DNA from: Erythrobacter sp. BLCC-B19
Lineage (GTDB): Bacteria > Pseudomonadota > Alphaproteobacteria > Sphingomonadales > Sphingomonadaceae
Length of the DNA stretch: 64,000 nt
Reading direction: 5' to 3'
Assembly: GCF_028621955.1 (NCBI RefSeq)
Contig: NZ_CP117516.1
Location: 1,262,001-1,326,000, forward strand
Shown: piece by piece, positions 1-64,000 of the stretch
Layout of the letters: each line of letters opens with the position of its first letter
Position numbering within the stretch: the stretch's first letter is position 1
The notes under the pieces: generated by a model
The model's database searches: none
What the model was told of the DNA's origin: nothing
Seen by the model: the letters and a program-made list of their open reading frames with translations, nothing else
Made by a program: the position numbers and the translations under genes

Positions 1-986
1 TGCAGGCCATCGGCTTCGATGCGCCCGGCGGGCCGGAGGTGCTGCGGCTCCAATCCGTGCCTCTGCCGCGCCTGCGCCCCGATGATGTGCTGATCCGCGT
101 CGCCTATGCCGGGGTCAACCGCCCCGATTGCCTCCAGCGCGCGGGCGCCTATCCCCCGCCGCCGGGCGCTTCGCCCCTGCTGGGGCTGGAGGTCGCGGGC
201 GAGATCGTCGCGGTCGGCACCGAAGTCCCGCGCGAGATGATCGGGCAATATGTCGCGGCCCTCACGCCGGGCGGGGGCTATGCCGAATATTGCGCCGCGC
301 ATTGGCAGCACACCCTGCCGGTGCCCGAGGGGATGATGCTGTCCGAAGCGGCGGCCTTGCCCGAGACGCTCTTCACCGTCTGGCACAACCTGTTCGAGCG
401 CGGCCTGGCGCGCGACGGGGAAAGCGTGCTGATCCACGGCGGCACCAGCGGCATCGGCACTATGGCGATCATGCTCGCCAAGGCCTTCGGGCTCACAGTG
501 ATCGTCACCTGCGGCGACACCGCCAAATGCGCCGCCGCCACCCGCATCGGCGCGGATGTGGCGATCAATTACCGCGAACAGGACTATGTCGAAGCGGTGC
601 TGGCCCACACCGAGGGCAAGGGTGTCAACATCGTGCTCGACATGGTGTCGGGCGATTATGTCGCGAGGAACCTCAAGTGCCTTGCCGAGGATGGCCGCCA
701 TGTCACGATCGCGGTGCTGGGCGGGGCCAAGGCCGACATCAACATGGCGGTGGTGATGATGCGCCGCCTGACGCTCACCGGATCGACCCTGCGCCCGCGC
801 TCCGACGCCTTCAAGGCCGCGCTCGCCGACGAGATCGCCGACAACGCCTGGCCGCTGTTCTGCGACGGGGAGCTGTCGCCGGTGATGGACATGACCTTCC
901 CGCTGGCCGAAGCCGCCGCCGCCCATGCGCGGATGGAAAAGGGCGAGCATATCGGCAAGATCGTGCTCGAGGTGGCGGGTGGCTGA
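1..986 (+). CDS. NAD(P)H:quinone oxidoreductase, zinc-independent MDR family (start codon cut by window edge)
   Basis: Medium-chain dehydrogenase/reductase of the quinone oxidoreductase (PIG3-like) type, expected to pass electrons from NADPH to quinones or enals in the cytosol. The reading frame is open to base 1, and bases 1-2 are TG followed by CAG GCC ATC. The window therefore probably begins one base inside an ATG, which gives a 328-residue protein. The N-terminal half is the GroES-like domain. The nucleotide-binding loop HGGTSGIG lies at about residues 146-153. The structural-zinc cysteine cluster of alcohol dehydrogenases is absent. The stop overlaps the GTG start of the following GST gene, so the two are probably co-transcribed. 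The physiological substrate cannot be told from sequence. Confidence 0.88.
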   Translation, partial: QAIGFDAPGGPEVLRLQSVPLPRLRPDDVLIRVAYAGVNRPDCLQRAGAYPPPPGASPLLGLEVAGEIVAVGTEVPREMIGQYVAALTPGGGYAEYCAAHWQHTLPVPEGMMLSEAAALPETLFTVWHNLFERGLARDGESVLIHGGTSGIGTMAIMLAKAFGLTVIVTCGDTAKCAAATRIGADVAINYREQDYVEAVLAHTEGKGVNIVLDMVSGDYVARNLKCLAEDGRHVTIAVLGGAKADINMAVVMMRRLTLTGSTLRPRSDAFKAALADEIADNAWPLFCDGELSPVMDMTFPLAEAAAAHARMEKGEHIGKIVLEVAGG

Positions 987-1608
987 GGCGCTGACCCTCC
1001 ACGAAGACCCACGCAGCGGGAATTGCTTCAAGATCAAGCTTACCGCCGCGCTGCTCGGCCTGCCGCTGGCGACCCGTGCCTATGACATCATGCGGGGCGA
1101 GACCCGGACGCCCGAGTTTCTGGCAACGGTGAACGCCAATGGCCGCATTCCGGTGCTTCAGATCGGGGAAGGGGCAGACGCGCGCTTTCTGCCCGAGAGC
1201 AACGCCGCCTGCTGGTATCTCGCCCACGGCTCGGCATTGATCCCGGCGGATCGTTTCGGCGAGGCGGATTGCCTGCGCTGGATGTTCTTCGAGCAGTATA
1301 ACCACGAACCCAACGTCGCCACCTTGCGCTTCTGGCTGCGCTTTGTGGGCGAGGCCAATCTGTCGGAGCAGCAGCGCGCGCAGATTGGCGCCAAGCGCAT
1401 GGCAGGCTGTGCGGCGCTGGAATTGATGGATAAGCATCTGGCAGATAACACCTTTTTCTGCGGCGACGGCGTGACGCTCGCCGATATTGCGCTGTTTCCC
1501 TACACCCATGTGGCCGAAGAGGGCGGTTTCGGCCTGGGAGATTACCCGCACATACAGGCATGGATCGCGCGCATCGCAGCGTTGCCCGGCTTTGTCCCGA
1601 TGGACTGA
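979..1608 (+). CDS. glutathione S-transferase family protein
   Basis: A 209-residue cytosolic GST fold: an N-terminal thioredoxin-like domain with the cis-proline segment GRIPVL (Pro58) and the Glu73-Ser74 pair that usually binds the gamma-glutamyl part of glutathione, then an all-helical C-terminal domain. I place the start at GTG 979, which overlaps the stop of the upstream oxidoreductase. The downstream residues AEALTLHEDP open the first beta strand directly, whereas a longer ATG-initiated frame would add unrelated residues. Pairing with a quinone oxidoreductase suggests detoxification of electrophiles or oxidative-stress protection, which is inference. The catalytic Ser/Tyr/Cys is not obvious, so the class is left open. 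Confidence 0.88.
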   Translation: MAEALTLHEDPRSGNCFKIKLTAALLGLPLATRAYDIMRGETRTPEFLATVNANGRIPVLQIGEGADARFLPESNAACWYLAHGSALIPADRFGEADCLRWMFFEQYNHEPNVATLRFWLRFVGEANLSEQQRAQIGAKRMAGCAALELMDKHLADNTFFCGDGVTLADIALFPYTHVAEEGGFGLGDYPHIQAWIARIAALPGFVPMD

Positions 1609-1723
1609 CCGCGCGCCTGTCATGGTTCTGAAAACATGACGCGAAACCGCCACCGGCTTGAGAGTCGCGTGTAACAATTGGCTGGCATTGGTGCCCCTGA
1701 GACAAGCCACTCAGGAACCTCCC

Positions 1724-2647
1724 ATGACCGGCGCCGACCTCGACGATCTGCTCCCCGACAATATCGCCAGCTTCCCGATTGTCCCCCCGCGCACGCCCGA
1801 GCCGGAAGGGCCGGAGCACGACGCCAAGCGGCGTTCCTATCGCACGATCTGGATCAGCGACGTCCACCTCGGCACCCGGGGCTGCAATGCCGCGCTGCTG
1901 ATCGACTTCCTCGACCATACCGACAGCGAGACGATCTACCTCGTCGGCGACATCATCGATGGCTGGCGGCTGAAGAAGAAGTTCTACTGGCCCGCCGCCC
2001 ACAACGACATCGTCTGGCGCATCATGAAGCGCGCCCGGCGCGGCACGCGGGTGGTCTATATCCCGGGCAACCATGACGAGATGTTCCGCCAGTTCACCGG
2101 ATTGAACTTCGGCGGGATCGAGATTCGCCGCGCCGCCTTCCACGACACCGCAGATGGGCGGCGGCTTATGGTGCTGCATGGCGATGAATTCGATGCCGTC
2201 ATGCTGTCACACCGCTGGCTCGCCTTCGTGGGCGACCATGCCTACCACCTGATGATGAAGTGCAACCTCGCGGTGAACACCGTGCGGCGCTGGATGGGCA
2301 AGCCCTACTGGTCGCTCAGCAAGGCGGCCAAGCACAAGGTCAAGAACGCGGTTGAGTTCATCGGCAAGTATGAGGAAGTCGTCGCCCGCGCCGCTGGCGA
2401 GCGCGGGGTTGACGGGGTGGTGTGCGGGCACATCCACACCGCCGAGTTCCGGATGTTCGATCACAACGGCAAGCCCATCGAATACTGGAACGACGGCGAC
2501 TGGGTCGAGGGCTGCAACGCGCTGGTCGAACATCACGATGGCCGCATGGAAATCCTCCACTGGCCCGACGAGATCAAGCGCCGCGCCGCAGAACCGCTCG
2601 CCGCCGAATCGGGCGGTGCCATGCAGAGCGCGCGCGAGGCGGCGTGA
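1724..2647 (+). CDS. UDP-2,3-diacylglucosamine diphosphatase-like metallophosphoesterase
   Basis: Calcineurin-like phosphoesterase of 307 residues with the full set of metal motifs: SDVHLG (Asp46, His48), GDIIDGW, GNHDE (Asn116, His117), HGDEFD (His152) and GHIH (His236, His238). The family resembles LpxH, which cleaves UDP-2,3-diacylglucosamine in lipid A synthesis. This long alphaproteobacterial version is normally annotated as a UDP-2,3-diacylglucosamine diphosphatase, but its role in lipid A is not certain. I chose ATG 1724 because an AGGA lies just upstream and the preceding in-frame residues are not family-like. The stop overlaps the GTG start of a GT4 glycosyltransferase, a pairing that fits envelope lipid or glycolipid synthesis. 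Confidence 0.82.
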   Translation: MTGADLDDLLPDNIASFPIVPPRTPEPEGPEHDAKRRSYRTIWISDVHLGTRGCNAALLIDFLDHTDSETIYLVGDIIDGWRLKKKFYWPAAHNDIVWRIMKRARRGTRVVYIPGNHDEMFRQFTGLNFGGIEIRRAAFHDTADGRRLMVLHGDEFDAVMLSHRWLAFVGDHAYHLMMKCNLAVNTVRRWMGKPYWSLSKAAKHKVKNAVEFIGKYEEVVARAAGERGVDGVVCGHIHTAEFRMFDHNGKPIEYWNDGDWVEGCNALVEHHDGRMEILHWPDEIKRRAAEPLAAESGGAMQSAREAA

Positions 2648-3750
2648 ATCGCCTGGCCGCGATCCCGCTTGAGGGTGCCGCCGTCACCTCGCTTCGGCCG
2701 GTTCCGGCCAGCATCGCGATCGTCACCGATGCCTGGCACCCGCAGACCAATGGCGTGGTGCGCACGCTTTCGACCACCTGCGCAGTGCTGCGCGGCTGGG
2801 GGCATGAGGTCACGGTCATCAGCCCCGAGGGCTACCGCTCGATCCCCGCGCCGTCCTATCCCGAGATCCGGCTGGCGCTGACCGCCCCCGGCGCGGTCGG
2901 GCGGCGGCTGGCGGCGATCGCACCCGAGGCGGTGCATATCGCCACCGAGGGGCCGCTGGGTCTTGCCGCGCGGGCCTATTGTCTGCGGCGCAACGTGCCC
3001 TTCACCACCGCCTACCACACCCAGTTCCCGGACTATGTCGCGCGCCGCACCGGGCTGCCCGCGCGCGTCTTCTGGCCCTATATCCGCTGGTTCCACCGTC
3101 CGGCGCAGCGCATCATGGTCGCGACCGAGACGATCCGGGCGCAGTTGCGCGACGAGGGTCTGACCCATCTCACCCACTGGAGCCGCGGGGTCGATCTCGC
3201 GTGCTTCTCGCCGCAAGCGCCGCTGCCGCCCGAATATGCCGGCATTGCCGGGCCGATCCTGCTCTATGTCGGGCGCGTCGCGGTCGAGAAGAACATCGAG
3301 GCGTTCCTCGCCTGCCCCTATCCCGGAACCAAGGTGGTGGTCGGCGACGGCCCGGCCCGCGCGGCGCTGGAGGCGAAGTTTCCGGACGCGCTGTTCCTTG
3401 GCAAGAAGAGCGGCGCGGCGCTGGCGGGTTGCTATGCCCATGCCGATGTCTTCGTCTTTCCCTCGCGCACCGACACCTTCGGCCTGGTGATGATCGAGGC
3501 GCTCGCCTGCGGCACGCCGGTCGCCGCCTTCCCGGTGCCGGGGCCGCTCGACATCCTGACGGATAGCGTGGGCGCGATGAGCGAGGATCTCACCCGCGCG
3601 ATCGACGCCGCGCGCTACTGCGACCGCGCGGCCTGCGCGGCCTATGGGGCGAGCTTCAGCTGGGAGGCGGCGACCCGCCAGTTCCTGTCAGGGCTGGTGG
3701 CGCTGGAAGAAGAGGAAGCGGTTTCGCTCCAAACTCCCGACGTTTTTTGA
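2644..3750 (+). CDS. GT4-family glycosyltransferase
   Basis: A GT-B glycosyltransferase of 368 residues resembling GDP-mannose-dependent alpha-mannosyltransferases and diacylglycerol glycosyltransferases. The N-terminal domain opens with IVTDAWHPQTNGVVRTL, the acceptor-side glycine/asparagine region. The C-terminal donor domain carries the EX7E-type stretch SRTDTFGLVMIEALACGTPV (residues 274-293, Glu285). The start is GTG 2644 and overlaps the TGA of the metallophosphoesterase by four bases, so translation is probably coupled. Cytosolic face of the inner membrane is expected. The sugar donor and lipid acceptor cannot be read from sequence; a glycolipid or mannosyl-lipid role is an inference from family and neighbour. 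Confidence 0.85.
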   Translation: MNRLAAIPLEGAAVTSLRPVPASIAIVTDAWHPQTNGVVRTLSTTCAVLRGWGHEVTVISPEGYRSIPAPSYPEIRLALTAPGAVGRRLAAIAPEAVHIATEGPLGLAARAYCLRRNVPFTTAYHTQFPDYVARRTGLPARVFWPYIRWFHRPAQRIMVATETIRAQLRDEGLTHLTHWSRGVDLACFSPQAPLPPEYAGIAGPILLYVGRVAVEKNIEAFLACPYPGTKVVVGDGPARAALEAKFPDALFLGKKSGAALAGCYAHADVFVFPSRTDTFGLVMIEALACGTPVAAFPVPGPLDILTDSVGAMSEDLTRAIDAARYCDRAACAAYGASFSWEAATRQFLSGLVALEEEEAVSLQTPDVF

Positions 3751-3774
3751 TTCGCGGTCGCGCTGGCGCGCGAC

Positions 3775-3863
3775 GCAGACCCCCCGCCCCGCCTGACCAC
3801 CCGGCCACCATAACATAGTGGTACTATTGGTGGCCGGGTGGGGAGGCGGGGCGGGTGGTCTGC
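3775..3863. repeat. long imperfect inverted repeat (36-bp arms)
   Basis: Arms 3775-3810 and 3828-3863 are reverse complements at 33 of 36 positions. The 17-base spacer contains a smaller perfect palindrome, ATAGT-GGT-ACTAT (3815-3827), so the DNA or RNA could fold into one long hairpin. It lies between the glycosyltransferase stop (3750) and trcR (3991). No T-run follows, so it is not a classical intrinsic terminator. Downstream, CACGCAAACAAA near 3880 matches the head of the structured 3'-end repeat at 15429, hinting at a diverged relative of that family, but this copy does not abut a gene in the expected direction. Confidence 0.75.
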
Positions 3864-3990
3864 GCCACCGAAGGCGGCACGCAAACAAAAGAATCCATTT
3901 CTTGCCGTTTGGCCCCAATTCGCCTATCTGGCCCCGCAAGGCGGCCGCTCCGAAAGGGGCGGCCCTTCTATTTTCAACGGAGATTTCCCC

Positions 3991-4728
3991 ATGGCCACCA
4001 AGGATCAGCCCAAGCCGCTGATGCCCCATGCCACCGCGACCTGGCTGGTGGACAACACCGCATTGAGCTTCGAACAGATCGCCGAGTTCTGCGGCCTCCA
4101 CATCCTCGAAGTGCAGGCGATGGCCGATGATCTGGCCGGCAGCAAGTACACCGGCCGCGATCCCGTCCACTCGGGCGAGCTCACCCAGGCCGAGATCGAG
4201 AAGGGCCAGGCCGATCCGGCCTATGTGCTCAAGATGCACAAGGCGCCGGTCGAGGTGACCCGCACCAAGGGGCCGCGTTACACCCCCGTCTCGAAGCGTC
4301 AGGACAAGCCCGATGGCATCGCCTGGATCCTGCGCCACCACCCCGAGGTGTCGGACGCGCAGATTTCCAAGCTGATCGGCACGACTCGCAACACCATCGG
4401 CGCGATCCGTGACCGTTCGCACTGGAACATCCAGAACATCACGCCGAAGGATCCGGTGACGCTGGGCCTGTGTTCGCAGCGCGAACTCGACTCGATGGTC
4501 GCCAAGGCCGCCAAGCGCGCCGGGATCACCGAGGATGCGGACGCGCCTGCGGCACCGGTGCGCAATGATCGCGAAAAGCTGATCGAGGAACTGCGCGCCG
4601 AGCGTGACGCCCAGACCAAGGCCGCCAGCGAAGCCGCGCAGGAAGCCGAAGCCGAAGCCTGGCTCGCCCGCAAGCGCGAAGCCGAAGCCGCCGAAGAGAA
4701 GATCGACCCCGAGAGCGGGTTTATTTGA
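3991..4728 (+). CDS. trcR: cell-cycle transcriptional regulator TrcR (DUF1013)
   Basis: A 245-residue DUF1013 protein. In Caulobacter the member TrcR is a cell-cycle transcription factor, and the family is widespread in alphaproteobacteria. The conserved N-terminal region contains ATATWLVDNTALSFEQIA. The middle carries the helix-turn-helix-like segment ISKLIGTTRNTIGAIRDR (from residue 125). The C-terminus is a charged, Ala/Glu-rich, probably coiled tail. ATG 3991 is chosen because GGAG stands about eight bases upstream and the earlier in-frame sequence is hairpin DNA. It is flanked by the inverted repeat at 3775-3863 and by structured repeat copy A, which begins about nine bases after the stop. 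Confidence 0.93.
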   Translation: MATKDQPKPLMPHATATWLVDNTALSFEQIAEFCGLHILEVQAMADDLAGSKYTGRDPVHSGELTQAEIEKGQADPAYVLKMHKAPVEVTRTKGPRYTPVSKRQDKPDGIAWILRHHPEVSDAQISKLIGTTRNTIGAIRDRSHWNIQNITPKDPVTLGLCSQRELDSMVAKAAKRAGITEDADAPAAPVRNDREKLIEELRAERDAQTKAASEAAQEAEAEAWLARKREAEAAEEKIDPESGFI

Positions 4729-4736
4729 TGTTCTGA

Positions 4737-4844
4737 TTGCGGGGGCGCCTCCGCGCCCCCGTCCTCGGCGCCGTTTCAAGCCCTGCGGGCTTGAGCGCCT
4801 GCGGCTCGCGCGCGTGCGCTCGCGGCCCGTCCGTTGGCGGGCCG
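4737..4844 (+). repeat. structured GC-rich 3'-end element, copy A
   Basis: First of five related multi-hairpin elements in the window. Hairpin 1 is GGGGGCG/CGCCCCC around loop CCTCCG (4741-4760), followed by the fixed linker GTCCTCGGCG. Hairpin 2 is TCAAGCCC/GGGCTTGA (4776-4794), itself enclosed by GGCGC/GCGCC. The tail hairpin is CGGCCCG/CGGGCCG (4823-4844). The first 34 bases match copy B at 10975, and the whole head half aligns with the reverse complement of copy C. Its head lies 9 bp past the trcR stop and reads in the same direction as trcR. Confidence 0.85.
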
Positions 4845-4939
4845 AAGTTGCTCTATCTCCCTGATGTTTGATTTGGGCTCCGTGTCGGGCACGGGGTGAC
4901 GGGGATTTGCCATTTGCGGCAGTCGCCCCCCACTTTCGC

Positions 4940-4988
4940 TTGTGCGCCAAGCGATTGTGCGCCAAGATTACTGACATGACTGTCAGTA
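4940..4988. promoter_or_regulatory. 12-bp direct repeat and 20-bp palindrome over the acyl-CoA ligase start
   Basis: TTGTGCGCCAAG occurs twice, at 4940-4951 and 4955-4966 (15-bp period). A palindrome follows immediately: TACTGACA, spacer TGAC, TGTCAGTA (4969-4988), with perfect 8-bp arms. The ligase ATG (4976) lies inside the palindrome. The size and symmetry fit a dimeric (for example TetR-type) operator, or a hairpin hiding the start codon. No regulator gene is adjacent. Function is inferred from structure only. Confidence 0.5.
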
Positions 4989-6643
4989 GTGTCGCAACCG
5001 CCTATCACCATCCCGTCCCGCTCGATACGCGGTTCGAGCCCGCCACTTTGCCCGCGCTGCTCGAACGCACTCTGGCGATGAACCCGCAGGCGCCGTTCCT
5101 GCATTTCCTCGGGCGCACCTATAGCTACGCCCAGATCCACAAGGAGGCCAAGGCCTTCGCGCTCGGTCTTCAGGCGATCGGCATTGCCAAGGGCGACCGG
5201 GTCGGCCTGTTCCTGCCCAACGTGCCGATCTACGCCGCCGCCTATTACGGCGCGATGATGGCGGGCGCGGTGGTGGTGAACTTCTCACCGCTCTATTCGG
5301 TCGAGGAGCTGAGCTGGCAGGTGGGCGACAGCGGCACCAAGGTGCTGGTGACGCTCGACGTGCCCGAGCTCTACAAGACGGCCGCGAAGGTGCTTGAAGG
5401 CTCGGCACTGGAAACGCTGGTGGTGGGCAGCCTTGCCGACCAGCTGCCGTGGTACAAGGGGCTCGCGCTGCAATTGCTGAAGCGCAAGCAGATCGCCGAT
5501 GTGGCCCATGGCCCGACGATCAAGAGCTGGGCCGAGATGATCCCCGTCGGTACGCTCGCCCCGGTCGATGTCGGCCCGCAGGACCTTGCTCTGCTGCAAT
5601 ATACCGGCGGCACCACCGGGCGGCCCAAGGGGGCGATGCTGGGGCATGACCAGCTGTCGGTGAACGCGCAGCAGGTCGCTGCCTTGAATCCCTTCGGCAA
5701 TCCGACGGGCGAGGTGTTCATGGGCGCGCTGCCGTTCTTCCATGTTTTCGCCAACACCGCGCTGCTCAATCACGCGATGGTGACGGGGGCCTCGATCGCG
5801 ATGGTGCCGCGGTTCGAGACCAAGCAGGTCCTGGAGACCATCCAGCGTTACCGCTGCACCGGCTTTCCCGGTGTGCCGACGATGTTCCAGGCGATCCTCG
5901 ATCACCCCGACCTTCCCAAGACCGACCTTTCCAGCCTCAAGGTCTGCATCTCGGGCGGCGCGCCGATGCCGGGGCCGGTGCATGAGAAGTTCGAGGCCGT
6001 GACCGGGGTGCGGGTGTGCGAGGGCTATGGCCTTACGGAAAGCGCGGGCGTGGTCTCGGCCAATCCCTATCAGGGCACGCGCAAGCGCGGCACCATCGGC
6101 CAGCTGGTGCCGGGAACCGAGGTGGTGCTGCTCGACAAGGAAGACCCCTCGCGCCTCGCGCCCGAGGGTGAGCCGGGCGAGCTGGCGGTGCACGGCCCGC
6201 AGGTGATGCGCGGCTACTGGAACCGGCCGGAGAGCGATGCCGAGACCTTCGCGGCAATCGGCGGCAAGCGCTACCTGCGCACCGGCGATGTCGCGCGGAT
6301 CGACGCCGAGGGCTTCCTTGAAATCGTCGACCGCATCAAGGACATGATCGCGGTGGGCGGCTTCAAGGTCTTCCCCAGCGTGGTGGAGGACGTGATCCTC
6401 GAACACCCCGCGGTGAAGGAAGCGCTGGTGATCGGCGTTCCGGAAGAATATCGCGGCGAGGTGCCGCGCGCCTATGTGACGCTGAACGAGGGCGCATCAG
6501 CCACGGGTGACGAACTGGCGGCGTGGCTCAATGCCAGGATCGGCAAGCATGAGCGGGTCGACATGGTGGTGGTGCGCGAAAGCCTGCCCAAGACCATGAT
6601 CGGCAAGCTGGATCGCAAGACGCTGCGGGCCGAAGTGCTCTGA
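4976..6643 (+). CDS. long-chain fatty-acid--CoA ligase (AMP-binding)
   Basis: ANL-superfamily acyl-CoA synthetase of 555 residues, close to the usual FadD length. It activates fatty acids to acyl-CoA through an acyl-AMP intermediate at the cytoplasmic membrane. Visible motifs: the P-loop-like YTGGTTGRPKG (from Tyr209), GYGLTES (from Gly350), the LRTGD motif, and the C-terminal DRIKDMIAVGGFKV hinge, with the catalytic lysine region PKTMIGKLDRK near the end. ATG 4976 is preferred since homologous sequence begins shortly after it; no strong ribosome binding site is visible because a palindrome occupies that place. The gene stands alone between repeat copy A and a convergent terminator. Exact chain-length preference is unknown. 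Confidence 0.9.
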   Translation: MTVSSVATAYHHPVPLDTRFEPATLPALLERTLAMNPQAPFLHFLGRTYSYAQIHKEAKAFALGLQAIGIAKGDRVGLFLPNVPIYAAAYYGAMMAGAVVVNFSPLYSVEELSWQVGDSGTKVLVTLDVPELYKTAAKVLEGSALETLVVGSLADQLPWYKGLALQLLKRKQIADVAHGPTIKSWAEMIPVGTLAPVDVGPQDLALLQYTGGTTGRPKGAMLGHDQLSVNAQQVAALNPFGNPTGEVFMGALPFFHVFANTALLNHAMVTGASIAMVPRFETKQVLETIQRYRCTGFPGVPTMFQAILDHPDLPKTDLSSLKVCISGGAPMPGPVHEKFEAVTGVRVCEGYGLTESAGVVSANPYQGTRKRGTIGQLVPGTEVVLLDKEDPSRLAPEGEPGELAVHGPQVMRGYWNRPESDAETFAAIGGKRYLRTGDVARIDAEGFLEIVDRIKDMIAVGGFKVFPSVVEDVILEHPAVKEALVIGVPEEYRGEVPRAYVTLNEGASATGDELAAWLNARIGKHERVDMVVVRESLPKTMIGKLDRKTLRAEVL

Positions 6644-6650
6644 CCTCTCT

Positions 6651-6668
6651 CCTCCCGCAAGCGGGAGG
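6651..6668. terminator. short hairpin between convergent genes
   Basis: CCTCCCGC-AA-GCGGGAGG forms an 8-bp perfect stem between the convergent ends of the acyl-CoA ligase (6643) and the bactofilin gene (6681). There is no T-run on either side, so termination strength is uncertain. Confidence 0.45.
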
Positions 6669-6680
6669 GAGGATGCGGTT

Positions 6681-7043
6681 CTACTCCGCCGCCTCGACGC
6701 TCGGCACGGGCTTGACCACGGTGCGGGCGTTGGGGGCGAAACGGCCGTCGACTTCCGCGCCCTGTTCGATGGTCAGCGCGTCATAGTGGACATCGCCTTC
6801 GATCCGGGCGGTCTTGAGGATCACCAGCTCGCGCGCGGTGATCGATCCGGTCACCTTGCCGGCCATCCGGGCGCTTTCGGCCACCACGGCGCCGCTGATG
6901 CTGCTCTTCTCGCCCTGCACGAGGCTGGCGCACTTGATGTCGCCTTCGATATTGCCGTCGATGTGCAGATCGGCGGTGGCGCTGATGTCGCCCTTGATCG
7001 TCACATCCGCGCCGATCACCGAGAAGGTTGAGCCAGAGGCCAT
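6681..7043 (-). CDS. bactofilin (polymer-forming cytoskeletal protein)
   Basis: A 120-residue bactofilin (DUF583). These proteins polymerise without nucleotides into beta-helical filaments on the inner face of the membrane and help localise peptidoglycan enzymes. The sequence opens with FSVIGADVTIKGDI and shows the repeating glycine-rich turns of a right-handed beta helix (GNIEGDIK, GAVVAESARMAGKVTGSI). ATG at 7043 is preceded on the minus strand by AGGAG. It lies 13 bases after the stop of the M23 peptidase gene, the conserved alphaproteobacterial pairing in which peptidase and bactofilin act together in cell-shape control. No membrane segment is present. Confidence 0.92.
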   Translation of the reverse strand: MASGSTFSVIGADVTIKGDISATADLHIDGNIEGDIKCASLVQGEKSSISGAVVAESARMAGKVTGSITARELVILKTARIEGDVHYDALTIEQGAEVDGRFAPNARTVVKPVPSVEAAE

Positions 7044-7056
7044 GCCGGAACTCCTG

Positions 7057-8229
7057 TTAACGGGCCGCGCGGGGGGCGGGGCGGGCTGATCCGGCTGCGC
7101 GGACTTCCTTGAGAACATCGGGGGCAGCCTCCAGAAACGGGCGCGGGTTGATCGCGCGGTCATTGATGCGGATTTCGAAATGCAGGTGCGGACCGGTCGA
7201 GCGCCCGGTGTTGCCGAGCCCGGCGATGGTGGTTCCGGCCGCGACCTGCTGGCCGACCCGCACATCGAAGCGCGACAAGTGCGCGTAACGGGTCAACATC
7301 CCGTTACCATGGGTGATCTCGACGACATTGCCATAGCCCGACTTCTGTCCGACGAAGGTCACCCGGCCATCGGCGGCGGCAAAGACCGGCGATCCGATCG
7401 GGCCTTTGAAGTCGATCCCCGCGTGCATCGCGCCGCGCCCGTTGAAGGGGTCGCGGCGATAGCCGAAGCCCGAAGTGATCGACTGGATGCTCGCGGGCAC
7501 GACCTGCGGGATACCGTCCAGCGCGCGCTCCAGCACGGCCATGCGCGCAAGGCTGAGGCCGAGGCGTTCGAAGCGCGGGTCGATGTCATCGGCGTCGGTG
7601 ATCGCCTCGAACGGGCCGCCCATCGCTTCCTGGGTTTCGCGGCTGAGGAACTTGGGGTCGAGGTTCAGCTTGCGCATCGCGGCCTCGGCGCGGCGGGCGC
7701 GGGCATCGGCGAAGCGGGTGAGGCGCTCGACATAGGCGAGCTGGCGGGCTTCAAGCTCGGCCAGACCCTTGGCCTGCGGGAACAGCGCGCTGACTTTCTT
7801 GACGGTTTCGTTCGTGATGGCAGTCGAATCGGTGACAGTGCCGCTCGCTGCGCCTTCCTGCACCATGTCCTCGGGCAGCATCCGGGCCATCTCGTCGAGG
7901 AAATCCTGCCGCTGCTTGAGGTCGTTCACGACCTTGTCGAGATCGCCGCCATAGGCCTTCAGACGCTCGCTGGTGGTGGCGACGCGGGCCTTTTCCTCGA
8001 CGAAGGAGGCAAGGTCAGCCTCCGCCCGGTACTGGCCCCAGGCCATCACCGCGAGCGCGACGAGCCACAGGAACACCAGCGCGACCACGCCGGCGGCGAC
8101 GCGCATCTGCAGCTTGGCGGAAATCTTGACGAAGCGCACCTGCCCATCGGCGCGCATGAAGAACTCGCGGTCGGGGAACCAACGGCGCAGCCGATCGCCC
8201 CAACTGAGTGCGGAATTGCTGTCAGACAA
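7057..8229 (-). CDS. M23 family metallopeptidase (LytM-type, bactofilin partner)
   Basis: A 390-residue membrane-anchored peptidoglycan endopeptidase. Residues 44-65 form one transmembrane helix after a basic cytoplasmic stretch. Residues 70-220 are a predicted coiled coil. The C-terminal M23 domain has intact zinc ligands: HAGID (His269, Asp273) and HLHFEI (His348, His350). It should cleave cross-bridges in the periplasm. The bactofilin gene follows 13 bp downstream in the same operon, matching the known M23-bactofilin modules that set cell curvature or stalk shape. About 255 bp separate its start from proA on the other strand, room for divergent promoters; nothing else was seen there. Confidence 0.92.
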   Translation of the reverse strand: MSDSNSALSWGDRLRRWFPDREFFMRADGQVRFVKISAKLQMRVAAGVVALVFLWLVALAVMAWGQYRAEADLASFVEEKARVATTSERLKAYGGDLDKVVNDLKQRQDFLDEMARMLPEDMVQEGAASGTVTDSTAITNETVKKVSALFPQAKGLAELEARQLAYVERLTRFADARARRAEAAMRKLNLDPKFLSRETQEAMGGPFEAITDADDIDPRFERLGLSLARMAVLERALDGIPQVVPASIQSITSGFGYRRDPFNGRGAMHAGIDFKGPIGSPVFAAADGRVTFVGQKSGYGNVVEITHGNGMLTRYAHLSRFDVRVGQQVAAGTTIAGLGNTGRSTGPHLHFEIRINDRAINPRPFLEAAPDVLKEVRAAGSARPAPRAAR

Positions 8230-8484
8230 ATGCGGCCCCGATTTATGTTCTGAATGCCCCGGGGCGGCGCGCTACCAGCGCGGCCCGGCGCGGTCGAATC
8301 CGCAATGATGCGCCGGGGGTGAATCGAAAGGGAATCGCGGTGAAGTGAACGCTGCCAAGTCTGGCGGTGTCATACGCGGTTCTGGCGGGCTGCGAATCGC
8401 GGTTCGACTCGCCTGAAACCGCCGCTCCGAGTCGCGCCGCGCCGCGGGCCTGACAGGCGCGCGCAGGGGTGCTAGGACAGGGGC

Positions 8485-9774
8485 ATGACTCAGTCCGCCG
8501 CCTCTGCCGTCTCGCCCGACCTGCCTGCGCCCGAAGCGCTGGTGCATGACCTTGCCCGCGCCGCCCGGCTCGCCCAGCGCGCGCTTGCCGCCATGCCGAG
8601 CGCAGCGCGCGCCGCTGCGCTCCATCTGGCAGCGGATGCGCTGCGCGCGGCGACGCCTGCGGTCCTGGCGGCGAATGCCAAGGATCTTGCGGCGGGTGAG
8701 GCCAATGGGCTGTCGAAGGCGATGCTCGACCGGCTGGCGCTCGACGAATCGCGGCTTGCCGGGATTGCCGATGCGGTCGCGGCGGTGGCCGATCTGCCCG
8801 ATCCGGTGGGGCAGGTGATCGACGCGAGCGAGCGGCCCAATGGGTTGAAAATGCAGCGCATCCGCGTGCCGATCGGCACTATCGGGATCATCTACGAAAG
8901 CCGCCCCAATGTTACCGCCGATGCCGCCGCGCTGTGCGTGCGGGCGGGCAATGCGGCGCTGCTGCGCGGCGGGAGCGAGGCGGTGCATTCCAACCGCGCG
9001 ATCCATGCCGCGCTTGTCGAGGGGCTGACCCAAGTCGGCGTGCCCGCAGAGGCGGTGCAGCTGATCCCCTCGCAGGATCGCGCCTGCGTCGGCGCGATGC
9101 TGACTGCGGCGGGGCTGATCGACATGATCGTGCCGCGCGGGGGCAAGAGCCTCGTCGCAAGGGTGCAGGCCGATGCGCGCGTGCCCGTGCTCGCGCATCT
9201 CGACGGTATCTGCCACACCTATGTCCACCACGCTGCCGACCCGGCGATGGCGACATCGCTCGCACTCAACGCCAAGCTGCGCCGCACCGGCATTTGCGGG
9301 GCGATGGAGACGCTGCTGATCGATTCGGCCTTTCCGCAAGGGGCGGCGCTGGTCGCGGCGCTGATCGACATGGGCTGCGAGGTGCGCGGCGATGCCCGCG
9401 CCCGCACATTCGACCCGCGCGTCATCCCGGCGAGCGCGAATGACTGGGACACCGAATATCTCGACGCGATTCTCTCGGTCGCGGTCGTCGACGGGCTGGA
9501 CGACGCGCTCGCCCATATCGCGCGCCATTCCTCGGCCCATACCGATGCCATCGTCACCGCCGATGAGGCCGCTGCCGAGCGCTTCCTCACCGAGGTCGAC
9601 AGCGCCATCGTGATGCACAACGCCTCCTCGCAATTCGCCGACGGGGGCGAGTTCGGCCTTGGCGCGGAGATCGGGATTGCCACGGGCCGCCTGCACGCGC
9701 GCGGGCCGGTCGCGCTCGAAGGGCTGACGACCTACAAGTGGCAGGTGCGTGGGCAGGGGCAGACGCGCCCTTAA
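8485..9774 (+). CDS. proA: glutamate-5-semialdehyde dehydrogenase (gamma-glutamyl phosphate reductase)
   Basis: Second step of proline synthesis: NADPH-dependent reduction of gamma-glutamyl phosphate to glutamate 5-semialdehyde in the cytosol. The 429-residue length is typical. Landmarks are RVPIGTIGIIYESRPNVT, the nucleotide-binding region with LRGGSEA, PRGGKSL, and the catalytic cysteine in RRTGICGAMETLL (Cys271). The start ATG 8485 follows GGACAGGGGC. The stop is three bases before the nadD ATG, so proA heads a run of housekeeping genes (nadD, rsfS, rlmH, envC, ctpA). proB is not in the window. Confidence 0.97.
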   Translation: MTQSAASAVSPDLPAPEALVHDLARAARLAQRALAAMPSAARAAALHLAADALRAATPAVLAANAKDLAAGEANGLSKAMLDRLALDESRLAGIADAVAAVADLPDPVGQVIDASERPNGLKMQRIRVPIGTIGIIYESRPNVTADAAALCVRAGNAALLRGGSEAVHSNRAIHAALVEGLTQVGVPAEAVQLIPSQDRACVGAMLTAAGLIDMIVPRGGKSLVARVQADARVPVLAHLDGICHTYVHHAADPAMATSLALNAKLRRTGICGAMETLLIDSAFPQGAALVAALIDMGCEVRGDARARTFDPRVIPASANDWDTEYLDAILSVAVVDGLDDALAHIARHSSAHTDAIVTADEAAAERFLTEVDSAIVMHNASSQFADGGEFGLGAEIGIATGRLHARGPVALEGLTTYKWQVRGQGQTRP

Positions 9775-9777
9775 GCC

Positions 9778-10440
9778 ATGCCTGCAACCACCACCGGGCT
9801 CCTCGGGGGCAGCTTCAACCCCGCGCATGGCGGGCACCGGCGCATCACCCTGTTCGCGGCCGAGGCGCTGGGGATGGACGAGACATGGTGGCTGGTCTCC
9901 CCCGGCAATCCGCTGAAGCAGCAGGCGGGCATGGCGCCGCTGGTAGCGCGCCTGCTATCGGCCCGACAGCAGGCGCGCCGCGCGGCGATCGTGCCCACCG
10001 CCATCGAGCAGCACCTCGGCACCCGCTACACCGTCGACACCCTCGCCCGGCTCACCCGGCGCTACCCCAAGCGGCGGTTTATCTGGTTGATGGGGAGCGA
10101 CAATCTCGCCCAATTGCACCGCTGGAAGGACTGGCGGCGGATCGCCCGGACAATGCCGATTGCGGTGATCGCCCGCCCCGGCTATGATGCAGGCGCCATG
10201 ACGAGCCCCGCCATGGCCTGGCTCAGACGCTATCGTGTGCCTGCCGCCAGCTTTCGGAAACGGGGGCAATGGAGCGCACCGGCCCTGGTGTTATTGCGTT
10301 TCGATCCGGATCACCGCTCGGCCACGGCCATCCGCCGTGCCCATGCCGGGTGGGCCGCAGCTTTGCTCGGCGAAGGACAAGCGCCACCGGTGCGTGATCG
10401 GCTGACATTCCGCATCATCCGGCCAGAGGAACCAGCATGA
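9778..10440 (+). CDS. nadD: nicotinate-nucleotide adenylyltransferase
   Basis: Transfers AMP from ATP to nicotinate mononucleotide in NAD synthesis. The 220-residue protein has the nucleotidyltransferase signature GGSFNPAHGGH near its start, the segment WLMGSDNLAQLHRW that binds the nicotinate nucleotide, and the C-terminal ATAIR motif corresponding to the SxTxxR phosphate loop. It begins three bases after the proA stop, so co-transcription is likely. The order nadD-rsfS-rlmH is widely conserved in bacteria and supports the assignment. Confidence 0.96.
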   Translation: MPATTTGLLGGSFNPAHGGHRRITLFAAEALGMDETWWLVSPGNPLKQQAGMAPLVARLLSARQQARRAAIVPTAIEQHLGTRYTVDTLARLTRRYPKRRFIWLMGSDNLAQLHRWKDWRRIARTMPIAVIARPGYDAGAMTSPAMAWLRRYRVPAASFRKRGQWSAPALVLLRFDPDHRSATAIRRAHAGWAAALLGEGQAPPVRDRLTFRIIRPEEPA

Positions 10441-10530
10441 GGCGTGCCTGCCGCGCCTCGGCTGCCCGTTTGGCCGGTCTGCGTCATGCCCAGCGGTGTT
10501 GCCCCGAACTCTGGAGATATGTGATTGCCG

Positions 10531-10968
10531 ATGACCGAAGCCTTGATCGCCGCCCTGCCGCAGGGTGCCGTGCAAGCCGCCGCCACAACGGCGCAATCGC
10601 TGGCGCGCGCTGACATGAGCGCCGCTGCCTTGCACGACCTCGTGCTCGCCCAGCTTGATGATGATCAGGCGCAGGAGATCGTCTCGATCCCGCTCGAAGG
10701 CAAAAGCTCGATTGCCGATCACATGGTGATCGCGAGCGGGCGTTCGACCCGGCAGGTGGCGTCGATGGCGCAGAAGCTGGCGGAGAAGATCAAGCAGGCC
10801 GGCTACGGCCACGCCCGCGTCGAAGGCCTGCCGGCTGCCGACTGGGTGCTGATCGACGCAGGCGACGTGGTGATCCACCTGTTCCGCCCCGAAGTGCGCA
10901 GCTTCTACAACCTTGAACGGATGTGGAGCTTCGAGGGCAGCGAAACGTCGATGATGGGGCGCAACTAG
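10531..10968 (+). CDS. rsfS: ribosome silencing factor RsfS (Iojap)
   Basis: RsfS binds ribosomal protein uL14 and blocks joining of the 50S and 30S subunits under starvation. The 145-residue protein contains the family core KSSIADHMVIASGRSTRQV and LPAADWVLIDAGDVVIHLF, ending RSFYNLERMW. An Ala/Gln-rich tail of about 28 residues precedes the conserved domain. The start is unsure: ATG 10531 is used, but GGAG at 10513-10516 is better spaced for TTG 10525 in the same frame, and ATG 10615 (MSAAALHDLV) would begin right at the domain. It sits between nadD and rlmH, its usual place. Structured repeat copy B begins a few bases after the stop. Confidence 0.94.
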   Translation: MTEALIAALPQGAVQAAATTAQSLARADMSAAALHDLVLAQLDDDQAQEIVSIPLEGKSSIADHMVIASGRSTRQVASMAQKLAEKIKQAGYGHARVEGLPAADWVLIDAGDVVIHLFRPEVRSFYNLERMWSFEGSETSMMGRN

Positions 10969-10973
10969 TTTTC

Positions 10974-11119
10974 TTTGCGGGGGCGCCTCCGCGCCCCCGT
11001 CCTCGGCGAGTCCTTGTGTTCCGCAGCCCATCCGGGCTGCGAAATCCTCGCTCACGCGGCCTGAAGGCCGCATCGCTGCGGGCGGCCGGTCGGCCTTGCG
11101 GGCCTGCGGCCCGTTCCAG
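10974..11119 (+). repeat. structured GC-rich 3'-end element, copy B
   Basis: The most complete copy. Hairpin 1 is GGGGGCG/CGCCCCC with loop CCTCCG (10979-10998), then GTCCTCGGCG. Hairpin 2 is CGCAGCCC-ATCC-GGGCTGCG. After linker TCCTCGCTCA comes hairpin 3, GCGGCC-TGAA-GGCCGC (11056-11071), then a shared linker ending CCTTGCGG, tail hairpin CGGGCC-TGC-GGCCCG (11099-11113) and terminal GTTCCAG. Its head is about 6 bp past the rsfS stop and reads in the same direction; its tail ends 23 bp before the inferred rlmH start. The back half matches the reverse complement of copy D, with compensating stem changes. Confidence 0.88.
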
Positions 11120-11142
11120 TGCATTTCATCGGGGTCTGAGCC

Positions 11143-11565
11143 ATCCTCCTCCACATCATCGCGCGCGGGAAGATTGGCCGGTCGCCGGAGGGCGAGCTGG
11201 TGGATCGTTATGCCAAGCGCATGACCTGGCCCTGCAAGATCACCGAATGGCCCGATACCGGTGCGGGCAAGGTGGCTGATGCGTTGACGCCATGCCGCAC
11301 CGTGCTGCTCGACGAGCGCGGCAAGGCGATGTCCTCGGAGGCTTTCGCGCAGCTACTCGGCAAGTGGCGCGATGACGGCGTGCGCGAGACGCGCTTCATG
11401 CTGGGCGCGGCCGATGGCCATTCCGATGCCGAGCGCGCGAGCGCCGACCTCCTCCTCGCCTTCGGGCCTGCCACCTGGCCGCACATGATGGCCCGCGCCA
11501 TGCTGATCGAGCAGCTCTACCGCGCCACCACAATCCTTGCAGGCCATCCCTATCATCGGGCATGA
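11143..11565 (+). CDS. rlmH: 23S rRNA (pseudouridine1915-N3)-methyltransferase; probable ATC start
   Basis: RlmH is a SPOUT methyltransferase that methylates pseudouridine 1915 of helix 69. The C-terminal knot is clear: [10 protein letters not shown] and the final [19 protein letters not shown]. The family N-terminus, a hydrophobic strand followed by a Gly-Lys, is encoded as [20 protein letters not shown] directly upstream of GTG 11200. In this frame a TGA lies at 11137-11139, and no ATG, GTG or TTG occurs between it and GTG 11200. Initiation at GTG 11200 would delete the first strand. I therefore infer initiation at ATC 11143, giving 140 residues, or a mutated ATG. The stop overlaps the region leading into envC. 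Confidence 0.85.
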
Positions 11566-11572
11566 GCGTGTC

Positions 11573-12793
11573 ATGCGTCGCCGCGTCAGCCTGACCCTCG
11601 CTGTCACCGCCCTTGTCGGGGGCGCGGCCATGCTTGCCTTGCCGCCATCGCGTGCGGCGCCCTCGGCGGCGCTGACCGAAGTGGGTGACGCCGAGGCGGC
11701 GTTGGCGCGGGCCACGCGCGAAAGCCGCCTTGCGGAGAATCGTGCCGCCAAGCTGACCGCCGAGGCCGAGGCTGCGACCGAGGCTGCCCAGCGCGCGGCC
11801 TCCGAGGCCGCAGCACTCGCAGCCCGCATCCAGCAGGCCGAGGCCGAAATCGAAATTGCCCGCGCCCGCCTGACCATCGCCCGCCAGCAGCGCGCGGCCC
11901 TGACCGCGCGCCTCGCGGAAAAGCGCGCGCCGACGGCACGCCTTGCCGCTGCGCTCCAGACCGCATCGCGCCGCCCGCTGGCGCTTTCGGCGCTGCAACC
12001 GGGTTCGCTCACAGATCTCGTCCATGTCCGCGCGGTGCTCGATAGCGCCGTGCCGCAGATCACCGCCCGCACGGTGGCGCTGAAGACCGATCTCGACCGG
12101 GGGCGGGCGCTTGAACGGCAGGCCGGCCTCGCGCTCGAACAGTTGCAATCCGGCGAGGCGGCCCTGCGGCAACGGCGCAGCGAGCTTGCAGCGCTCGAAC
12201 AGCAGCAGCGCATCGCCTCGCGCACCGCGAAAGGCGCGGCGCAGCGCGAGGCGGAGCGGGCGCTGGCGCTGGCCGAAGAGGCGCGCGATCTCGATGGGCT
12301 GGTGGGCAAGCTCGATGATGTCGCGGCCCTGCGGCGCGAGCTGGCGGCGCTGCCCGGCCCGGTGCTGCGGCCTGCCGATCTTGCAGCGGCTCTGCCCGCG
12401 CAAGCCGCTCCGGTTGCGGCCACCAATGCCCCGCGCGACTGGCAATTGCCGGTGCAGGGGCGCACGCTGACAGGCTTCGGCGCGAAGCGCGACAGCGGGC
12501 TGGCGGCGACCGGCCTGACCCTCGCGCCGACCAAGGACGCGCAGGTGGTTGCCCCGGCGCGCGGGCGCGTGGCCTTCGCCGGAGCCTATCGCGGCTTCGG
12601 GCGAATCGTCATCATCGAGCATGACGGCGGCTGGACGAGCCTGGTCACCGGCCTTGGCGAAGTGGCGGTCGCGGTGGGCGATACGGTGATCGGCGGCAGC
12701 CCGCTGGGCCGGGCCAGCGGCAGCGCAGAGGGTGTGACGATCGAGCTGCGCCGCGATGGAAAGCCGGTTAACCCCTTGCAATTTATGAGATAA
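11573..12793 (+). CDS. EnvC-like murein hydrolase activator (degenerate LytM domain)
   Basis: A 406-residue periplasmic protein: signal peptide (about residues 1-30), a long Ala/Glu/Arg-rich coiled coil to about residue 255, and a C-terminal LytM/M23 fold. The two zinc motifs of active M23 enzymes are missing: the expected HxxxD position reads GLTLAPT, and the HxH motif is replaced by VTIELRRDG. As in E. coli EnvC, the domain is therefore probably not a peptidase but an activator of an amidase during septum splitting. ATG 11573 comes eight bases after the rlmH stop. The ctpA gene follows, giving the common rlmH-envC-ctpA order. Confidence 0.9.
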   Translation: MRRRVSLTLAVTALVGGAAMLALPPSRAAPSAALTEVGDAEAALARATRESRLAENRAAKLTAEAEAATEAAQRAASEAAALAARIQQAEAEIEIARARLTIARQQRAALTARLAEKRAPTARLAAALQTASRRPLALSALQPGSLTDLVHVRAVLDSAVPQITARTVALKTDLDRGRALERQAGLALEQLQSGEAALRQRRSELAALEQQQRIASRTAKGAAQREAERALALAEEARDLDGLVGKLDDVAALRRELAALPGPVLRPADLAAALPAQAAPVAATNAPRDWQLPVQGRTLTGFGAKRDSGLAATGLTLAPTKDAQVVAPARGRVAFAGAYRGFGRIVIIEHDGGWTSLVTGLGEVAVAVGDTVIGGSPLGRASGSAEGVTIELRRDGKPVNPLQFMR

Positions 12794-12914
12794 TTGACCT
12801 TATGCCAAGAGAGCACAGGGTCACACTCGTCTGATATGCGTCCCCCGCGTGTGTCTATCTGGCGTTAAGCGAGGCAAGCCTATACATTCGGCGGACAAAG
12901 GAGCCTCCCGCCTC

Positions 12915-14291
12915 ATGAAGATTGCCGCTCTCCTGCGCACCGCAGCCCTCGTCACCACGGTCGCCCTGATCCCCGCCACCACCGCCACGATGGCGCAGGT
13001 CGATGGCCGCGCCGGGCCGGAGTTTGCCAAGCTGTTCGCTGTGTTCCAGCGGGTCAAGGCCAGCTATGTCGAGCCGGTCGAGGACGACGTGCTGATCCGC
13101 GGCGCGATTGACGGGATGCTGGCGGCGCTCGATCCGCATTCGGCCTATCTCGATGGCGGCGATCTCCAGCGGCTGGAGACGATGATCGACGGGCAATATT
13201 CGGGCCTCGGCCTGTCGGTGGTGATGGAGGATGGCGCGGTCAAGGTCGTCTCGCCCTTCCGCGGCAGCCCGGCCGAGCAGGCGGGGATCAAGGCGGGCGA
13301 CTTCATCACCCACCTCAACGGCAAGCTGATCGTCGACAGCAAGCTCGATGATGCCGTGGCGCAGATGCGCGGGCCCAAGGGCACCTCGATCATGCTGACG
13401 ATCTTCCGCCCCGGGCGCGAAGAGCCGCTCGAGGTGAGCGTGACGCGCGGGGTGATCGAGCTTGAGCCTGTCACCCACGAACTGGCGGCGGGCAATATCG
13501 GCGTCATCACCGTCAACGAGTTCTCGGCCAATGTCGGTGCGGATGTCTATGAGGCGTGGCAGGACATCAAGAAGAAGGCGCCCGGCGGGCGGTTGAGCGG
13601 CCTTGTGCTCGACCTGCGCAACAATCCGGGCGGAAGCCTCGATGAATCCGTGGCGCTCTCCGACCTGTTCCTGACCGATGGCCGCATCGTCAGCCAGCGC
13701 GGCCGCGCGCGCGGCGAGACGATGCTCTATGATGCCGAAACGGTCTATCGCGGCGACATGGCCGAAGGCGTGCCGATGATCGTGCTGATCAATGCCGGTT
13801 CCGCCTCCGCCTCCGAGATTGTCGCGGGCGCCTTGCAGGATCACCGCCGCGCGCTGATCATGGGCGAGCGCAGCTTCGGCAAGGGCTCGGTGCAGTCGCT
13901 GCTGCCGCTCGGGAACGACGCGGCATTGAAGCTGACGACGGCGCGCTATTACACCCCGGCTGGCAAATCGGTGCAGGAAGGCGGGATCCGTCCGGATATC
14001 GCCGTGCCGCAGATCTCCGACCCCGATTACGCGCTCCGGCAGAAGTACCAGACCCGCGAGAGCGATCTGCGCGGCCATCTCATCAACGAACTTGCGATCA
14101 AGGACGAGGAGATGGAGGCCGACAAGATCGCCGATCCGCGCTTCCAACTGACGTCTGCGCAGTTGGAAGAGAAGGGGATCAAGGACTTCCAGCTCAACTA
14201 CGCGATGGAAACCCTGCGCCGCACCACCAAGAGCACGGTCGCGCTCCGGCCTGCGCCCAAGGCGGGCGCCAAGGTTCAGGCCAAGCCGTAA
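12915..14291 (+). CDS. ctpA: S41 family carboxy-terminal processing peptidase
   Basis: A tail-specific protease of 458 residues, exported (signal peptide about 1-28). A PDZ domain covers roughly residues 90-170 (GLGLSVVMEDGAVKVVSPF onward). The S41 catalytic core follows, with the SASASE serine cluster at residues 296-300 and the catalytic lysine in GERSFGKGSVQ (Lys323). It trims or degrades periplasmic proteins through their C-termini and often regulates peptidoglycan hydrolases, which fits the adjacent envC-like gene. The start at ATG 12915 is chosen because it opens the signal peptide (MKIAALLRTAAL) and AAAGGAG stands upstream. Promoter position in the 120-bp gap is not clear. Confidence 0.95.
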   Translation: MKIAALLRTAALVTTVALIPATTATMAQVDGRAGPEFAKLFAVFQRVKASYVEPVEDDVLIRGAIDGMLAALDPHSAYLDGGDLQRLETMIDGQYSGLGLSVVMEDGAVKVVSPFRGSPAEQAGIKAGDFITHLNGKLIVDSKLDDAVAQMRGPKGTSIMLTIFRPGREEPLEVSVTRGVIELEPVTHELAAGNIGVITVNEFSANVGADVYEAWQDIKKKAPGGRLSGLVLDLRNNPGGSLDESVALSDLFLTDGRIVSQRGRARGETMLYDAETVYRGDMAEGVPMIVLINAGSASASEIVAGALQDHRRALIMGERSFGKGSVQSLLPLGNDAALKLTTARYYTPAGKSVQEGGIRPDIAVPQISDPDYALRQKYQTRESDLRGHLINELAIKDEEMEADKIADPRFQLTSAQLEEKGIKDFQLNYAMETLRRTTKSTVALRPAPKAGAKVQAKP

Positions 14292-14304
14292 CGGGGCGAT
14301 AGTG

Positions 14305-14757
14305 ATGGATAATGTGGCAAAGGCGCGGGCGCTGGCCGTGCTGGTGCCCGCCGCGTTGCTCGGCGGGGCCTATATCGGCGAATATGGCTTCGGCCTCTAC
14401 CCGTGCGAGATGTGCTGGTGGCAGCGTTACCCCCACTTCGCCGCTTTGGCGCTGGGGCTGGCGGCCTATGCGCTGAAGCCCGCGCAGGTGTGGAGCGCGC
14501 TGGCGGGGCTGGCGATCCTCACCTCCGGGCTGATCGGCGGGTTTCACGCGGGCGTTGAATATGGCTGGTGGGAAGGCATCACCAAATGCGCGGCAGCGCC
14601 GGGCGCCCCGGGCGCGGCGTTCGATTTCTCCGCGCCGATCGTCTCGTGCGGCGTGGTGCAGTGGGAATTGTGGGGGATCAGCCTCGCGGGCTTCAACTTC
14701 CTGATTTCCACCTTCGCCGGTGCGGCCATTGTGGCGCTCAGCGCGTATCGGAAGTAG
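14305..14757 (+). CDS. disulfide bond formation protein DsbB
   Basis: A four-helix inner-membrane quinone reductase that re-oxidises the periplasmic thiol oxidase. The 150-residue protein shows the first periplasmic redox pair in PCEMCWW (residues about 33-36) and the second pair as Cys in ITKCAA and IVSCGV. Hydrophobic helices occupy about 8-26, 42-60, 64-83 and 125-146. ATG 14305 is used; GTG 14302 directly before it is an alternative. It lies 13 bp after ctpA and 23 bp before coq7, so the genes are probably one transcript. DsbA is not in the window. Confidence 0.9.
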   Translation: MDNVAKARALAVLVPAALLGGAYIGEYGFGLYPCEMCWWQRYPHFAALALGLAAYALKPAQVWSALAGLAILTSGLIGGFHAGVEYGWWEGITKCAAAPGAPGAAFDFSAPIVSCGVVQWELWGISLAGFNFLISTFAGAAIVALSAYRK

Positions 14758-14780
14758 AGCCTTTTTCGAAGGAGCCGATG

Positions 14781-15302
14781 ATGGACCGCGATACCCTCCA
14801 CCGCATGATCCGGGTCGACCAGGCCGGGGAGTTCGGCGCGACCCGCATCTATGAAGGCCAGTTGGCCGTGATGGGCGACCGCGGGCCGCATTCTGCCGAA
14901 ATCCGCCACATGGCCGCGCAGGAGGCCGAACATCGCGCCAAGTTCGATGCACTGCTGGCGAAGCGCGGCGTGCGTCCGACGGCGCTGCACCCGTTCTGGT
15001 CGGTGGCGGGCTATGCGCTGGGCGCTGGCACGGCGCTGCTGGGGCCGGAGGCGGCGATGGCCTGCACCGCTGCGGTCGAGACCGAGATCGACAAGCATTA
15101 CAGCGAACAACTCGACAAGCTTGCCGAAAGCGGGGCCGACCCGGAGCTCGCCGAAATGATCGAAGCCTTCCGCGAGGACGAGCGCGACCACCGCGACGCA
15201 GCCCTTGCCAACGGCGCCGAACGCGCGCCCGCTTATCCGCTGCTCTCCGGCGCGATCCGGCTGGGGTGCCGCATCGCCATCAAGGTGAGCGAGAGGATCT
15301 AA
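14781..15302 (+). CDS. coq7: demethoxyubiquinone hydroxylase Coq7
   Basis: Di-iron monooxygenase that hydroxylates demethoxyubiquinone in ubiquinone synthesis, peripheral to the inner membrane. The 173-residue protein has the carboxylate ligands of the ferritin-like fold: EFGATRIYEGQ, EAEHRAKF, a central ETEIDKHY, and EDERDHRD. AAGGAG is six bases before ATG 14781; ATG 14778 in the same frame is the alternative. It is the last gene of the plus-strand run that began with proA and is followed by structured repeat copy C and the convergent nucleotide-sugar dehydrogenase gene. Confidence 0.95.
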   Translation: MDRDTLHRMIRVDQAGEFGATRIYEGQLAVMGDRGPHSAEIRHMAAQEAEHRAKFDALLAKRGVRPTALHPFWSVAGYALGAGTALLGPEAAMACTAAVETEIDKHYSEQLDKLAESGADPELAEMIEAFREDERDHRDAALANGAERAPAYPLLSGAIRLGCRIAIKVSERI

Positions 15303-15330
15303 GGCGGAAGGTTAAAGGGGTGCGCGATTT

Positions 15331-15438
15331 CGGTCGCGCAGCGACCGCGAGGCCACGCGGCCGAGCCGCAGGCGCTCAAGCCCGAAGGGCTTGAAACAGC
15401 GCCGAGGACGTGCCCGCGGAGGCGGGCACGCAAACAAA
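15331..15438 (-). repeat. structured GC-rich 3'-end element, copy C
   Basis: Read on the minus strand, the head GTTTGC abuts (7 bp) the stop of the nucleotide-sugar dehydrogenase gene. Hairpin 1 is GTGCCCG/CGGGCAC (15410-15429) around the same CCTCCG loop as copies A and B, but every stem pair differs from theirs. The linker GTCCTCGGCGC is followed by hairpin 2, TCAAGCCC/GGGCTTGA (15376-15394), identical in stem to copy A, then GCGCCTGCGGCTCG. The tail hairpin is CGGTCGC/GCGACCG (15331-15347), matching copy D. Confidence 0.85.
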
Positions 15439-15445
15439 GGCCCCC

Positions 15446-16735
15446 TCACAAACTCCAGTAAACCAGTTCCTCGGGCAGTCCTTCGCGGCTTAGCGCGCTC
15501 TTCACGTCCACCAGCACGCCGCCTTCGCGCACCCTTGCGACCAGATCGGCAGGATTGGCGATATAGGCCGCGTGGTTCACCGCCAGCACCAGCGCGTCGA
15601 GCTGGGTCATGTCTTCGGCGGGGCTGAGCGTGATGCCATATTCGTGGCTCGCCGCCGCCGGGTCGGCCAACGGGTCGCTCACCAGCGCGTCAATCGCATA
15701 TTCGCGCAGTTCGGCAAGGATATCGGGCACCTTGGAATTGCGGATATCGGGCACGTCCTGCTTGAAGGTCAGGCCCATCACGCCGACCCGCGCGCGGCAC
15801 GGGGAAACCCCGTTCGCGATCAGCAGCTTGACCACCTTCTGCGCGATTTCACGTCCCATGCTGTCATTGATCCGCCGCCCGGCAAGGATCACCTCGGGTC
15901 GGTAGCCGAGCTTCTCTGCCGCTGCCGTCAGATAAAAGGGATCGACCCCGATGCAGTGCCCGCCGACAAGGCCGGGGGTGAAGGGCAGGAAGTTCCACTT
16001 CGTGCCCGCCGCCGCCAGCACATCGCGCGTCGCCAGCCCCATGCGGTCGAAGATCAGCGCAATCTCGTTCATCAGCGCGATGTTGAGATCGCGCTGGGTG
16101 TTCTCGATCACCTTGGCGGCTTCGGCGACCTTGATCGAGGGCGCCTCGTGCAGCCCGGCATCGACAATCGCGCCATAGATGCGCCGCATCCGGGCGAGCG
16201 CTGTGGGGCTGTCGGCGGCTATGATCTTGGTGATGGTCTCGAGCCGGTGAACCCTGTCGCCGGGGTTGATGCGTTCCGGGCTGTAGCCGAGCGCGAAGTC
16301 GCGGCCCTGCTCCAGCCCCGAGGCGGCGGCGAGCCAGGGGCCGCAGATCTCCTCGGTCACGCCGGGGAAGACGGTCGATTCGAACACCACCAGAGCGCCG
16401 CGTTTCAGGCGCGGGCCGATGGCCGAGCAGGCGCGCTCCAGCGGGGTCAGGTCGGGACGGCGCTCTTCGGTGATGGGGGTGGGCACGGTGACGATGATGA
16501 CATCCGCGTCTTCCAGCACTGCCGGATCATCGCTGACGGCCAGCCCGCATGACGCCAGCCGATCATCGGGGATTTCCTGCGTCGTATCATGGCCCGCCCG
16601 CAAGGCGGCAATGCGCTGCGCCGAGATGTCGAAGCCCGCGACGCGCACGCCCTGTCCGCCCAGTCGCTCCGCCAGAGCCACGGCAACGGGCAGGCCGACA
16701 TAGCCCAAGCCCACGACTGCGATCATTCCGTCCAT
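15446..16735 (-). CDS. nucleotide sugar dehydrogenase (UDP-GlcNAc/GlcNAcA C6-dehydrogenase type)
   Basis: A UDP-sugar 6-dehydrogenase of 429 residues that oxidises C6 of a nucleotide sugar to the uronate with two NAD+. The N-terminal Rossmann motif is VVGLGYVGLPVAVAL and the catalytic cysteine is in GGHCIGVDPF (Cys261). Sequence flavour (YSPERINPGD, GLTFKQDVPDIRNSK) resembles the TviB/WbpA branch acting on UDP-N-acetyl sugars more than UDP-glucose dehydrogenase. With the uronate-type epimerase at 17443 it forms half of a capsule or exopolysaccharide precursor pathway; no glycosyltransferase or export genes are nearby. About 147 bp of spacer separates it from a divergent secreted-protein gene. 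Confidence 0.9.
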   Translation of the reverse strand: MDGMIAVVGLGYVGLPVAVALAERLGGQGVRVAGFDISAQRIAALRAGHDTTQEIPDDRLASCGLAVSDDPAVLEDADVIIVTVPTPITEERRPDLTPLERACSAIGPRLKRGALVVFESTVFPGVTEEICGPWLAAASGLEQGRDFALGYSPERINPGDRVHRLETITKIIAADSPTALARMRRIYGAIVDAGLHEAPSIKVAEAAKVIENTQRDLNIALMNEIALIFDRMGLATRDVLAAAGTKWNFLPFTPGLVGGHCIGVDPFYLTAAAEKLGYRPEVILAGRRINDSMGREIAQKVVKLLIANGVSPCRARVGVMGLTFKQDVPDIRNSKVPDILAELREYAIDALVSDPLADPAAASHEYGITLSPAEDMTQLDALVLAVNHAAYIANPADLVARVREGGVLVDVKSALSREGLPEELVYWSL

Positions 16736-16881
16736 CGGCCGCGCTTATCTGCAAACCTTTCAAGATTTCGCTAAGTGCGCAGCCGCGGCAGGCTTCACCC
16801 TCGGTTCAGCCCCCGCGCACTAGACAAGGGCACCCGGTAACGGGCATTGCTGCGCCACACGCCCCTTAGGATTGATCTGCC

Positions 16882-17433
16882 ATGAAGCACCTCGTTGCCC
16901 CGCTCGCCCTGATCGGTCTCGCCGCCGCCGCCAGTCCGGCTGCTGCGCAGAGCGCTGACGAGAAGATCAACATGGTGATCGCCTACAACGCCAGCGAATG
17001 TCCCGTCGCGCAGCCGGGCGAGCTGGTGGTGTGCGAGATTCTGGTCGAGGAAGATCGCTATCGCATCCCCACCAACCTGCGTTACTCCGACAACCCCGCC
17101 AACCAGTCGCGCGCGCGGCAGGTGGAGGAGATCAAGTATGTCGGCGATTTCGGCGCGATGAGCTGCTCACCCGCGGGCGCAGGCGGCTTCACGGGGTGCA
17201 ACCAGAAGTTCATCGAGGCCGCCTACAAGGACAAGTCCGAGGCCGAAGCCGTGCGCTTTGGCCAGCTGATCGAAAAGGCGCGCAGCGAGCGCCTCTCCAC
17301 CATCGACGAGGATGCCGCCGCCGAGCAGGAGCGCGTCGAGATGATCGAGCGCGAATATATGCAGCGGCTGGAGCGTGAGCGCGCGGGCGAGGTGCCGGGC
17401 GAAGGCAACATCCCGCCGCCCCCGCCGAAGTAA
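16882..17433 (+). CDS. conserved hypothetical exported protein with four cysteines
   Basis: I do not recognise a named family. The 183-residue product has a clean signal peptide (MKHLVAPLALIGLAAAASP, cleavage near residue 22). The mature domain has four cysteines at 40, 51, 95 and 106, which would suit two disulfides, in the contexts SECPVAQ, VVCEI, MSCSPAG and TGCNQ. The C-terminal third (about 115-170) is a charged Glu/Arg-rich helix, and the protein ends in PPPPPK. A periplasmic location is inferred. The gene is solitary, pointing towards the epimerase gene, whose stop is nine bases away on the other strand. Confidence 0.75.
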   Translation: MKHLVAPLALIGLAAAASPAAAQSADEKINMVIAYNASECPVAQPGELVVCEILVEEDRYRIPTNLRYSDNPANQSRARQVEEIKYVGDFGAMSCSPAGAGGFTGCNQKFIEAAYKDKSEAEAVRFGQLIEKARSERLSTIDEDAAAEQERVEMIEREYMQRLERERAGEVPGEGNIPPPPPK

Positions 17434-17442
17434 GCGACGCGC

Positions 17443-18456
17443 CTAAACCCCGTAGTAATCCCGATACCACGCGACAAACCGCGCCACGCCCTCGCGAAAC
17501 GGGGTTTGCGGGGCGTAGCCGGTGAGCGTCTTGAGCAGCGCCGCATCGGCCCAGGTCGCGGGGACATCGCCCATCTGCATCGGCATGAAGTTTTTCACCG
17601 CCGCGCGGCCGCATTCGGCTTCGATGGCGGTGATGAAATCCATCAGCCGCACCTTGTCACCGTTGCCGATGTTGACCACCCGGAAGGGCGCGACGGGAGA
17701 GAGGCTATCGCCCTCGGGGATCGCCTCGGGTGTCTCGGGCCGCACCGGTGCGGCGTCGATCAGCAGGCGGATGCCGCGCACCAGATCGGTGACGTAGGTG
17801 AAATCGCGGTACATCTCGCCATCGTTGTAGATGTCGATCGGCGTGCCTTCGAGGATCCCGCGGGTGAACTTGAACAGCGCCATGTCGGGCCGTCCCCACG
17901 GGCCGTAGACCGTGAAGAACCGGAACATCGTGGTCGGCAAGTTCCAGAGGTGGGCGTAGGAATGGCCCATCGCCTCGTTCGCCTTCTTGGTCGCGGCGTA
18001 GAGCGTCAGCGGGGTATCGACCTTCTGCGCTTCGTGGAAAGGCATCTCGGTATTCGCGCCATAGACCGACGAGGTCGAGGCCATCAGCAGATGATCGACC
18101 TGCAATTCGCGCGCGCATTCCATGACGTTGAAGGTGCCGACAAGATTGGCATCGATATAGGCCCGCGGATTTTCGAGGCTGTAGCGCACCCCCGCCTGCG
18201 CAGCGAGGTGGACGATGACGTCCGGCTTTTCCGCGAGCGCGAGGCTGTGAAGCGCCTCGAAATCCTCCAGCATCCCTTCGGTGCAGGAGAAGTGCGGGTG
18301 TTGCAGCAGCATCTGGTGCCGCCGCTGCTTGATGCGCACGTCGTAGTAATCGGTCATCCCGTCAAAGCCGACGACGCGGAAGCCCTCGTCCAGCAGCAGT
18401 TGCGAGAGGTGATAGCCGATGAACCCGGCAGACCCGGTGACAAGAACGGTGCGCAT
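17443..18456 (-). CDS. NAD-dependent epimerase, UDP-glucuronate 4-epimerase type
   Basis: Extended short-chain dehydrogenase of 337 residues with GSAGFIGYHL at the N-terminus, STSSVYG and the catalytic YAATK. The pattern YDVRIKQRR, YSLENPRAYIDANL and FRFFTVYGPWGRPDMA is characteristic of UDP-glucuronate 4-epimerases (LspL/Cap1J type), which interconvert UDP-glucuronate and UDP-galacturonate for surface polysaccharides. Together with the C6-dehydrogenase at 15446 it could supply acidic sugars. It ends a minus-strand series starting at 21590. The gap to fabI is 23 bp, so shared transcription is possible though functionally unrelated. Confidence 0.9.
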   Translation of the reverse strand: MRTVLVTGSAGFIGYHLSQLLLDEGFRVVGFDGMTDYYDVRIKQRRHQMLLQHPHFSCTEGMLEDFEALHSLALAEKPDVIVHLAAQAGVRYSLENPRAYIDANLVGTFNVMECARELQVDHLLMASTSSVYGANTEMPFHEAQKVDTPLTLYAATKKANEAMGHSYAHLWNLPTTMFRFFTVYGPWGRPDMALFKFTRGILEGTPIDIYNDGEMYRDFTYVTDLVRGIRLLIDAAPVRPETPEAIPEGDSLSPVAPFRVVNIGNGDKVRLMDFITAIEAECGRAAVKNFMPMQMGDVPATWADAALLKTLTGYAPQTPFREGVARFVAWYRDYYGV

Positions 18457-18479
18457 CGCCGCCGCCTACACGCCCGGCG

Positions 18480-19286
<807 letters not shown>

Positions 19287-20192
19287 TCAAACCGTCTCCT
19301 CAGCGGGCGCATCCGGGGTGAGTTCCTGCCCCTCCAGCGCCAGAGCTGCATTCAATTCCGCGCCGATAACGAGCCCGAGCCCGACGAGCCAGAAAAACAG
19401 CAGCGTCACCATGCTTCCGGCAAGGCTGCCATAGGTCAGATCATAGGTGAAGAAGCGCCGCAGCACCACCGGCAGCGCGGCGGAGACCACGATCCACCAG
19501 GTCGCGGTGAACAGCGCACCCGGCCACACCAGCGCCCCGGCCTTGCGATATTTGAGCGGGGTCAGCGTCTTGAACAGCACGAACAGCGAGGCCGTCACAC
19601 CCAGCGCCGGCACGACGCGCGACAGGCTGAGCGTCGCGACGGCCTCGGCCAGCTGCGGGAAGGCGGCGCGGATCACCTCCTGCGCCGCGCCGATCGCCAC
19701 CTGCGCAAACAGCGACAGGATCAGCAACACCACCGCCCCCAGAATCAGCCCGATCGAACCAAGGCGATAGCGCCAGAATGCCCCCACCGGCGGCGTATCA
19801 TAGGCGCGCCGCATGATCAGGCGGATGGTTTCGATCAGGCTCGACACCGTCCACAGGCCCACGCCCGCCCCCAGCCACAGCAGCCAGCCCGACCGCGCAT
19901 AGATCACATCCTCGGCCACCGGCACGATCACCTGCGCCACCGAAGAGGGCATGGCCTGAGCGATGGCGAAGATCATGGTTTCGGCATTGTCGCGCCCGCC
20001 GATCAGATCGAACAGCGCCGCGCCGAGAATGAAGAACGGGAAGATCGCCAGCATCGCCAGATAGGCGAGGTTTCCGGCATGGATGAACCCGTCGCGAAAG
20101 GTATCGTCGACCACCTTGCAGGCCACCGCCCAGCCTCGCGCGATGAGGCCGCTGCGGCGCTGCGGCGGGCGCGGTGCGGAACTGTCGGTCAT
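19287..20192 (-). CDS. YihY/BrkB family inner-membrane protein
   Basis: A 301-residue polytopic membrane protein of the UPF0761/YihY (formerly 'ribonuclease BN', BrkB) family, with about six transmembrane helices. Landmarks are HAGNLAYLAMLAIFPFF in the first helix, RAYDTPPVGAFWRYRLGSIG, and TYGSLAGSMVTLLFFWL near the end. The family has no settled biochemical role; earlier claims of RNase BN activity were withdrawn. It lies between a J-domain protein and fabI with minimal spacing, consistent with one transcript. Confidence 0.88.
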   Translation of the reverse strand: MTDSSAPRPPQRRSGLIARGWAVACKVVDDTFRDGFIHAGNLAYLAMLAIFPFFILGAALFDLIGGRDNAETMIFAIAQAMPSSVAQVIVPVAEDVIYARSGWLLWLGAGVGLWTVSSLIETIRLIMRRAYDTPPVGAFWRYRLGSIGLILGAVVLLILSLFAQVAIGAAQEVIRAAFPQLAEAVATLSLSRVVPALGVTASLFVLFKTLTPLKYRKAGALVWPGALFTATWWIVVSAALPVVLRRFFTYDLTYGSLAGSMVTLLFFWLVGLGLVIGAELNAALALEGQELTPDAPAEETV

Positions 20193-20204
20193 CGATACAG
20201 GCTC

Positions 20205-21194
20205 TTACAGCCCGAACTTCTCGCGCGGACGGGCCGGGTCGATCCAGCCTTCGAGCCGTGCTTCGAGACTGGCGAGATCGGCCGGAAGCTGGATTTCGAC
20301 ATTGACCAGCTGGTCGCCGCGTTCGGGCTTGCCGTCGATGGTCTTGCCATTCTTGCGCGTCCAGCCCTTGCCCGCCAGCCGCATTACCGTCCCGCTCGAT
20401 GTGCCGGGCCGGATGGTGAGCATGACCGCGCCGTCAACCGTCGGGCACTTGACCTTGGCGCCGCGAACCGCCTCTTCGAGCGTGACCGGCAAGTCCATCC
20501 GGATATTGTCGCCCTCGCGGCGGAAGAAGGGGTGCGATCCGACCTCGACCATGACGATCCCGTCGCCATTGCCGCCGGGCCCGGGGTGGCCCTTGTCCTT
20601 GAGGCGCATCATCGTGCCGTCCTCGACACCGGCGGGCAGTTTGAGGTTGATCGCCTTGCCATCGGCCAGCGTGATGCGCTGCTCGCGTCCGGCGGCGGCT
20701 TCGACGAAAGGCACGGCGAGCCGGTATTGGATATCCGCGCCGCGCTTGGGCGGGGGCGGCGGGGGTTGGCGGCCGAAACCGCGTCGTGCGGCACCGGGCT
20801 GCGGGCCTTTGCGTCCGCCGAACAGGCCTTCAAACAGGTCGCTGAGGTCGACATCGTCGGTGCCGAACCCGCCGAAATCGCCCGCACCGGGCGCACCTCC
20901 GGGGCCGGCGCCATAGGTGCCGCCCCGGCCATAACCGGGCCGCGCGCCCATGCCCGCAAACGGGTTGGCCGGGTTGCCATCGGCATCGATCTCGCCCCGG
21001 TCGAACTGCGCGCGCTTGGCCTTGTCGGACAGCAGATCATAGGCGCGGGTCGCCTCCGAGAATTTCTCGGCGGCCTTGGGGTTGTCCTTGTTGCGATCCG
21101 GGTGCAGCTCCTTGGCGAGCTTGCGATAGGCGCTCTTGATGTCCGCTTCCGATGCGGTGCGGGGGACGCCCAGAATGGTGTAGGGATCGCGCAT
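20205..21194 (-). CDS. J-domain co-chaperone, CbpA/DnaJ class II type
   Basis: A 329-residue Hsp40: an N-terminal J domain with the HPD motif at residues 31-33, a Gly/Phe/Pro-rich linker (about 75-150), and two beta-sandwich substrate-binding domains ([14 protein letters not shown] onward). The four zinc-finger repeats of DnaJ itself are missing, so it is a CbpA-like class II protein that stimulates DnaK ATPase. It ends [12 protein letters not shown]. It shares a minus-strand series with the small membrane protein (21590) upstream and yihY and fabI downstream, with gaps of 72 and 12 bp. Confidence 0.93.
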
Positions 21195-21266
21195 AGCGTG
21201 TTAGCTAGGTGAGACAGCGCGGCTGCGCAAGCTTGCGCTGGGAGCTGAGGTGCGCCGCGGTCTGTT

Positions 21267-21590
21267 TCAGGACAGGCGGATGCCGTTGCGCGCGCGATCA
21301 CGTATGCCGAGCAGGCGGCCGATGGTGTAGGCGATATAGGGGATCGGAACGAGGATCGCGCCCACCACCAGATAGACCGCAACGAAGTCGCTCATCCCCT
21401 CCCATGCCCACCGCAGCATCGCGTGTGCGCCCAGAATGATGACGATGAAGCGCGCCGCGCGGTTGGCATCGTCCCAGATCCACAAGTGATCCTTCCACCC
21501 GCGCTGGCCCATTTTCCAGACCCTCCACCCGCAATAGGCAAGGCCTGCCAGGAAGAGGACAAGTCCGAGGACGGTGAGCCAGTTCTCCAT
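21267..21590 (-). CDS. small conserved membrane protein, function unknown
   Basis: A 107-residue protein, MENWLTVLGLVLFL at the N-terminus, with three hydrophobic segments (about 4-20, 43-62 and 68-90) and a tryptophan-rich loop GQRGWKDHLWIWDD between the first two. I recognise no domain. The start at ATG 21590 is chosen because it opens the first helix; longer in-frame starts would add a polar leader. The segment order suggests an inner-membrane protein with a short cytoplasmic basic tail (RDRARNGIRLS). It is divergent from pdxH with about 130 bp between them. Confidence 0.7.
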   Translation of the reverse strand: MENWLTVLGLVLFLAGLAYCGWRVWKMGQRGWKDHLWIWDDANRAARFIVIILGAHAMLRWAWEGMSDFVAVYLVVGAILVPIPYIAYTIGRLLGIRDRARNGIRLS

Positions 21591-21721
21591 GCAAGGAAAT
21601 CTAACCCGTTGCGTGTCCATCGACAAGGCGCCCACTCCGCTCGCCCGGCGGCGGTCTTGCGGCTTTCCCCGCGCCCCGGGCGTAGCTATGGGCGCTTGCA
21701 GTCACCAAGGAACCTTCATCC

Positions 21722-22378
21722 ATGACCACCGCCACCCCTCTCGACGATGCCCAGCTGGCCGATAGCGTGCTGCCCGCGGGCGCCGATCCCTTCGTGCTGT
21801 TCGAGGAGTGGTTCGCCGCCGCGCAGGTGGGGGAGATCAATGACCCCAACGCCATGGCGCTTGCGACCGCGACGGCGGATGCGGCGCCCTCGGTGCGGAT
21901 GGTGCTGCTGAAGGGCCACGGCAAGGGCGAGATCGCCGGGGGCGGCTTCACCTTCTTCACCAATGCCGAAAGCCGCAAGGGCGGGCAGATCCGCGCCAAT
22001 ATGCAGGCCGCGCTGCTGTTCCACTGGAAGAGCCTGCGCCGCCAGATCCGCATCGAAGGGCCGCTGACCGAAGTCAGCCCGGAGCGCGCCGACGCCTATT
22101 TCCACTCGCGCCCCTACAAGAGCCAGGTCGGCAGCGCCGCCAGCGATCAGTCGCGCCCCCTGCCCGAGCGCCAGACCTATATCGACCGCGTGCAGGCAAT
22201 CTGGGCCGCGCATGAGGCGGAAGGCAAGGTGCCGCGCCCGGCGCACTGGACGGGCTTCACTTTGTCGCCCCGCCGGATCGAATTCTGGATCGACCGCGAC
22301 AACCGCCTGCATGATCGCCGCGAATTCACCCGCGAGGCCGCGGATGGATCGTGGTCGGACACCCTTCTTTACCCCTGA
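21722..22378 (+). CDS. pdxH: pyridoxamine 5'-phosphate oxidase
   Basis: FMN enzyme making pyridoxal 5'-phosphate from the pyridoxine or pyridoxamine phosphates. The 218-residue protein contains the diagnostic stretches VRMVLLKG, TNAESRKGGQI, LLFHWKSLRRQIRIEG, YFHSRPYKSQVGSAAS and the C-terminal RIEFWIDRDNRLHDRREF. An AAGGAACC stands seven bases before the ATG. It is followed after eight bases by a PhzF-like gene, probably co-transcribed. Confidence 0.96.
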   Translation: MTTATPLDDAQLADSVLPAGADPFVLFEEWFAAAQVGEINDPNAMALATATADAAPSVRMVLLKGHGKGEIAGGGFTFFTNAESRKGGQIRANMQAALLFHWKSLRRQIRIEGPLTEVSPERADAYFHSRPYKSQVGSAASDQSRPLPERQTYIDRVQAIWAAHEAEGKVPRPAHWTGFTLSPRRIEFWIDRDNRLHDRREFTREAADGSWSDTLLYP

Positions 22379-22386
22379 GGCCCAGC

Positions 22387-23190
22387 ATGACCCAGACAAT
22401 CCCCTATTGGCACGTCGATGCCTTCGCCGCGCGTCCCTTTGGCGGCAACCAGGCGGCGGTGATGGTGCTCGAGGAATGGCTGCCCGACGATGTGCTGGTG
22501 CAGATCGGCGGCGAAAACCTGTTCGCCGAAACCGCCTTTGTGGTGCGCGATGCGAGCGGCGAGGCCGATTGGGAGCTGCGCTGGTGCACGCCGACGTATG
22601 AAATCGCCTTGTGCGGCCATGCCACGCTGGCGAGCGGGCATATCCTGCTCACGCGCGATGGCGGGGAGCGCGTTACCTTCCGCACCCGCAAGTCGGGCAT
22701 TCTCGAAGTGGTGAAGGCGGGAGAAGCTTACGAACTCGCGCTGCCCGCGATTGCGACCGAGGCGGATAGCGCCGCCAATCAGGCCGAAGCCATCCGCCTG
22801 CTGGGCGCCCAGCCGCTGGAGATCGCCCGCTCGCCGCTGGGCTACAACATCTATCTGTTTGAAAACGAAGCGGCGATCCGCGCGATGACGCCGGATATTC
22901 GCGGCCTTGAGACGCTGGGCCAAGACCAGTTCATTATCACCGCTCCGGGCGATGCCACCGACATCGTCAGCCGCGTCTTCGTGCCCGGCGGCGGGGTGGA
23001 CGAGGATTCGGTCACCGGATCGGCCCACGCGGTGCTGACCCCATATTGGGCGAACCGGCTGGGACGCAGCAGCTTCACGGCGCATCAGGCCAGCCAACGT
23101 GGCGGCGATCTGACGCTGCGGCTGGATGGCAGCAAGGCCTGGCTCGGCGGGCCATGCGTCACCGTGGTCGAGGGCAGCTTCTACCTCTGA
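22387..23190 (+). CDS. PhzF family isomerase/epimerase-like protein
   Basis: A 267-residue member of the PhzF superfamily, whose founding enzyme isomerises an intermediate of phenazine synthesis. Most bacterial members, including this one, have unknown substrates. The twin diaminopimelate-epimerase-like halves are visible: DAFAARPFGGNQAAVM, NLFAETAFVV with the presumed catalytic glutamate, TPTYEIALCGHATLA, and GGGVDEDSVTGSAHAVL in the second half. No phenazine genes are nearby, so no phenazine role is implied. ATG 22387 lies eight bases after the pdxH stop. Structured repeat copy E occupies the convergent space behind it. Confidence 0.88.
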   Translation: MTQTIPYWHVDAFAARPFGGNQAAVMVLEEWLPDDVLVQIGGENLFAETAFVVRDASGEADWELRWCTPTYEIALCGHATLASGHILLTRDGGERVTFRTRKSGILEVVKAGEAYELALPAIATEADSAANQAEAIRLLGAQPLEIARSPLGYNIYLFENEAAIRAMTPDIRGLETLGQDQFIITAPGDATDIVSRVFVPGGGVDEDSVTGSAHAVLTPYWANRLGRSSFTAHQASQRGGDLTLRLDGSKAWLGGPCVTVVEGSFYL

Positions 23191-23303
23191 GGAAACGGAC
23201 CCGCAGGGTCCGCAAGGCCGCCAAGGCTTTCTGGCGCCCGCCCGCAGCGGGCGCGGCTTGCTGCGCGTCTAGCGAGGACCGCGCGCCGGATGGCGTGCGG
23301 AAA
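23191..23303 (-). repeat. structured GC-rich 3'-end element, copy E
   Basis: Read on the minus strand, the head starts within 5 bp of the serine-hydrolase stop. Hairpin 1 pairs 23279-23287 with 23292-23300 around GGAT, including a G-T pair. The linker TCCTCGCT is shared with copies B and D. The middle is diverged but keeps CGCTGCGGGCGG and GGCGGCCTTGCGG. The tail hairpin is CGGACCC-GCA-GGGTCCG (23196-23212), then terminal GTTTCC. It lies between convergent genes. Confidence 0.78.
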
Positions 23304-23304
23304 C

Positions 23305-24450
23305 CTAAGATTCCGGATAGAGCTCCAGCACATCGGCGGCCTGTTGCAGCATCGGCGGGCGCTCGGTGCTGTCGGAATGGCCGAGACGCACCAGCGTTAC
23401 CTGCTGGGTGGGCGAGACCAGCACATATTGTCCCATGTGGCCGATCAGGCTGAACAGGCTCTTGGGTGCGCGGTCGGGGAACAGCGGGTGCTCGCCCGCT
23501 GGCGTGCCGGGGATCGGGCGGTTGAGCCAGGTCTGGAAGCCGTAATGCGGACTGGCGGGTGAGGGGGTCACCATCGCCTCGACCCAGCGCTGCGGCACCA
23601 GTTGCTCCCCGCCCGGCGCGCGGCCCTTGCGCCGCAGGAATTCGCCCAGCTTCGCCCAGTCGCGCGCGGTCGCGTGCATCAGGCTGCCGCCGATCAGCGT
23701 GCCGCTTGCATCGAATTCGGGCACCATGCTTGTCATGCCGAGTGGGCCGAACAGGCGCTGTTGCAGATAATCCGCCACCGCCTTGCGCCGCACCTCGGGC
23801 TTGGTGCTCGCCGTCAGCGCGCGGGCCGCGATGTCGGCGAGGATCACGCTGGTGTTGCTCGAATATTCGAACTGCTTGCCCGGCTCGGCCTCGAGCGGCT
23901 GCTCCTCGGCCCACTTGGCCATGTTGTCGCGCCCGTCGAGGAACAGCATCCGCACCTCGGCCGATTCGTAAGGCGGATCACCAGCCTCGGTGTGTCTCAA
24001 CCCGCTCCGCATCTGGAGCAGGTGGCGCAGGGTGATTTCCGCGCGCGGATCGCCGGGGCGTTGCCACTGCGGGACAGGGGCCGGCGCATCGAGCGCGAGC
24101 AGGCCGTCTGACACCAGCATCCCGATCAATACGCCCGTCACCGTCTTGGCCATCGACCAGCTGATGAAGCGCGTGTCCTTCGAATAGCCGGGGCCATAGC
24201 GCTCGGCGGCCAGCTTGCCGCCTGCCATCACCACCACTGCGCGGGTCTCCCCCAGTCCCTTCTGGGTGAACAGATCGTCGATTTCGCGCGCGAGCTGATC
24301 TTTCGGTGCCCCTGCATCCTTGGTGACGGCCGCCAGCGCTTCGGGCGAAAGCGGTGCGGCGGCAGGGGTGGCCGAGCCGCAGGCGGCGAGCATCAGCAGG
24401 GCTGGCGCGAGCAAGGCTGCGCGGTTAAGGACGGCGGCGTTGAGGGTCAT
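23305..24450 (-). CDS. serine hydrolase, class C beta-lactamase-like lipoprotein
   Basis: A 381-residue beta-lactamase/transpeptidase-like protein with a lipoprotein signal ending LLMLAAC (Cys24), so it is probably anchored in the envelope. The catalytic SxxK is SMAK (Ser99, Lys102) in ISWSMAKTVTG; EYSSNTS takes the place of the YxN motif. Members include esterases and D-amino-acid peptidases as well as beta-lactamases, and nothing here singles out antibiotic resistance. The start at ATG 24450 opens the signal peptide. It diverges from a small cysteine-rich membrane protein with only 35 bp between start codons, so their promoters must overlap or lie inside the genes. Confidence 0.87.
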   Translation of the reverse strand: MTLNAAVLNRAALLAPALLMLAACGSATPAAAPLSPEALAAVTKDAGAPKDQLAREIDDLFTQKGLGETRAVVVMAGGKLAAERYGPGYSKDTRFISWSMAKTVTGVLIGMLVSDGLLALDAPAPVPQWQRPGDPRAEITLRHLLQMRSGLRHTEAGDPPYESAEVRMLFLDGRDNMAKWAEEQPLEAEPGKQFEYSSNTSVILADIAARALTASTKPEVRRKAVADYLQQRLFGPLGMTSMVPEFDASGTLIGGSLMHATARDWAKLGEFLRRKGRAPGGEQLVPQRWVEAMVTPSPASPHYGFQTWLNRPIPGTPAGEHPLFPDRAPKSLFSLIGHMGQYVLVSPTQQVTLVRLGHSDSTERPPMLQQAADVLELYPES

Positions 24451-24485
24451 CGCGCCCTCATTCCCCGATGCATGAAGGCTTGGCA

Positions 24486-24842
24486 ATGGCGAAATCACCC
24501 GCATCGCGCGCACCCGCGCGTCCCCGCACGCGCTGGGGACTGTGGCTGCTTGCGATCATCGCCGCGGGCGTGGGGGCGGTGGTCTTTGCCTTCCGCGAAC
24601 CGATCAATGGCTATGGCAGCATCGCATCGGCCTATTCGGCGCGGGTCGCCTGTTCGTGCCGCTATGTTGCCGGGCGTCCGCTGGATGACTGCGCCAAGGA
24701 CAAGCTGGCGGGCATGGAGCTGGTCACGCTGGTCGAGGATGACGAAACCAGAAGCGTCACCGCCCGCTTCCCCCTGGTCGCCAGCGCGACCGCGACCTAC
24801 CGCAAGGGCTATGGCTGCGTGCTGGAGCCGTGGGAGGGGTGA
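24486..24842 (+). CDS. small membrane-anchored cysteine-containing protein, function unknown
   Basis: A 118-residue protein: basic N-terminus, one transmembrane helix (about 19-37), then a presumably periplasmic domain with CSC (Cys56, Cys58), DDC (Cys69) and GYGC near the end. I recognise no family. ATG 24486 is preferred over ATG 24468 because AAGG is spaced seven bases before it. The gene is divergent from the serine-hydrolase gene, which may hint at a shared role in the envelope, but this is only a positional suggestion. It ends just before the parS palindrome. Confidence 0.68.
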   Translation: MAKSPASRAPARPRTRWGLWLLAIIAAGVGAVVFAFREPINGYGSIASAYSARVACSCRYVAGRPLDDCAKDKLAGMELVTLVEDDETRSVTARFPLVASATATYRKGYGCVLEPWEG

Positions 24843-24858
24843 GAGCGTGCCGTGCGCG

Positions 24859-24900
24859 AAAATGTTTCACGTGAAACATTTTGTTCACGTGCAGGTGAAC
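24859..24900. other. parS centromere-like site (perfect consensus) plus a degenerate second palindrome
   Basis: TGTTTCACGTGAAACA at 24863-24878 is identical to the 16-bp bacterial parS consensus bound by chromosomal ParB. The symmetry extends four further bases on each side (24859-24882). Directly beside it GTTCAC-GTGCAG-GTGAAC (24883-24900) is another inverted repeat containing the parS half TTCACGTG, possibly a decayed second site. It lies between the convergent ends of the small membrane protein gene and mnmA, where it disturbs no coding. parA and parB are not in this window. Confidence 0.93.
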
Positions 24901-24905
24901 GCGCC

Positions 24906-26075
24906 CTAGCTGCCAACCTTTTCGGTGCTGCCGATCCACCCGCCGCCGACCACGCGATCACCGGCGTAGATCACCGCTGCCTGTCCGGGGGCAACGCCGA
25001 ATTCCGGTTCGGCAAAGCGGATCGTGACCGATGCGCCATCACCCAGTGCGCCCTCCAGCACCACCGGCACGGGCTTGGCGAGGCTGCGGACTTTCGCCGT
25101 CAGCGGGGCATCGGGCAGCGGGCCGATGCGGTTGGTTTCAGTGAGATGCGCCGCGCTCACCGCCAGCATCCGCTTCGGCCCGACCCGCACCTCGCGTGAG
25201 GGCGCATCGAGGCCGATCACATAGAGCGGTTCGGGCTGGCCGCCGATTTCCAGACCCTTGCGCTGGCCCACGGTGAAGTGGACGATGCCCTTGTGCTCGC
25301 CGAGCACCGCGCCCGTCGCGGCGTGGACGATCTTGCCGGGGGCCGCGCCCTCGGGGCGCACCTTGGTCACGATCTTGGCGTAGTTGCCGTCGGGCACGAA
25401 GCAGATGTCCTGCGAATCCGGCTTGGCCGCGTTCCTCAAGCCCGCCGCCTCGGCCAGCGCACGCACCTGCGGCTTGGGCATCCCGCCGAGCGGAAAGCGC
25501 AGGTATTCGAGCTGCGCTTCGGTGGTGCCATAAAGAAAATAGGACTGGTCGCGCGCCGGATCGTAGGCGCGGTGGAGCTCGACCCCGTCGGCACCCATCA
25601 CGCGGCGGACATAGTGGCCCGTCGCCAAACAATCCGCGCCCAGCTCGCGCGCCATGCGGAACAGATCGGTGAATTTCGGCCCCATGTTGCAGCGGATGCA
25701 GGGGACGGGGGTGCGCCCGGCGAGATATTCGTCGGCGAACTGCTCGACCACCTCTTCGCGGAAGGCGCTTTCGTGGTCGAAGACGTAATGCGCGATCCCC
25801 AGCCGGTCGGCCACGGCGCGCGCGTCGCGGATGTCGTCGCCCGCGCAGCACGCACCCTTGCGGCCTGTGGCGGCACCATAATCATAAAGCTGGAGCGTGA
25901 TTCCGATCACCTCGGCCCCGCTGGCATGGGCGAGGGCGGCGACCACCGAGGAATCCACCCCGCCGCTCATCGCGACAACGATGCGGCACTCCGCCGCCGG
26001 GCGCGGCAGATCGAACAGCGCGGCGGCGTCAGCAGCGGCCATCAGGCCGGAATGGGGGAGCGTGGGGGTGTCCAT
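24906..26075 (-). CDS. mnmA: tRNA 2-thiouridylase MnmA
   Basis: Makes 2-thiouridine at U34 of Lys, Glu and Gln tRNAs, using ATP and sulfur from a persulfide relay. The 389-residue protein has the PP-loop [12 protein letters not shown], the tRNA-contact region [14 protein letters not shown] with the first catalytic cysteine, and [10 protein letters not shown] with the second. ATG 26075 gives an N-terminal extension of about 28 residues before the PP-loop, common in alphaproteobacteria. Its stop lies six bases beyond the parS-related palindrome. It is divergent from the small gene before sciP. Confidence 0.95.
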
Positions 26076-26221
26076 GAGCGTGCGCGCCTATAGCCGTGCC
26101 GCGCTCCCTGCGCCAGAGGCGCGCACGCCGGCACCTTGCGATCCGCGCCAGCACTATTCCTAAGCTGAGGTAAATGGCGGTTTTACCGGATTTTGACGCA
26201 CTCGGGCTACAAGGGCGAATG

Positions 26222-26632
26222 ATGTTCGAGAAAGCCAAGCCTTTCAATGCCTCGCACGGTCGATCCGCCGCGCCGCCGACCGTGCAGGAGCGACTCGCAA
26301 GCCCTGCCGCCCGGCGCGGGGGCGATGCCTTGCGGGCGCTGGAGTGGAGCGAGCTGACCGCGCGGCTCAATGCTGCGCGCGATCTGCGGTTGCTGTTGCG
26401 CACCGAAAGCCAGGCTCCGATCGAAGCGGTGGCAGCCAGCTTTGGCGATGCTGCGGCCAGCTATTTTGCGCTTCTCGATGATGACGAACCCGGCGTTAAC
26501 CCTGATGCTTTAGCGCAATCTAAAGCCTTGGATGCAACAACCGGGTCATGCGATGCAAACCGCCCGGGCGCTGCGACAGGATCACACGCCGACGCGCAGC
26601 CTGGGGCGATGCGAGAGAAATGCAATGATTGA
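26222..26632 (+). CDS. hypothetical protein upstream of sciP
   Basis: An unrecognised 136-residue protein. Residues 1-85 look coding, with Ala/Arg/Leu-rich helices (RGGDALRALEWSELTARLNA). The last 45 codons are poor in helix formers and less GC-biased, contain a GCTTTAG/CTAAAGC inverted repeat (26507-26526), and run over the sciP start. I start at ATG 26222 because AAGGG is spaced six bases before it; an in-frame ATG at 26174 exists, but its extra codons are AT-rich and atypical. The tail could really be sciP promoter DNA, with the true gene ending earlier by frameshift or mutation. Confidence 0.5.
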   Translation: MFEKAKPFNASHGRSAAPPTVQERLASPAARRGGDALRALEWSELTARLNAARDLRLLLRTESQAPIEAVAASFGDAAASYFALLDDDEPGVNPDALAQSKALDATTGSCDANRPGAATGSHADAQPGAMREKCND

Positions 26633-26924
26633 GAACCAGGACATCCGCCCCGCACAGGTGATCGGCCCCCTTGGCGAGCCGCTGACCCTTGCTGACCTGC
26701 CTTCTCCCCAGACCAAGCGCTGGGTGGTGCGGCGCAAGGCCGAGGTGGTGGCTGCCGTGAATGGCGGCCTGCTGACGCTCGACGAGGCGCTGGCCCGCTA
26801 TGGCCTGACGCTTGAGGAGTTCGCCTCGTGGCAGCGCGCGGTCGACCGTTCGGGAATGCACGGGCTGCGCGTCACCAAGATCCAGCATTACCGCGACCTC
26901 TACGAGCGCCAGCTCAAATACTGA
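26625..26924 (+). CDS. sciP: CtrA inhibitor SciP (DUF1153)
   Basis: A 99-residue DUF1153 protein. In Caulobacter SciP binds the master regulator CtrA on DNA and prevents it from recruiting RNA polymerase in swarmer cells. The conserved core is visible: TKRWVVRRKAEVVAAVNGGL, LDEALARYGLTLEEF and GLRVTKIQHYRDLYE. The ATG at 26625 lies inside the last codons of the upstream hypothetical gene. An inverted repeat at 26507-26526, about 100 bp before the start, is a candidate regulatory site; no canonical TTAA-N7-TTAA CtrA box was found, only an isolated GTTAACC near 26495. Together with trcR this makes two cell-cycle regulators within 23 kb. Confidence 0.93.
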   Translation: MIENQDIRPAQVIGPLGEPLTLADLPSPQTKRWVVRRKAEVVAAVNGGLLTLDEALARYGLTLEEFASWQRAVDRSGMHGLRVTKIQHYRDLYERQLKY

Positions 26925-27059
26925 CGCGATTTTCGGTTCACCCCATCCCCGGCCCGCTTCGCCCGTAAGGCGTTGCGGGTCGTCGGCATTTCGCGGCACC
27001 CCGACCTTATGGGCAAGCCGCCATCTCCGGCTTGGCTTGCCCGAAGTGGGAGAAAGCAC

Positions 27060-27326
27060 ATGGGTTGGATTATCGCTCTGATCGTTGGCGGCGTGGCCGG
27101 TTGGCTTGCCAGCCTGCTGATGAAGCGCGACGCCTCGATGGGGATCGTCCTCAACATTGTGGTCGGCTGCATCGGGTCGGTCATCGGCAATATGCTCGCC
27201 GGGCCGCTGCTTGGCGTCAGCGGCAGCGTGCAGGAGTTTTCGCTCCGTGGCCTGCTGGTTGCCGTTCTGGGTGCTGCGGTGCTGCTGGGGATCGTCAACC
27301 TGATCCAGCGCGGCAAGGTGCGCTGA
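27060..27326 (+). CDS. GlsB/YeaQ/YmgE family membrane protein
   Basis: An 88-residue protein of the transglycosylase-associated (YeaQ/YmgE) family: three short membrane segments rich in glycine, beginning MGWIIALIVGGVAGWLASLL and containing VVGCIGSVIGNMLAGPLLG. Members are common stress-inducible inner-membrane proteins without a defined biochemical role. ATG 27060 follows GGGAGAAAG. It stands alone between sciP and the RND operon. Confidence 0.88.
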   Translation: MGWIIALIVGGVAGWLASLLMKRDASMGIVLNIVVGCIGSVIGNMLAGPLLGVSGSVQEFSLRGLLVAVLGAAVLLGIVNLIQRGKVR

Positions 27327-27466
27327 CCTCGGGCACCTGACACAAGCATCGCCGTTCCCTCATAAAGCGCCTCGAGCGGAACCAAACCCGAGCGCCCTTC
27401 GTCTAGGCGGCAAAGCCACCGGTCGATGATCGCATTGTTCGCGCAGGTGCGACATACTATCAGACG

Positions 27467-27495
27467 TTGCACTTGGTGACTTATGTGAATAATAC
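27467..27495 (+). promoter_or_regulatory. possible promoter of the RND efflux operon
   Basis: TTGCAC (27467-27472) and AATAAT (27488-27493, one mismatch to TATAAT) or TAATAC (27490-27495) are spaced 15 or 17 bases apart, in an AT-rich patch of an otherwise GC-rich 225-bp gap before the adaptor gene. The surrounding bases contain imperfect GTGC/GCAC symmetry that could serve a repressor. Sequence resemblance only. Confidence 0.35.
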
Positions 27496-27551
27496 ACTCC
27501 GCGACCGGCCAGGGGGCGACCTGTGGGCCCGGTTCGAGTGAGGGAACGGCG

Positions 27552-28742
27552 ATGAATTACGAAACGACCATCAGGGCCGAGGCGGCCGAAGGGGTGAGCG
27601 CCGAAGTGAGCGGTGCCGAAGGCCTCGCCGCGCCTGCCATCCCGCGCTGGCTGATCCTTGGGGGGCTGGGCGTGTTCGGCCTGCTCCTCGCTGTGGCCGC
27701 ATGGTTTGCGCTTGCCGGCGGCGAGCCGGCCGTCGTTGCCGATGACAATTCGCAGGCGCCCGCGGTTACCGTCGTCACCCCCGGCAAGACCACGGTTGCC
27801 GGCGTGATCGAGGCACCGGGAACCCTCGCCGCGCGGCGTCCGATGCCGGTTGGCGTGGTGGGTGAAGGCGGACAGGTCGTTCGCGTCACCGTCGATGCGG
27901 GCGACTGGGTGCAGCAGGGGCAGGTGCTGGCGGTGATCGACCGTTCGGTGCAGGTGCAGCAGGCCGCCGCCCAGTCCGCGCAGATCGACGTTGCCAAGGC
28001 CGATGCCAACCTCGCACAGGCCAATCTCGACCGCGCGCTCAAGCTGGTCGAGCGTGGTTTCGTCTCCAAGGCCGATGTCGACCGGCTGACAGCGGTGCGC
28101 GATTCGGCGCTTGCGCGCGTCAAGGTCGCGCAGGCGCAGCTTGCCGAGCAGCGGGCGCGCAACGAACGCCTCAACATCTATGCCCCTGCCACCGGTTACG
28201 TCCTGAGCCGTGCGGTCGAGCCGGGGCAGACGGTCGGTGCGGGCTCGCCCGCGCTGTTCACCATCGCCAGCGGCGGCGAGATGGAGATGCTTGCCCAGCT
28301 CTCCGAAGAACAGCTCGCCCAGCTTTCCGTCGGTACGATGGCGACCATCACGCCGACCGGGTCGGAGCAGTCCTTCTCCGGCCAGATCTGGCAGGTTGCC
28401 CCGGTGATCGATGCGACCACCCGTCAGGGCACCGCCCGGATCGCGCTGAGCTTTGCGCCCGAACTGCGCCCCGGCGGCTTTGCCACGGCGCGGATCAACG
28501 CCGGCAGCTTCTCGGCCACCGTGCTTCCTGAAAGTGCAGTGCTGGCCGACGCGCAGGGCAGCTTCGTCTATGTCGTCGGTTCGGACAACAAGGCCGTGCG
28601 CCGCCCGGTCAAGACCGGCGCGGTCACCCCCAACGGCATCGCCATCACGGAAGGCCTGAACGGCACCGAACGTGTGGTGCTGCGCGCGGGCGGCTTCCTC
28701 AACCCCGGCGAAACCGTCAATCCGCAACCTTTGAAGAAGTAA
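27552..28742 (+). CDS. efflux RND transporter periplasmic adaptor (MFP) subunit
   Basis: A 396-residue membrane-fusion protein that links an RND pump to an outer-membrane channel. One N-terminal transmembrane anchor (about 33-55), a split lipoyl-like domain (VVGEGGQVVRVTVDAGDWVQ and VLSRAVEPGQTVGAGSPA), an alpha-helical hairpin between (about 135-215), and beta-barrel and membrane-proximal domains to the C-terminus. The permease gene follows after 80 bp. No TolC-type gene is adjacent. The substrate is unknown. Confidence 0.92.
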   Translation: MNYETTIRAEAAEGVSAEVSGAEGLAAPAIPRWLILGGLGVFGLLLAVAAWFALAGGEPAVVADDNSQAPAVTVVTPGKTTVAGVIEAPGTLAARRPMPVGVVGEGGQVVRVTVDAGDWVQQGQVLAVIDRSVQVQQAAAQSAQIDVAKADANLAQANLDRALKLVERGFVSKADVDRLTAVRDSALARVKVAQAQLAEQRARNERLNIYAPATGYVLSRAVEPGQTVGAGSPALFTIASGGEMEMLAQLSEEQLAQLSVGTMATITPTGSEQSFSGQIWQVAPVIDATTRQGTARIALSFAPELRPGGFATARINAGSFSATVLPESAVLADAQGSFVYVVGSDNKAVRRPVKTGAVTPNGIAITEGLNGTERVVLRAGGFLNPGETVNPQPLKK

Positions 28743-28822
28743 GGTCGCTTCCGTCCGCGCGGGCTTTCACCGCGTAACGGAAGAGGCCAGCGCAAGACCG
28801 GCGCACAACAGGCAGGAACATC

Positions 28823-31800
28823 ATGGCGCTCAAGGACATCTCGGCCTGGTCGATCCGCAACCCGGTGATTCCGCTGGTGTTCTTCACCGGCTTGCTGTTC
28901 GCCGGGATCGTCAGCTTCATGCGGATGGACGTGACCAATAACCCGGACGTCGATTTCCCTGCGGTGGTTGTCAACATCGCCCAACCAGGGGCATCCCCGA
29001 CCGAGATCGAAAACCAGATCACCCAGCGGGTCGAAAGTGCGCTTCGCTCGATCAGCGGGGTGAATTCGATCCAGTCGACCGCGCGCGAAGGCAGTTCCAA
29101 CACCTTCGTCGAATTCGAAATCGGCACCAACCTGATCGAAGCGGTCAACGAGGTCGAAACCGCGATCGATTCGGTGCGCGGCAGCTTGCCCGACGGCATC
29201 CTCGAACCGCAGGTCTCCAAGGTCGACGTGGTGGGCGAGCCGATCGGCTATGTCGCGGTCGAGGCCGATGACATGACGCTCGAACAATTGAGCTGGTTCA
29301 TCGACGATACCGTGGCCAAGCGGCTGCTGAAGATCCCCGGCATGGCCGAAGTGCAGCGCTTTGGCGGGGTCGACCGCCAGATCGAGGTGATCCTCGATCC
29401 GGCGCGGATGCAGTCTTTCGGCGTGACCGCCTCGCAGCTCAACGCCGCGCTGCGGCAGAGCAACCTCGATGCCGCCGGCGGTCTCGCCGAAATCGGCGGC
29501 ACCCGCCAATCGCTGCGCGTGCTCGGCAACTCCGACACGGCCTACCAGCTCTCGCAGACCCAGCTCCAGCTGGGCGGCGGACGCACCGTGCGGCTGGCGG
29601 ACATCGCTCAGGTGCGCGACGGCTATTCCGAACGCACTTCGATCAGCGAAGTGAACGGCAAGGAAGTGGTGAACTTCCTGATGAACCGCGCCCGCGGAGC
29701 TTCGGACCTTGCGGTCTATGACGCGGCGCTTGCCGAGATGGACAAGATCGAGGCCGAGAACCCCGGCATCGAATTCATCAAGCTGTCGACCAGCACCACC
29801 TATACCCGCGGGCAGTACAAGTCCTCGATGTGGGCGCTGGTTGAAGGCGCGGTGCTCGCGGTGGTCGTGGTGTTCATCTTCCTGCGCGATTGGCGCGCGA
29901 CCTTCATCTCGGCGGTCGCGATTCCGCTGTCGGCGATCCCGACCTTCTGGTTCATGGATCTGCTCGGCTTCAACCTCAACTTCCTCTCGCTGCTGGCGCT
30001 GGCGCTGGTGGCAGGGGTGCTGGTCGACGATGCGATCGTGGAGATCGAGAACATCGTCAGACATATGCGGATGGGCAAAACCGCCTATCAGGCCTCGATC
30101 GACGCGGCCGACGAGATCGGCCTGCCGGTGGTCGCCACCAGCTTCTGCATCGTCGCGGTGTTCCTGCCCGTGGGCCTGATGCCAGGCGTGTCGGGGCAGT
30201 TCTTCCAGAACTTTGGGATCACCGTGGTGGTCGCGGTGCTGATGTCGCTGGCGGTCGCGCGGATGCTCACCCCGCTGATGGCGGCCTATTTCCTCAAGTC
30301 CAAGGGCCATGCCGAACACGGCGAGGGGCCGATGATCGACGCCTATATGCGCGTGCTGGCCTGGACGCTGGACACCGGCAAGATGGTCGCGCGCCGCGCC
30401 GGGCTCAGCGGCCCGCGTCACCGCGTCCTCTATGTCCCGGGCCTGCTGCTGTTCCTGCTGCTGCTGTTGATCGTGCCCGCGCTCACCATGTTCGAGCTCG
30501 CAAGCGGATCGGTGTCAGCCTCCTTCGCCGAGGGCATGGGTGTCGCTCCGCCGTGGAAGGGGTTGATCGGGCTCGACGTACACAAGCAGATCGCCACCGC
30601 AGTATCGGCCGATACCAATACGACGCTGCACAAGCTGGTCGCCAAGGTGTTTGAAGTGGTGATCGTCTTGCTGATCTCGCTCCTGTCGTTCCTCGCGGCC
30701 TTTGCGACCTTCCGCGCCTTCGATGCCCCGGCAAGCGGCAGCGGTGCGATGGCCCGCAACCTGCGCTGGATGACGGCGCGGTTCTACGATCACCGGATCT
30801 GGATGGTCGGCATCGGCTGGTTTTCGCTGCTCATCACGATCGTGCTGTTCGGCCAGATCCCGGGCCAGTTCCAGCCCACCATCGATGACGAGAACAGCCG
30901 CGTCGAAATCGAGATGGTGCCCGGCACCACGCTTGCCGAGACCAAGCGGGTGGTCAACGCCATCGCCGATCAGCTGCGCAAGGAGCCTGAGGTCGAACGC
31001 CTGCTCGAACGCATCCGGCTGGGTGAAAGCTCGTCAATCTTCGTCAAGCTGCGCGAAGACCGCCAGCGCACGTCGGTCGAGTTCGAGCGCCAGCTGGCGC
31101 CGCAGCTCGCCAAGTTCCCTGACGCGCGGGTGCGGTTCCAGTCGCAATCGGGCGGGTTCGGATCGGGCCGCGACATGACCGTGATGCTGGCCGGCAGCGA
31201 TCCGGTGCAGCTTGAACAGACCGCAACGCGGCTGGTTGAAGAAATGAAAGGCCTGAAGTCGCTGGTTGCCCCGCGCATCAGCGCCGATCTCAACCGGCCC
31301 GAGATCATCATCACCCCGCGCGACAAGATCGCCGCCGAACTGGGCGTCACCACGGCCGCCCTGTCGCAAACGATCCGCATCGCCACCCTCGGCGAGATCG
31401 AGCAGAACGCCGCACGCTTCTCGCTGTCGGATCGCCAGATCCCGATCGTGGTGCGCCTGTCGGAAGCGGCCCGTACCGATTTCCGGACGATCGAAAACCT
31501 GCCCGTGCCGCTTGCCAATGGCGGCTCGGTGCCGCTGAGCCGGGTGGCTGACATCAGCTTCGGGTCGGGCCCGACCGCGATCCAGCGCTACAACCAGAAC
31601 CGCCGCGTGCTGGTGGGGGCCGATCTTGCTGCAGGCGTGCTCAAGGGCGAGGCGCAGGCGCAGATCGATGCGCTGCCGGTGCTGCAGGATCTCCCCGTGG
31701 GCGTGATCCGTGATGTGGTGGGCGAAGAGGAATGGCAGGCCGAACTCGTCACCAACCTCATCATCGCAATCATCGCCGGGTTCCTGCTGGTGTTCGCGGT

Positions 31801-32374
31801 GCTGGTGCTGCTCTACAAGCGGTTGATGAGCCCGCTGGTCAACATGACCTCGCTGCTGCTCGCGCCGCTGGGCGGGATCCTGCTGATCTGGCTGCTGGGC
31901 CAGCCACAATCCATGCCGGTCTATATCGGCATCCTGCTGCTGCTGGGCATCGTCTCGAAGAACTCGATCCTGCTGATCGACTTCGCGATCGAGGAGATGA
32001 ACAAGGGCGTGGGCAAGCTCGATGCGATCCTTGATGCCGGGCACAAGCGCGCACAGCCGATCATCATGACCACGGTGGCGATGACGGCAGGGATGGTGCC
32101 GGTGGCGCTGTCGCTGTCGGGTGACGGTGCGTGGCGTCAGCCGATGGGGATCGTGGTGATCGGCGGGCTGGTCCTCTCGACCCTGCTGACGCTGCTGATC
32201 GTGCCCGCGGGCTTCAGCCTTGCCGACGGGTTCGAAAAGCGCGTCGGGCCGTGGCTGCGGGCGCGGATGCTGACCTACAAGCCGGGTGACGAGCATGGCC
32301 CGCAGCAAGCCGCCCCGGGTCTGCCATTTCCTGGCCTTGCCAAGCCCGCGCCGGGCCAGAAACCGGCCGAGTAA
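28823..32374 (+). CDS. RND efflux permease (AcrB/MexF type) with an enlarged central linker
   Basis: Proton-driven inner-membrane pump of the HAE family. It is 1183 residues long, against about 1030-1050 for usual members. The paired acidic residues of TM4 are present in VLVDDAIVEIEN (Asp402, Asp403). The conserved N-terminal helix (NPVIPLVFFTGLLFAG) and the second-half motif LLLGIVSKNSILLIDFAIE are also present. Between TM6 (ending about 495) and TM7 (starting about 657) lies a segment roughly 115 residues longer than in AcrB. It contains two extra hydrophobic helices at about 536-560 and 608-632, so 14 membrane segments are predicted. RBS CAGGAA precedes ATG 28823. Confidence 0.92.
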   Translation: MALKDISAWSIRNPVIPLVFFTGLLFAGIVSFMRMDVTNNPDVDFPAVVVNIAQPGASPTEIENQITQRVESALRSISGVNSIQSTAREGSSNTFVEFEIGTNLIEAVNEVETAIDSVRGSLPDGILEPQVSKVDVVGEPIGYVAVEADDMTLEQLSWFIDDTVAKRLLKIPGMAEVQRFGGVDRQIEVILDPARMQSFGVTASQLNAALRQSNLDAAGGLAEIGGTRQSLRVLGNSDTAYQLSQTQLQLGGGRTVRLADIAQVRDGYSERTSISEVNGKEVVNFLMNRARGASDLAVYDAALAEMDKIEAENPGIEFIKLSTSTTYTRGQYKSSMWALVEGAVLAVVVVFIFLRDWRATFISAVAIPLSAIPTFWFMDLLGFNLNFLSLLALALVAGVLVDDAIVEIENIVRHMRMGKTAYQASIDAADEIGLPVVATSFCIVAVFLPVGLMPGVSGQFFQNFGITVVVAVLMSLAVARMLTPLMAAYFLKSKGHAEHGEGPMIDAYMRVLAWTLDTGKMVARRAGLSGPRHRVLYVPGLLLFLLLLLIVPALTMFELASGSVSASFAEGMGVAPPWKGLIGLDVHKQIATAVSADTNTTLHKLVAKVFEVVIVLLISLLSFLAAFATFRAFDAPASGSGAMARNLRWMTARFYDHRIWMVGIGWFSLLITIVLFGQIPGQFQPTIDDENSRVEIEMVPGTTLAETKRVVNAIADQLRKEPEVERLLERIRLGESSSIFVKLREDRQRTSVEFERQLAPQLAKFPDARVRFQSQSGGFGSGRDMTVMLAGSDPVQLEQTATRLVEEMKGLKSLVAPRISADLNRPEIIITPRDKIAAELGVTTAALSQTIRIATLGEIEQNAARFSLSDRQIPIVVRLSEAARTDFRTIENLPVPLANGGSVPLSRVADISFGSGPTAIQRYNQNRRVLVGADLAAGVLKGEAQAQIDALPVLQDLPVGVIRDVVGEEEWQAELVTNLIIAIIAGFLLVFAVLVLLYKRLMSPLVNMTSLLLAPLGGILLIWLLGQPQSMPVYIGILLLLGIVSKNSILLIDFAIEEMNKGVGKLDAILDAGHKRAQPIIMTTVAMTAGMVPVALSLSGDGAWRQPMGIVVIGGLVLSTLLTLLIVPAGFSLADGFEKRVGPWLRARMLTYKPGDEHGPQQAAPGLPFPGLAKPAPGQKPAE

Positions 32375-32420
32375 CGGGAAGGGGTGACGGACTGGCCCTT
32401 GCCGGGCTAAGGCCGCTGCC

Positions 32421-33713
32421 ATGGCGAAACGTTCTCCTGTGCCTTTGACATTCGGCGGCCAGCCGCTGAGCGTCGACCGTGCCCGGCGGATGCGCTGGAC
32501 GGCAACAGCGATGCTGGCGGCGATGGCGGCGATCTTCATCGCCACCCACGGCCTTGCTGTGACGGGTCACCCCGCCTGGGGATACGTCAACGCCTTTGCC
32601 GAAGCAGCGATGGTCGGCGGGCTGGCGGACTGGTTCGCGGTCACCGCGCTGTTCCGCCATCCGCTCGGCCTGCCGATCCCGCACACCGCGATCATCCCCG
32701 AAAACAAGGATCGCATCGCCGACACGATGGCGGCCTTCCTGCGCGAGAATTTCCTCACCCCCGCCGTGGTCGCGCGGCGCATGGCGGGGATGAACATCGC
32801 CAAGGCGGCGGGGGAGTTCCTCGCCGCCTCGCCCGAGCGCGGGGGCGTGGATGAACGCTCGCGCATCACGAGCGGCGCGGCGGAGTTGCTCGCCGAGGTG
32901 CTCGAATCGCTCGATCCCGACCGGCTCGGCAATCAGGTGCGGAGCGGCCTTGCCAGCCAGCTCGCCAAGCTCGACATCGCGCCGCTCGCGGGCCGGATGA
33001 TCGAGACCACCATGGCCGACAAGCGCCACCAGCCGCTGATCGACGGCTTTGTGCGCTGGGCGGGCCTGACGCTGGAGGACAACGAGGAAACCATCCGCGA
33101 GATCATCCACCAGCGCGTCTCGGGCGTGCTGCGTTGGGCGGGGATCGACAAGACGATCTCCTCAAGCGTGCTCGACGGCCTCTACAAGCTCCTCGCCGAG
33201 GTGCTGGTGAACCCCGACCACCCCCTGCGCGGCAAGGTCGAGGAAGGGCTGGCGAAGCTCGGCCAGGACTTGCAGCACGATCCCGAAACCCGCGCCAAGG
33301 TCGAGGACATCAAGCGCGACCTGATCGCCAACCCGGCGGTGGCGGTGTGGTGGACGGGGGTGTGGGAACGCATCCGCCGCTCGCTCATCAGCCGAGCGCG
33401 CGATCCCGAAAGCGGGATGGGCGAGGAAATGCGCAATATGCTCGCCGAGCTGGGCGCGGCGTTGCAGGCCGATGCGCGGCTGCAACACCAGATCAACCGC
33501 TTCGCCCGCCGCACGCTGGTTGGCGTCGCCACCCGCTACGGCGACCAGATCGTCCGGCTGGTGTCAGAGACGGTCAAGCGCTGGGACGCGACCACGATCA
33601 CCGCCCGCGTCGAGGGCGCGGTGGGCCGCGACCTCCAGTTCATCCGCATCAACGGCACGCTGGTTGGCGGGCTTGTCGGGATGACGCTGCATTTAATCAC
33701 CACCGTGCTCTGA
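32421..33713 (+). CDS. DUF445 (YjiN-like) membrane protein
   Basis: A 430-residue DUF445 protein. The N-terminal membrane segment (about 27-46) is followed by the family signature GGLADWFAVTALFRHPLGLPIPHTAIIPENKDRI read in two adjoining blocks (residues about 68-100). Long amphipathic helices follow, and a hydrophobic C-terminal segment GTLVGGLVGMTLHLI. The family is of unknown function. It is 46 bp downstream of the RND permease and could be part of that transcript, but the pairing has no known meaning. It converges with the TonB-C-like gene, with six bases between the two stops. Confidence 0.9.
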   Translation: MAKRSPVPLTFGGQPLSVDRARRMRWTATAMLAAMAAIFIATHGLAVTGHPAWGYVNAFAEAAMVGGLADWFAVTALFRHPLGLPIPHTAIIPENKDRIADTMAAFLRENFLTPAVVARRMAGMNIAKAAGEFLAASPERGGVDERSRITSGAAELLAEVLESLDPDRLGNQVRSGLASQLAKLDIAPLAGRMIETTMADKRHQPLIDGFVRWAGLTLEDNEETIREIIHQRVSGVLRWAGIDKTISSSVLDGLYKLLAEVLVNPDHPLRGKVEEGLAKLGQDLQHDPETRAKVEDIKRDLIANPAVAVWWTGVWERIRRSLISRARDPESGMGEEMRNMLAELGAALQADARLQHQINRFARRTLVGVATRYGDQIVRLVSETVKRWDATTITARVEGAVGRDLQFIRINGTLVGGLVGMTLHLITTVL

Positions 33714-33719
33714 GCGGGT

Positions 33720-34613
33720 CTAGCCGAGCCGATAGGTGATCGACGTCGCGAAGTAGGACTTGAACGCCGCCCCGCTCGCATCGCGCGCGGGCTCGAAAGT
33801 GGCGGACTTCATCAAGCGGCAGGCGGGCGATTCGAGTTCCTTGGTCTGGGTCGCATCGATCAAGGTGCAGCTTTCGACCTTGCCCTGTTCCGACACGATC
33901 ACCCGCATCCGCAGGATCGCCTGTTCGCCCTCGCGCGCCGCATCGCTCGGATAGTCGGACTGGATGCGCCGGACGATCACATCCTGATTGGTCCACACCG
34001 GCCCGCTTTGCGCGGTGAGATGCCGGTCGGCATCCAGCCCCCAATCGCGCAGCAGATCGAGCGTGCACTGGTTGAGCACCTCGAAGGCAGCGTTGAGCGG
34101 CCCGGTCTTGAGCCGCACTGTCCGCCCGCCCTGCCGCAGCTCGACGAATTCGACCTGCTTGCCCAGCGCCGTGTCGAGCAGGGGCACGGTGGTGCTGTCG
34201 GGCATATCCTCGTCATCCCACCCCTCACCCGTCCCGCGGTCGACGGTCATGCCCGAATAGATCACCCCCGTGCCGAACCCTTCGACCGTGCCGGTAAAGG
34301 GCTTGGTCTTGTGCGGGGTCTGGCTCTCGAAGAAGCGCAGTTCGGTCGCCGCAAGGCTGCGGAACTTCTTGAACCCCGGCCCGGCCACCGTCAGCCCCGC
34401 CCAGCGGCCGGGGGAATATTGCTGGAAGCGCAGGAAGTGCTGGTTCTCGCCTTCCCCGAAGGTGCGCATCAGCTGGCACTTGTCAGGCGCGAAATCGACG
34501 TTCCACTGGCTATTGGGAGCCAGTTCGAGCGGCGGCGCATCAGCAGCAGCCAGCGGCGCGGCGACCAGTGTGGCAGACAGGGAAAGCGCGAAAGCGGGCA
34601 GCGTGCGAACCAT
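33720..34613 (-). CDS. exported protein with TonB C-terminal-like domain (paralog 1)
   Basis: A 297-residue protein: signal peptide (about 1-24, MVRTLPAFALSLSATLVAAP), an unassigned N-terminal region with DKCQLMRTFGEGE, and a C-terminal domain of TonB/energy-transducer fold (QAILRMRVIVSEQGKVESC, FEPARDASGAAFKSYFATSITY). Unlike true TonB it has no membrane anchor or proline-rich spacer, so it is probably a free periplasmic protein. The next gene upstream on the same strand is a clear paralog sharing the RTFGEGE segment and the C-terminal layout. Function unknown. Confidence 0.78.
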   Translation of the reverse strand: MVRTLPAFALSLSATLVAAPLAAADAPPLELAPNSQWNVDFAPDKCQLMRTFGEGENQHFLRFQQYSPGRWAGLTVAGPGFKKFRSLAATELRFFESQTPHKTKPFTGTVEGFGTGVIYSGMTVDRGTGEGWDDEDMPDSTTVPLLDTALGKQVEFVELRQGGRTVRLKTGPLNAAFEVLNQCTLDLLRDWGLDADRHLTAQSGPVWTNQDVIVRRIQSDYPSDAAREGEQAILRMRVIVSEQGKVESCTLIDATQTKELESPACRLMKSATFEPARDASGAAFKSYFATSITYRLG

Positions 34614-34706
34614 GGGACGACCTCCTGTGAGACCGGCAAACTGCCCGAAGCACGTTACAAAACAAGGACTTTGCGATGAACCGAAGCGCCTTGCCAATCC
34701 CGTCTC

Positions 34707-35624
34707 CTAGTTGAGGCGATAGGTGATCCGGGTCGTATAGAAGCTGGCGACCGGATTGCCCGCGCCGTCGGTGGCGGGGGTGAACTTCGCGTGGCGCAGC
34801 AATTGCAGGCAGGCGGTTTCGTTGAACGAAGCCGGGCCGCTGTAAGCTATGACCTCGCAGAAGGTCGGCTTGCCCGTCTTGTCGATCGTCAGCCGCACCC
34901 CGACCGAGCCCTGCTGTTCGGTCCGCGCGAGGTGGGCGGGGTAGTTCTCCTGGATCTTGGCCGCCCACACCGTCGCATCGACTGGCTGCGGGCCTTTAGC
35001 CATCCCGCCCGCCGCCTTGAAGTCCTGCGCGAGCCGCTTGGTCAGGGCGTTGGTGCAGGCCATCAGTTCGTTCGCCATCGGCAGCACGCGATCAAGCTCG
35101 AGCGTGATCGGATTGATCACCCCGCCCGACATTTCGAGCGCGGTGATCTGGCCATAGCGGCGCTTGATCGTGTCCTCGTCCGCATAGTCGGCGAGCTCGG
35201 AGTCCGCCAGTGCGACCGTTTCGTCCGCGGTATCGGCGGCGGCGGGCGCTTCGGGCCGATCGGCCAGCAGCGATACCATCTGCACCCCGAACAGCCCCAG
35301 CACCGGGCGGCCCTTGCTGGAGGTGGCGGTGATGAAATTGCGCTCCACCGCCTCGCCCGGCGCGAAGGCGACGCGGACATAGGCGCCATAGGGGCTGCGC
35401 ACCGGGCGCCCGATCAGCGTGATGTTGACCCCGGGGCCGGGGCCGCCCTTGTCGACCCACAGGGTGAGTTCATCCTCGCCCTCGCCGAAGGTGCGGATCA
35501 TCCGGCACTTGTCGTCATACTCGCGCAGTTCCCACGGCGAAGTGGGCTGGAGCCGCAGCGGCTCGGCGAGTGCCGGACTGGCAAAGCCGAGCGCGGCAAG
35601 AGCAAGGCAATAACGTGCGACCAT
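34707..35624 (-). CDS. exported protein with TonB C-terminal-like domain (paralog 2)
   Basis: A 305-residue paralog of the protein encoded at 33720-34613: signal peptide MVARYCLALAALGFASPALA, the shared DKCRMIRTFGEGEDEL block near residue 42, and the TonB-C-like end (GSVGVRLTIDKTGKPTFCEV, KFTPATDGAGNPVASFYTTRITY). The ATG lies only two bases downstream of the T-run of the terminator that ends the etfBA transcript, so its ribosome-binding G-run is part of that hairpin. Either read-through or a promoter inside etfA must serve this gene. Tandem duplication is inferred. Function unknown. Confidence 0.78.
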   Translation of the reverse strand: MVARYCLALAALGFASPALAEPLRLQPTSPWELREYDDKCRMIRTFGEGEDELTLWVDKGGPGPGVNITLIGRPVRSPYGAYVRVAFAPGEAVERNFITATSSKGRPVLGLFGVQMVSLLADRPEAPAAADTADETVALADSELADYADEDTIKRRYGQITALEMSGGVINPITLELDRVLPMANELMACTNALTKRLAQDFKAAGGMAKGPQPVDATVWAAKIQENYPAHLARTEQQGSVGVRLTIDKTGKPTFCEVIAYSGPASFNETACLQLLRHAKFTPATDGAGNPVASFYTTRITYRLN

Positions 35625-35631
35625 AGAAAAA

Positions 35632-35660
35632 CCCCCGACAAGCGCGCAGCTTGCCGGGGG
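35632..35660 (-). terminator. intrinsic terminator of etfBA, abutting the next start codon
   Basis: On the minus strand CCCCCGGCAAGC pairs with GCTTGTCGGGGG (one G-T pair) and is followed by TTTTTC. It ends the etfBA transcript 38 bp after the etfA stop. The T-run runs almost into the ATG of the TonB-C-like gene (35624). Confidence 0.85.
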
Positions 35661-35697
35661 TTTCTTGCAATTTCAAGTCCTTGACTGAAGGCGCACC

Positions 35698-36627
35698 TTA
35701 CAGCGCCCCGGTCAGCTCCGGCACGGCGGCGTAAAGATCGGCGACGAGGCCAATGTCCGCGACCTGGAAGATCGGGGCGTCTTCATCCTTGTTGATGGCG
35801 ATGATGACCTTCGAGTCCTTCATGCCGGCCAAGTGCTGGATCGCGCCCGAGATGCCGATGGCGAAGTAGACTTCGGGGGCGACGATCTTGCCGGTCTGGC
35901 CGACCTGGTAGTCGTTGGGGACATAGCCCGCATCGACCGCCGCACGGCTCGCGCCGATGGCCGCGCCGAGCTTGTCAGCCAGCGGCGTGATGGTCGCTTC
36001 GAAGGTTTCCGCGTCCTTCAGCGCGCGGCCACCCGAGACGATGATCTTGGCGCTGGTCAGTTCCGGACGCTCGCTCTTGGCGATTTCCGAGCTGACGAAG
36101 CTCGAGGTGCCGGCATCACCGGGGCCGCTGACGGCCTCGACAGTGCCCGAACCGCCCTCGGTCGCGGCCTTTTCGAAGGCGGTGCCGCGCACGGTGATCA
36201 CCAGCTTGGCATCGGTCGATTCGACCGTAGCGATGGCGTTGCCGGCATAGATCGGGCGGGTGAAGGTCTTGGGGCCTTCGACCGACAGGATCTCGCTCAC
36301 CTGCATCACGTCGAGATGCGCAGCGACGCGCGGGGCGACGTTCTTGCCCTGCGTGGTGGCAGCGGCGAGGAAGGCGTCGTGATCGGCCATCAGCGCGGCG
36401 GCGAGCGGCGCGACGTTTTCGGCGAGGCCATTGGCATAGGCCGCGTCATCCGCGACGTGGACCTTGCCCACGCCCGCGATCTTCGCCGCGGCTTCAGCCA
36501 CGCCGCCGCAATTGTGACCGGCGACCAGCAGGTGCACTTCGCCCAGCTTGCCCGCAGCAGTGACCACCGCGAGCGTCGCGTCGTTCACCTTGGTGTTGTC
36601 ATGTTCGACGAGAACCAGAGTCTTCAT
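35698..36627 (-). CDS. etfA: electron transfer flavoprotein alpha subunit
   Basis: FAD-binding subunit of the ETF heterodimer, which collects electrons from acyl-CoA and other dehydrogenases and delivers them to ETF:ubiquinone oxidoreductase. The 309-residue product has the C-terminal FAD domain with [33 protein letters not shown] and [19 protein letters not shown], then the [19 protein letters not shown] signature. etfB is 35 bp upstream in the same operon. ETF-QO is not in the window. Confidence 0.97.
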
Positions 36628-36662
36628 CTTGATGTGTCCTTATACCTGAAGGGCTGGCGCGC

Positions 36663-37409
36663 TTACGCGATGCCGAGCGCCTTGACCTTCTCGACCAGCG
36701 CGGCGACGTCGGCGACCTTGATGCCGGCCTGGCGCACCGGCGGCTCGGCGACCTTGAGGGTCTTGAGACGCGGGGCGATGTCGACGCCGTAGTCAGCCGG
36801 GGTCTTGGTCGCGAGCGGCTTCTGCTTGGCCTTCATGATGTTGGGCAGCGAGGCATAGCGCGGCTCGTTGAGGCGAAGGTCGGTGGTGACGATCGCGGGC
36901 ATCGTCAGCTTGACGGTCTGCAGACCGCCATCGACTTCGCGCTTCACCACCACGGAATCGCCTTCAACGGCAACAGTGTTGGCGAAGGTGCCCTGCGGAC
37001 GGCCCATCAGCGCGGCAAGCATCTGGCCGGTCTGGTTGCTGTCGTCGCTGATCGACTGCTTGCCGAGAATCACGAGGCCGGGGGCTTCTTCGTCAGCGAT
37101 GGCCTTGAGGATCTTGGCGACCGCCAGCGGCTCGACCTCTTCCTCGGTCTCGACGAGGATCGCGCGGTCGGCACCCATGGCGAGCGCGGTGCGCAGGGTT
37201 TCCTGCGCCTTGGCCGGGCCGACGCTGACGGCCACGATTTCAGTCGCCGCGCCCTTTTCCTTGAGGCGGATGGCTTCCTCGACCGCGATCTCATCGAACG
37301 GGTTCATGCTCATCTTGACGTTGGCAAGGTCAACGCCCGTGCCATCGGCCTTGACCCGCGGCTTGACGTTGTAATCGATCACCCGCTTGACGGGGACGAG
37401 GATCTTCAT
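36663..37409 (-). CDS. etfB: electron transfer flavoprotein beta subunit
   Basis: AMP-binding subunit of ETF, 248 residues, beginning [19 protein letters not shown]. The ETF-beta signature region [19 protein letters not shown] and the recognition-loop area near [18 protein letters not shown] are present. It is the first gene of the etfBA pair. A palindrome around TTTACGTAAA lies 57-81 bp upstream of the start and is a candidate operator linking the pair to amino-acid or fatty-acid catabolism. Confidence 0.97.
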
Positions 37410-37465
37410 GGCTTGTCCTTCCTCTCAAAGAATCACGTGGCACTTGGGCCTTGGCCGCCCGCCTA

Positions 37466-37490
37466 GCTTGCGTTTACGTAAACGTCAAGC
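37466..37490. promoter_or_regulatory. palindromic operator candidate upstream of etfBA
   Basis: CGTTTACGTAAACG (37471-37484) is a perfect 14-bp palindrome, enclosed by GCTTG (37466-37470) and CAAGC (37486-37490), with one extra base on one side. On the minus strand it reads TTGACGTTTACGTAAAC. From memory this resembles sites reported for MerR-type LiuR regulators of branched-chain amino acid catabolism. ETF is a natural member of that regulon. The regulator is not encoded here. Confidence 0.55.
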
Positions 37491-37625
37491 AGTCTGGAGC
37501 GCGCCATAGCGTCGGAAATGTGGGCTTCCCCTCGCTTTGCCTCGGTGCAAGGTCAAGCATTCAATTCACCAGTCCTTTACCGCAGGCATCGCTTCACGAT
37601 ACGTTCGGCAGCGGGGAGAGATGCA

Positions 37626-38150
37626 ATGATCATGCTGATGATAAGGGCGCTGGGGGCATTGGCGGTGCTCGCCGCGGCGGTGCCGGCAGCGGCGCAGGAA
37701 ACGCGGGTGGCCGTGCCCGGCGAAGCGACCGGCACGGCGACGCTGGGCGATGCCGCGTGGCTGGTCGGTGCATGGAGCGGCGAGGGCATCGAGGGTGCCG
37801 AGGCGCACGAAAGCTGGCTTGTGCCCTCGGGCGACACGATGGTCGGCCTGTTCGTGCAGGAGACCGCCGCGGGCGGAATCATGTTCTCCGAACATATGTA
37901 CCTGATGGAACAGGACGGCAGCCTCGTCGTGAAGCTCAAGCACTTCAATCCCGACCTGACCGGTTGGGAGGACAAGGACGGGATGATCACCTTCCGCCTG
38001 ATCGCCGCCGAGCCCTGCGCGCTCTATTTCAACGCGCTCACCTATCGCTGCGACGGCGAGGGCGGCATGGTGGTGGCGGTGCGGATGAAGAGCCCCAAGC
38101 CCGAGCCGCAGGAGCTTGTGTTCCGCTTCAAGCGACAGCAAACGCCATAA
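37626..38150 (+). CDS. exported DUF6265-type protein
   Basis: A 174-residue exported protein: signal peptide ([20 protein letters not shown], cleavage near AAAQ) followed by a single domain with [21 protein letters not shown] and [25 protein letters not shown]. That matches the conserved start of DUF6265, a predicted beta-barrel, lipocalin-like fold. Function unknown. Several in-frame ATGs compete near 37626; this one opens the signal peptide. It diverges from etfB across about 216 bp that hold the palindromic operator candidate and nothing else I can name, and it ends at a strong bidirectional terminator. Confidence 0.75.
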
Positions 38151-38180
38151 GTCGCCGATCGCGCTGACGAAAAAGAAAAA

Positions 38181-38206
38181 CCCCCGCCGGCGCGAACCGG
38201 CGGGGG
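38181..38206. terminator. bidirectional intrinsic terminator
   Basis: CCCCCGCCGG and CCGGCGGGGG form a perfect 10-bp stem around CGCGAA, with five A on the left and TTTT on the right, between the convergent DUF6265 and sucC genes. Confidence 0.93.
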
Positions 38207-38233
38207 TTTTCGAAACTCGCGCGTGAAAGAGGC

Positions 38234-39433
38234 TTACGCCGCCTTCTTCACTTCCGCGACGATCTTCTGCGCCGCATCGCCGAGGTTGTCGGCGGGCACG
38301 ATCGCGAGGCCCGAATTGGCGAGGATCGCCTTGCCTTCGGCCACGTTGGTGCCTTCGAGGCGCACGACCAGCGGAACCTGGAGGTTCACGTCCTTCGCGG
38401 CCTGCACGATCCCGTTGGCGATCACATCGCACTTCATGATCCCGCCGAAGATGTTGACGAGGATGCCCTCGACCGCCGGGTCCTTGAGGATGATCTTGAA
38501 GGCCGCGGTCACCTTCTCGGTGGTGGCGCCGCCGCCCACGTCGAGGAAGTTCGCCGGGAAGGCGCCGTTCAGCTTGATGATGTCCATCGTCGCCATCGCG
38601 AGGCCTGCGCCGTTCACCATGCAGCCGATGTTGCCGTCGAGCTTGATGTAGGCGAGGTCGTATTCGGATGCCTCGACTTCCGCCGGGTCTTCCTCGGTCT
38701 CGTCGCGCAGGGCTTCGATATCGGGGTGGCGGTAGAGCGCGTTGCCGTCAAAGCTCATCTTGGCGTCGAGCACCAGCAGCTTGCCGTCTTCGCTTTCGAC
38801 CAGCGGGTTGATTTCCAGCATCTCGCAATCGGTGGCGAGGAAGGCATCGTAGAGCTGCTTCGCCAGCTTCTGCGCCTGCTTGTTGAGATCGCCCTGAAGC
38901 TTCAGCGCGAAGGCCACGGCGCGGCCGTGGTGCGGCTGGAAGCCCTGCGCGGGGTCGATCGAGAAGGTGGTGATCAACTCGGGCGTGTCATGCGCCACGG
39001 TCTCGATGTCCATCCCACCCTCGGTCGAGACGACGAAGGCAACGCGGCCTGTCGCGCGGTCGACCAGCAGCGAGAGGTAGTATTCCTTGGCGATGTCGAC
39101 GCCGTCAGTGACATAGAGGCGGTTCACCTGCTTGCCCGCATCCCCCGTCTGGATGGTGACCAGCGTGTTGCCGAGCATTTCCTTGGCGTGGGCTTCCACT
39201 TCCTCAAGGCTCTTGGCGAGGCGCACGCCGCCCTTGGCGTCGGGGCCGAGTTCCTTGAACTTGCCCTTGCCGCGGCCGCCGGCGTGGATCTGTGCCTTCA
39301 CGACATAGAGCGGCCCGGGCAGCTTCTTGGCGGCTTCGACCGCTTCTTCGACGCTGAGCGCGGCATGGCCTGCGGGGACGGCGATCCCGTGCTTGGCAAG
39401 CAGTTCCTTGGCTTGATATTCGTGGACGTTCAT
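38234..39433 (-). CDS. sucC: succinate--CoA ligase (ADP-forming) beta subunit
   Basis: TCA-cycle enzyme subunit coupling succinyl-CoA cleavage to ATP formation. The 399-residue length is normal. It begins [17 protein letters not shown], with the ATP-grasp region [24 protein letters not shown], and the ligase domain with [18 protein letters not shown] and [14 protein letters not shown]. The sucD gene, usually the neighbour, is not next to it here: downstream is the terminator, and upstream a phosphatase on the other strand. The ATG at 39433 is unambiguous, though the frame stays open much further upstream. Confidence 0.97.
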
Positions 39434-39548
39434 GACGTATCGATCCCTTCGTCTCAATTCCCTGGGGAGAGGTGTGTCCGCGCGCGGCCTAAGCACGGAT
39501 CGTCCCTCTTGAAAAGTGCCTGCGGCACGGCCAACACGGAAGCCTCTC

Positions 39549-40325
39549 ATGATTGACAGGCAGCACCTTCTGGCCATCGTCCGCGAGGCGGGCAGGATCG
39601 CGCACTCGCGTTGGCCCGGGGCGGGCCACGATCTGCACAGCTGGGACAAGACTCCGGGCAATCCGGTGAGCGAGGCCGATCTTGAGGTCGACCGGTTCCT
39701 CAAGCGCGAGCTGGCGCGGCTCTTGCCCTCGGCTGCGTGGCTTTCCGAAGAGACCGCGGACGACAAGGGCCGCACCCAGAGCGGGCTGATCTGGCTGGTC
39801 GATCCGATCGACGGCACTCGCGATTTCGTGCGCGGACGGCCGGGCTGGGCGGTGTCGGTCGCCTTGGTCAGTGCAGGCCGGCCGCTGATCGGGATGCTCG
39901 CCGCGCCTGCGCGGGGGGAAGAATGGGTCGCAGTCGCCGGACAGGGCGCCACGCGCAACGGCGAGGTGATCCGGGCGAGCCAGCGCACCACCTTCACCGG
40001 CGCGAGGGTTCCGACCTTCGCCTTGCCCAAGGAAGACAGCGATCTGGTCGCGGTCGAACAGCCCAATTCGATTGCCTTGCGGATCGCGATGGTCGCCGCC
40101 GACGAGGCCGATCTGGTCGCGACGCTGCGCTGGGGCTTCGAATGGGATATTGCCGCAGCCACCCTGATCGCGCGCGAGGCGGGGGCGGAGGTAACGGACG
40201 CCTTCGGGCAGCCGCTGGCCTACAACAAGCACGACCCGCGGGATTTCGGCGTGCTGGTCTGCTCGCCCGCGATCCATGCCGCCGCTGTCGAACGGCTGGC
40301 GGAGCGGGCGGCGGCGCTACGCTGA
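39549..40325 (+). CDS. CysQ-like 3'(2'),5'-bisphosphate nucleotidase / inositol phosphatase family
   Basis: A Mg2+- and Li+-sensitive phosphatase of the inositol monophosphatase superfamily, 258 residues. The metal motifs are SEETAD (Glu of site 1), [13 protein letters not shown] and [15 protein letters not shown]. The superfamily includes PAP phosphatase (CysQ) and inositol/fructose phosphatases. The early [15 protein letters not shown] pattern and size favour the CysQ branch, which removes 3'-phosphoadenosine 5'-phosphate from sulfate assimilation. No cys genes are adjacent. ATG 39549 was chosen because residues [14 protein letters not shown] begin the first helix. Confidence 0.82.
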
Positions 40326-40333
40326 AATGCAAA

Positions 40334-40359
40334 ACGGGCCGCCCTTGCGGGCAGCCCGT
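40334..40359 (-). terminator. intrinsic terminator of the OmpA-like gene
   Basis: On the minus strand ACGGGCTGCCC pairs with GGGCGGCCCGT (one mismatch, loop GCAA) and is followed by TTTTGCATTTC. It lies between the convergent phosphatase and OmpA-like genes. Confidence 0.7.
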
Positions 40360-40379
40360 CCTGCATGGGTGTGCGTCTA

Positions 40380-41081
40380 TCAATTCCCCTGACGGGCCGA
40401 CTGCACATCCTGCTGGCTGACCGGGATGATCTTGATTTCGACCCGGCGGTTCAGCGGTTCGTTGACGTTGTCGCCGGTCTTCACGCGCAGATAGTCATAC
40501 TGCTCGCCGAAGCCCTGCGTCGCCATCCGGGCGCGTGCCACGCCGCGCGCGGCGAGGTAATCGGCCACCGCCTGCGCGCGCTGTTCGGACAGGCGCTGAT
40601 TGGTCGCGGGCGCACCGGTGGTGTCGGTGAAGCCGTAAACGTCGATCAGGCTGTTGGGATACTTGATCAGCGTCTCGGCCACGCTGTTGAGCGTGTCGAA
40701 GAAGCCCGGATTGATCGCGGCAGAGCCGGTCGCGAAGGTCACGCCGTCGGGCAGGCGGACGAGGATCGCGTCCTGATCGCCCACTTCCTCGACATCCACG
40801 CCGCTTCCGGCGGTCTGTTCCTTCAGTTCCTTGATCTGATCGTCATACTGCTTGCCGATCACCGCGCCGGCCGAACCGCCGATGCCCGCACCGATGATGC
40901 GCCCGGTGTCGCCGCCGATAGCCCCGCCCAGCAGATAGCCGAGCGTGCCGCCCAGACCCGTGCCGATTGCGGTGCGCGAAATCTTCTTTTCGCCGGTGTT
41001 GGGGTCGGTGACGCAGGCCGTGGTGGTGCCCAGCAGCGCCAGCGCCGCGGTGCCCGACATAAGGATGCGCGAAATCTTCAT
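40380..41081 (-). CDS. OmpA family lipoprotein with glycine-zipper segment
   Basis: A 233-residue envelope protein. The N-terminal signal ends LLGTTTAC, a weak lipobox. A glycine-zipper stretch follows (GTGLGGTLGYLLGGAIGG, then GRIIGAGIGGSAGAVIG, residues about 40-75). The C-terminal OmpA domain binds peptidoglycan, with DVYGFTDTTGAPATNQRLSEQRA and NRRVEIKI. Such YiaD-type lipoproteins tether the outer membrane to the murein. ATG 41081 opens the signal peptide. It ends with its own terminator. Confidence 0.88.
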   Translation of the reverse strand: MKISRILMSGTAALALLGTTTACVTDPNTGEKKISRTAIGTGLGGTLGYLLGGAIGGDTGRIIGAGIGGSAGAVIGKQYDDQIKELKEQTAGSGVDVEEVGDQDAILVRLPDGVTFATGSAAINPGFFDTLNSVAETLIKYPNSLIDVYGFTDTTGAPATNQRLSEQRAQAVADYLAARGVARARMATQGFGEQYDYLRVKTGDNVNEPLNRRVEIKIIPVSQQDVQSARQGN

Positions 41082-41256
41082 CGTGTGTTCCTCCCTCTTT
41101 TCTTGGGCCGAGCATGACATGCCCCCCGCATGGCGGCAAGTTCCCGGCCCGATGGGACAGTGCTGCCCTTGCCCGCCGCTTCATTGACCCACGTTGAACA
41201 GACCCGATAACCCGGCATGGCTGGCAAGCGCCTCGGTTTGTGCTAGCGCGAAGGGC

Positions 41257-42561
41257 GTGACACCTTTTCCATGGACCGATCTGGCGATCATCGTCGCCCT
41301 TGTCGTCATCAACGGCGTTTTCGCCATGTCCGAACTTGCGATCGTCTCGGCCAAGACCAGCACGCTCGAAGCCAAGGCGGAAGGTGGATCGACCAGTGCG
41401 CGCATCGCCATCAGCCTGGCCGCCGATCCGGGCAAGTTTCTCTCGACCGTGCAGATCGGCATCACGCTGATCGGCATCATTGCCGGGGCCTATTCCGGCG
41501 CGAGTCTCGGCGGGCCGGTGGGCGAGCGGCTCGAATGGCTGGGCTTGCCGCCGCAATATGCCGACGAGACCGGCTTTGCGGTGGTGATCGCCTTTACCAC
41601 CTATCTGTCGCTGATCGTCGGCGAACTGGTGCCCAAGCAGCTGGCCCTGCGCGCGGCGGTGCCCGTGTCGCTGGTGATGGCGCGCCCCATGGCCTTCATG
41701 GCCAAGGCTGCCGCCCCGCTGGTGTGGCTGCTCGATTCGAGCTCGGCGGCAATCATCCGGCTGATGGGCCTGCGCGGCGGAAACGAGGACACCGTCACCG
41801 CCGAAGAGCTTCAGATGATCTTCGCCGAGGCCACCCGGTCGGGCGTGATCGAGGCCGAGCAGCGCCAGATCCTCACCGGCGTCGTCCGCCTCGCCGAACG
41901 GCCCGTGCGCGAAATGATGACCCCGCGCACCGAGGTCGACTGGATCGAGGCCGATGCCGATCTCGCCGAAATCCGCGAGACGATCGAGGACAGTTCCCAT
42001 TCCTTGCTGCCGGTCGCCGAAGGCTCGCCCGATACGATCCTCGGCGTGGTCAAGGTGCGCGATGTGCTGGCGGCGATGGTCGCAGGCGAGGCGGTCGCGA
42101 TCCGCGCCATGATGCGCAAGGTTGAGGTGGTGCCCGATCAGCTCGACGCGATGGACGCCCTGCGCGTGCTGCAATCGGCCGAGGTCGCGATGGCGGTGGT
42201 GCATGACGAATACGGCCACTTCGAAGGCATCGTCACCCCGGTCGACCTGCTGACCGCGATCGTCGGCAACTTCGCCAGCGATTCGGACGATGGCGATCTG
42301 CCGAGCGTGGTCGAGCGCGAGGATGGCTCGCTGCTGGTCTCGGGCTCGCTGTCAGCCGATGCGCTGGCTGACCGGCTGGGGCTGGAATATGGCGAGGACC
42401 GCGAATTCGGCACGGCAGCAGGCTATGCCCTGTCGGTCATGAAGAAGCTGCCGCACGAGGGCGAGCACTTCACCGATCAGGGCTGGCGCTTCGAGGTCGT
42501 CGACATGGACGGCCGCCGGATCGACAAGCTGCTGGTGAGCCGCGAGGGGGAGAACAGCTAA
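41257..42561 (+). CDS. CNNM/CorC-like membrane protein (DUF21, CBS pair, CorC/HlyC domain)
   Basis: Formerly 'hemolysin-like', 434 residues. A DUF21 membrane domain with about four helices (NGVFAMSELAIVSAK, VQIGITLIGIIAGAYSGA, LSLIVGELVPKQLAL) is followed by a tandem CBS pair (about 185-320, MTPRTEVDWIEADA and HDEYGHFEGIVTPVDLL) and a C-terminal CorC/HlyC transporter-associated domain. Homologues affect Mg2+ or Co2+ efflux. The start is unsure: GTG 41257 (VTPFPWTDLAII) fits the family, while TTG 41194 in frame would add 21 residues with no signal. It converges with DUF3035, with repeat copy D between them. Confidence 0.87.
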   Translation: MTPFPWTDLAIIVALVVINGVFAMSELAIVSAKTSTLEAKAEGGSTSARIAISLAADPGKFLSTVQIGITLIGIIAGAYSGASLGGPVGERLEWLGLPPQYADETGFAVVIAFTTYLSLIVGELVPKQLALRAAVPVSLVMARPMAFMAKAAAPLVWLLDSSSAAIIRLMGLRGGNEDTVTAEELQMIFAEATRSGVIEAEQRQILTGVVRLAERPVREMMTPRTEVDWIEADADLAEIRETIEDSSHSLLPVAEGSPDTILGVVKVRDVLAAMVAGEAVAIRAMMRKVEVVPDQLDAMDALRVLQSAEVAMAVVHDEYGHFEGIVTPVDLLTAIVGNFASDSDDGDLPSVVEREDGSLLVSGSLSADALADRLGLEYGEDREFGTAAGYALSVMKKLPHEGEHFTDQGWRFEVVDMDGRRIDKLLVSREGENS

Positions 42562-42590
42562 GGGTCTCGCCAAATCGTTCGAGGTATGCG

Positions 42591-42695
42591 CTGGAACCGG
42601 TCGCGTAGCGACCGCAAGGCCGACCGGCCGCCCGCAGCGACGCGACCTTCAGGTCGCATGAGCGAGGAAATGGCGGGCCGGAGGGCCCGCGCAAA
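42591..42695 (-). repeat. structured GC-rich 3'-end element, copy D
   Basis: On the minus strand the head TTTGC touches the stop codon of the DUF3035 gene. Hairpin 1 is GCGGGCC-CTCC-GGCCCGC (42673-42690), linker TTTCCTCGCTCA, hairpin GCGACC-TGAA-GGTCGC (42642-42657), then a shared linker, and tail hairpin CGGTCGC-TAC-GCGACCG (42598-42614) with terminal GTTCCAG. Relative to copy B, stem pairs differ in a compensating way while loops and linkers are the same. Confidence 0.88.
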
Positions 42696-43109
42696 TCAAG
42701 AAGGAATAACCGTGCTCGCCGACTGGCCGTCACCTTCGGGCGCTGCGACGATGTCGCGGGTGACGCGGCCCTTGGCGACGGTGTTGGTGCCGGTGTCGCC
42801 GACCTGCGAACGGATGCTCGGATCGGCGCGACCGGCGCGGTCGAGCACGCTGGTTTCGACCTTGCTGCGCGGCGCCGGGCCGCCGAACAGCGCATCAAGC
42901 GCCTGTTCCGAGGCCGTGCCTTCGGCCGGGCGCGGGGCACCGGGGGCGGGCGGGGTCAGGGTGAAATCGGGCGGCACCACCAGCGGCGCCTGACGCTGCA
43001 CCGCGAATTCATCGGGACGTTCACGGTTGAACACCCCGCCATCGCCGCCGCAACCGGCCAGCGTCGCCCCGGCGGCGGTCAGCACGATCAGGCTCGCAAA
43101 CTTACGCAT
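42696..43109 (-). CDS. DUF3035 lipoprotein
   Basis: A 137-residue lipoprotein with signal MRKFASLIVLTAAGATLAGC (lipobox LAGC). The mature part is proline- and alanine-rich, with the DUF3035 start PDEFAVQRQAPLVVPPDFTL, and has little predicted fold. Function unknown. The gene overlaps the lspA stop by eight bases; lspA encodes the signal peptidase that would mature this very lipoprotein. The last codon abuts structured repeat copy D. Confidence 0.85.
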   Translation of the reverse strand: MRKFASLIVLTAAGATLAGCGGDGGVFNRERPDEFAVQRQAPLVVPPDFTLTPPAPGAPRPAEGTASEQALDALFGGPAPRSKVETSVLDRAGRADPSIRSQVGDTGTNTVAKGRVTRDIVAAPEGDGQSASTVIPS

Positions 43110-43650
43110 TGTGTGTCTCTCCGCGGGGTGCATCCCCCGTCCCGGTTTCGGTGTTGCTGTCGTCCTTGTCGCGCACCAGCAGGCTGCGGGCAAGGATAAT
43201 GACGACGCCGATGGTGATTGCGGCGTCGGCGATGTTGAAGATCAGGAAGGGACGGAAGTCCCCGATGTGAAAGTCGGCATAGTCGATCACGTAGCCCAGT
43301 TCGAACCGGTCACGGATATTGCCAAGCGCCCCGCCGAGAATCAGCGCCAGGCCAAGGATTTCGCCCATCAGCCGCTCGCGCATCATCCATACCAGCACGA
43401 CAGCAGCGATAAGCGCCGTCACCGCAACGAGGATCCAGCGCGTTTCCATGTCGGTCGCCTGGAACATCCCGAGCGAGATGCCCTTGTTCTCGGTATAGGT
43501 GAGATCGAAGAACGGCAGCAGGTCGATTTTCAGCACCTGCCGCAGATTGAGCGGGCCGACGACATACCACTTCACCGCCTGATCCACGATCGCCACCAGC
43601 GCCGCCAGTGCGAGGCCGACCAGGCGATTGCGGGTGAACAGCTCGCTCAT
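43102..43650 (-). CDS. lspA: lipoprotein signal peptidase (signal peptidase II)
   Basis: Aspartic peptidase that removes prolipoprotein signal peptides in the inner membrane. The 182-residue product has four helices and the conserved blocks VDQAVKWYV, GGALGNIRDRFELGYVIDYADF (first catalytic Asp region) and FNIADAAITIGV (second). It overlaps the ileS stop by four bases (ATGA), the classical ileS-lspA arrangement. A charged tail of about 25 residues follows the last helix. Confidence 0.96.
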   Translation of the reverse strand: MSELFTRNRLVGLALAALVAIVDQAVKWYVVGPLNLRQVLKIDLLPFFDLTYTENKGISLGMFQATDMETRWILVAVTALIAAVVLVWMMRERLMGEILGLALILGGALGNIRDRFELGYVIDYADFHIGDFRPFLIFNIADAAITIGVVIILARSLLVRDKDDSNTETGTGDAPRGETHNA

Positions 43651-46649
43651 GCGCCGACCACCGCCCCAACCACTGAGTCGCAGCGACCGCACAGCGCCCC
43701 GTCTTCCGCCACATCGGGCAGGTGCCGCCAGCAGCGGCCGCACTTGTGGTGGGAGGTCTTGGTCACGGTCACAGCCTCGCCCTGCCCGCGCGTGACTGTC
43801 GCGGTGATGAACAGCTCGGCGAGTTGTTCGTCGCTGACGCCCTCGGGCACGGCGCTGGCGGGCACCACCACTTCGGCCTCGAGGCTGGAGCGGATGGTCT
43901 TGTCGCGTCGCAGCGGCTCGATCGCTTCGTTGACCGCATCGCGCAATGCCCGCAGCTGCCCCCACTTGGCGCGTTCGGCAACCACACCGGGGATGCTCGG
44001 CCATTCGAGCAGGTGGACAGAGCCGCGCTGGCCCGCGTCATCCTCCTCGCCATCCTCGGGATAGCGGGAGAGCCACACTTCCTCCGCCGTGAACACCAGC
44101 ACCGGCGCGGCATAACGCACCAGCGCGTGGAACAGCAGGTCGAGCACCGTGCGATAGGCGTTGCGCGTGTTGCTGTCCGGCCCGTCGCAATAGAGCGAAT
44201 CCTTTCGGATATCGAAGAAGAAGGCCGAAAGGTCCTCGTTGCAGAAATCCACCAGCAGGCGGGTGTAGAGGTTGAAGTCGTAAGCCTCCGCCGCCGCTTT
44301 CAGCTTGCCGTCCAGCTCGCTCAGCAGCGCGAGGATATAGACCTCAAGCTCGGGCAGCTCGCCCGCATCGCTCATGTCGCCCACGAACCCGTCGAGCGCG
44401 CCGAGCAGGTAGCGGAAGGTGTTGCGCAGCTTGCGATACTGGTCGCCAACACCTTTCAGGATTTCATCGCCGATGCGGTGATCCTCGGTGAAATCGACCG
44501 ACAGCGCCCACAGCCGGATGATGTCCGCGCCGTAGGTTTCCATCACCTTGAGCGGATCGACCGTGTTGCCGAGGCTCTTGGACATCTTCTTGCCCTTGGC
44601 ATCCATGGTGAAGCCGTGGGTCAGGACTTGATCGTAAGGCGCGCGGCCCCGCGTGGCGGCCGATTGCAGCAGCGAGGATTGGAACCAGCCGCGATGCTGG
44701 TCCGAGCCTTCGAGGTAGAGGTTGGCGGGCCATTGCAGGTCGGGCCAGCGCCCCGATTCCAGCACGAAGGCGTGGGTGCAGCCCGAATCGAACCACACGT
44801 CGAGAATGTCGGTGACCATCTCGAACTCGGCGGGGTCGTAATCGGGGCCGAGGAAAGCTGCCTTGTTGGTGCTGTTCCACGCGTCCATGCCCTCCGCGTT
44901 CACCGCCGCGACGATGCGGGCGTTGACTTGCGCGTCTTGCAGGTAGGAGCCGTCAGGCCGCACGAACAGCGTTATCGGCACGCCCCAAGCGCGCTGGCGG
45001 CTCAGCACCCAGTCGGGGCGGCCTTCCACCATCGCACCGATGCGGTTGCGGCCCTTTTCGGGGATGAATTCGACGCGGGCGATTTCGGCGAGTGCCTTCT
45101 CGCGCAGGGTCGAATGATCGTAGCTCACGAAAGGCGCGACCGCCCCGCCGAGCGGGCCGCTGGGCATCACCTCGAAATCGCCCGTGTCGAGCGGCTGGTC
45201 CATCGGCACGAACCACTGCGCGGTGCAGCGGAAGATCACCTTGGCCTTTGAGCGCCACGAATGCGGGTAGGAATGCGCGTAGTCCGCGCTCGCGGCGAGC
45301 AGCGCGCCCGCTTCGCGCAGGTCCGAACAGATCGGGCCATCGGGCGCGTTGAACTTGGGGTTGATGACGCTCATGCGCCGCTCATCCGCAGCGCCGAGCC
45401 AGCCCCAGTCGTCGCGGTAGCGCCCGTCGTCCATCACCGCGAAGACGGGGTTGATGCCGTTCGCCTTGCAGAGGTCAAAGTCGTCCTCGCCGTGATCGGG
45501 CGCCATGTGGACGAGGCCGGTGCCAGAGTCGGTGGTGACGAAGTCGCCGGGGAGCAGTGGGCGCGGGGACGCGTAGAACCCGCCGAGGTGGTGCATCGGG
45601 TGGCGGGCTGTGGCACCCGCCAACGAAGAACCATCCACTCGGCCGATCACGGCGAAATCAACTTTTGGACCCTCGGGACCGAGTCCAGAGCGCACACGGC
45701 TAACAAAACTCTCGATTAGATCGAAGGCGACAAGGAACCGCTGATTTAGGATCCAGTCCTGATGGTGCCAAGCGAAACCCTCGAAGTTCTCATCGTCCGC
45801 GCCTGGGCTCCGCTCGCCTTGAGCTTCGAGGATGGCGTAAGAGACGCTCTCACCATAGGCCAAAGCCTGATTGACCGGGATCGTCCACGGCGTGGTCGTC
45901 CAGATCACTGCGTGGGCGCCAGTTACTTCTGGGGCGACCGGAGCATCAACAATCTCGAAGGCCACATCGATCTGGGTCGAGGTGATCTCGTCGTATTCGA
46001 CCTCCGCCTCGGCCAGCGCGGTCTGTTCGACGGGCGACCACATCACCGGCTTCGAGCCGCGATAGAGGTTCCCCGCCTCGGCCAGCTTGAGCAGCTCGGC
46101 GACGATCACCGCCTCGCTCTCCTTCTGCATGGTGAGGTAGGGGTGGTTCCAATCGCCCATGATGCCGAGGCGCTTCAGCTGCCCGCGCTGCGCATCGACC
46201 CACTTCTGCGCATAGGCGCGGCACTCGTCGCGGAAGGCCTTGACCGCCGCCTCGTCACGCCCCGCGCCGGTGAGGACGGGCTTGGTCTTCTTCTCCTTGC
46301 GGTACTGCTCCTCGACCTTCCATTCGATGGGGAGGCCGTGGCAGTCCCAGCCGGGCACGTAAGGCGCATCGCGGCCCAAGAGGTTCTGGGTGCGGCAGAC
46401 CATGTCCTTGAGGATGTGGTTGAGCGCATGGCCGATATGCATGTCGCCATTGGCGTAAGGCGGGCCATCGTGGAGGATGAACTTCTCGCGGCCTTTGCGC
46501 GCTTTGCGCAACGCATCATAGAGCCCGATCGCTTCCCAGCGCGCGGCAATGCCCGGCTCCTTCTGGGGGAGGCCGGCCTTCATGGGGAAATCGGTCTTCG
46601 GCAGGAAGACAGTGTCCCGGTAATCGCGCTGCGAAGTCTCTTCGGTCAT
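43647..46649 (-). CDS. ileS: isoleucine--tRNA ligase
   Basis: Class I aminoacyl-tRNA synthetase of 1000 residues, somewhat longer than the usual 930-970. HIGH is at residues 71-74, KMSKS at 688-692, the CP1 editing domain starts near WTTTPWTIP (about 250), and the C-terminal zinc ribbon is CGRCWRH...CGRCDS. Residues about 230-343, the start of CP1, are encoded by DNA (roughly 45620-45960) of lower GC and looser codon choice than the rest. They contain an extra loop (SPGADDENFEGFAWHHQDW), suggesting a patch exchanged by recombination. Co-transcribed with lspA. Confidence 0.96.
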   Translation of the reverse strand: MTEETSQRDYRDTVFLPKTDFPMKAGLPQKEPGIAARWEAIGLYDALRKARKGREKFILHDGPPYANGDMHIGHALNHILKDMVCRTQNLLGRDAPYVPGWDCHGLPIEWKVEEQYRKEKKTKPVLTGAGRDEAAVKAFRDECRAYAQKWVDAQRGQLKRLGIMGDWNHPYLTMQKESEAVIVAELLKLAEAGNLYRGSKPVMWSPVEQTALAEAEVEYDEITSTQIDVAFEIVDAPVAPEVTGAHAVIWTTTPWTIPVNQALAYGESVSYAILEAQGERSPGADDENFEGFAWHHQDWILNQRFLVAFDLIESFVSRVRSGLGPEGPKVDFAVIGRVDGSSLAGATARHPMHHLGGFYASPRPLLPGDFVTTDSGTGLVHMAPDHGEDDFDLCKANGINPVFAVMDDGRYRDDWGWLGAADERRMSVINPKFNAPDGPICSDLREAGALLAASADYAHSYPHSWRSKAKVIFRCTAQWFVPMDQPLDTGDFEVMPSGPLGGAVAPFVSYDHSTLREKALAEIARVEFIPEKGRNRIGAMVEGRPDWVLSRQRAWGVPITLFVRPDGSYLQDAQVNARIVAAVNAEGMDAWNSTNKAAFLGPDYDPAEFEMVTDILDVWFDSGCTHAFVLESGRWPDLQWPANLYLEGSDQHRGWFQSSLLQSAATRGRAPYDQVLTHGFTMDAKGKKMSKSLGNTVDPLKVMETYGADIIRLWALSVDFTEDHRIGDEILKGVGDQYRKLRNTFRYLLGALDGFVGDMSDAGELPELEVYILALLSELDGKLKAAAEAYDFNLYTRLLVDFCNEDLSAFFFDIRKDSLYCDGPDSNTRNAYRTVLDLLFHALVRYAAPVLVFTAEEVWLSRYPEDGEEDDAGQRGSVHLLEWPSIPGVVAERAKWGQLRALRDAVNEAIEPLRRDKTIRSSLEAEVVVPASAVPEGVSDEQLAELFITATVTRGQGEAVTVTKTSHHKCGRCWRHLPDVAEDGALCGRCDSVVGAVVGA

Positions 46650-46691
46650 GGTGGGCGCGGCCTTAGCCTTTCATCCCGCAACTGCAAAGGC

Positions 46692-46819
46692 TCGTCATTG
46701 CGAGGAGCCAAAGGCGGAAGCGAAGCTGATTCGCAGAAACACCTGGCAATCCATGGACTGCACTCGCGTCATGGCGAAATGACCGGCCATGGATTGCCGC
46801 GCTACGCTCGCAATGACGA
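46692..46819. repeat. dispersed palindromic repeat overlapping the 3' end of ribF
   Basis: Nested inverted repeats: outer arms TCGTCATTGCGAG (46692-46704) and its perfect complement (46807-46819), inner arms GGCAATCCATGG (46745-46756) and CCATGGATTGCC (46787-46798). The motif type (CATTGCGAG...GCAATCCATG) recurs widely in proteobacterial genomes as a small non-autonomous dispersed repeat; that is from memory. The outer arm supplies the last five codons and stop of ribF. Confidence 0.82.
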
Positions 46820-47743
46820 AGAAAGCAACCGCCGCGCCTCGGCGCAATCCTTGTCCATCTGCGCGATCAGCGCATCGAGCGAATCGAACTTCGCCTCGCC
46901 GCGCAGATAGTGGTGGAAGGCGACTTCGATCTCCTGCCCGTAGAGGTCGCCGGAGAAATCGAAGAAGAAGGGCTCCAGCAGCTCCTTGGGCGGTTCGAAC
47001 TGCGGGCGGATGCCGATGTTGGCCGCGCCTTGCAGCACCTGCCCCGTGGCAAGGATGCGGCCCGTGACGGCGTAGATGCCGTATTTGGGGCGCAGGTAAT
47101 TCTCGACCCCGAGGTTGGCCGTGGGATAGCCGATCACCCGCCCGCGCTTGTCGCCGTGTTCGACGATGCCGCGGATGGCAAAGGGCCGGGTGAGCAGGCG
47201 CGCGGCCTCCTGCGGGTCGCCGTCGCGCAGGGCTTGGCGGATGCGGCTGGAGGAGACGACCTCGCCGCCCTCTGCCACAGCCGAGACCACCCGCGATTGC
47301 AGGCCCAACTCGCCGCCCAGATCGCGCAGCAGCGCGACATTGCCCTTCGCGCCCTTGCCGAAGGTGAAATCGCCCCCCGTCACCACCCCATGCGCGCCGA
47401 AGCGGTCGATCAGGATTTTCGCGATGAAGTCCTCGGCGCTGGTGCCTGCAAGGTCGGCATCGAAGTGGAACACCAGCATCGCGGTCGCCCCGGCGGCGAG
47501 GTAAAGCTCCTGCCGCTGTTCGAGCGTCGTCAGGCGGAAGGGCGGGGCATCAGGCTTGAAGAAGCGCACCGGGTGCGGATCGAAGGTGGCGATGATCGAG
47601 GGGCGGCCTTCCGCCTTAGCCCATTCGATCGCCTCGCCCGCCACGGCCTGATGGCCCCGGTGAAACCCGTCGAAATTGCCGAGCGCGATGATCGCGCCGC
47701 GCAGGGCATCGGGCATGGGATCGCGGTGATCGAGCCAGCGCAT
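46802..47743 (-). CDS. ribF: bifunctional riboflavin kinase / FAD synthetase
   Basis: Makes FMN and FAD. The 313-residue protein has an N-terminal nucleotidyltransferase domain with GNFDGFHRGHQAV and SSSRIRQAL, and a C-terminal flavokinase barrel with GYPTANLGVENYLRPKYGIYAV. The final residues SSLRA and the TAG come from the arm of a dispersed palindromic repeat, so the native C-terminus has probably been replaced. The order folA-ribF-ileS-lspA is read on the minus strand; ribF and ileS adjacency is common in proteobacteria. About 150 bp, mostly repeat, separates it from ileS. Confidence 0.96.
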   Translation of the reverse strand: MRWLDHRDPMPDALRGAIIALGNFDGFHRGHQAVAGEAIEWAKAEGRPSIIATFDPHPVRFFKPDAPPFRLTTLEQRQELYLAAGATAMLVFHFDADLAGTSAEDFIAKILIDRFGAHGVVTGGDFTFGKGAKGNVALLRDLGGELGLQSRVVSAVAEGGEVVSSSRIRQALRDGDPQEAARLLTRPFAIRGIVEHGDKRGRVIGYPTANLGVENYLRPKYGIYAVTGRILATGQVLQGAANIGIRPQFEPPKELLEPFFFDFSGDLYGQEIEVAFHHYLRGEAKFDSLDALIAQMDKDCAEARRLLSSSLRA

Positions 47744-48246
47744 CAGCTCTGTGCCCCGCGCCGGAAGGTCAGGAACGAGAACGCCGGGTGCGCGCCATCG
47801 GCCGCGTGATCCTCGCGCGCGGTCAGCACCCAGCCCTTGCCCGGCTCCGCCATGAAGGTGTCGCCCGCGTAGTCCGCGTGGATCTGGGTGAGTTCGATCC
47901 GGTGGGCGAGCGGCATGAACACGTCATAGATCGCCGCTCCGCCGATCACGGCCACCTCGCCGCTGTCGTTGCCCTGTGCCGCCAGCGCGAGCGCCTCCTT
48001 GACCGATCCGGCCATTTCCACGCCGTCTGGCGCGAACCCATCGCGCCGGGACAGGACGATGTGTCGGCGGCCGGGCAGCAGGCCGGGCAGGCTTTCGAAG
48101 GTCTTGCGGCCCATCACCATCGGCTTGTGCATGGTCAGCGCCTTGAACCGCTTCAAGTCGGCAGGCAGGCGCCAGGGCAGATCGCCCTCATTGCCGATCG
48201 CGCCATTGGCGGCGCGGGCATAGATCAGGACGATTTCGGGAGTCAT
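47743..48246 (-). CDS. folA: dihydrofolate reductase
   Basis: NADPH-dependent reduction of dihydrofolate to tetrahydrofolate. The 167-residue protein shows ANGAIGNEGDLPWRLPADLKRF with the active-site acidic residue, MGRKTFESLPGLLPGR for NADPH, and VIGGAAIYDVFMPLA. ATG 48246 is used; GTG 48258, four codons upstream and overlapping the purK stop, is possible. The stop overlaps the ribF start by one base. Confidence 0.96.
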   Translation of the reverse strand: MTPEIVLIYARAANGAIGNEGDLPWRLPADLKRFKALTMHKPMVMGRKTFESLPGLLPGRRHIVLSRRDGFAPDGVEMAGSVKEALALAAQGNDSGEVAVIGGAAIYDVFMPLAHRIELTQIHADYAGDTFMAEPGKGWVLTAREDHAADGAHPAFSFLTFRRGAQS

Positions 48247-48254
48247 GGCGCCGC

Positions 48255-49322
48255 TCACTTCAATGCGTGCCCGACGCGGGTGACATGGCCCATCTTGCGT
48301 CCCTCACGCGCTTCGGCCTTGCCGTAGAGGTGGAGATGCGGCTCGCCCGGCTCGGCAAGGATCTTGTGCGCCGTCAGTGCTTCCTCGCCGACGATGTTGC
48401 GCATCTCGATCGCCTCGAAGCGGGTCTTGGTGACGCCCAGCGGCAACCCGCAGATCGCGCGGATGTGGTTTTCGAACTGGCTCGTGGCCGCGCCCTCGAT
48501 CGTCCAGTGTCCGGAGTTGTGCACCCGCGGGGCCATCTCGTTGAACACCGGGCCTTCGCGCGTCGCGAAGAACTCCAGCGTCAGCACCCCGACATAGCCC
48601 AGAACATCGGCGACCTTGCGAGCCAGCTCGCGCGCGGCGGGAACCTGCGCCTCGACCAGCGCGCCCGCCGGCAACACCGATCGCGCCAGCATCCCGCCTT
48701 CGTGGAGGTTGGCGGTCGAATCCCAGAACTTCACAGTCCCGTCCCTGCCACGCACCAGGATCACCGAGAATTCGGTCTCATAGGTGACAAAGCCTTCATA
48801 GATGCAGGTCACGCCGGGGAAGGCGAGCGCGCCAGCCTCCAGCACGGATCGCACGCGCCACTGGCCCTTGCCGTCATAGCCGTCGCGCGCGGTCTTGAGA
48901 ACGCCGGGCGTGCCGATGGCGACAATGGCAGCGGCAAGGTCGGCGGCGCTCTCCACGGCGCGATAGGGGGCAGGCACCCCGCCGAGGTCAGCCGCAAAGG
49001 CCTTTTCGTTGAGGCGATCCTGCGCCACCTCCAGCGCCTTGACCGGGCAGGCAAGCAGGCCTTCGGGCAGCGCGGCGACAGTGCTGACGGGGACGTTCTC
49101 GAACTCCCAGGTCACCGCGTCGCAGCCTTGCGCAAACCGCGCCAGAGCGGCGGCATCGTCCCAATCGGCGGTGATGAAATCCGAACAGGCATCGGCTGCG
49201 ACATTGTCGCCCTCAGGCGCAAAGCCGATCACGCGATAGCCGAGCTGGAGCGCGGCGACCGCCATCATCCGGCCCAGCTGACCGCCGCCGAGAATGCCGA
49301 TGGTGGAGCCGGGTGGAAGCAT
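48255..49322 (-). CDS. purK: 5-(carboxyamino)imidazole ribonucleotide synthase
   Basis: ATP-grasp enzyme that carboxylates AIR to N5-CAIR in purine synthesis. The 355-residue protein begins TIGILGGGQLGRMMAVAA, contains KTARDGYDGKGQWRV of the ATP-grasp core, FVTYETEFSVILVRG, and the metal/ATP region EFFATREGPVFNEMAPRVHNSGHWTIE. purE, for the next step, lies 142 bp upstream on the same strand, the gap being filled by a dispersed repeat. Confidence 0.97.
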   Translation of the reverse strand: MLPPGSTIGILGGGQLGRMMAVAALQLGYRVIGFAPEGDNVAADACSDFITADWDDAAALARFAQGCDAVTWEFENVPVSTVAALPEGLLACPVKALEVAQDRLNEKAFAADLGGVPAPYRAVESAADLAAAIVAIGTPGVLKTARDGYDGKGQWRVRSVLEAGALAFPGVTCIYEGFVTYETEFSVILVRGRDGTVKFWDSTANLHEGGMLARSVLPAGALVEAQVPAARELARKVADVLGYVGVLTLEFFATREGPVFNEMAPRVHNSGHWTIEGAATSQFENHIRAICGLPLGVTKTRFEAIEMRNIVGEEALTAHKILAEPGEPHLHLYGKAEAREGRKMGHVTRVGHALK

Positions 49323-49337
49323 ATCTTCTTTCTTACC

Positions 49338-49454
49338 CCGTTCGCCCTGAGCTGGTGTTGCCGCGCAACAGCTTCGCTTCCCAAGGGCCGTTCTGCTTGA
49401 TCAAGAGACGCGCTAGAAGAAAATGCAGGCCTTCGACAAGCTCAGGCCGAACGG
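49338..49454. repeat. dispersed inverted-repeat element between purE and purK
   Basis: Left end CCGTTCGCCCTGAGCTGGTG (49338-49357) is the near reverse complement of the right end ending CAAGCTCAGGCCGAACGG (49437-49454). The TTCGCCCTGAGCTTGTCGAAGG-type motif, cut here into short pieces, is a very common intergenic repeat in sphingomonads and other proteobacteria (from memory). It separates genes that are normally tightly coupled. Confidence 0.7.
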
Positions 49455-49464
49455 ATTCTTGCCC

Positions 49465-49956
49465 TCAACCCTCCGGCACCTCGGCCACGGCAGCGCTTTT
49501 GGCCGCGCGCCAGTCCTGCAAACGTTCCGACAGCGCCTCGTCCGACAGCGCGAGGATCGAGGCCGCCAGCAGCCCCGCGTTCTTCGCCCCGGCCTCGCCA
49601 ATCGCCAGCGTGCCGACCGGAATGCCGCCGGGCATCTGCACGATCGAGAGCAGGCTATCCATGCCGGAAAGCGCCTTCGACTGCACCGGCACGCCCAGCA
49701 CCGGAAGGTGCGTCATGCTCGCGATCATGCCGGGCAGATGCGCCGCGCCGCCTGCGCCTGCGATGATCACGCTGAACCCCTCGCCCTCGGCACCCTTGGC
49801 GAAGGCCACCATCCGGTCGGGCGTGCGGTGGGCCGAGGTGATGCGCGCCTCATAGGCCACTTCCAGTTCGTCGAGCACCTCGGCGGCGCATTTCATGGTC
49901 GGCCAGTCGGACTGGCTGCCCATCACGATTGCGACCTTCCCCCCGGTGGCTTCCAT
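49465..49956 (-). CDS. purE: 5-(carboxyamino)imidazole ribonucleotide mutase
   Basis: Converts N5-CAIR to CAIR. The 163-residue class I PurE has [27 protein letters not shown] with the catalytic histidine, [14 protein letters not shown] and [20 protein letters not shown]. The ATG at 49956 overlaps the gpmA stop by one base (TGATG); GTG 49959 directly before it is the alternative. It is transcribed with gpmA upstream and purK downstream. Confidence 0.97.
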
Positions 49957-50642
49957 CACGCGTCCTTCAGATAATACCGCTCGCCCACGGGGGCGGTGCC
50001 TTCGAACTCATAGACAATCGGCTGGCCGGTCGGAATTTCCAGATCGGTGATGTCCGCATCCGAAATGCCCGAGAGGTGCTTGACCAGTGCGCGAAGCGAG
50101 TTGCCGTGCGCCGCGATGATCACCGTCTCGCCCGCCGCCAGCACGGGGAGGATCGCGCTTTCCCAATAGGGCAGCACGCGTTCAATGGTGAGCTTGAGGC
50201 TTTCGGTGTTCGGGATGGCGATCCCGGCATAGCGCGGGTCGCTGGCGAGATCGAATTCGCTCCCCGCTTCCAGCACCGGGGGCGGAATGTCGAAGCTGCG
50301 GCGCCAGATCTTGACCTGATCGTCCCCGTGCTTCGCCGCCGTCTCGGCCTTGTCGAGCCCGGTGAGGCCGCCATAGTGCCGCTCGTTCAGCCGCCAGTCC
50401 TTGACCTCGGGGATCCACAAGCGCCCCGCCGCTTCCAGCGCCAGATGCAGCGTCTTGATCGCGCGGGTCTGAAGCGAGGTGAAGGCATAGGTCGGCAGCA
50501 CGCCCTTTTCGCGCAGCAGCACGCCCGCAGCGCTCGCCTCGGCCACGCCCTTTTCGGTGAGGTCGACATCCCACCAGCCGGTGAAGCGGTTTTCGAGGTT
50601 CCACTGGCTCTGGCCGTGGCGGACGAGGATCAGCTTGGGCAT
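49956..50642 (-). CDS. gpmA: 2,3-bisphosphoglycerate-dependent phosphoglycerate mutase
   Basis: Glycolytic and gluconeogenic interconversion of 3- and 2-phosphoglycerate through a phosphohistidine. The 228-residue length is that of dPGM. The N-terminal [19 protein letters not shown] contains the catalytic histidine, followed by [13 protein letters not shown] and [14 protein letters not shown] with the second histidine. A large hairpin (50662-50736) lies just upstream of its start and could lie in its 5' leader. It is translationally coupled to purE. Confidence 0.97.
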
Positions 50643-50661
50643 TGTTTCTCCGTTGTTCCGC

Positions 50662-50736
50662 GCCGCCTGCTCCCCCGCCTTCCACCCGGATGGTAACCCG
50701 ATAGGCTCCGGGGGGAAGGGCGGGGGAGCAGGCGGC
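50662..50736. repeat. long inverted repeat upstream of gpmA
   Basis: GCCGCCTGCTCCCCCGCCTTCC (50662-50683) is the reverse complement of 50714-50736 apart from a single inserted G. Inside, CCACCCGGATGGTAACCCG resembles the inner part of the 3775-3863 repeat (CCACCCGG...TAAC), so the two may be related. On the minus strand it lies between the small basic-protein gene and gpmA. No T-run follows. Confidence 0.7.
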
Positions 50737-50766
50737 TTGGTTCACGCAATCAATCTCCGCGCGGCG

Positions 50767-50928
50767 TTAGCTTTCCGGTGCGGAATTGGGAAGGGGCTGC
50801 GCACGATCCGAATCGCCAGCCATGCCCGCCGCCGCCCGGCTCTGGGCCTTGCGCCGCCGCAGGTTCTCGCGCAGCTTGGCGGCGAGCCGTTCCTCACGGG
50901 AAAGATTCTTGCGCGGGTCTTCACTCAT
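50767..50928 (-). CDS. small basic protein, function unknown
   Basis: A 53-residue protein beginning MSEDPRKNLSREERLAAK, strongly basic in the middle (LRENLRRRKAQSRA), with a disordered Ser/Pro tail. The basic heptad-like start resembles short alphaproteobacterial conserved proteins that I cannot assign to a function. The start at 50928 fits the acidic-then-basic pattern; the frame is open further upstream, but that sequence runs over the tRNA gene and is not coding. It is upstream of gpmA on the same strand, with the hairpin between them. Confidence 0.6.
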   Translation of the reverse strand: MSEDPRKNLSREERLAAKLRENLRRRKAQSRAAAGMAGDSDRAQPLPNSAPES

Positions 50929-51004
50929 GCGAAACGCATTGGCCTTATCGGGGGCGGCGCTCAAGTGGCAAAGCGACAGGACGATACGGACTGCGCAAGT
51001 CCGC

Positions 51005-51032
51005 TTGACATTGCGAAGGCGCGCGACAATAG
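51005..51032 (+). promoter_or_regulatory. candidate tRNA-Thr promoter
   Basis: A perfect -35 TTGACA at 51005-51010 lies upstream of the tRNA, with an AT-richer CGACAATAG at 51024-51032 as the weak -10 region, about 19 bp before the mature tRNA 5' end. The -10 match is poor. Confidence 0.4.
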
Positions 51033-51050
51033 GGCGCGCCTGTTTCCGGC

Positions 51051-51125
51051 GCTGCTGTAGCTCAGTGGTAGAGCGCACCCTTGGTAAGGGTGAGGTCGGG
51101 AGTTCAATCCTCCCCAGCAGCACCA
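51051..51125 (+). tRNA. tRNA-Thr (anticodon GGT)
   Basis: A complete cloverleaf: acceptor GCTGCTG pairs with CAGCAGC, D arm GCTC...GAGC, anticodon stem CACCC/GGGTG with loop TTGGTAA (anticodon GGT), T arm with GTTCAATCC, discriminator A and genome-encoded CCA (51123-51125). It reads ACC and ACT codons. The low-GC membrane-protein islet begins within 180 bp of its 3' end. Confidence 0.98.
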
Positions 51126-51305
51126 TTTCCGGCTGAAAGCCACTGAATGGCGGGATTGCCAAGACGCAGAAGCCATCGGCATAATTGGCTGCATGCAAGA
51201 ACCTATCCCTCACTAGAGCCAGATGGACCAGGATCGCGATTCGTGCGAGCCTATGGTCAATCGAATCGAGCCCCTTCGAGGCCCGCATCCAGCGAGGGAG
51301 ACGCA

Positions 51306-52838
51306 ATGGATTTCGACAGTTTCATTGGGCAATTAGCAAATGGCCCATTTGTCGTATTTGCGTTCGTTATTGGAATCATCGTTTCCGTCGATGTTTCAGT
51401 GGTTGAGTTGACTCGGCAGTATCCCGAAAAGAAGCCAGGCGAAATTTTTAATTCCAGAAAGCTATGGATGGCTTTTTGGCATGCCCTATTTCACTCTGCC
51501 TCCTTCTTCCTTTATATGTCTGTGATTTACGTTTTTCAAAAATTTATTTTCATACCCATTGATTTGTTTGATGTCCCAGTTGGGGTGGGGGTCGCCGTAA
51601 TATCGGTGGTGAATTTTCTTATCGTGTGCTTTGTTTGGTGGACATACCGCGACAAGATTAAGGAGGATCACTCAGATAAAGCATCCGACGAGACTGCAGT
51701 GGATAGGCGGGACATGCGACTTCTTGTCGATCTTGTTCGTGCCATCGCGCAAAAATTTGGCATAACAGATGGCGCTCGAGGCATCTCCATAGCTGGTGCA
51801 GTGGCGGTCGACATGCTCGCTGTTGGCGCCCTCTTGAAGACATATCTTCTTCCAAATGGTGATAATTTCCCTATATCGACTTTGACCGGTTTTTTATTGA
51901 TCGACATTTTCATATTTGCGTCCATAATATTTTTTGTTGTGTGCGCAGTTGTGTTCATTGCGCAAACCTTGGGACAAGACCTTCGGGAATTTTTGTCGCA
52001 ATTCAATTTTATTGCCGCATTGCGCCTATTCGAGCCCTTCGCTGTTTTTGTAATTGTATCCGGCGCGCTTCGATATTTGCTCGAATTTTACAGCGGCCAA
52101 CCGTCCGGGATCACTGGGTTCTGGGGCTATATTTTTGACGCGGCATTTTCTTTAGCGATTGTTTTTTCTCTCGTTATTTCAACTGGCTTGAGCTGGTCAG
52201 AATTGAATGCGATATATTCAAAAGTAAATTACGACGAAAAAGCAACAAATCCTGAAATTTCATTCTCGATGATTTGGGCAGATCTCAGGAGATTAATTCC
52301 GCTTGTTGTGTGGCTATTTGTTTCTTTTGCCGTTATTGTCTCTATTATTATTTATTCTTTTTCAACCGTTGAGGGTCCTAATTCACACAATCACTTAGTG
52401 GAATCAACGGCGTTTGTTGCAACGCTTGGTTTATTCGGCAGCATTATATTCCTTTACATGCCATCGCGCGCCCTCGATCGGTTGGAGACCGATCAGTCAA
52501 CTGGGCTTGCAGCTATACAAGGCGAGGGAGTCCGACAGATTTGGTCGCGCTTTTCGGGAGTCCTTACCGCACTAGCGCTGTTTAATGTGTTGAACATCGC
52601 CTTTGCCGGCTGGGAAACGGCTGAGGTGCAGGCAATTGCATTTTGGTCGGGGTATGTTTTGCTGACGATGCTGCTATTCGATCTTCGACGTTGGCGCTTT
52701 TGCAAAGCAGGTCTATCCGGATCGCCCAACGGACGGCAGAATGACGCGCTATTTGCTGAGGTTGTGTCAGCCTTTGGGGTAGCTTCATCGCTAGTTGCTC
52801 TTCTGTCGACGGTGTTCGTGACAACGCTCATTGGTTAG
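51306..52838 (+). CDS. orphan polytopic membrane protein in a low-GC islet
   Basis: A 510-residue protein I cannot assign. Roughly 12 transmembrane segments are visible (about 13-33, 61-82, 93-112, 160-178, 194-220, 236-256, 272-296, 329-351, 368-386, 417-435, 442-460, 485-508). Features include an early WHALFHSASFFLYMSVIY segment, a charged cytoplasmic loop with KEDHSDKASDETAVDRRD (about 117-136), and an acidic NYDEKATNPEISF loop near 310. Codon use is AT-rich (third positions often A/T) and unlike every neighbour, a sign of transfer next to tRNA-Thr. ATG 51306 follows GGGAG. No integrase or flanking tRNA-end duplication was found. Confidence 0.8.
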   Translation: MDFDSFIGQLANGPFVVFAFVIGIIVSVDVSVVELTRQYPEKKPGEIFNSRKLWMAFWHALFHSASFFLYMSVIYVFQKFIFIPIDLFDVPVGVGVAVISVVNFLIVCFVWWTYRDKIKEDHSDKASDETAVDRRDMRLLVDLVRAIAQKFGITDGARGISIAGAVAVDMLAVGALLKTYLLPNGDNFPISTLTGFLLIDIFIFASIIFFVVCAVVFIAQTLGQDLREFLSQFNFIAALRLFEPFAVFVIVSGALRYLLEFYSGQPSGITGFWGYIFDAAFSLAIVFSLVISTGLSWSELNAIYSKVNYDEKATNPEISFSMIWADLRRLIPLVVWLFVSFAVIVSIIIYSFSTVEGPNSHNHLVESTAFVATLGLFGSIIFLYMPSRALDRLETDQSTGLAAIQGEGVRQIWSRFSGVLTALALFNVLNIAFAGWETAEVQAIAFWSGYVLLTMLLFDLRRWRFCKAGLSGSPNGRQNDALFAEVVSAFGVASSLVALLSTVFVTTLIG

Positions 52839-52948
52839 TCAGGGCATTGTTCTCTGAGTTTGCCCCACCCCCCCAAAAGTGCCAATCCGCCCCGCCCCCC
52901 CACTCGGCTATCCCCTCAACCCACAACAACCACCCGGGGAGAGGCGCT

Positions 52949-53713
52949 ATGGATCTGGGACTCAAGGGCAAGAAGGTCATCATGAACGGCGGGGCGCATG
53001 GCCTTGGCCTCCAATCCCTCAAGCTGTTCGCGGCCGAGGGGGCTGATGTCGCCTTCTTCAGCCGCAAGGAAGACAAGATCGCCGCCGCCGTTGCCGAGAT
53101 CGACGCCGCGGGGCCGGGCAAGGTCTTTGCCGAAGTTTTCGACATGGCGTCGGGCACCGAAGCCTATCAGGCGTGGCTCGAAAAGGCCGTGGCTGAACTC
53201 GGCGGGTGCGATATTTTCGTTCACACCGCGTCTGCCTCGGGCACGGGAGGTGCCGGGGACTGGCAGGCGTGTCTCGACATGGATCTGAAGGGCGCGGCCT
53301 TCGCGGTCGAGACGCTCACGCCCTACCTCGAAGCCTCGGGCACCGGGTCGATCGTGATGCTGTCGAGCACTGCGGCGCTCGAAACCTTCATTGCCCCCAA
53401 CCCCTTCAACGCGATCAAGGCGGCGCTGATCACCTATGCCTCGCAGCTCAGCCAAGCCTATGCCGCCAAGGGCATCCGCGTGAACACCGTCTCGCCGGGC
53501 GCGATCTACTACAAGGGCGGCAACTGGGAGATCATCGAGGAGCACATGAAGCCGCTCTACGATGCCACCCTCGCCAAGATGCCGACCGGGCGCTTCGGTG
53601 AGCCGGTCGAGGTCGCCAAGGCGATCGTCTTCGTGGCGAGCCCGGCGGTGCCCTACATGACCGGCGCGAACATTGTCGTCGACGGCGGCTTCACCCAGCG
53701 CGTCCAGTTCTAA
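52949..53713 (+). CDS. short-chain dehydrogenase/reductase family protein with Phe at the catalytic Tyr position
   Basis: A 254-residue classical SDR fold: nucleotide loop NGGAHGLGLQ near residue 12, the VMLSSTAAL strand with the catalytic serine (Ser139/Ser140), and a C-terminal GANIVVDGGF. The YxxxK motif reads FNAIK: Phe153 replaces the catalytic tyrosine while Lys157 is kept (codon TTC). Either the enzyme uses another residue, has lost oxidoreductase activity, or has changed function. It heads a five-gene operon with ThDP-dependent E1 subunits. ATG 52949 is preceded by GGGGAGAGG. The C-rich spacer before it separates it from the low-GC islet. Confidence 0.85.
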   Translation: MDLGLKGKKVIMNGGAHGLGLQSLKLFAAEGADVAFFSRKEDKIAAAVAEIDAAGPGKVFAEVFDMASGTEAYQAWLEKAVAELGGCDIFVHTASASGTGGAGDWQACLDMDLKGAAFAVETLTPYLEASGTGSIVMLSSTAALETFIAPNPFNAIKAALITYASQLSQAYAAKGIRVNTVSPGAIYYKGGNWEIIEEHMKPLYDATLAKMPTGRFGEPVEVAKAIVFVASPAVPYMTGANIVVDGGFTQRVQF

Positions 53714-53740
53714 GTCCCTCTCCCTAGAAGGCGAAACATC

Positions 53741-54709
53741 ATGTCCCAGATCGACCGCGACAAGCTGCTCGACATCTACACCCGCACGATGAAGGTGAAC
53801 CGCACCGACGAGAAGTTCCGCGAGCTGCTGATGGGCGGCAAGGTCGCGGTGATGTATTACTGCGTGCGCGGGCAGGAGCTGGTCTCGGCCGCGGCGATGG
53901 CGGCGCTCGAGAAGGACGATTACGTCGTCTGCACCTATCGCGGGCAGGGCGAACAGACCGCCAAGGGCATCCCGATGGAGAAGTGGTGGGGCGAATGCCT
54001 CGGCAAGGCGACCGGCACCTGCAAGGGCAAGGGCGGCACCATGCACATCACCGATCCCGAGACGGGGATCATGGTGACGACCGGGGTGGTGGGCAGTGGG
54101 CTCCCCATCGCCAACGGCCTCGCCATGGCGAGCCAGAACAACGGTGATGGCCGGGTGACGCTGGTGAGCTTCGGCGACGGCGCGGCCAATATCGGCGGCT
54201 TCCACGAGGCGATGAACATGGCCCAGCTCTACAAGCTGCCGGTGATCTTCCTGTGCCAGAACAACCGCTACGGTGAGCACACGGCTTACGCCGACCACAC
54301 CGACAGCCCCAATATCGCCAGCCGCGCGGCGGGCTACGGGATGCCGGGGGTGACGGTTGACGGCAATGACGTCCACCAGATCTACCCGGCGGTGAAGGAA
54401 GCGGTCGACCGCGCCCGCCGGGGCGAGGGGCCGACGCTGGTCGAGGCCATGTGCTACCGCATGATGGGCCACTTCTTCGGCTCGGACTTCAGCTATATGC
54501 CGCCCGAACACATCGCCGAGATGAAGGCCGAAGACCCGCTGCCCAAGCTGCGCAAGGTGATGCTGGAGCACCAGTTCACCGAGGAAGAGCTCGACGCCAT
54601 CGTCGCCGACATCGACGCGCAGATCAACGCGGCGGTCGAACACGCGCTCGCCGCGCCGCTGCCGGATACCGACGAAATCTACAAGGACGTGCTGGAGGAG
54701 ACCGCCTGA
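53741..54709 (+). CDS. thiamine diphosphate-dependent 2-oxoacid/acetoin dehydrogenase E1 alpha subunit
   Basis: A 322-residue E1 alpha subunit. The ThDP/Mg motif GDGAANIGG (Gly145) pairs with NN at 174-175, about 27 residues later. The substrate loop reads YRMMGHFFGSDFSYM, departing from the common GHS..D..YR form that is phosphorylated in some PDH enzymes. It decarboxylates a 2-oxoacid or cleaves an acyloin, passing the acyl group to a lipoyl arm; the substrate is unknown. The TGA overlaps the ATG of the beta subunit. Similarity is closest to the AcoA/acetoin-type branch, by inspection only. Confidence 0.9.
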   Translation: MSQIDRDKLLDIYTRTMKVNRTDEKFRELLMGGKVAVMYYCVRGQELVSAAAMAALEKDDYVVCTYRGQGEQTAKGIPMEKWWGECLGKATGTCKGKGGTMHITDPETGIMVTTGVVGSGLPIANGLAMASQNNGDGRVTLVSFGDGAANIGGFHEAMNMAQLYKLPVIFLCQNNRYGEHTAYADHTDSPNIASRAAGYGMPGVTVDGNDVHQIYPAVKEAVDRARRGEGPTLVEAMCYRMMGHFFGSDFSYMPPEHIAEMKAEDPLPKLRKVMLEHQFTEEELDAIVADIDAQINAAVEHALAAPLPDTDEIYKDVLEETA

Positions 54710-55695
54710 TGGCCCAGATCACCATGACCCAGGCGCTGAACCTCGCAATCGACGAGGCGATGGCCGAAGATCCGGGCGTGTTCTGCCTCGGCGAAGACGT
54801 TTCCGCCAAGCAGGGCGGCGGGGTGTTCAAGGTCACCTCGGGCCTGACCGAGAAGTATGGCGAGCACCGCATCCGCGCGACGCCCATCAGCGAAACCGCG
54901 ATCATCGGTGCGGCAGTGGGTGCCGCTCTGGCGGGTCAGCGTCCGATTGCCGAGATCATGCTGATGAACTTCGTCGGCGTGTGCATGGACCAGATCGTCA
55001 ACCACGCGGCCAAGCTGCGCTTCATGTCGGGCGGGCAGACGCCGTGTCCGATGGTGATCCGCACCACCACCGGCGTCGGCGTGGGCTTTGGCGGACAGCA
55101 CTCGGATATGCTCGAAGCGTGGTTCGCCCACGTTGCGGGCATTCATGTCGTCACCCCGTCGAACCCGGCCGATGCGCGCGGGCTGATGCGCGCCTCGATC
55201 GACGCCAATGACCCGGTGATCTTCATCGAGAACATCCTGTGCTACGGCCTCAAGGCGGAAGACCCCGGCCCGGGCTACCGCGTGCCGCTCGGCAAGGCGG
55301 CGATCGCGCGGGAAGGCACCGACATCTCGATCATCACCTATGGCCGCACCGTGCTTGATGCGCTGGCGGTGGCCGATGATCTGGCGAAGGAGGGGATTAG
55401 CGTCGAGGTCGTCGACCTGCGCACCATCGCCCCCTATGACGAGGCGACCGTGCTGGCTTCGGTCCGCAAGACCGGCCGCGCGCTGACCCTGCACGAAGCC
55501 GTGCGCCCCTTCGGCACCGGCGCGGAAATCGCCGCCAACATTCAGGAAAAGTGCTGGGACAGCCTCAAGGGCCCCGTCCGGCGCGTCGGCGGCACCTTCT
55601 CCGCCGTGCCCTTTGCGAGCCACCTCGAACAGGCGTGGATCCCGAACAAGGGCCAGATCATCGAACAGATCAAAGCAAGCATGGGCAAGCTCTAA
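54709..55695 (+). CDS. thiamine diphosphate-dependent dehydrogenase E1 beta subunit
   Basis: A 328-residue transketolase-like beta subunit: ITMTQALNLAIDEAM, the FCLGEDVSAKQGGGVF loop, RPIAEIMLMNF, VVTPSNPADARGLM, and the C-terminal domain with GTDISIITYGRTVLDAL and LHEAVRPFGTGAEIAA. It forms the alpha2beta2 heterotetramer with the product of the preceding gene. Its ATG overlaps the upstream stop (TGATG), and its TAA is followed without a gap by the lipoyl-protein ATG, so the three are tightly coupled. Confidence 0.92.
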   Translation: MAQITMTQALNLAIDEAMAEDPGVFCLGEDVSAKQGGGVFKVTSGLTEKYGEHRIRATPISETAIIGAAVGAALAGQRPIAEIMLMNFVGVCMDQIVNHAAKLRFMSGGQTPCPMVIRTTTGVGVGFGGQHSDMLEAWFAHVAGIHVVTPSNPADARGLMRASIDANDPVIFIENILCYGLKAEDPGPGYRVPLGKAAIAREGTDISIITYGRTVLDALAVADDLAKEGISVEVVDLRTIAPYDEATVLASVRKTGRALTLHEAVRPFGTGAEIAANIQEKCWDSLKGPVRRVGGTFSAVPFASHLEQAWIPNKGQIIEQIKASMGKL

Positions 55696-55929
55696 ATGGC
55701 CACCGAAATCCGTATCCCCAAGCTCGGCATGAGCGCTGTCGAAATGACCCTCGTCGAATGGATGTTCGGCGATGGCGAGCGCGTGGAGAAGGGCGACATC
55801 ATCTACACGGTCGAAACCGACAAGAGCACCACCGAGATCGAGGCGCAGGCCAGCGGGATCATCCACCCCACCGGCGAGGAAGGCGCGGTCTACAAGGTGG
55901 GCGACTTGATCGGGACGATCGAGGAGTGA
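55696..55929 (+). CDS. free-standing lipoyl (biotinyl) carrier domain protein
   Basis: A 77-residue single lipoyl/biotinyl domain, beginning MATEIRIPKLGMSAVEMTL. The modified lysine is Lys43 in VETDKSTTEIEA; the ETDK context favours lipoylation over biotinylation. Normally this domain is the N-terminus of an E2 acyltransferase of 400 or more residues; here the gene ends straight after the domain with TGA, so no E3-binding or catalytic E2 part follows. It starts right after the E1 beta stop and overlaps the GTG of the next gene. Confidence 0.9.
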   Translation: MATEIRIPKLGMSAVEMTLVEWMFGDGERVEKGDIIYTVETDKSTTEIEAQASGIIHPTGEEGAVYKVGDLIGTIEE

Positions 55930-56348
55930 CGTCCTCAAGTAGCGAAGCGGTAGGACTACAAGGACTCACCCCGCGCGAGATGCTGGCGAAGGTCTACGCC
56001 ACCGCCGGCACCCGCGACTGGGCGGCGGTCGAGGCGCTGATCCATCCCGATTTCGTGCTCTACGAGGCCAACAGCCTGCCCTTCGCGGGCGAGTGGCGGG
56101 GCAAGGACGCGCTCCAGCGCTGCGCCGCCGCGATGTATGGCACCTGGGCCGACACGAAGCTCGAAATGCTCGACTGCACCGGCGGCGAGGCATGGGCGGT
56201 GATGGTGATCCGCCTGACCATGCACCCCAAGGACGGCTCTGCGCCCTTCACCCAGACGATCTGCGAGGCAGGCACCTTCGAGGACGGCCTCTTGCGCGAG
56301 CTTCGCATCCACTACTTCGACGCCGCCGAGGTCGCCGCGCGGGCGTGA
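55926..56348 (+). CDS. SnoaL-like / NTF2-fold protein
   Basis: A 140-residue protein of the nuclear-transport-factor-2 fold: helix VYATAGTRDWAAVEALIHPDF, then a beta sheet with PFAGEWRGKDALQRC and AWAVMVIRLTMHPKDG. Members are isomerases, hydrolases or ligand-binding proteins. Acidic and histidine residues (HPDF, HYFD) are candidates for a pocket. The GTG start at 55926 overlaps the lipoyl gene stop by four bases (GTGA), so it belongs to the same operon. Its substrate is unknown; association with the E1/lipoyl set suggests it acts on the same compound. Confidence 0.82.
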   Translation: MTSSSSEAVGLQGLTPREMLAKVYATAGTRDWAAVEALIHPDFVLYEANSLPFAGEWRGKDALQRCAAAMYGTWADTKLEMLDCTGGEAWAVMVIRLTMHPKDGSAPFTQTICEAGTFEDGLLRELRIHYFDAAEVAARA

Positions 56349-56553
56349 GGCGGGCGGCTTTCGGGCCGATCAGATTCGCGGTTTGTCGGCGGGAACTGGC
56401 TGGGGAGGCGGCACCGGGGTCGCTTTCCGAACGTCCGCCTGCGGGCCTCGCTGGGGCCAGCTTCTGCACCCCTCGACCGCTTACGCACAATGGCGTATTC
56501 TCCCCGTCCGGGGCGCCGCCATAGAGCGAGGGCACAACAAGGGGGCCAATCCG

Positions 56554-57417
56554 GTGAAACAGTCGCTCATCAACCTGCTGCCGCCTGCGACCGTCGCGGC
56601 GATCCTTGCCTTCTGGGCTTTTGCCCCGGCCGCGTGGGTCGAAGGCGGCTGGGCGATCATGGCGGTGGGGCTGGCGACGCTCGCCTTTGTGCAGCTGCTC
56701 GAACTGGTGTTCGAGCGCCACGCAGGCTGGCGCATCAACGGGCGCGAGCTGGCGACCGATGTGTTCTACGTCGCCTTCGGTTACGGGGTGATCGGGTTCC
56801 TCACCGAAACGCTGGTCAACGGCCCGCTGGCGGAGCTGAAACAGTCGCTCGGCATCGCCACCCCCTGGCTCGCCGACAGCCCGTTCCTGGTGCAGGTGCT
56901 GGTGGTGATGTTCAGCTTCGAATTCGGGCAATACTGGATGCACCGCGCGATGCACAACTGGACGCCGCTGTGGCTGACCCATGCACCGCATCACCACATC
57001 ACGCAGCTGAATGCGATGAAGGGTTTCATCGGCAACCCGATCGAACTGTTCCTGATCAGCCTCGGGATCACCGCTCTGCTCGATGTCGATCTGAACGCCC
57101 TTTTCGGCGCGATTACCGCAAGCGGCGCGATTGCGACCTATGCCCATGCCAATGTGCGCGCCAATCCGCCGATCTGGTTCGGGTTTTTCTTCACCACGAT
57201 CCGCCACCACTCGCTGCACCACACCGCGCTCAGCTATGAGGACACGCGCTGCAACTATGGCAACAGCGTGATCTTCTGGGACCGGGTGTTCGGCACCTTC
57301 AAGGAAGGCGAGAGCGAGGTGGTGGGGCAGGATGACCGCCGCCGCCTCTCGATCTGGGAGCAGTGGACCTTCCCGCTACGCCCCTGGCTGGAAAAACGCG
57401 CCGCCGCCAAGGGCTGA
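56554..57417 (+). CDS. sterol desaturase / fatty-acid hydroxylase family protein
   Basis: A 287-residue integral-membrane di-iron oxygenase-type protein with the eight-histidine pattern: HRAMH, HAPHHH and HHSLHH. Four to five hydrophobic segments lie in the N-terminal two thirds. Substrates in bacteria range from carotenoids and fatty acids to hopanoids; no carotenoid genes are adjacent, so the substrate stays open. GTG 56554 is used, with AAGGGGGCC just upstream. About 205 bp before it contain no gene and no clear promoter. It converges with the ABC permease gene, with seven bases between stops. Confidence 0.87.
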   Translation: MKQSLINLLPPATVAAILAFWAFAPAAWVEGGWAIMAVGLATLAFVQLLELVFERHAGWRINGRELATDVFYVAFGYGVIGFLTETLVNGPLAELKQSLGIATPWLADSPFLVQVLVVMFSFEFGQYWMHRAMHNWTPLWLTHAPHHHITQLNAMKGFIGNPIELFLISLGITALLDVDLNALFGAITASGAIATYAHANVRANPPIWFGFFFTTIRHHSLHHTALSYEDTRCNYGNSVIFWDRVFGTFKEGESEVVGQDDRRRLSIWEQWTFPLRPWLEKRAAAKG

Positions 57418-57424
57418 CGCGAGC

Positions 57425-58620
<1,196 letters not shown>

Positions 58621-58621
<1 letters not shown>

Positions 58622-59337
58622 CAGGCGGGGTGTCCTTCCGCCGCGAGCGCACCCCGATCAATCCGCTCGACCAGCCCGTCGCGGAAGCGCACGATGGTCT
58701 TGGCATAGGCGGCCATGTCTTCCTCGTGCGTGACCATCAGGATGGTGATGCCTTCCGCGTTGAGGCGCCGCAGCAGCTCCATGATCTCGACCGAGCGTTC
58801 GGAATCGAGGTTGCCGGTTGGCTCGTCGGCGAGCAGCACGTCAGGCTGGGTGACCAGCGCCCGGGCGATGGCGACGCGCTGCTGCTGGCCGCCGGAAAGT
58901 TCGGCAGGGGTATGGTCGGCCCACGGCACCAGCCCCACCTGATCGAGCGCGTGCATCGCCGCCTCCCGCCGCTTCGACTTGCTCTCGCCGCGATAGAGCA
59001 GGGGCAGTTCGACATTTTCGAGCGCGGTGGTGCGGGCGAGCAGGTTGAAGCCCTGAAACACGAAGCCGAGATAGCGCCGCCGCAGCAGGCTCCTCTGGTC
59101 GCGGTCGAGCTTCTGCACCTCCACGCCGCGGAACCGGAACACACCGCCCGTCGGCACATCCAGACAGCCGAGGATGTTCATGGTGGTCGACTTGCCCGAG
59201 CCCGATGGCCCCATCACCGCGACGAACTCGCCGCGCTCGATCGTCATGTCGACGCCCTTGAGCGCCTGAAACGCCGCCGCCCCGCTGCCGAAGGTCTTGG
59301 TGATCCCTTCCAGCTGGATGAGCGGCGCCTCGGTCAT
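58621..59337 (-). CDS. MacB/LolD-like ABC transporter ATP-binding subunit
   Basis: A 238-residue ABC ATPase: Walker A GPSGSGKST (residues 43-51), signature LSGGQQQRVAIARAL, Walker B LLADEPTGNLD, and the H-loop histidine in VTHEEDMA. The sequence belongs to the MacB/LolD/SalX class. Its start overlaps the adaptor stop by four bases and its stop overlaps the permease ATG by one. Confidence 0.94.
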
Positions 59338-60659
59338 TGCGCGGCGGCCTTGATGCCGGTGACGACCTTCATCCCCGGTTTCAGTTCCTTGGAGCGGACG
59401 ACAGTGCGACGCCCGTCGCTGCGGCCGGTGACGACCTCGATGGTCTTCAACGTGCCGTCGGCCTGCAACACCTGCACCTGCTGGCGGCTGCCTTCGCCGA
59501 TGGTGGCCTGCTGCTTGCCGTCCTCAAGCCCGATCTGCGGCTGGAACACGCCGCCGCCGCTATCCTCCTTGGCATCCGGGCGGAACCGCAGCGCGGCATT
59601 GGGCACCAGCAGCGCGGTGCCGGTGTCCTGCGTCGCGATGGTGGCCGTCGCGGTCATGCCGGGGCGGAGCAGGCCTTCGGGATTGTCGACCTCGAGCCGC
59701 GCTTCGTAGCTGACCACCGATCCGCTGGCCGCGGCGGTCGAGGCGGCTTGCGCTTCGACCGTGTTGCTCGACGCCAGATCGACCCGCTGGAGCCGCGCCG
59801 GGAAGCGGCGGCCGGGATAGGCATCGACGGTGAAGGTCGCCGCCTGCCCGCCCTTGACCTGGCCCACATCCGCCTCGTCGATCGAGACGCGCAGCTGCAT
59901 CTGCGACAGGTCTTCGGCGATCACGAACAGGGTGACGGTGTTGAAGCTCGCCACCACCGTCTGCCCAGGCTCGACCCGGCGGGCCAGCACCACGCCGTCA
60001 ACGGGCGCGCGGATGACGGCGCGGGTGCGGGTGGTGAGATTGCCGTTGAGCGAGGCCTGCGCCGCCTCGATATTGGCGCGCGCGGAAGCGACGGCAGCAA
60101 TGTCGCGCTCGACCGCCGCCTGCGCGCGCTCGACCTCGATCTGCGAGGGAACGCGCCCGCCGGAAATACGCCGCACCTCCTCAAGCCGGGCGAGCTGCAC
60201 CTTGTCGATATCGAGCGTCGCCTGCGCCTGCCCCAGCGCCGCACGGGCCGCGCCGAGGTTGGCGCGCGACTGGGCGATCTGCTGGTCGATGATCTCGGTG
60301 TTGATGATCGCGATCACCTGCCCCTTGGTCACGCGGTCGTTCACGTCGACCAGCACCTGATCGATCGGCCCGGTGACTTCCGCGCCGACTTCGACCTGAT
60401 TGGTCGGGCGCAGGTTGCCGGTCGCGGTGACCGACAGCGAGAGCGATTCCTGCGTCACCGCTTCGGTGATGTAATCGGGTGGCGGGGCTTCGGCGGTGCA
60501 TTGCATCACGGTCAGCACCAGCAGCACCAGCCCCAGCGCGGGCAGCCAGTACTTCATCCACCGCCGCCAGCGCGGGCGCGGCTTGGTGCCGAGGAATTCG
60601 TCGACGCTCGGAGCCTCCTCGGTCGGGGCGGGGGCGGACGCTTTGGTCAGGTCAGTCAC
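59334..60659 (-). CDS. MacA-like periplasmic adaptor subunit
   Basis: A 441-residue adaptor with a proline-rich cytoplasmic start, a transmembrane helix (about 37-54), split lipoyl domain (SVTATGNLRPTNQVEVGAEV and VDGVVLARRVEPGQTVVA), a coiled-coil hairpin (about 115-205), and beta-barrel domain. The partner ATPase and permease follow with overlapping ends, marking it MacA-like rather than RND-like. Overlaps the outer-membrane gene by four bases. Confidence 0.92.
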   Translation of the reverse strand: MTDLTKASAPAPTEEAPSVDEFLGTKPRPRWRRWMKYWLPALGLVLLVLTVMQCTAEAPPPDYITEAVTQESLSLSVTATGNLRPTNQVEVGAEVTGPIDQVLVDVNDRVTKGQVIAIINTEIIDQQIAQSRANLGAARAALGQAQATLDIDKVQLARLEEVRRISGGRVPSQIEVERAQAAVERDIAAVASARANIEAAQASLNGNLTTRTRAVIRAPVDGVVLARRVEPGQTVVASFNTVTLFVIAEDLSQMQLRVSIDEADVGQVKGGQAATFTVDAYPGRRFPARLQRVDLASSNTVEAQAASTAAASGSVVSYEARLEVDNPEGLLRPGMTATATIATQDTGTALLVPNAALRFRPDAKEDSGGGVFQPQIGLEDGKQQATIGEGSRQQVQVLQADGTLKTIEVVTGRSDGRRTVVRSKELKPGMKVVTGIKAAAQ

Positions 60660-62101
60660 TCGGCAGGCTCCCTCGCCGCAGATTGTGCAAGGCCCGCGCC
60701 CTCGGGCACCGACCAGCCGCCGCCCAGCGCACGGGCGAGATTGATAAAGGCAATCGCACGCGCGCCTTGCGCGTTGATTTCGGCCGTGCGCGTGCTGAGC
60801 AGCTGGCCTTCGGTCACCAGCAGGGTCTGGAAGTCGATCAGCCCCGCCTGATACTGGCTGCGCGCAAGGATTGCGGCGTTCTGCGCCCCGTCACGGGCCT
60901 CAGCCAAGGCCTCGACCCGCGTGGCGGTGGCCTTGAGATCGAAGGCGGCGCTTTCGACCTCTTCGAGCGCGGTGAGGATCGCCTGACGCCATGCGGCAAG
61001 CGAGCCGTCGGCGGTGGCTTCGGCAGCGGCAATCCGCCCGCGCGCCCGCCCGCCATCGAAGATCAGCTGGCTGAGGCTGGCAAAGATGTTGCCGGTGACA
61101 AGGTCGAACAGGCTGCCGGCATCGGTCGCGCTGGTGCCGATCGTGCCCGAAAGCCGCGCGAGCGGATAGAGCTGGGTGCGCGCCACGCCGACACGTTCCA
61201 GATCGCCCGCAAGCCGCGCCTCGGCCGCGCCGACATCGGGGCGGCGGCGCAGCGTGTCGGCGGGCACGGCCAGCGCGATCGTGGCAGGCGGCGCAGGGAC
61301 AGTGCGCGGGGTTTCGATCAGCGCCTGATAGACCCGCCCTGGCGGCTCGCCGATCAGGGTCGAGATGGCATTGGCGGTCGCCACCAGCGAGCTTTCGAGC
61401 TGCGGGATGCTCGCTGCGGTCTGCGCGCGCTGGGTGCGGGCCTGTTCGACATCGAGGCTGTCGGCCAGCCCCGCCTGATTGCGCCAGCGTGCGATCTGGA
61501 GATTGTCGTCCTGAATGGCGAGGGTTTCCCGCGCGAGGGCGAGCTGCGCAGCGAGCGCGCGTGCGTTGATCGTCTGCGCGGCGACCTGTCCGACGATCAC
61601 CCGCTCGATATCGCCGAGCGAATAGCCCGCTGCCGCCAGATCGGCGCGGGCGGCATCGATGCTGCCGTCGATCTGGCCGAACAGGTCGGCCTCCCAGGCG
61701 GCATCCGCGCCGAGCGAGAAGGTGACGTCATTGCTCGCAAGGTCGCCGACATCGCGCCGCGCGCCGCCACTGGCAGAGATCGTCGGCAAGCGTTCGGCCT
61801 GCGCCTGACGCAGCCCTGCGCGCGCCGCACGCAGACGGGCAAGCGCTTGCGCAATGTCGAGATTGCTGCCTCGCGCCTTGGCGACGAGATCGGTCACCAG
61901 CGGATCGTCCAGCATCACCCAGTAGCGATCGAGCGGAATGTCGACCGCCCCCGGCTCGGCCAGCACCCAGCGTGTCGGCAGCGGCTGGACATCGGCCATC
62001 GCAGGGGGTTCAGGCGCGAGCGAGGTGCAACCGGCCAGCGCCAGCGCGGCAAGCGAGAGGACGACGCCCGCCCGGCCGCCCCGGAGACGCGAGGCGGTCA
62101 C
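60656..62101 (-). CDS. outer-membrane efflux lipoprotein (NodT/OprM type)
   Basis: A 481-residue TolC-superfamily channel subunit with a lipoprotein signal (VVLSLAALALAGC) and the two OEP repeats: residues about 60-250 (RYWVMLDDPLVTDLVAKA, LPTISASGGARR) and 270-470 (LRRRPDVGAAEARL, QLIFDGGRARGRI). GTG 62101 is the only plausible start of this frame; just upstream is an ATG-initiated 10-codon frame (62130 to 62098) whose TGA overlaps that GTG. First gene of the MacAB-like operon. Confidence 0.88.
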   Translation of the reverse strand: MTASRLRGGRAGVVLSLAALALAGCTSLAPEPPAMADVQPLPTRWVLAEPGAVDIPLDRYWVMLDDPLVTDLVAKARGSNLDIAQALARLRAARAGLRQAQAERLPTISASGGARRDVGDLASNDVTFSLGADAAWEADLFGQIDGSIDAARADLAAAGYSLGDIERVIVGQVAAQTINARALAAQLALARETLAIQDDNLQIARWRNQAGLADSLDVEQARTQRAQTAASIPQLESSLVATANAISTLIGEPPGRVYQALIETPRTVPAPPATIALAVPADTLRRRPDVGAAEARLAGDLERVGVARTQLYPLARLSGTIGTSATDAGSLFDLVTGNIFASLSQLIFDGGRARGRIAAAEATADGSLAAWRQAILTALEEVESAAFDLKATATRVEALAEARDGAQNAAILARSQYQAGLIDFQTLLVTEGQLLSTRTAEINAQGARAIAFINLARALGGGWSVPEGAGLAQSAAREPAE

Positions 62102-62290
62102 GAACCGGCCTGCTGCGGTGTCTGTTTCATGTTCTGCGCCCCGTCGCCGCAAGATCGTGATGAAGCAGCGGGGATCCCTTGCCCGCGCAACATTCGGTCC
62201 GTTTTCGGCACTTCTAATCCAATGAGTTGCTAACAGCCGCCCCGGACTCGCGCAACGTCGTTTCATCGGGCGGGCGGTATCGCTCGTCGA

Positions 62291-62998
62291 TCACACGCTG
62301 ACGCCGAACAGGCGGCCGACCGCAGCGGTGCTCGCCATCGCAAAGGCGCCCCAGCCGACGACGCGCAAAGTCGCCGGGATCAGCGGCGCGGCTCCGGCTT
62401 TTGCGCCGAGCGCGCCGAGCCCCGCCAGCGCGAGGATCGACACCGCCACCACGATGGCCATGACGCTGCCCGCCGGGGCGAGCCATGCGGCCAGCAAGGG
62501 CACCGCCGCCGCCCCGCTGAAGGTCGCGCCCGAGGCCAGCGCTGCCTGCAAGGGCCGAGCGGCGAGGTGATCGCTGAGGCCCAACTCGTCGCGCACATGG
62601 GCGGCCAGCGGGTCGGCGGCGCTCAGTTCGCGTGCGACCAGCGCGGCAGTGGCCGGGCTGAGCCCGCGCGCGACATAGATCGCGGCAAGCTCGGCCTCCT
62701 CGTCCTGCGGGGTCTGGGCGAGCGCCTCGGCCTCGCGCGCGATGTCGGCCTGCTCGGAATCGGCCTGGCTGGAGACCGAGATATATTCCCCCGCCGCCAT
62801 CGACATCGCGCCCGCAATCAGCGCCGCCACCCCTGCAACCATCACCGCGCCCTTGTCGGGCGAGGCGGCGGCGACCCCGATGATCAGCGAGGCGACCGAG
62901 ATGATCCCGTCATTGGCCCCCAGCACCGCCGCGCGCAGCCAGCCGGTGCGGTGGACATAATGCGGATCGTCGGGATGGGCGCTGATGGGCGGGCTCAT
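62291..62998 (-). CDS. VIT/CCC1 family membrane transporter
   Basis: A 235-residue member of the vacuolar iron transporter family, with five helices: RAAVLGANDGIISVASLIIG first, then ALIAGAMSMAAGEYISVSSQ. The acidic, cytoplasmic metal-binding insert is present (about 75-115, QADIAREAEALAQTPQDEEAEL). Bacterial members move Fe2+ or Mn2+ out of the cytosol. It is monocistronic; about 190 bp separate its stop from the outer-membrane factor, and no iron box was recognised upstream. Confidence 0.88.
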   Translation of the reverse strand: MSPPISAHPDDPHYVHRTGWLRAAVLGANDGIISVASLIIGVAAASPDKGAVMVAGVAALIAGAMSMAAGEYISVSSQADSEQADIAREAEALAQTPQDEEAELAAIYVARGLSPATAALVARELSAADPLAAHVRDELGLSDHLAARPLQAALASGATFSGAAAVPLLAAWLAPAGSVMAIVVAVSILALAGLGALGAKAGAAPLIPATLRVVGWGAFAMASTAAVGRLFGVSV

Positions 62999-63050
62999 GG
63001 GCTAGGGTGTCTGCCGCTTTGGCCCGCAATGCAAGCCTAGGGTCCTGACC

Positions 63051-63668
63051 CTAGCAGCGGCGGTAGTTTTCCAGCGTGATGGGCGTGTCGAAATAGTTGG
63101 GCGCGATCACCCGCCGCACGCCCCAGCGCCCCTCATCCATCGGCAAGACGATGCAATCCTGCCGCGCCTCGGTCGGGGTGCCGACATGATTGTAGAGGGG
63201 CTTGTCGATCCGCACCTGGAAGCGGCGGGCCCGGTCGCCGCGCGGGTCGGGCAGGGCAACGGTGAAGGAATAGCGCCGCCCGAACGAGCGCCGCCGCCCG
63301 CTCCGCTGGCTGTCTTCGATCACCAGCGCGGTGAGCTGCGGCGTTGTCTCGACCCCGGTGAAGGCGGCTTGCAGCGTCACAAAGCGCGTGAGGAAGGTCG
63401 CGGCCAGCAGCCCGCACACCGGCAGCGCGACCATCGTCGCGATCTGGTTGAACAGCTTGTCTTCCGGCATCTGTTCGATGATCTCGGCCGCGGCGAGAAA
63501 CCCCAGCCCTCCGCCCAGCAGCGCGGCTGCCAGCGTGAATGGCCAGGGCAGCGGATCGACCAGATTGCCGCGCTGGAACAGTTCGAACAGTAGCGCCGTG
63601 CCGATCAGCGCGACGCCGCTGAAGGTGCGCCAGGTGTAGCGCGAGGGGCGCACCGCAGCGCGCCCCAT
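63051..63668 (-). CDS. membrane protein of unknown function
   Basis: A protein of about 205 residues with two or three N-terminal hydrophobic segments (SGVALIGTALLFELF; FTLAAALLGGGLGFLAAAEII; MVALPVCGLLAATFL) and a soluble, probably beta-rich C-terminal domain containing arginine-rich RSGRRRSFGRRYSF and IDKPLYNHVGTPTEARQDCI. I recognise no family. ATG 63668 is used; GTG 63689 in frame would overlap the upstream stop by eight bases and add seven residues. The two genes at the right edge are likely one transcript. Confidence 0.65.
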   Translation of the reverse strand: MGRAAVRPSRYTWRTFSGVALIGTALLFELFQRGNLVDPLPWPFTLAAALLGGGLGFLAAAEIIEQMPEDKLFNQIATMVALPVCGLLAATFLTRFVTLQAAFTGVETTPQLTALVIEDSQRSGRRRSFGRRYSFTVALPDPRGDRARRFQVRIDKPLYNHVGTPTEARQDCIVLPMDEGRWGVRRVIAPNYFDTPITLENYRRC

Positions 63669-63681
63669 CGGCAGGATCCGA

Positions 63682-64000
63682 TTACCCACCCTTGCGGCTG
63701 GCCTCGGCGGCTTCGATCACCTTCTTGTCCCAGGTCACGCGGGTCTGGGTCTGGGGGTTGAAGCGGTTGTCTTCATACTTCGCGGCCTTAGCAGCGGCGA
63801 TTTCCGCCTTGGTCAGGAACTCGCTGGGCTTGAGGGCGAAAACGTCGATCCCGCGGGTGATCTCGGTGCCGTAGATGTGGCCCGCATACCAGTAGACCGA
63901 CCAGTACCCGCCGACGATCATCTGCTTGGAGTCGATCGGCCCGCGGTCGAAATAGGCGATCTCCTTGGGATTGGCGCTGTCGGTGAAGTCCATCACCGAA
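63682..64000 (-). CDS. LVIVD-repeat-type exported protein, C-terminal fragment (runs off window)
   Basis: The last about 105 residues of a longer protein; the frame is open to the window edge and the visible codons SVMDFTDSANPKEIAYFDR are mid-domain. The pattern 'VMDFTDSANPKEIAYFD' followed by YWSVYWYAGHIYGTEITRGIDVF is that of LVIVD/beta-propeller repeats in exported proteins, which usually end as here with a helical Lys/Ala-rich tail. Function unknown. In-frame ATG and GTG codons near 63993 are internal, not starts. Confidence 0.7.
   Translation of the reverse strand, partial: SVMDFTDSANPKEIAYFDRGPIDSKQMIVGGYWSVYWYAGHIYGTEITRGIDVFALKPSEFLTKAEIAAAKAAKYEDNRFNPQTQTRVTWDKKVIEAAEASRKGG

Follow-up and report, generated by a model that had tools for sequence, protein, structure and literature searches.

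Five intergenic copies of a repeat are present in a 64,000-nucleotide stretch of DNA from Erythrobacter sp. BLCC-B19 (the window, meaning the whole stretch analyzed). They appear to belong to a new REP-like, strongly polar family of gene-end repeats of Erythrobacter and related sphingomonads, the stems of which would be renewed at the DNA level and which would have a polar role at gene boundaries. We give this reading a probability of about 45%. Placement at gene ends, orientation, the sharing of sites between species, and turnover of the letters of the first stem with retention of pairing were all observed directly. In mechanistic terms, the element would delimit a gene or transcription unit on its 3' side, mostly just behind the stop codon; part of the copies would mark a boundary behind an intrinsic terminator and single copies would do so behind an RNase P RNA or tRNA gene. 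With sharp polarity, many sites that are orthologous across the genus, and fast turnover of the first stem, base-pair statistics can help to separate RNA action from DNA maintenance. Furthermore, comparison of sister strains that carry the family would provide a means of following how palindromic repeats are copied when no transposase is known, and the family is relevant to gene-end annotation in sphingomonads.

Architecture of the element and its copies in the window

Read in element orientation, all copies share a T-rich head, a first hairpin (P1), a TCCTCG linker, P2, TGCGG, P3, TTGCGG or TCGCGG, and P4. These four hairpins, joined by fixed linkers, form a mosaic that comes in two types, A and B, which can replace each other; a unit with four helices is about 110 bp long. 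The loop of P1 is CTCC or ATCC in the window copies and was CTCC in 137 and ATCC in 50 of a larger set of 218 heads. P3 has 4 bp and a loop of GGTC or GCGT in most copies and is larger in the copy designated e4. P1 is followed by TCCTC, either directly or after a short spacer, and P4 is followed by a mixed tail, often with CAGCGC. In type A, P1 began with C-G and G-C pairs in 10 of 10 aligned rows. A reading of the window from sequence alone had proposed that five stretches share a layout, and this was confirmed for all five by direct reading and by covariance models. The GTTCC end that it assigned to every copy was present in e2 and e5, was GTTTCC in e4, and was lacking in e1 and e3. A few copies had a third head type (GCCTCAAGCGCCGGC, a hairpin, and TTGGCTTTCCTCGCT or similar) instead of a type-A or type-B head (locus L014 at about 1450 to 1500, L016 at about 1466, L030 at about 1450, and L110 at about 1390).

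Two copies lie on the plus strand. Copy e1 (4729 to 4844, type A) follows trcR, whose TGA stop codon ends at 4728, and its helices are at 4740 to 4761 (P1), 4767 to 4799 (P2), 4808 to 4819 (P3), and 4823 to 4844 (P4). Copy e2 (10969 to 11119) follows rsfS, whose TAG stop codon ends at 10968, and is a composite in which a type-A head (P1a, 10978 to 10999) precedes a complete type-B element (P1b, 11022 to 11041; P2, 11056 to 11071; P3, 11084 to 11095; P4, 11099 to 11113). The other three copies are on the minus strand, as are the genes that they follow. Copy e3 (15331 to 15445) is of type A and lies behind a nucleotide-sugar dehydrogenase gene (15446 to 16735), with P1 at 15409 to 15430, P2 at 15371 to 15403, P3 at 15351 to 15362, and P4 at 15331 to 15347. 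Copy e4 (23191 to 23304), a type-B variant with an enlarged P3, lies behind a gene for a beta-lactamase-family serine hydrolase (23305 to 24450) and has helices at 23279 to 23300 (P1), 23251 to 23266 (P2), 23216 to 23239 (P3), and 23196 to 23212 (P4). Copy e5 (42591 to 42695), of type B, lies behind a DUF3035 gene (42696 to 43109), with P1 at 42673 to 42690, P2 at 42642 to 42657, P3 at 42618 to 42629, and P4 at 42598 to 42614. The identities of the upstream genes given from sequence alone agreed with the Pfam assignments (TrcR, RsfS, UDP-glucose/GDP-mannose dehydrogenase, beta-lactamase-family [serine hydrolase], and DUF3035). The head was likewise found just behind the stop codon of a co-oriented gene in all five cases, with stop-to-model-start distances for e1 to e5 of 5, 3, 9, 0, and -1 nt. 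Beyond e2, rlmH has an apparent ATC start (window positions 11143 to 11145), as GCC ATC is all that separates the conserved LLHIIARGK from an in-frame stop. In related loci this position was read by eye as ATC, ATT, TTG, or ATG, and a near-cognate start may be usual at rlmH.

Two covariance models, R1 and R2, were each built on ten copies, of type A and type B, respectively. Their training sets included four of the window copies but not e4. Scanning of the window with R1 recovered all five copies, while R2 recovered four and missed e1. As an untrained copy, e4 scored E values of 2.7e-9 (R2) and 5.6e-4 (R1). No sixth credible copy was detected in the window by either model, the next match having an E value of 0.019, which was disbelieved. 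A repeat finder with its default seed detected no inverted pairs in two of the stretches. Folding was better than in dinucleotide shuffles for four of the five window copies (z scores of -2.86, -3.37, -5.01, and -3.00) and no better for e4 (z score of -0.84).

Distribution and placement at gene ends

A scan of the genome and its relatives with covariance models, which had been proposed from the sequence alone, detected 57 places in the host genome (3.6 Mb, a single contig, 66% G+C) and matches in 61/61 genomes of the genus sample with R2. The 57 places were obtained by merging R1 and R2 matches (30 and 48 places, respectively, at E values up to 1) with DNA searches; the last few are weak, indicating about 50 copies. 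The best genome matches reached an E value of 1e-22, training copies included. With strict filters, R1 matched 24 of 25 genomes of the genus, the host genome included, and 0 of 16 genomes from other families of the order. R2 matches were present in at least 55 of 199 genomes of the family sample, belonging to at least 33 of 96 genera, and five or more were present in at least 26 of the 199; these family counts are lower bounds, with 19 candidates scored per genome. Among the best 80 of 520 matches, the nearest relatives of the RsfS protein came from metagenome-assembled genomes and strains labelled Sphingomonadales, Porphyrobacter, Erythrobacter, or Erythrobacteraceae. The sequence-only reading knew of no named family, and no Rfam match to the element was obtained at the gathering score for the window or for 20 element loci, the only matches beside elements being tRNA, RNase P, 6S, and the cobalamin riboswitch. 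None of the literature titles retrieved described the family, in a search that was thin on subscription journals and so does not prove absence from print.

Gene calls around the copies were made with a simple codon-usage caller trained on the window. By these automatic calls, 44 of the 57 places in the host genome lay behind a co-oriented gene, 12 were opposed, and 1 was without a neighbor. At least one of the 12 opposed places is a caller error, as a 498-codon co-oriented open reading frame ends 1 nt before the head; at three more, shorter co-oriented frames that may be genes end 15 to 23 nt before the head. The larger set of 218 heads (41 from the host genome, 146 from the genus, 11 from rsfS loci, and 20 from the family) was filtered by dropping heads without TCCTC and the downstream core motif, heads with more than two mismatches in P1, and exact duplicates. 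Copies from outside the host genome were mostly top-scoring model matches, which biases the frequencies of the types and somewhat inflates the clustering of orthologs. Co-orientation with the upstream gene was observed for 187 of 217 heads, with 30 against the rule and 1 further head lacking a called neighbor; the null expectation, derived from the 24 intergenic regions of the window that are 100 bp or longer, was 0.39. Between tandem genes, 91 heads were in the sense orientation and 20 were reversed (P = 5e-12). Converging genes flanked 94 heads and diverging genes 7, the remainder being without one neighbor. The first hairpin began within 20 nt of the stop codon in 130 of 187 co-oriented heads versus 3 of 30 reversed heads. 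These results indicated that the gene-end rule, seen without exception in the window, is strong both genome-wide and more widely but is not absolute. A preference for 3' ends and for orientation was present genome-wide, rather than being absent as a refutation of the sequence-only reading would have it.

Two converging gene pairs of the host genome carried two facing elements, one for each gene (1662859+/1663085- and 1924375+/1924510-). Some facing pairs between tandem genes had one member against the rule (320317+/320447- and 2704015+/2704193-), and in the facing pair 514104+/514235- the plus-strand member was against the rule. Single copies were found about 10 nt behind rnpB and tRNA-Lys in the same direction, and others were farther behind tRNA-Ala and 6S, also in the same direction. 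The stop codon often lay inside the T/G-rich head; at distances of 3 to 6 nt, TAA was used in 2 of 60 cases versus 67 of 199 background genes (Fisher, P = 2.7e-7). An orientation forced by a stop codon supplied by the head was considered and rejected: the overlap is real, but first-stop distances are alike from both ends of the element, and hence the stop codon alone does not explain the polarity. A role as a replication-strand marker was rejected as well, as the chromosome halves, with the origin assumed to be near the contig start, showed no bias (16+/17- and 9+/11-; 53 of 57 places).

Sites were shared between species. Among elements located no more than 60 nt from a co-oriented gene, 111 of 145 belonged to 31 ortholog clusters, and the count was 101 of 135 when the rsfS loci were excluded. 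The exact distance from the stop codon to P1 was kept in 49% of 290 ortholog pairs versus 7% of random pairs, a result dominated by rsfS (108 of 171 pairs, versus 33 of 119 in the other clusters). Element type was the same in 180 of the 290 pairs; nine second heads of composites were left out of the ortholog counts. In 28 of the 80 rsfS loci, the rsfS-rlmH site was read by eye, and depending on the species it held an element of type A or type B, both types together, an inverted element, a facing pair, or no element. Erythrobacter cryptus (L244) had no element at rsfS.

Stem turnover, pairing statistics, and alternative readings

Comparison of the host rsfS site with that of locus L237 showed the same linkers and a largely identical B part, but the P1 stem of the A head differed in sequence on both arms. 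Among A-A ortholog pairs, P1 differed at a mean of 2.97 of 9 bp, compared with 3.37 for random pairs, and the values were 3.31 at rsfS and 2.42 elsewhere. The differing pairs were Watson-Crick on both sides in 387 of 439 cases, and outside rsfS the P1 stems were identical in 6 of 57 ortholog pairs. Turnover of P1 is fast, being about complete at rsfS and less so elsewhere. Covariation was also evident within ten aligned copies, with a both-sided change in 20 of 33 pairs (0 of 500 shuffles), and by four of five measures it was stronger than in any of the 500 shuffles. By itself, covariation is silent on which molecule keeps the pairing.

The noncanonical pairs were then informative. The 1,858 pairs of P1 included 6 G-U and 30 A-C or C-A, whereas the 396 pairs of 45 terminator-like hairpins from the same loci included 23 G-U and 5 A-C or C-A (Fisher, P = 1.7e-7 by copies and 2.5e-5 by distinct stems). 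Removal of 9 of the 218 heads that were seemingly out of register, with odd loops, left 3 G-U and 26 A-C among 1,784 pairs, or 3 and 17 by distinct stems. Selection at the level of the transcript should favor G-U, as seen in the terminators, and the P1 counts thus argue against pairing in the sense RNA as the force that keeps P1. P4 had the opposite pattern, with 23 G-U versus 5 A-C or C-A copies (11 versus 5 distinct), mostly from one recurrent stem class, while P2 and P3 had too few such cases. Over all helices there were 20 G-U versus 29 A-C distinct cases, which differs from the terminators (P = 7e-4). As P4 is terminator-like, the DNA-level argument rests on P1 and leaves room for an RNA role; the 3'-untranslated-region (3'-UTR) RNA structure that had been read from the sequence is weakened by the first helix and kept alive by the last. 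The A-C excess was rejected as proof of pairing on the noncoding strand, as one stem class (CGCACGCC/GGCGCGCG) supplied 10 of 27 A-C copies and P4 disagreed.

The element itself does not have the build of an intrinsic terminator, and the Rho-independent end, one of the roles proposed from the sequence, is not supported: no T tract stands behind its hairpins, the T-rich stretch instead preceding P1, and part of the far copies follow a ready-made terminator. Co-oriented heads at distances above 60 nt from the stop codon numbered 34, and 16 of them directly followed a terminator-like hairpin and T tract, compared with 24 of 8,600 random positions. About four of these 16 hairpins resemble parts of neighboring elements and six resemble one terminator recurring in several species, so there are fewer independent terminator cases. 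Use of the element as a terminator substitute was rejected, as the frequency of terminator-like sites was no different past the element (7 of 129) from that behind control genes (19 of 323). The control, itself a pattern scan, was restricted to genes that had a called stop and at least 100 nt following it. In locus L039, a strong ribosome-binding site, very short open frames, and a strong terminator were observed upstream of the element on the minus strand, and this unit may encode a small RNA or a peptide. Its GACGG terminator loop recurs in terminators ahead of the elements of L149, L152, L168, L207, and L223.

The terminator results bear directly on whether the element acts as a 3'-UTR RNA, with transcribed hairpins that would protect Rho-dependent transcript ends from 3'-to-5' exonucleases or would affect ribosomes during termination, as is reported for E. 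coli REPs close to stop codons. This reading is possible but less likely than the preferred one. Intrinsic terminators are rare in these loci (the 19 of 323 control genes), which makes Rho-dependent ends in need of protection plausible, and PMC12306157 reports that REPs within 15 nt of stop codons stall ribosomes. Strong sense orientation, closeness to stop codons, folding better than shuffles in four of five window copies, covariation, and the G-U excess in P4 all agree with an RNA. The near absence of G-U and greater number of A-C pairs in P1 do not, and little RNA would be expected at the 16 far heads just behind a terminator-like hairpin and T tract, some of which are not independent. Copies behind rnpB and tRNA genes cannot act on ribosomes, and it can be reasoned that perfect hairpins would stop exonucleases in both orientations. 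Insertion of a selfish miniature element at the 3' ends of genes, with its orientation reflecting the survivors of selection (for example, through a T-rich head overlapping the stop codon), seems unlikely. Many copies per genome, mosaic types, and the frequent location of the stop in the head, with its TAA deficit, fit such an origin; the occurrence of sites common to several species (the 101 of 135 non-rsfS elements, in a sample favoring high-scoring copies), the lack of a Y1 transposase in the host genome, and a polarity unexplained by the stop codon alone speak against it. Chance palindromes or a run of ordinary terminators are already refuted. A G+C content of 66% makes hairpins common and e4 folds no better than shuffles, but the strength of the genome matches (training copies included), the absence of R1 matches from 16 genomes of other families of the order, the shared linkers, and the covariation above shuffles are incompatible with chance.

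The preferred reading, a polar repeat renewed at the DNA level, would have stems replaced as whole hairpins via exchange between copies and palindrome correction, and intermediates with one changed arm would consequently be rare. Its least certain part is that the element would be kept for a polar action at the gene boundary, most likely at the level of DNA or transcription elongation; candidate roles are a barrier to read-through or a site for a DNA-binding protein, rather than a classical mRNA-stabilizing stem. Several observations count against this reading. P4 has an ordinary G-U excess, binding to duplex DNA alone fails to explain the conserved loops or the polarity, and orthologous P1 stems outside rsfS are somewhat more alike than random (2.42 versus 3.37 of 9). 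In addition, 30 of 217 heads and one member of some facing pairs run against the orientation rule, and neither a Y1 transposase nor an integron integrase that could copy the element scored above the cutoff in the host genome. A more far-reaching version, which we regard as improbable, is a chromosomal system that inherits place, polarity, and folding but largely not letters. Hairpins would be exchanged like cassettes among dozens of gene ends, pairing would be kept by palindrome repair at the DNA level, and each end would keep its own element for a polar boundary function. Repair in such a system might take place on the noncoding strand, on which P1 has G-T mismatches in place of A-C.

Comparison with known repeat systems

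Integron attC sites lie behind the stop codon of a gene in a fixed orientation, keep their structure while their letters vary, and fold on the bottom strand. The element resembles them in its place after the stop, its fixed orientation, and its conserved structure with varying letters, and differs in having dispersed copies and four separate hairpins. No match to the integron integrase TIGR02249 exceeded the cutoff in the host genome, and four weak partial matches in two open frames were taken for Xer-like recombinases; identity with attC was accordingly rejected. RIME and BOX are intergenic mosaics of modules able to fold, and the element is similar in this respect by description rather than sequence; to our knowledge, neither a polar gene-end rule nor stem turnover has been described for them.

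PMC12306157 still describes the roles of REP-like repeats as unclear, some 40 years after these repeats became known, and reports short palindromes with many copies, part of them near stop codons. Gene conversion appears as a proposed route for REPs in the title of a 1988 review in its reference list. A table in the same paper counts palindromes in E. cryptus, and the present element is unnamed in the parts covered. A RAYT-mobilized (GTAG) REP was rejected, as the host genome had no match to the Y1 transposase PF01797 above the cutoff in a search whose control was positive in 5 of 14. Neither this transposase nor an integron integrase is therefore the mover here. The element shares several features with the CGTC REPs, which are reported across alphaproteobacteria, including sphingomonads (Di Nocera 2013, PMC3733652). 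As described there, REPs are units of 20 to 40 bp that lie mostly downstream of genes; the CGTC REPs have stems of 8 to 9 bp, loops of 4 to 5 nt, and no dedicated transposase and occur mostly as head-to-head dimers, and their stem positions 1 and 2 are almost invariably complementary A-T. Type A does have CGTC after P1 (..CG|TCCTCG), but membership was ruled out by the C-G and G-C pairs at the start of P1 and by the four-helix unit in place of a single hairpin. In locus L055, the element is adjoined by a lone hairpin repeat (CCCCGTGTCAAGCACGGGG) that lies beside TGACGG (CGTCA when read on the opposite strand) and resembles the published CGTC REPs.

The sequence-only comparison with REP/BIME sequences in regard to place was apt, as this is a real polar repeat family tied to gene 3' ends. 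REP/BIME sequences are mosaic in build, and the binding of gyrase at BIMEs is a precedent for a DNA-binding protein at such repeats. Short palindromes, many copies, proximity to stop codons, and mosaic build are common to both, and in the broad sense of many intergenic palindromic copies, mostly downstream of genes, the element is of the REP/BIME kind. It is set apart, by description rather than by sequence, in having four helices in a fixed order joined by fixed linkers, a strong polarity relative to the gene, and stems whose letters are largely free.
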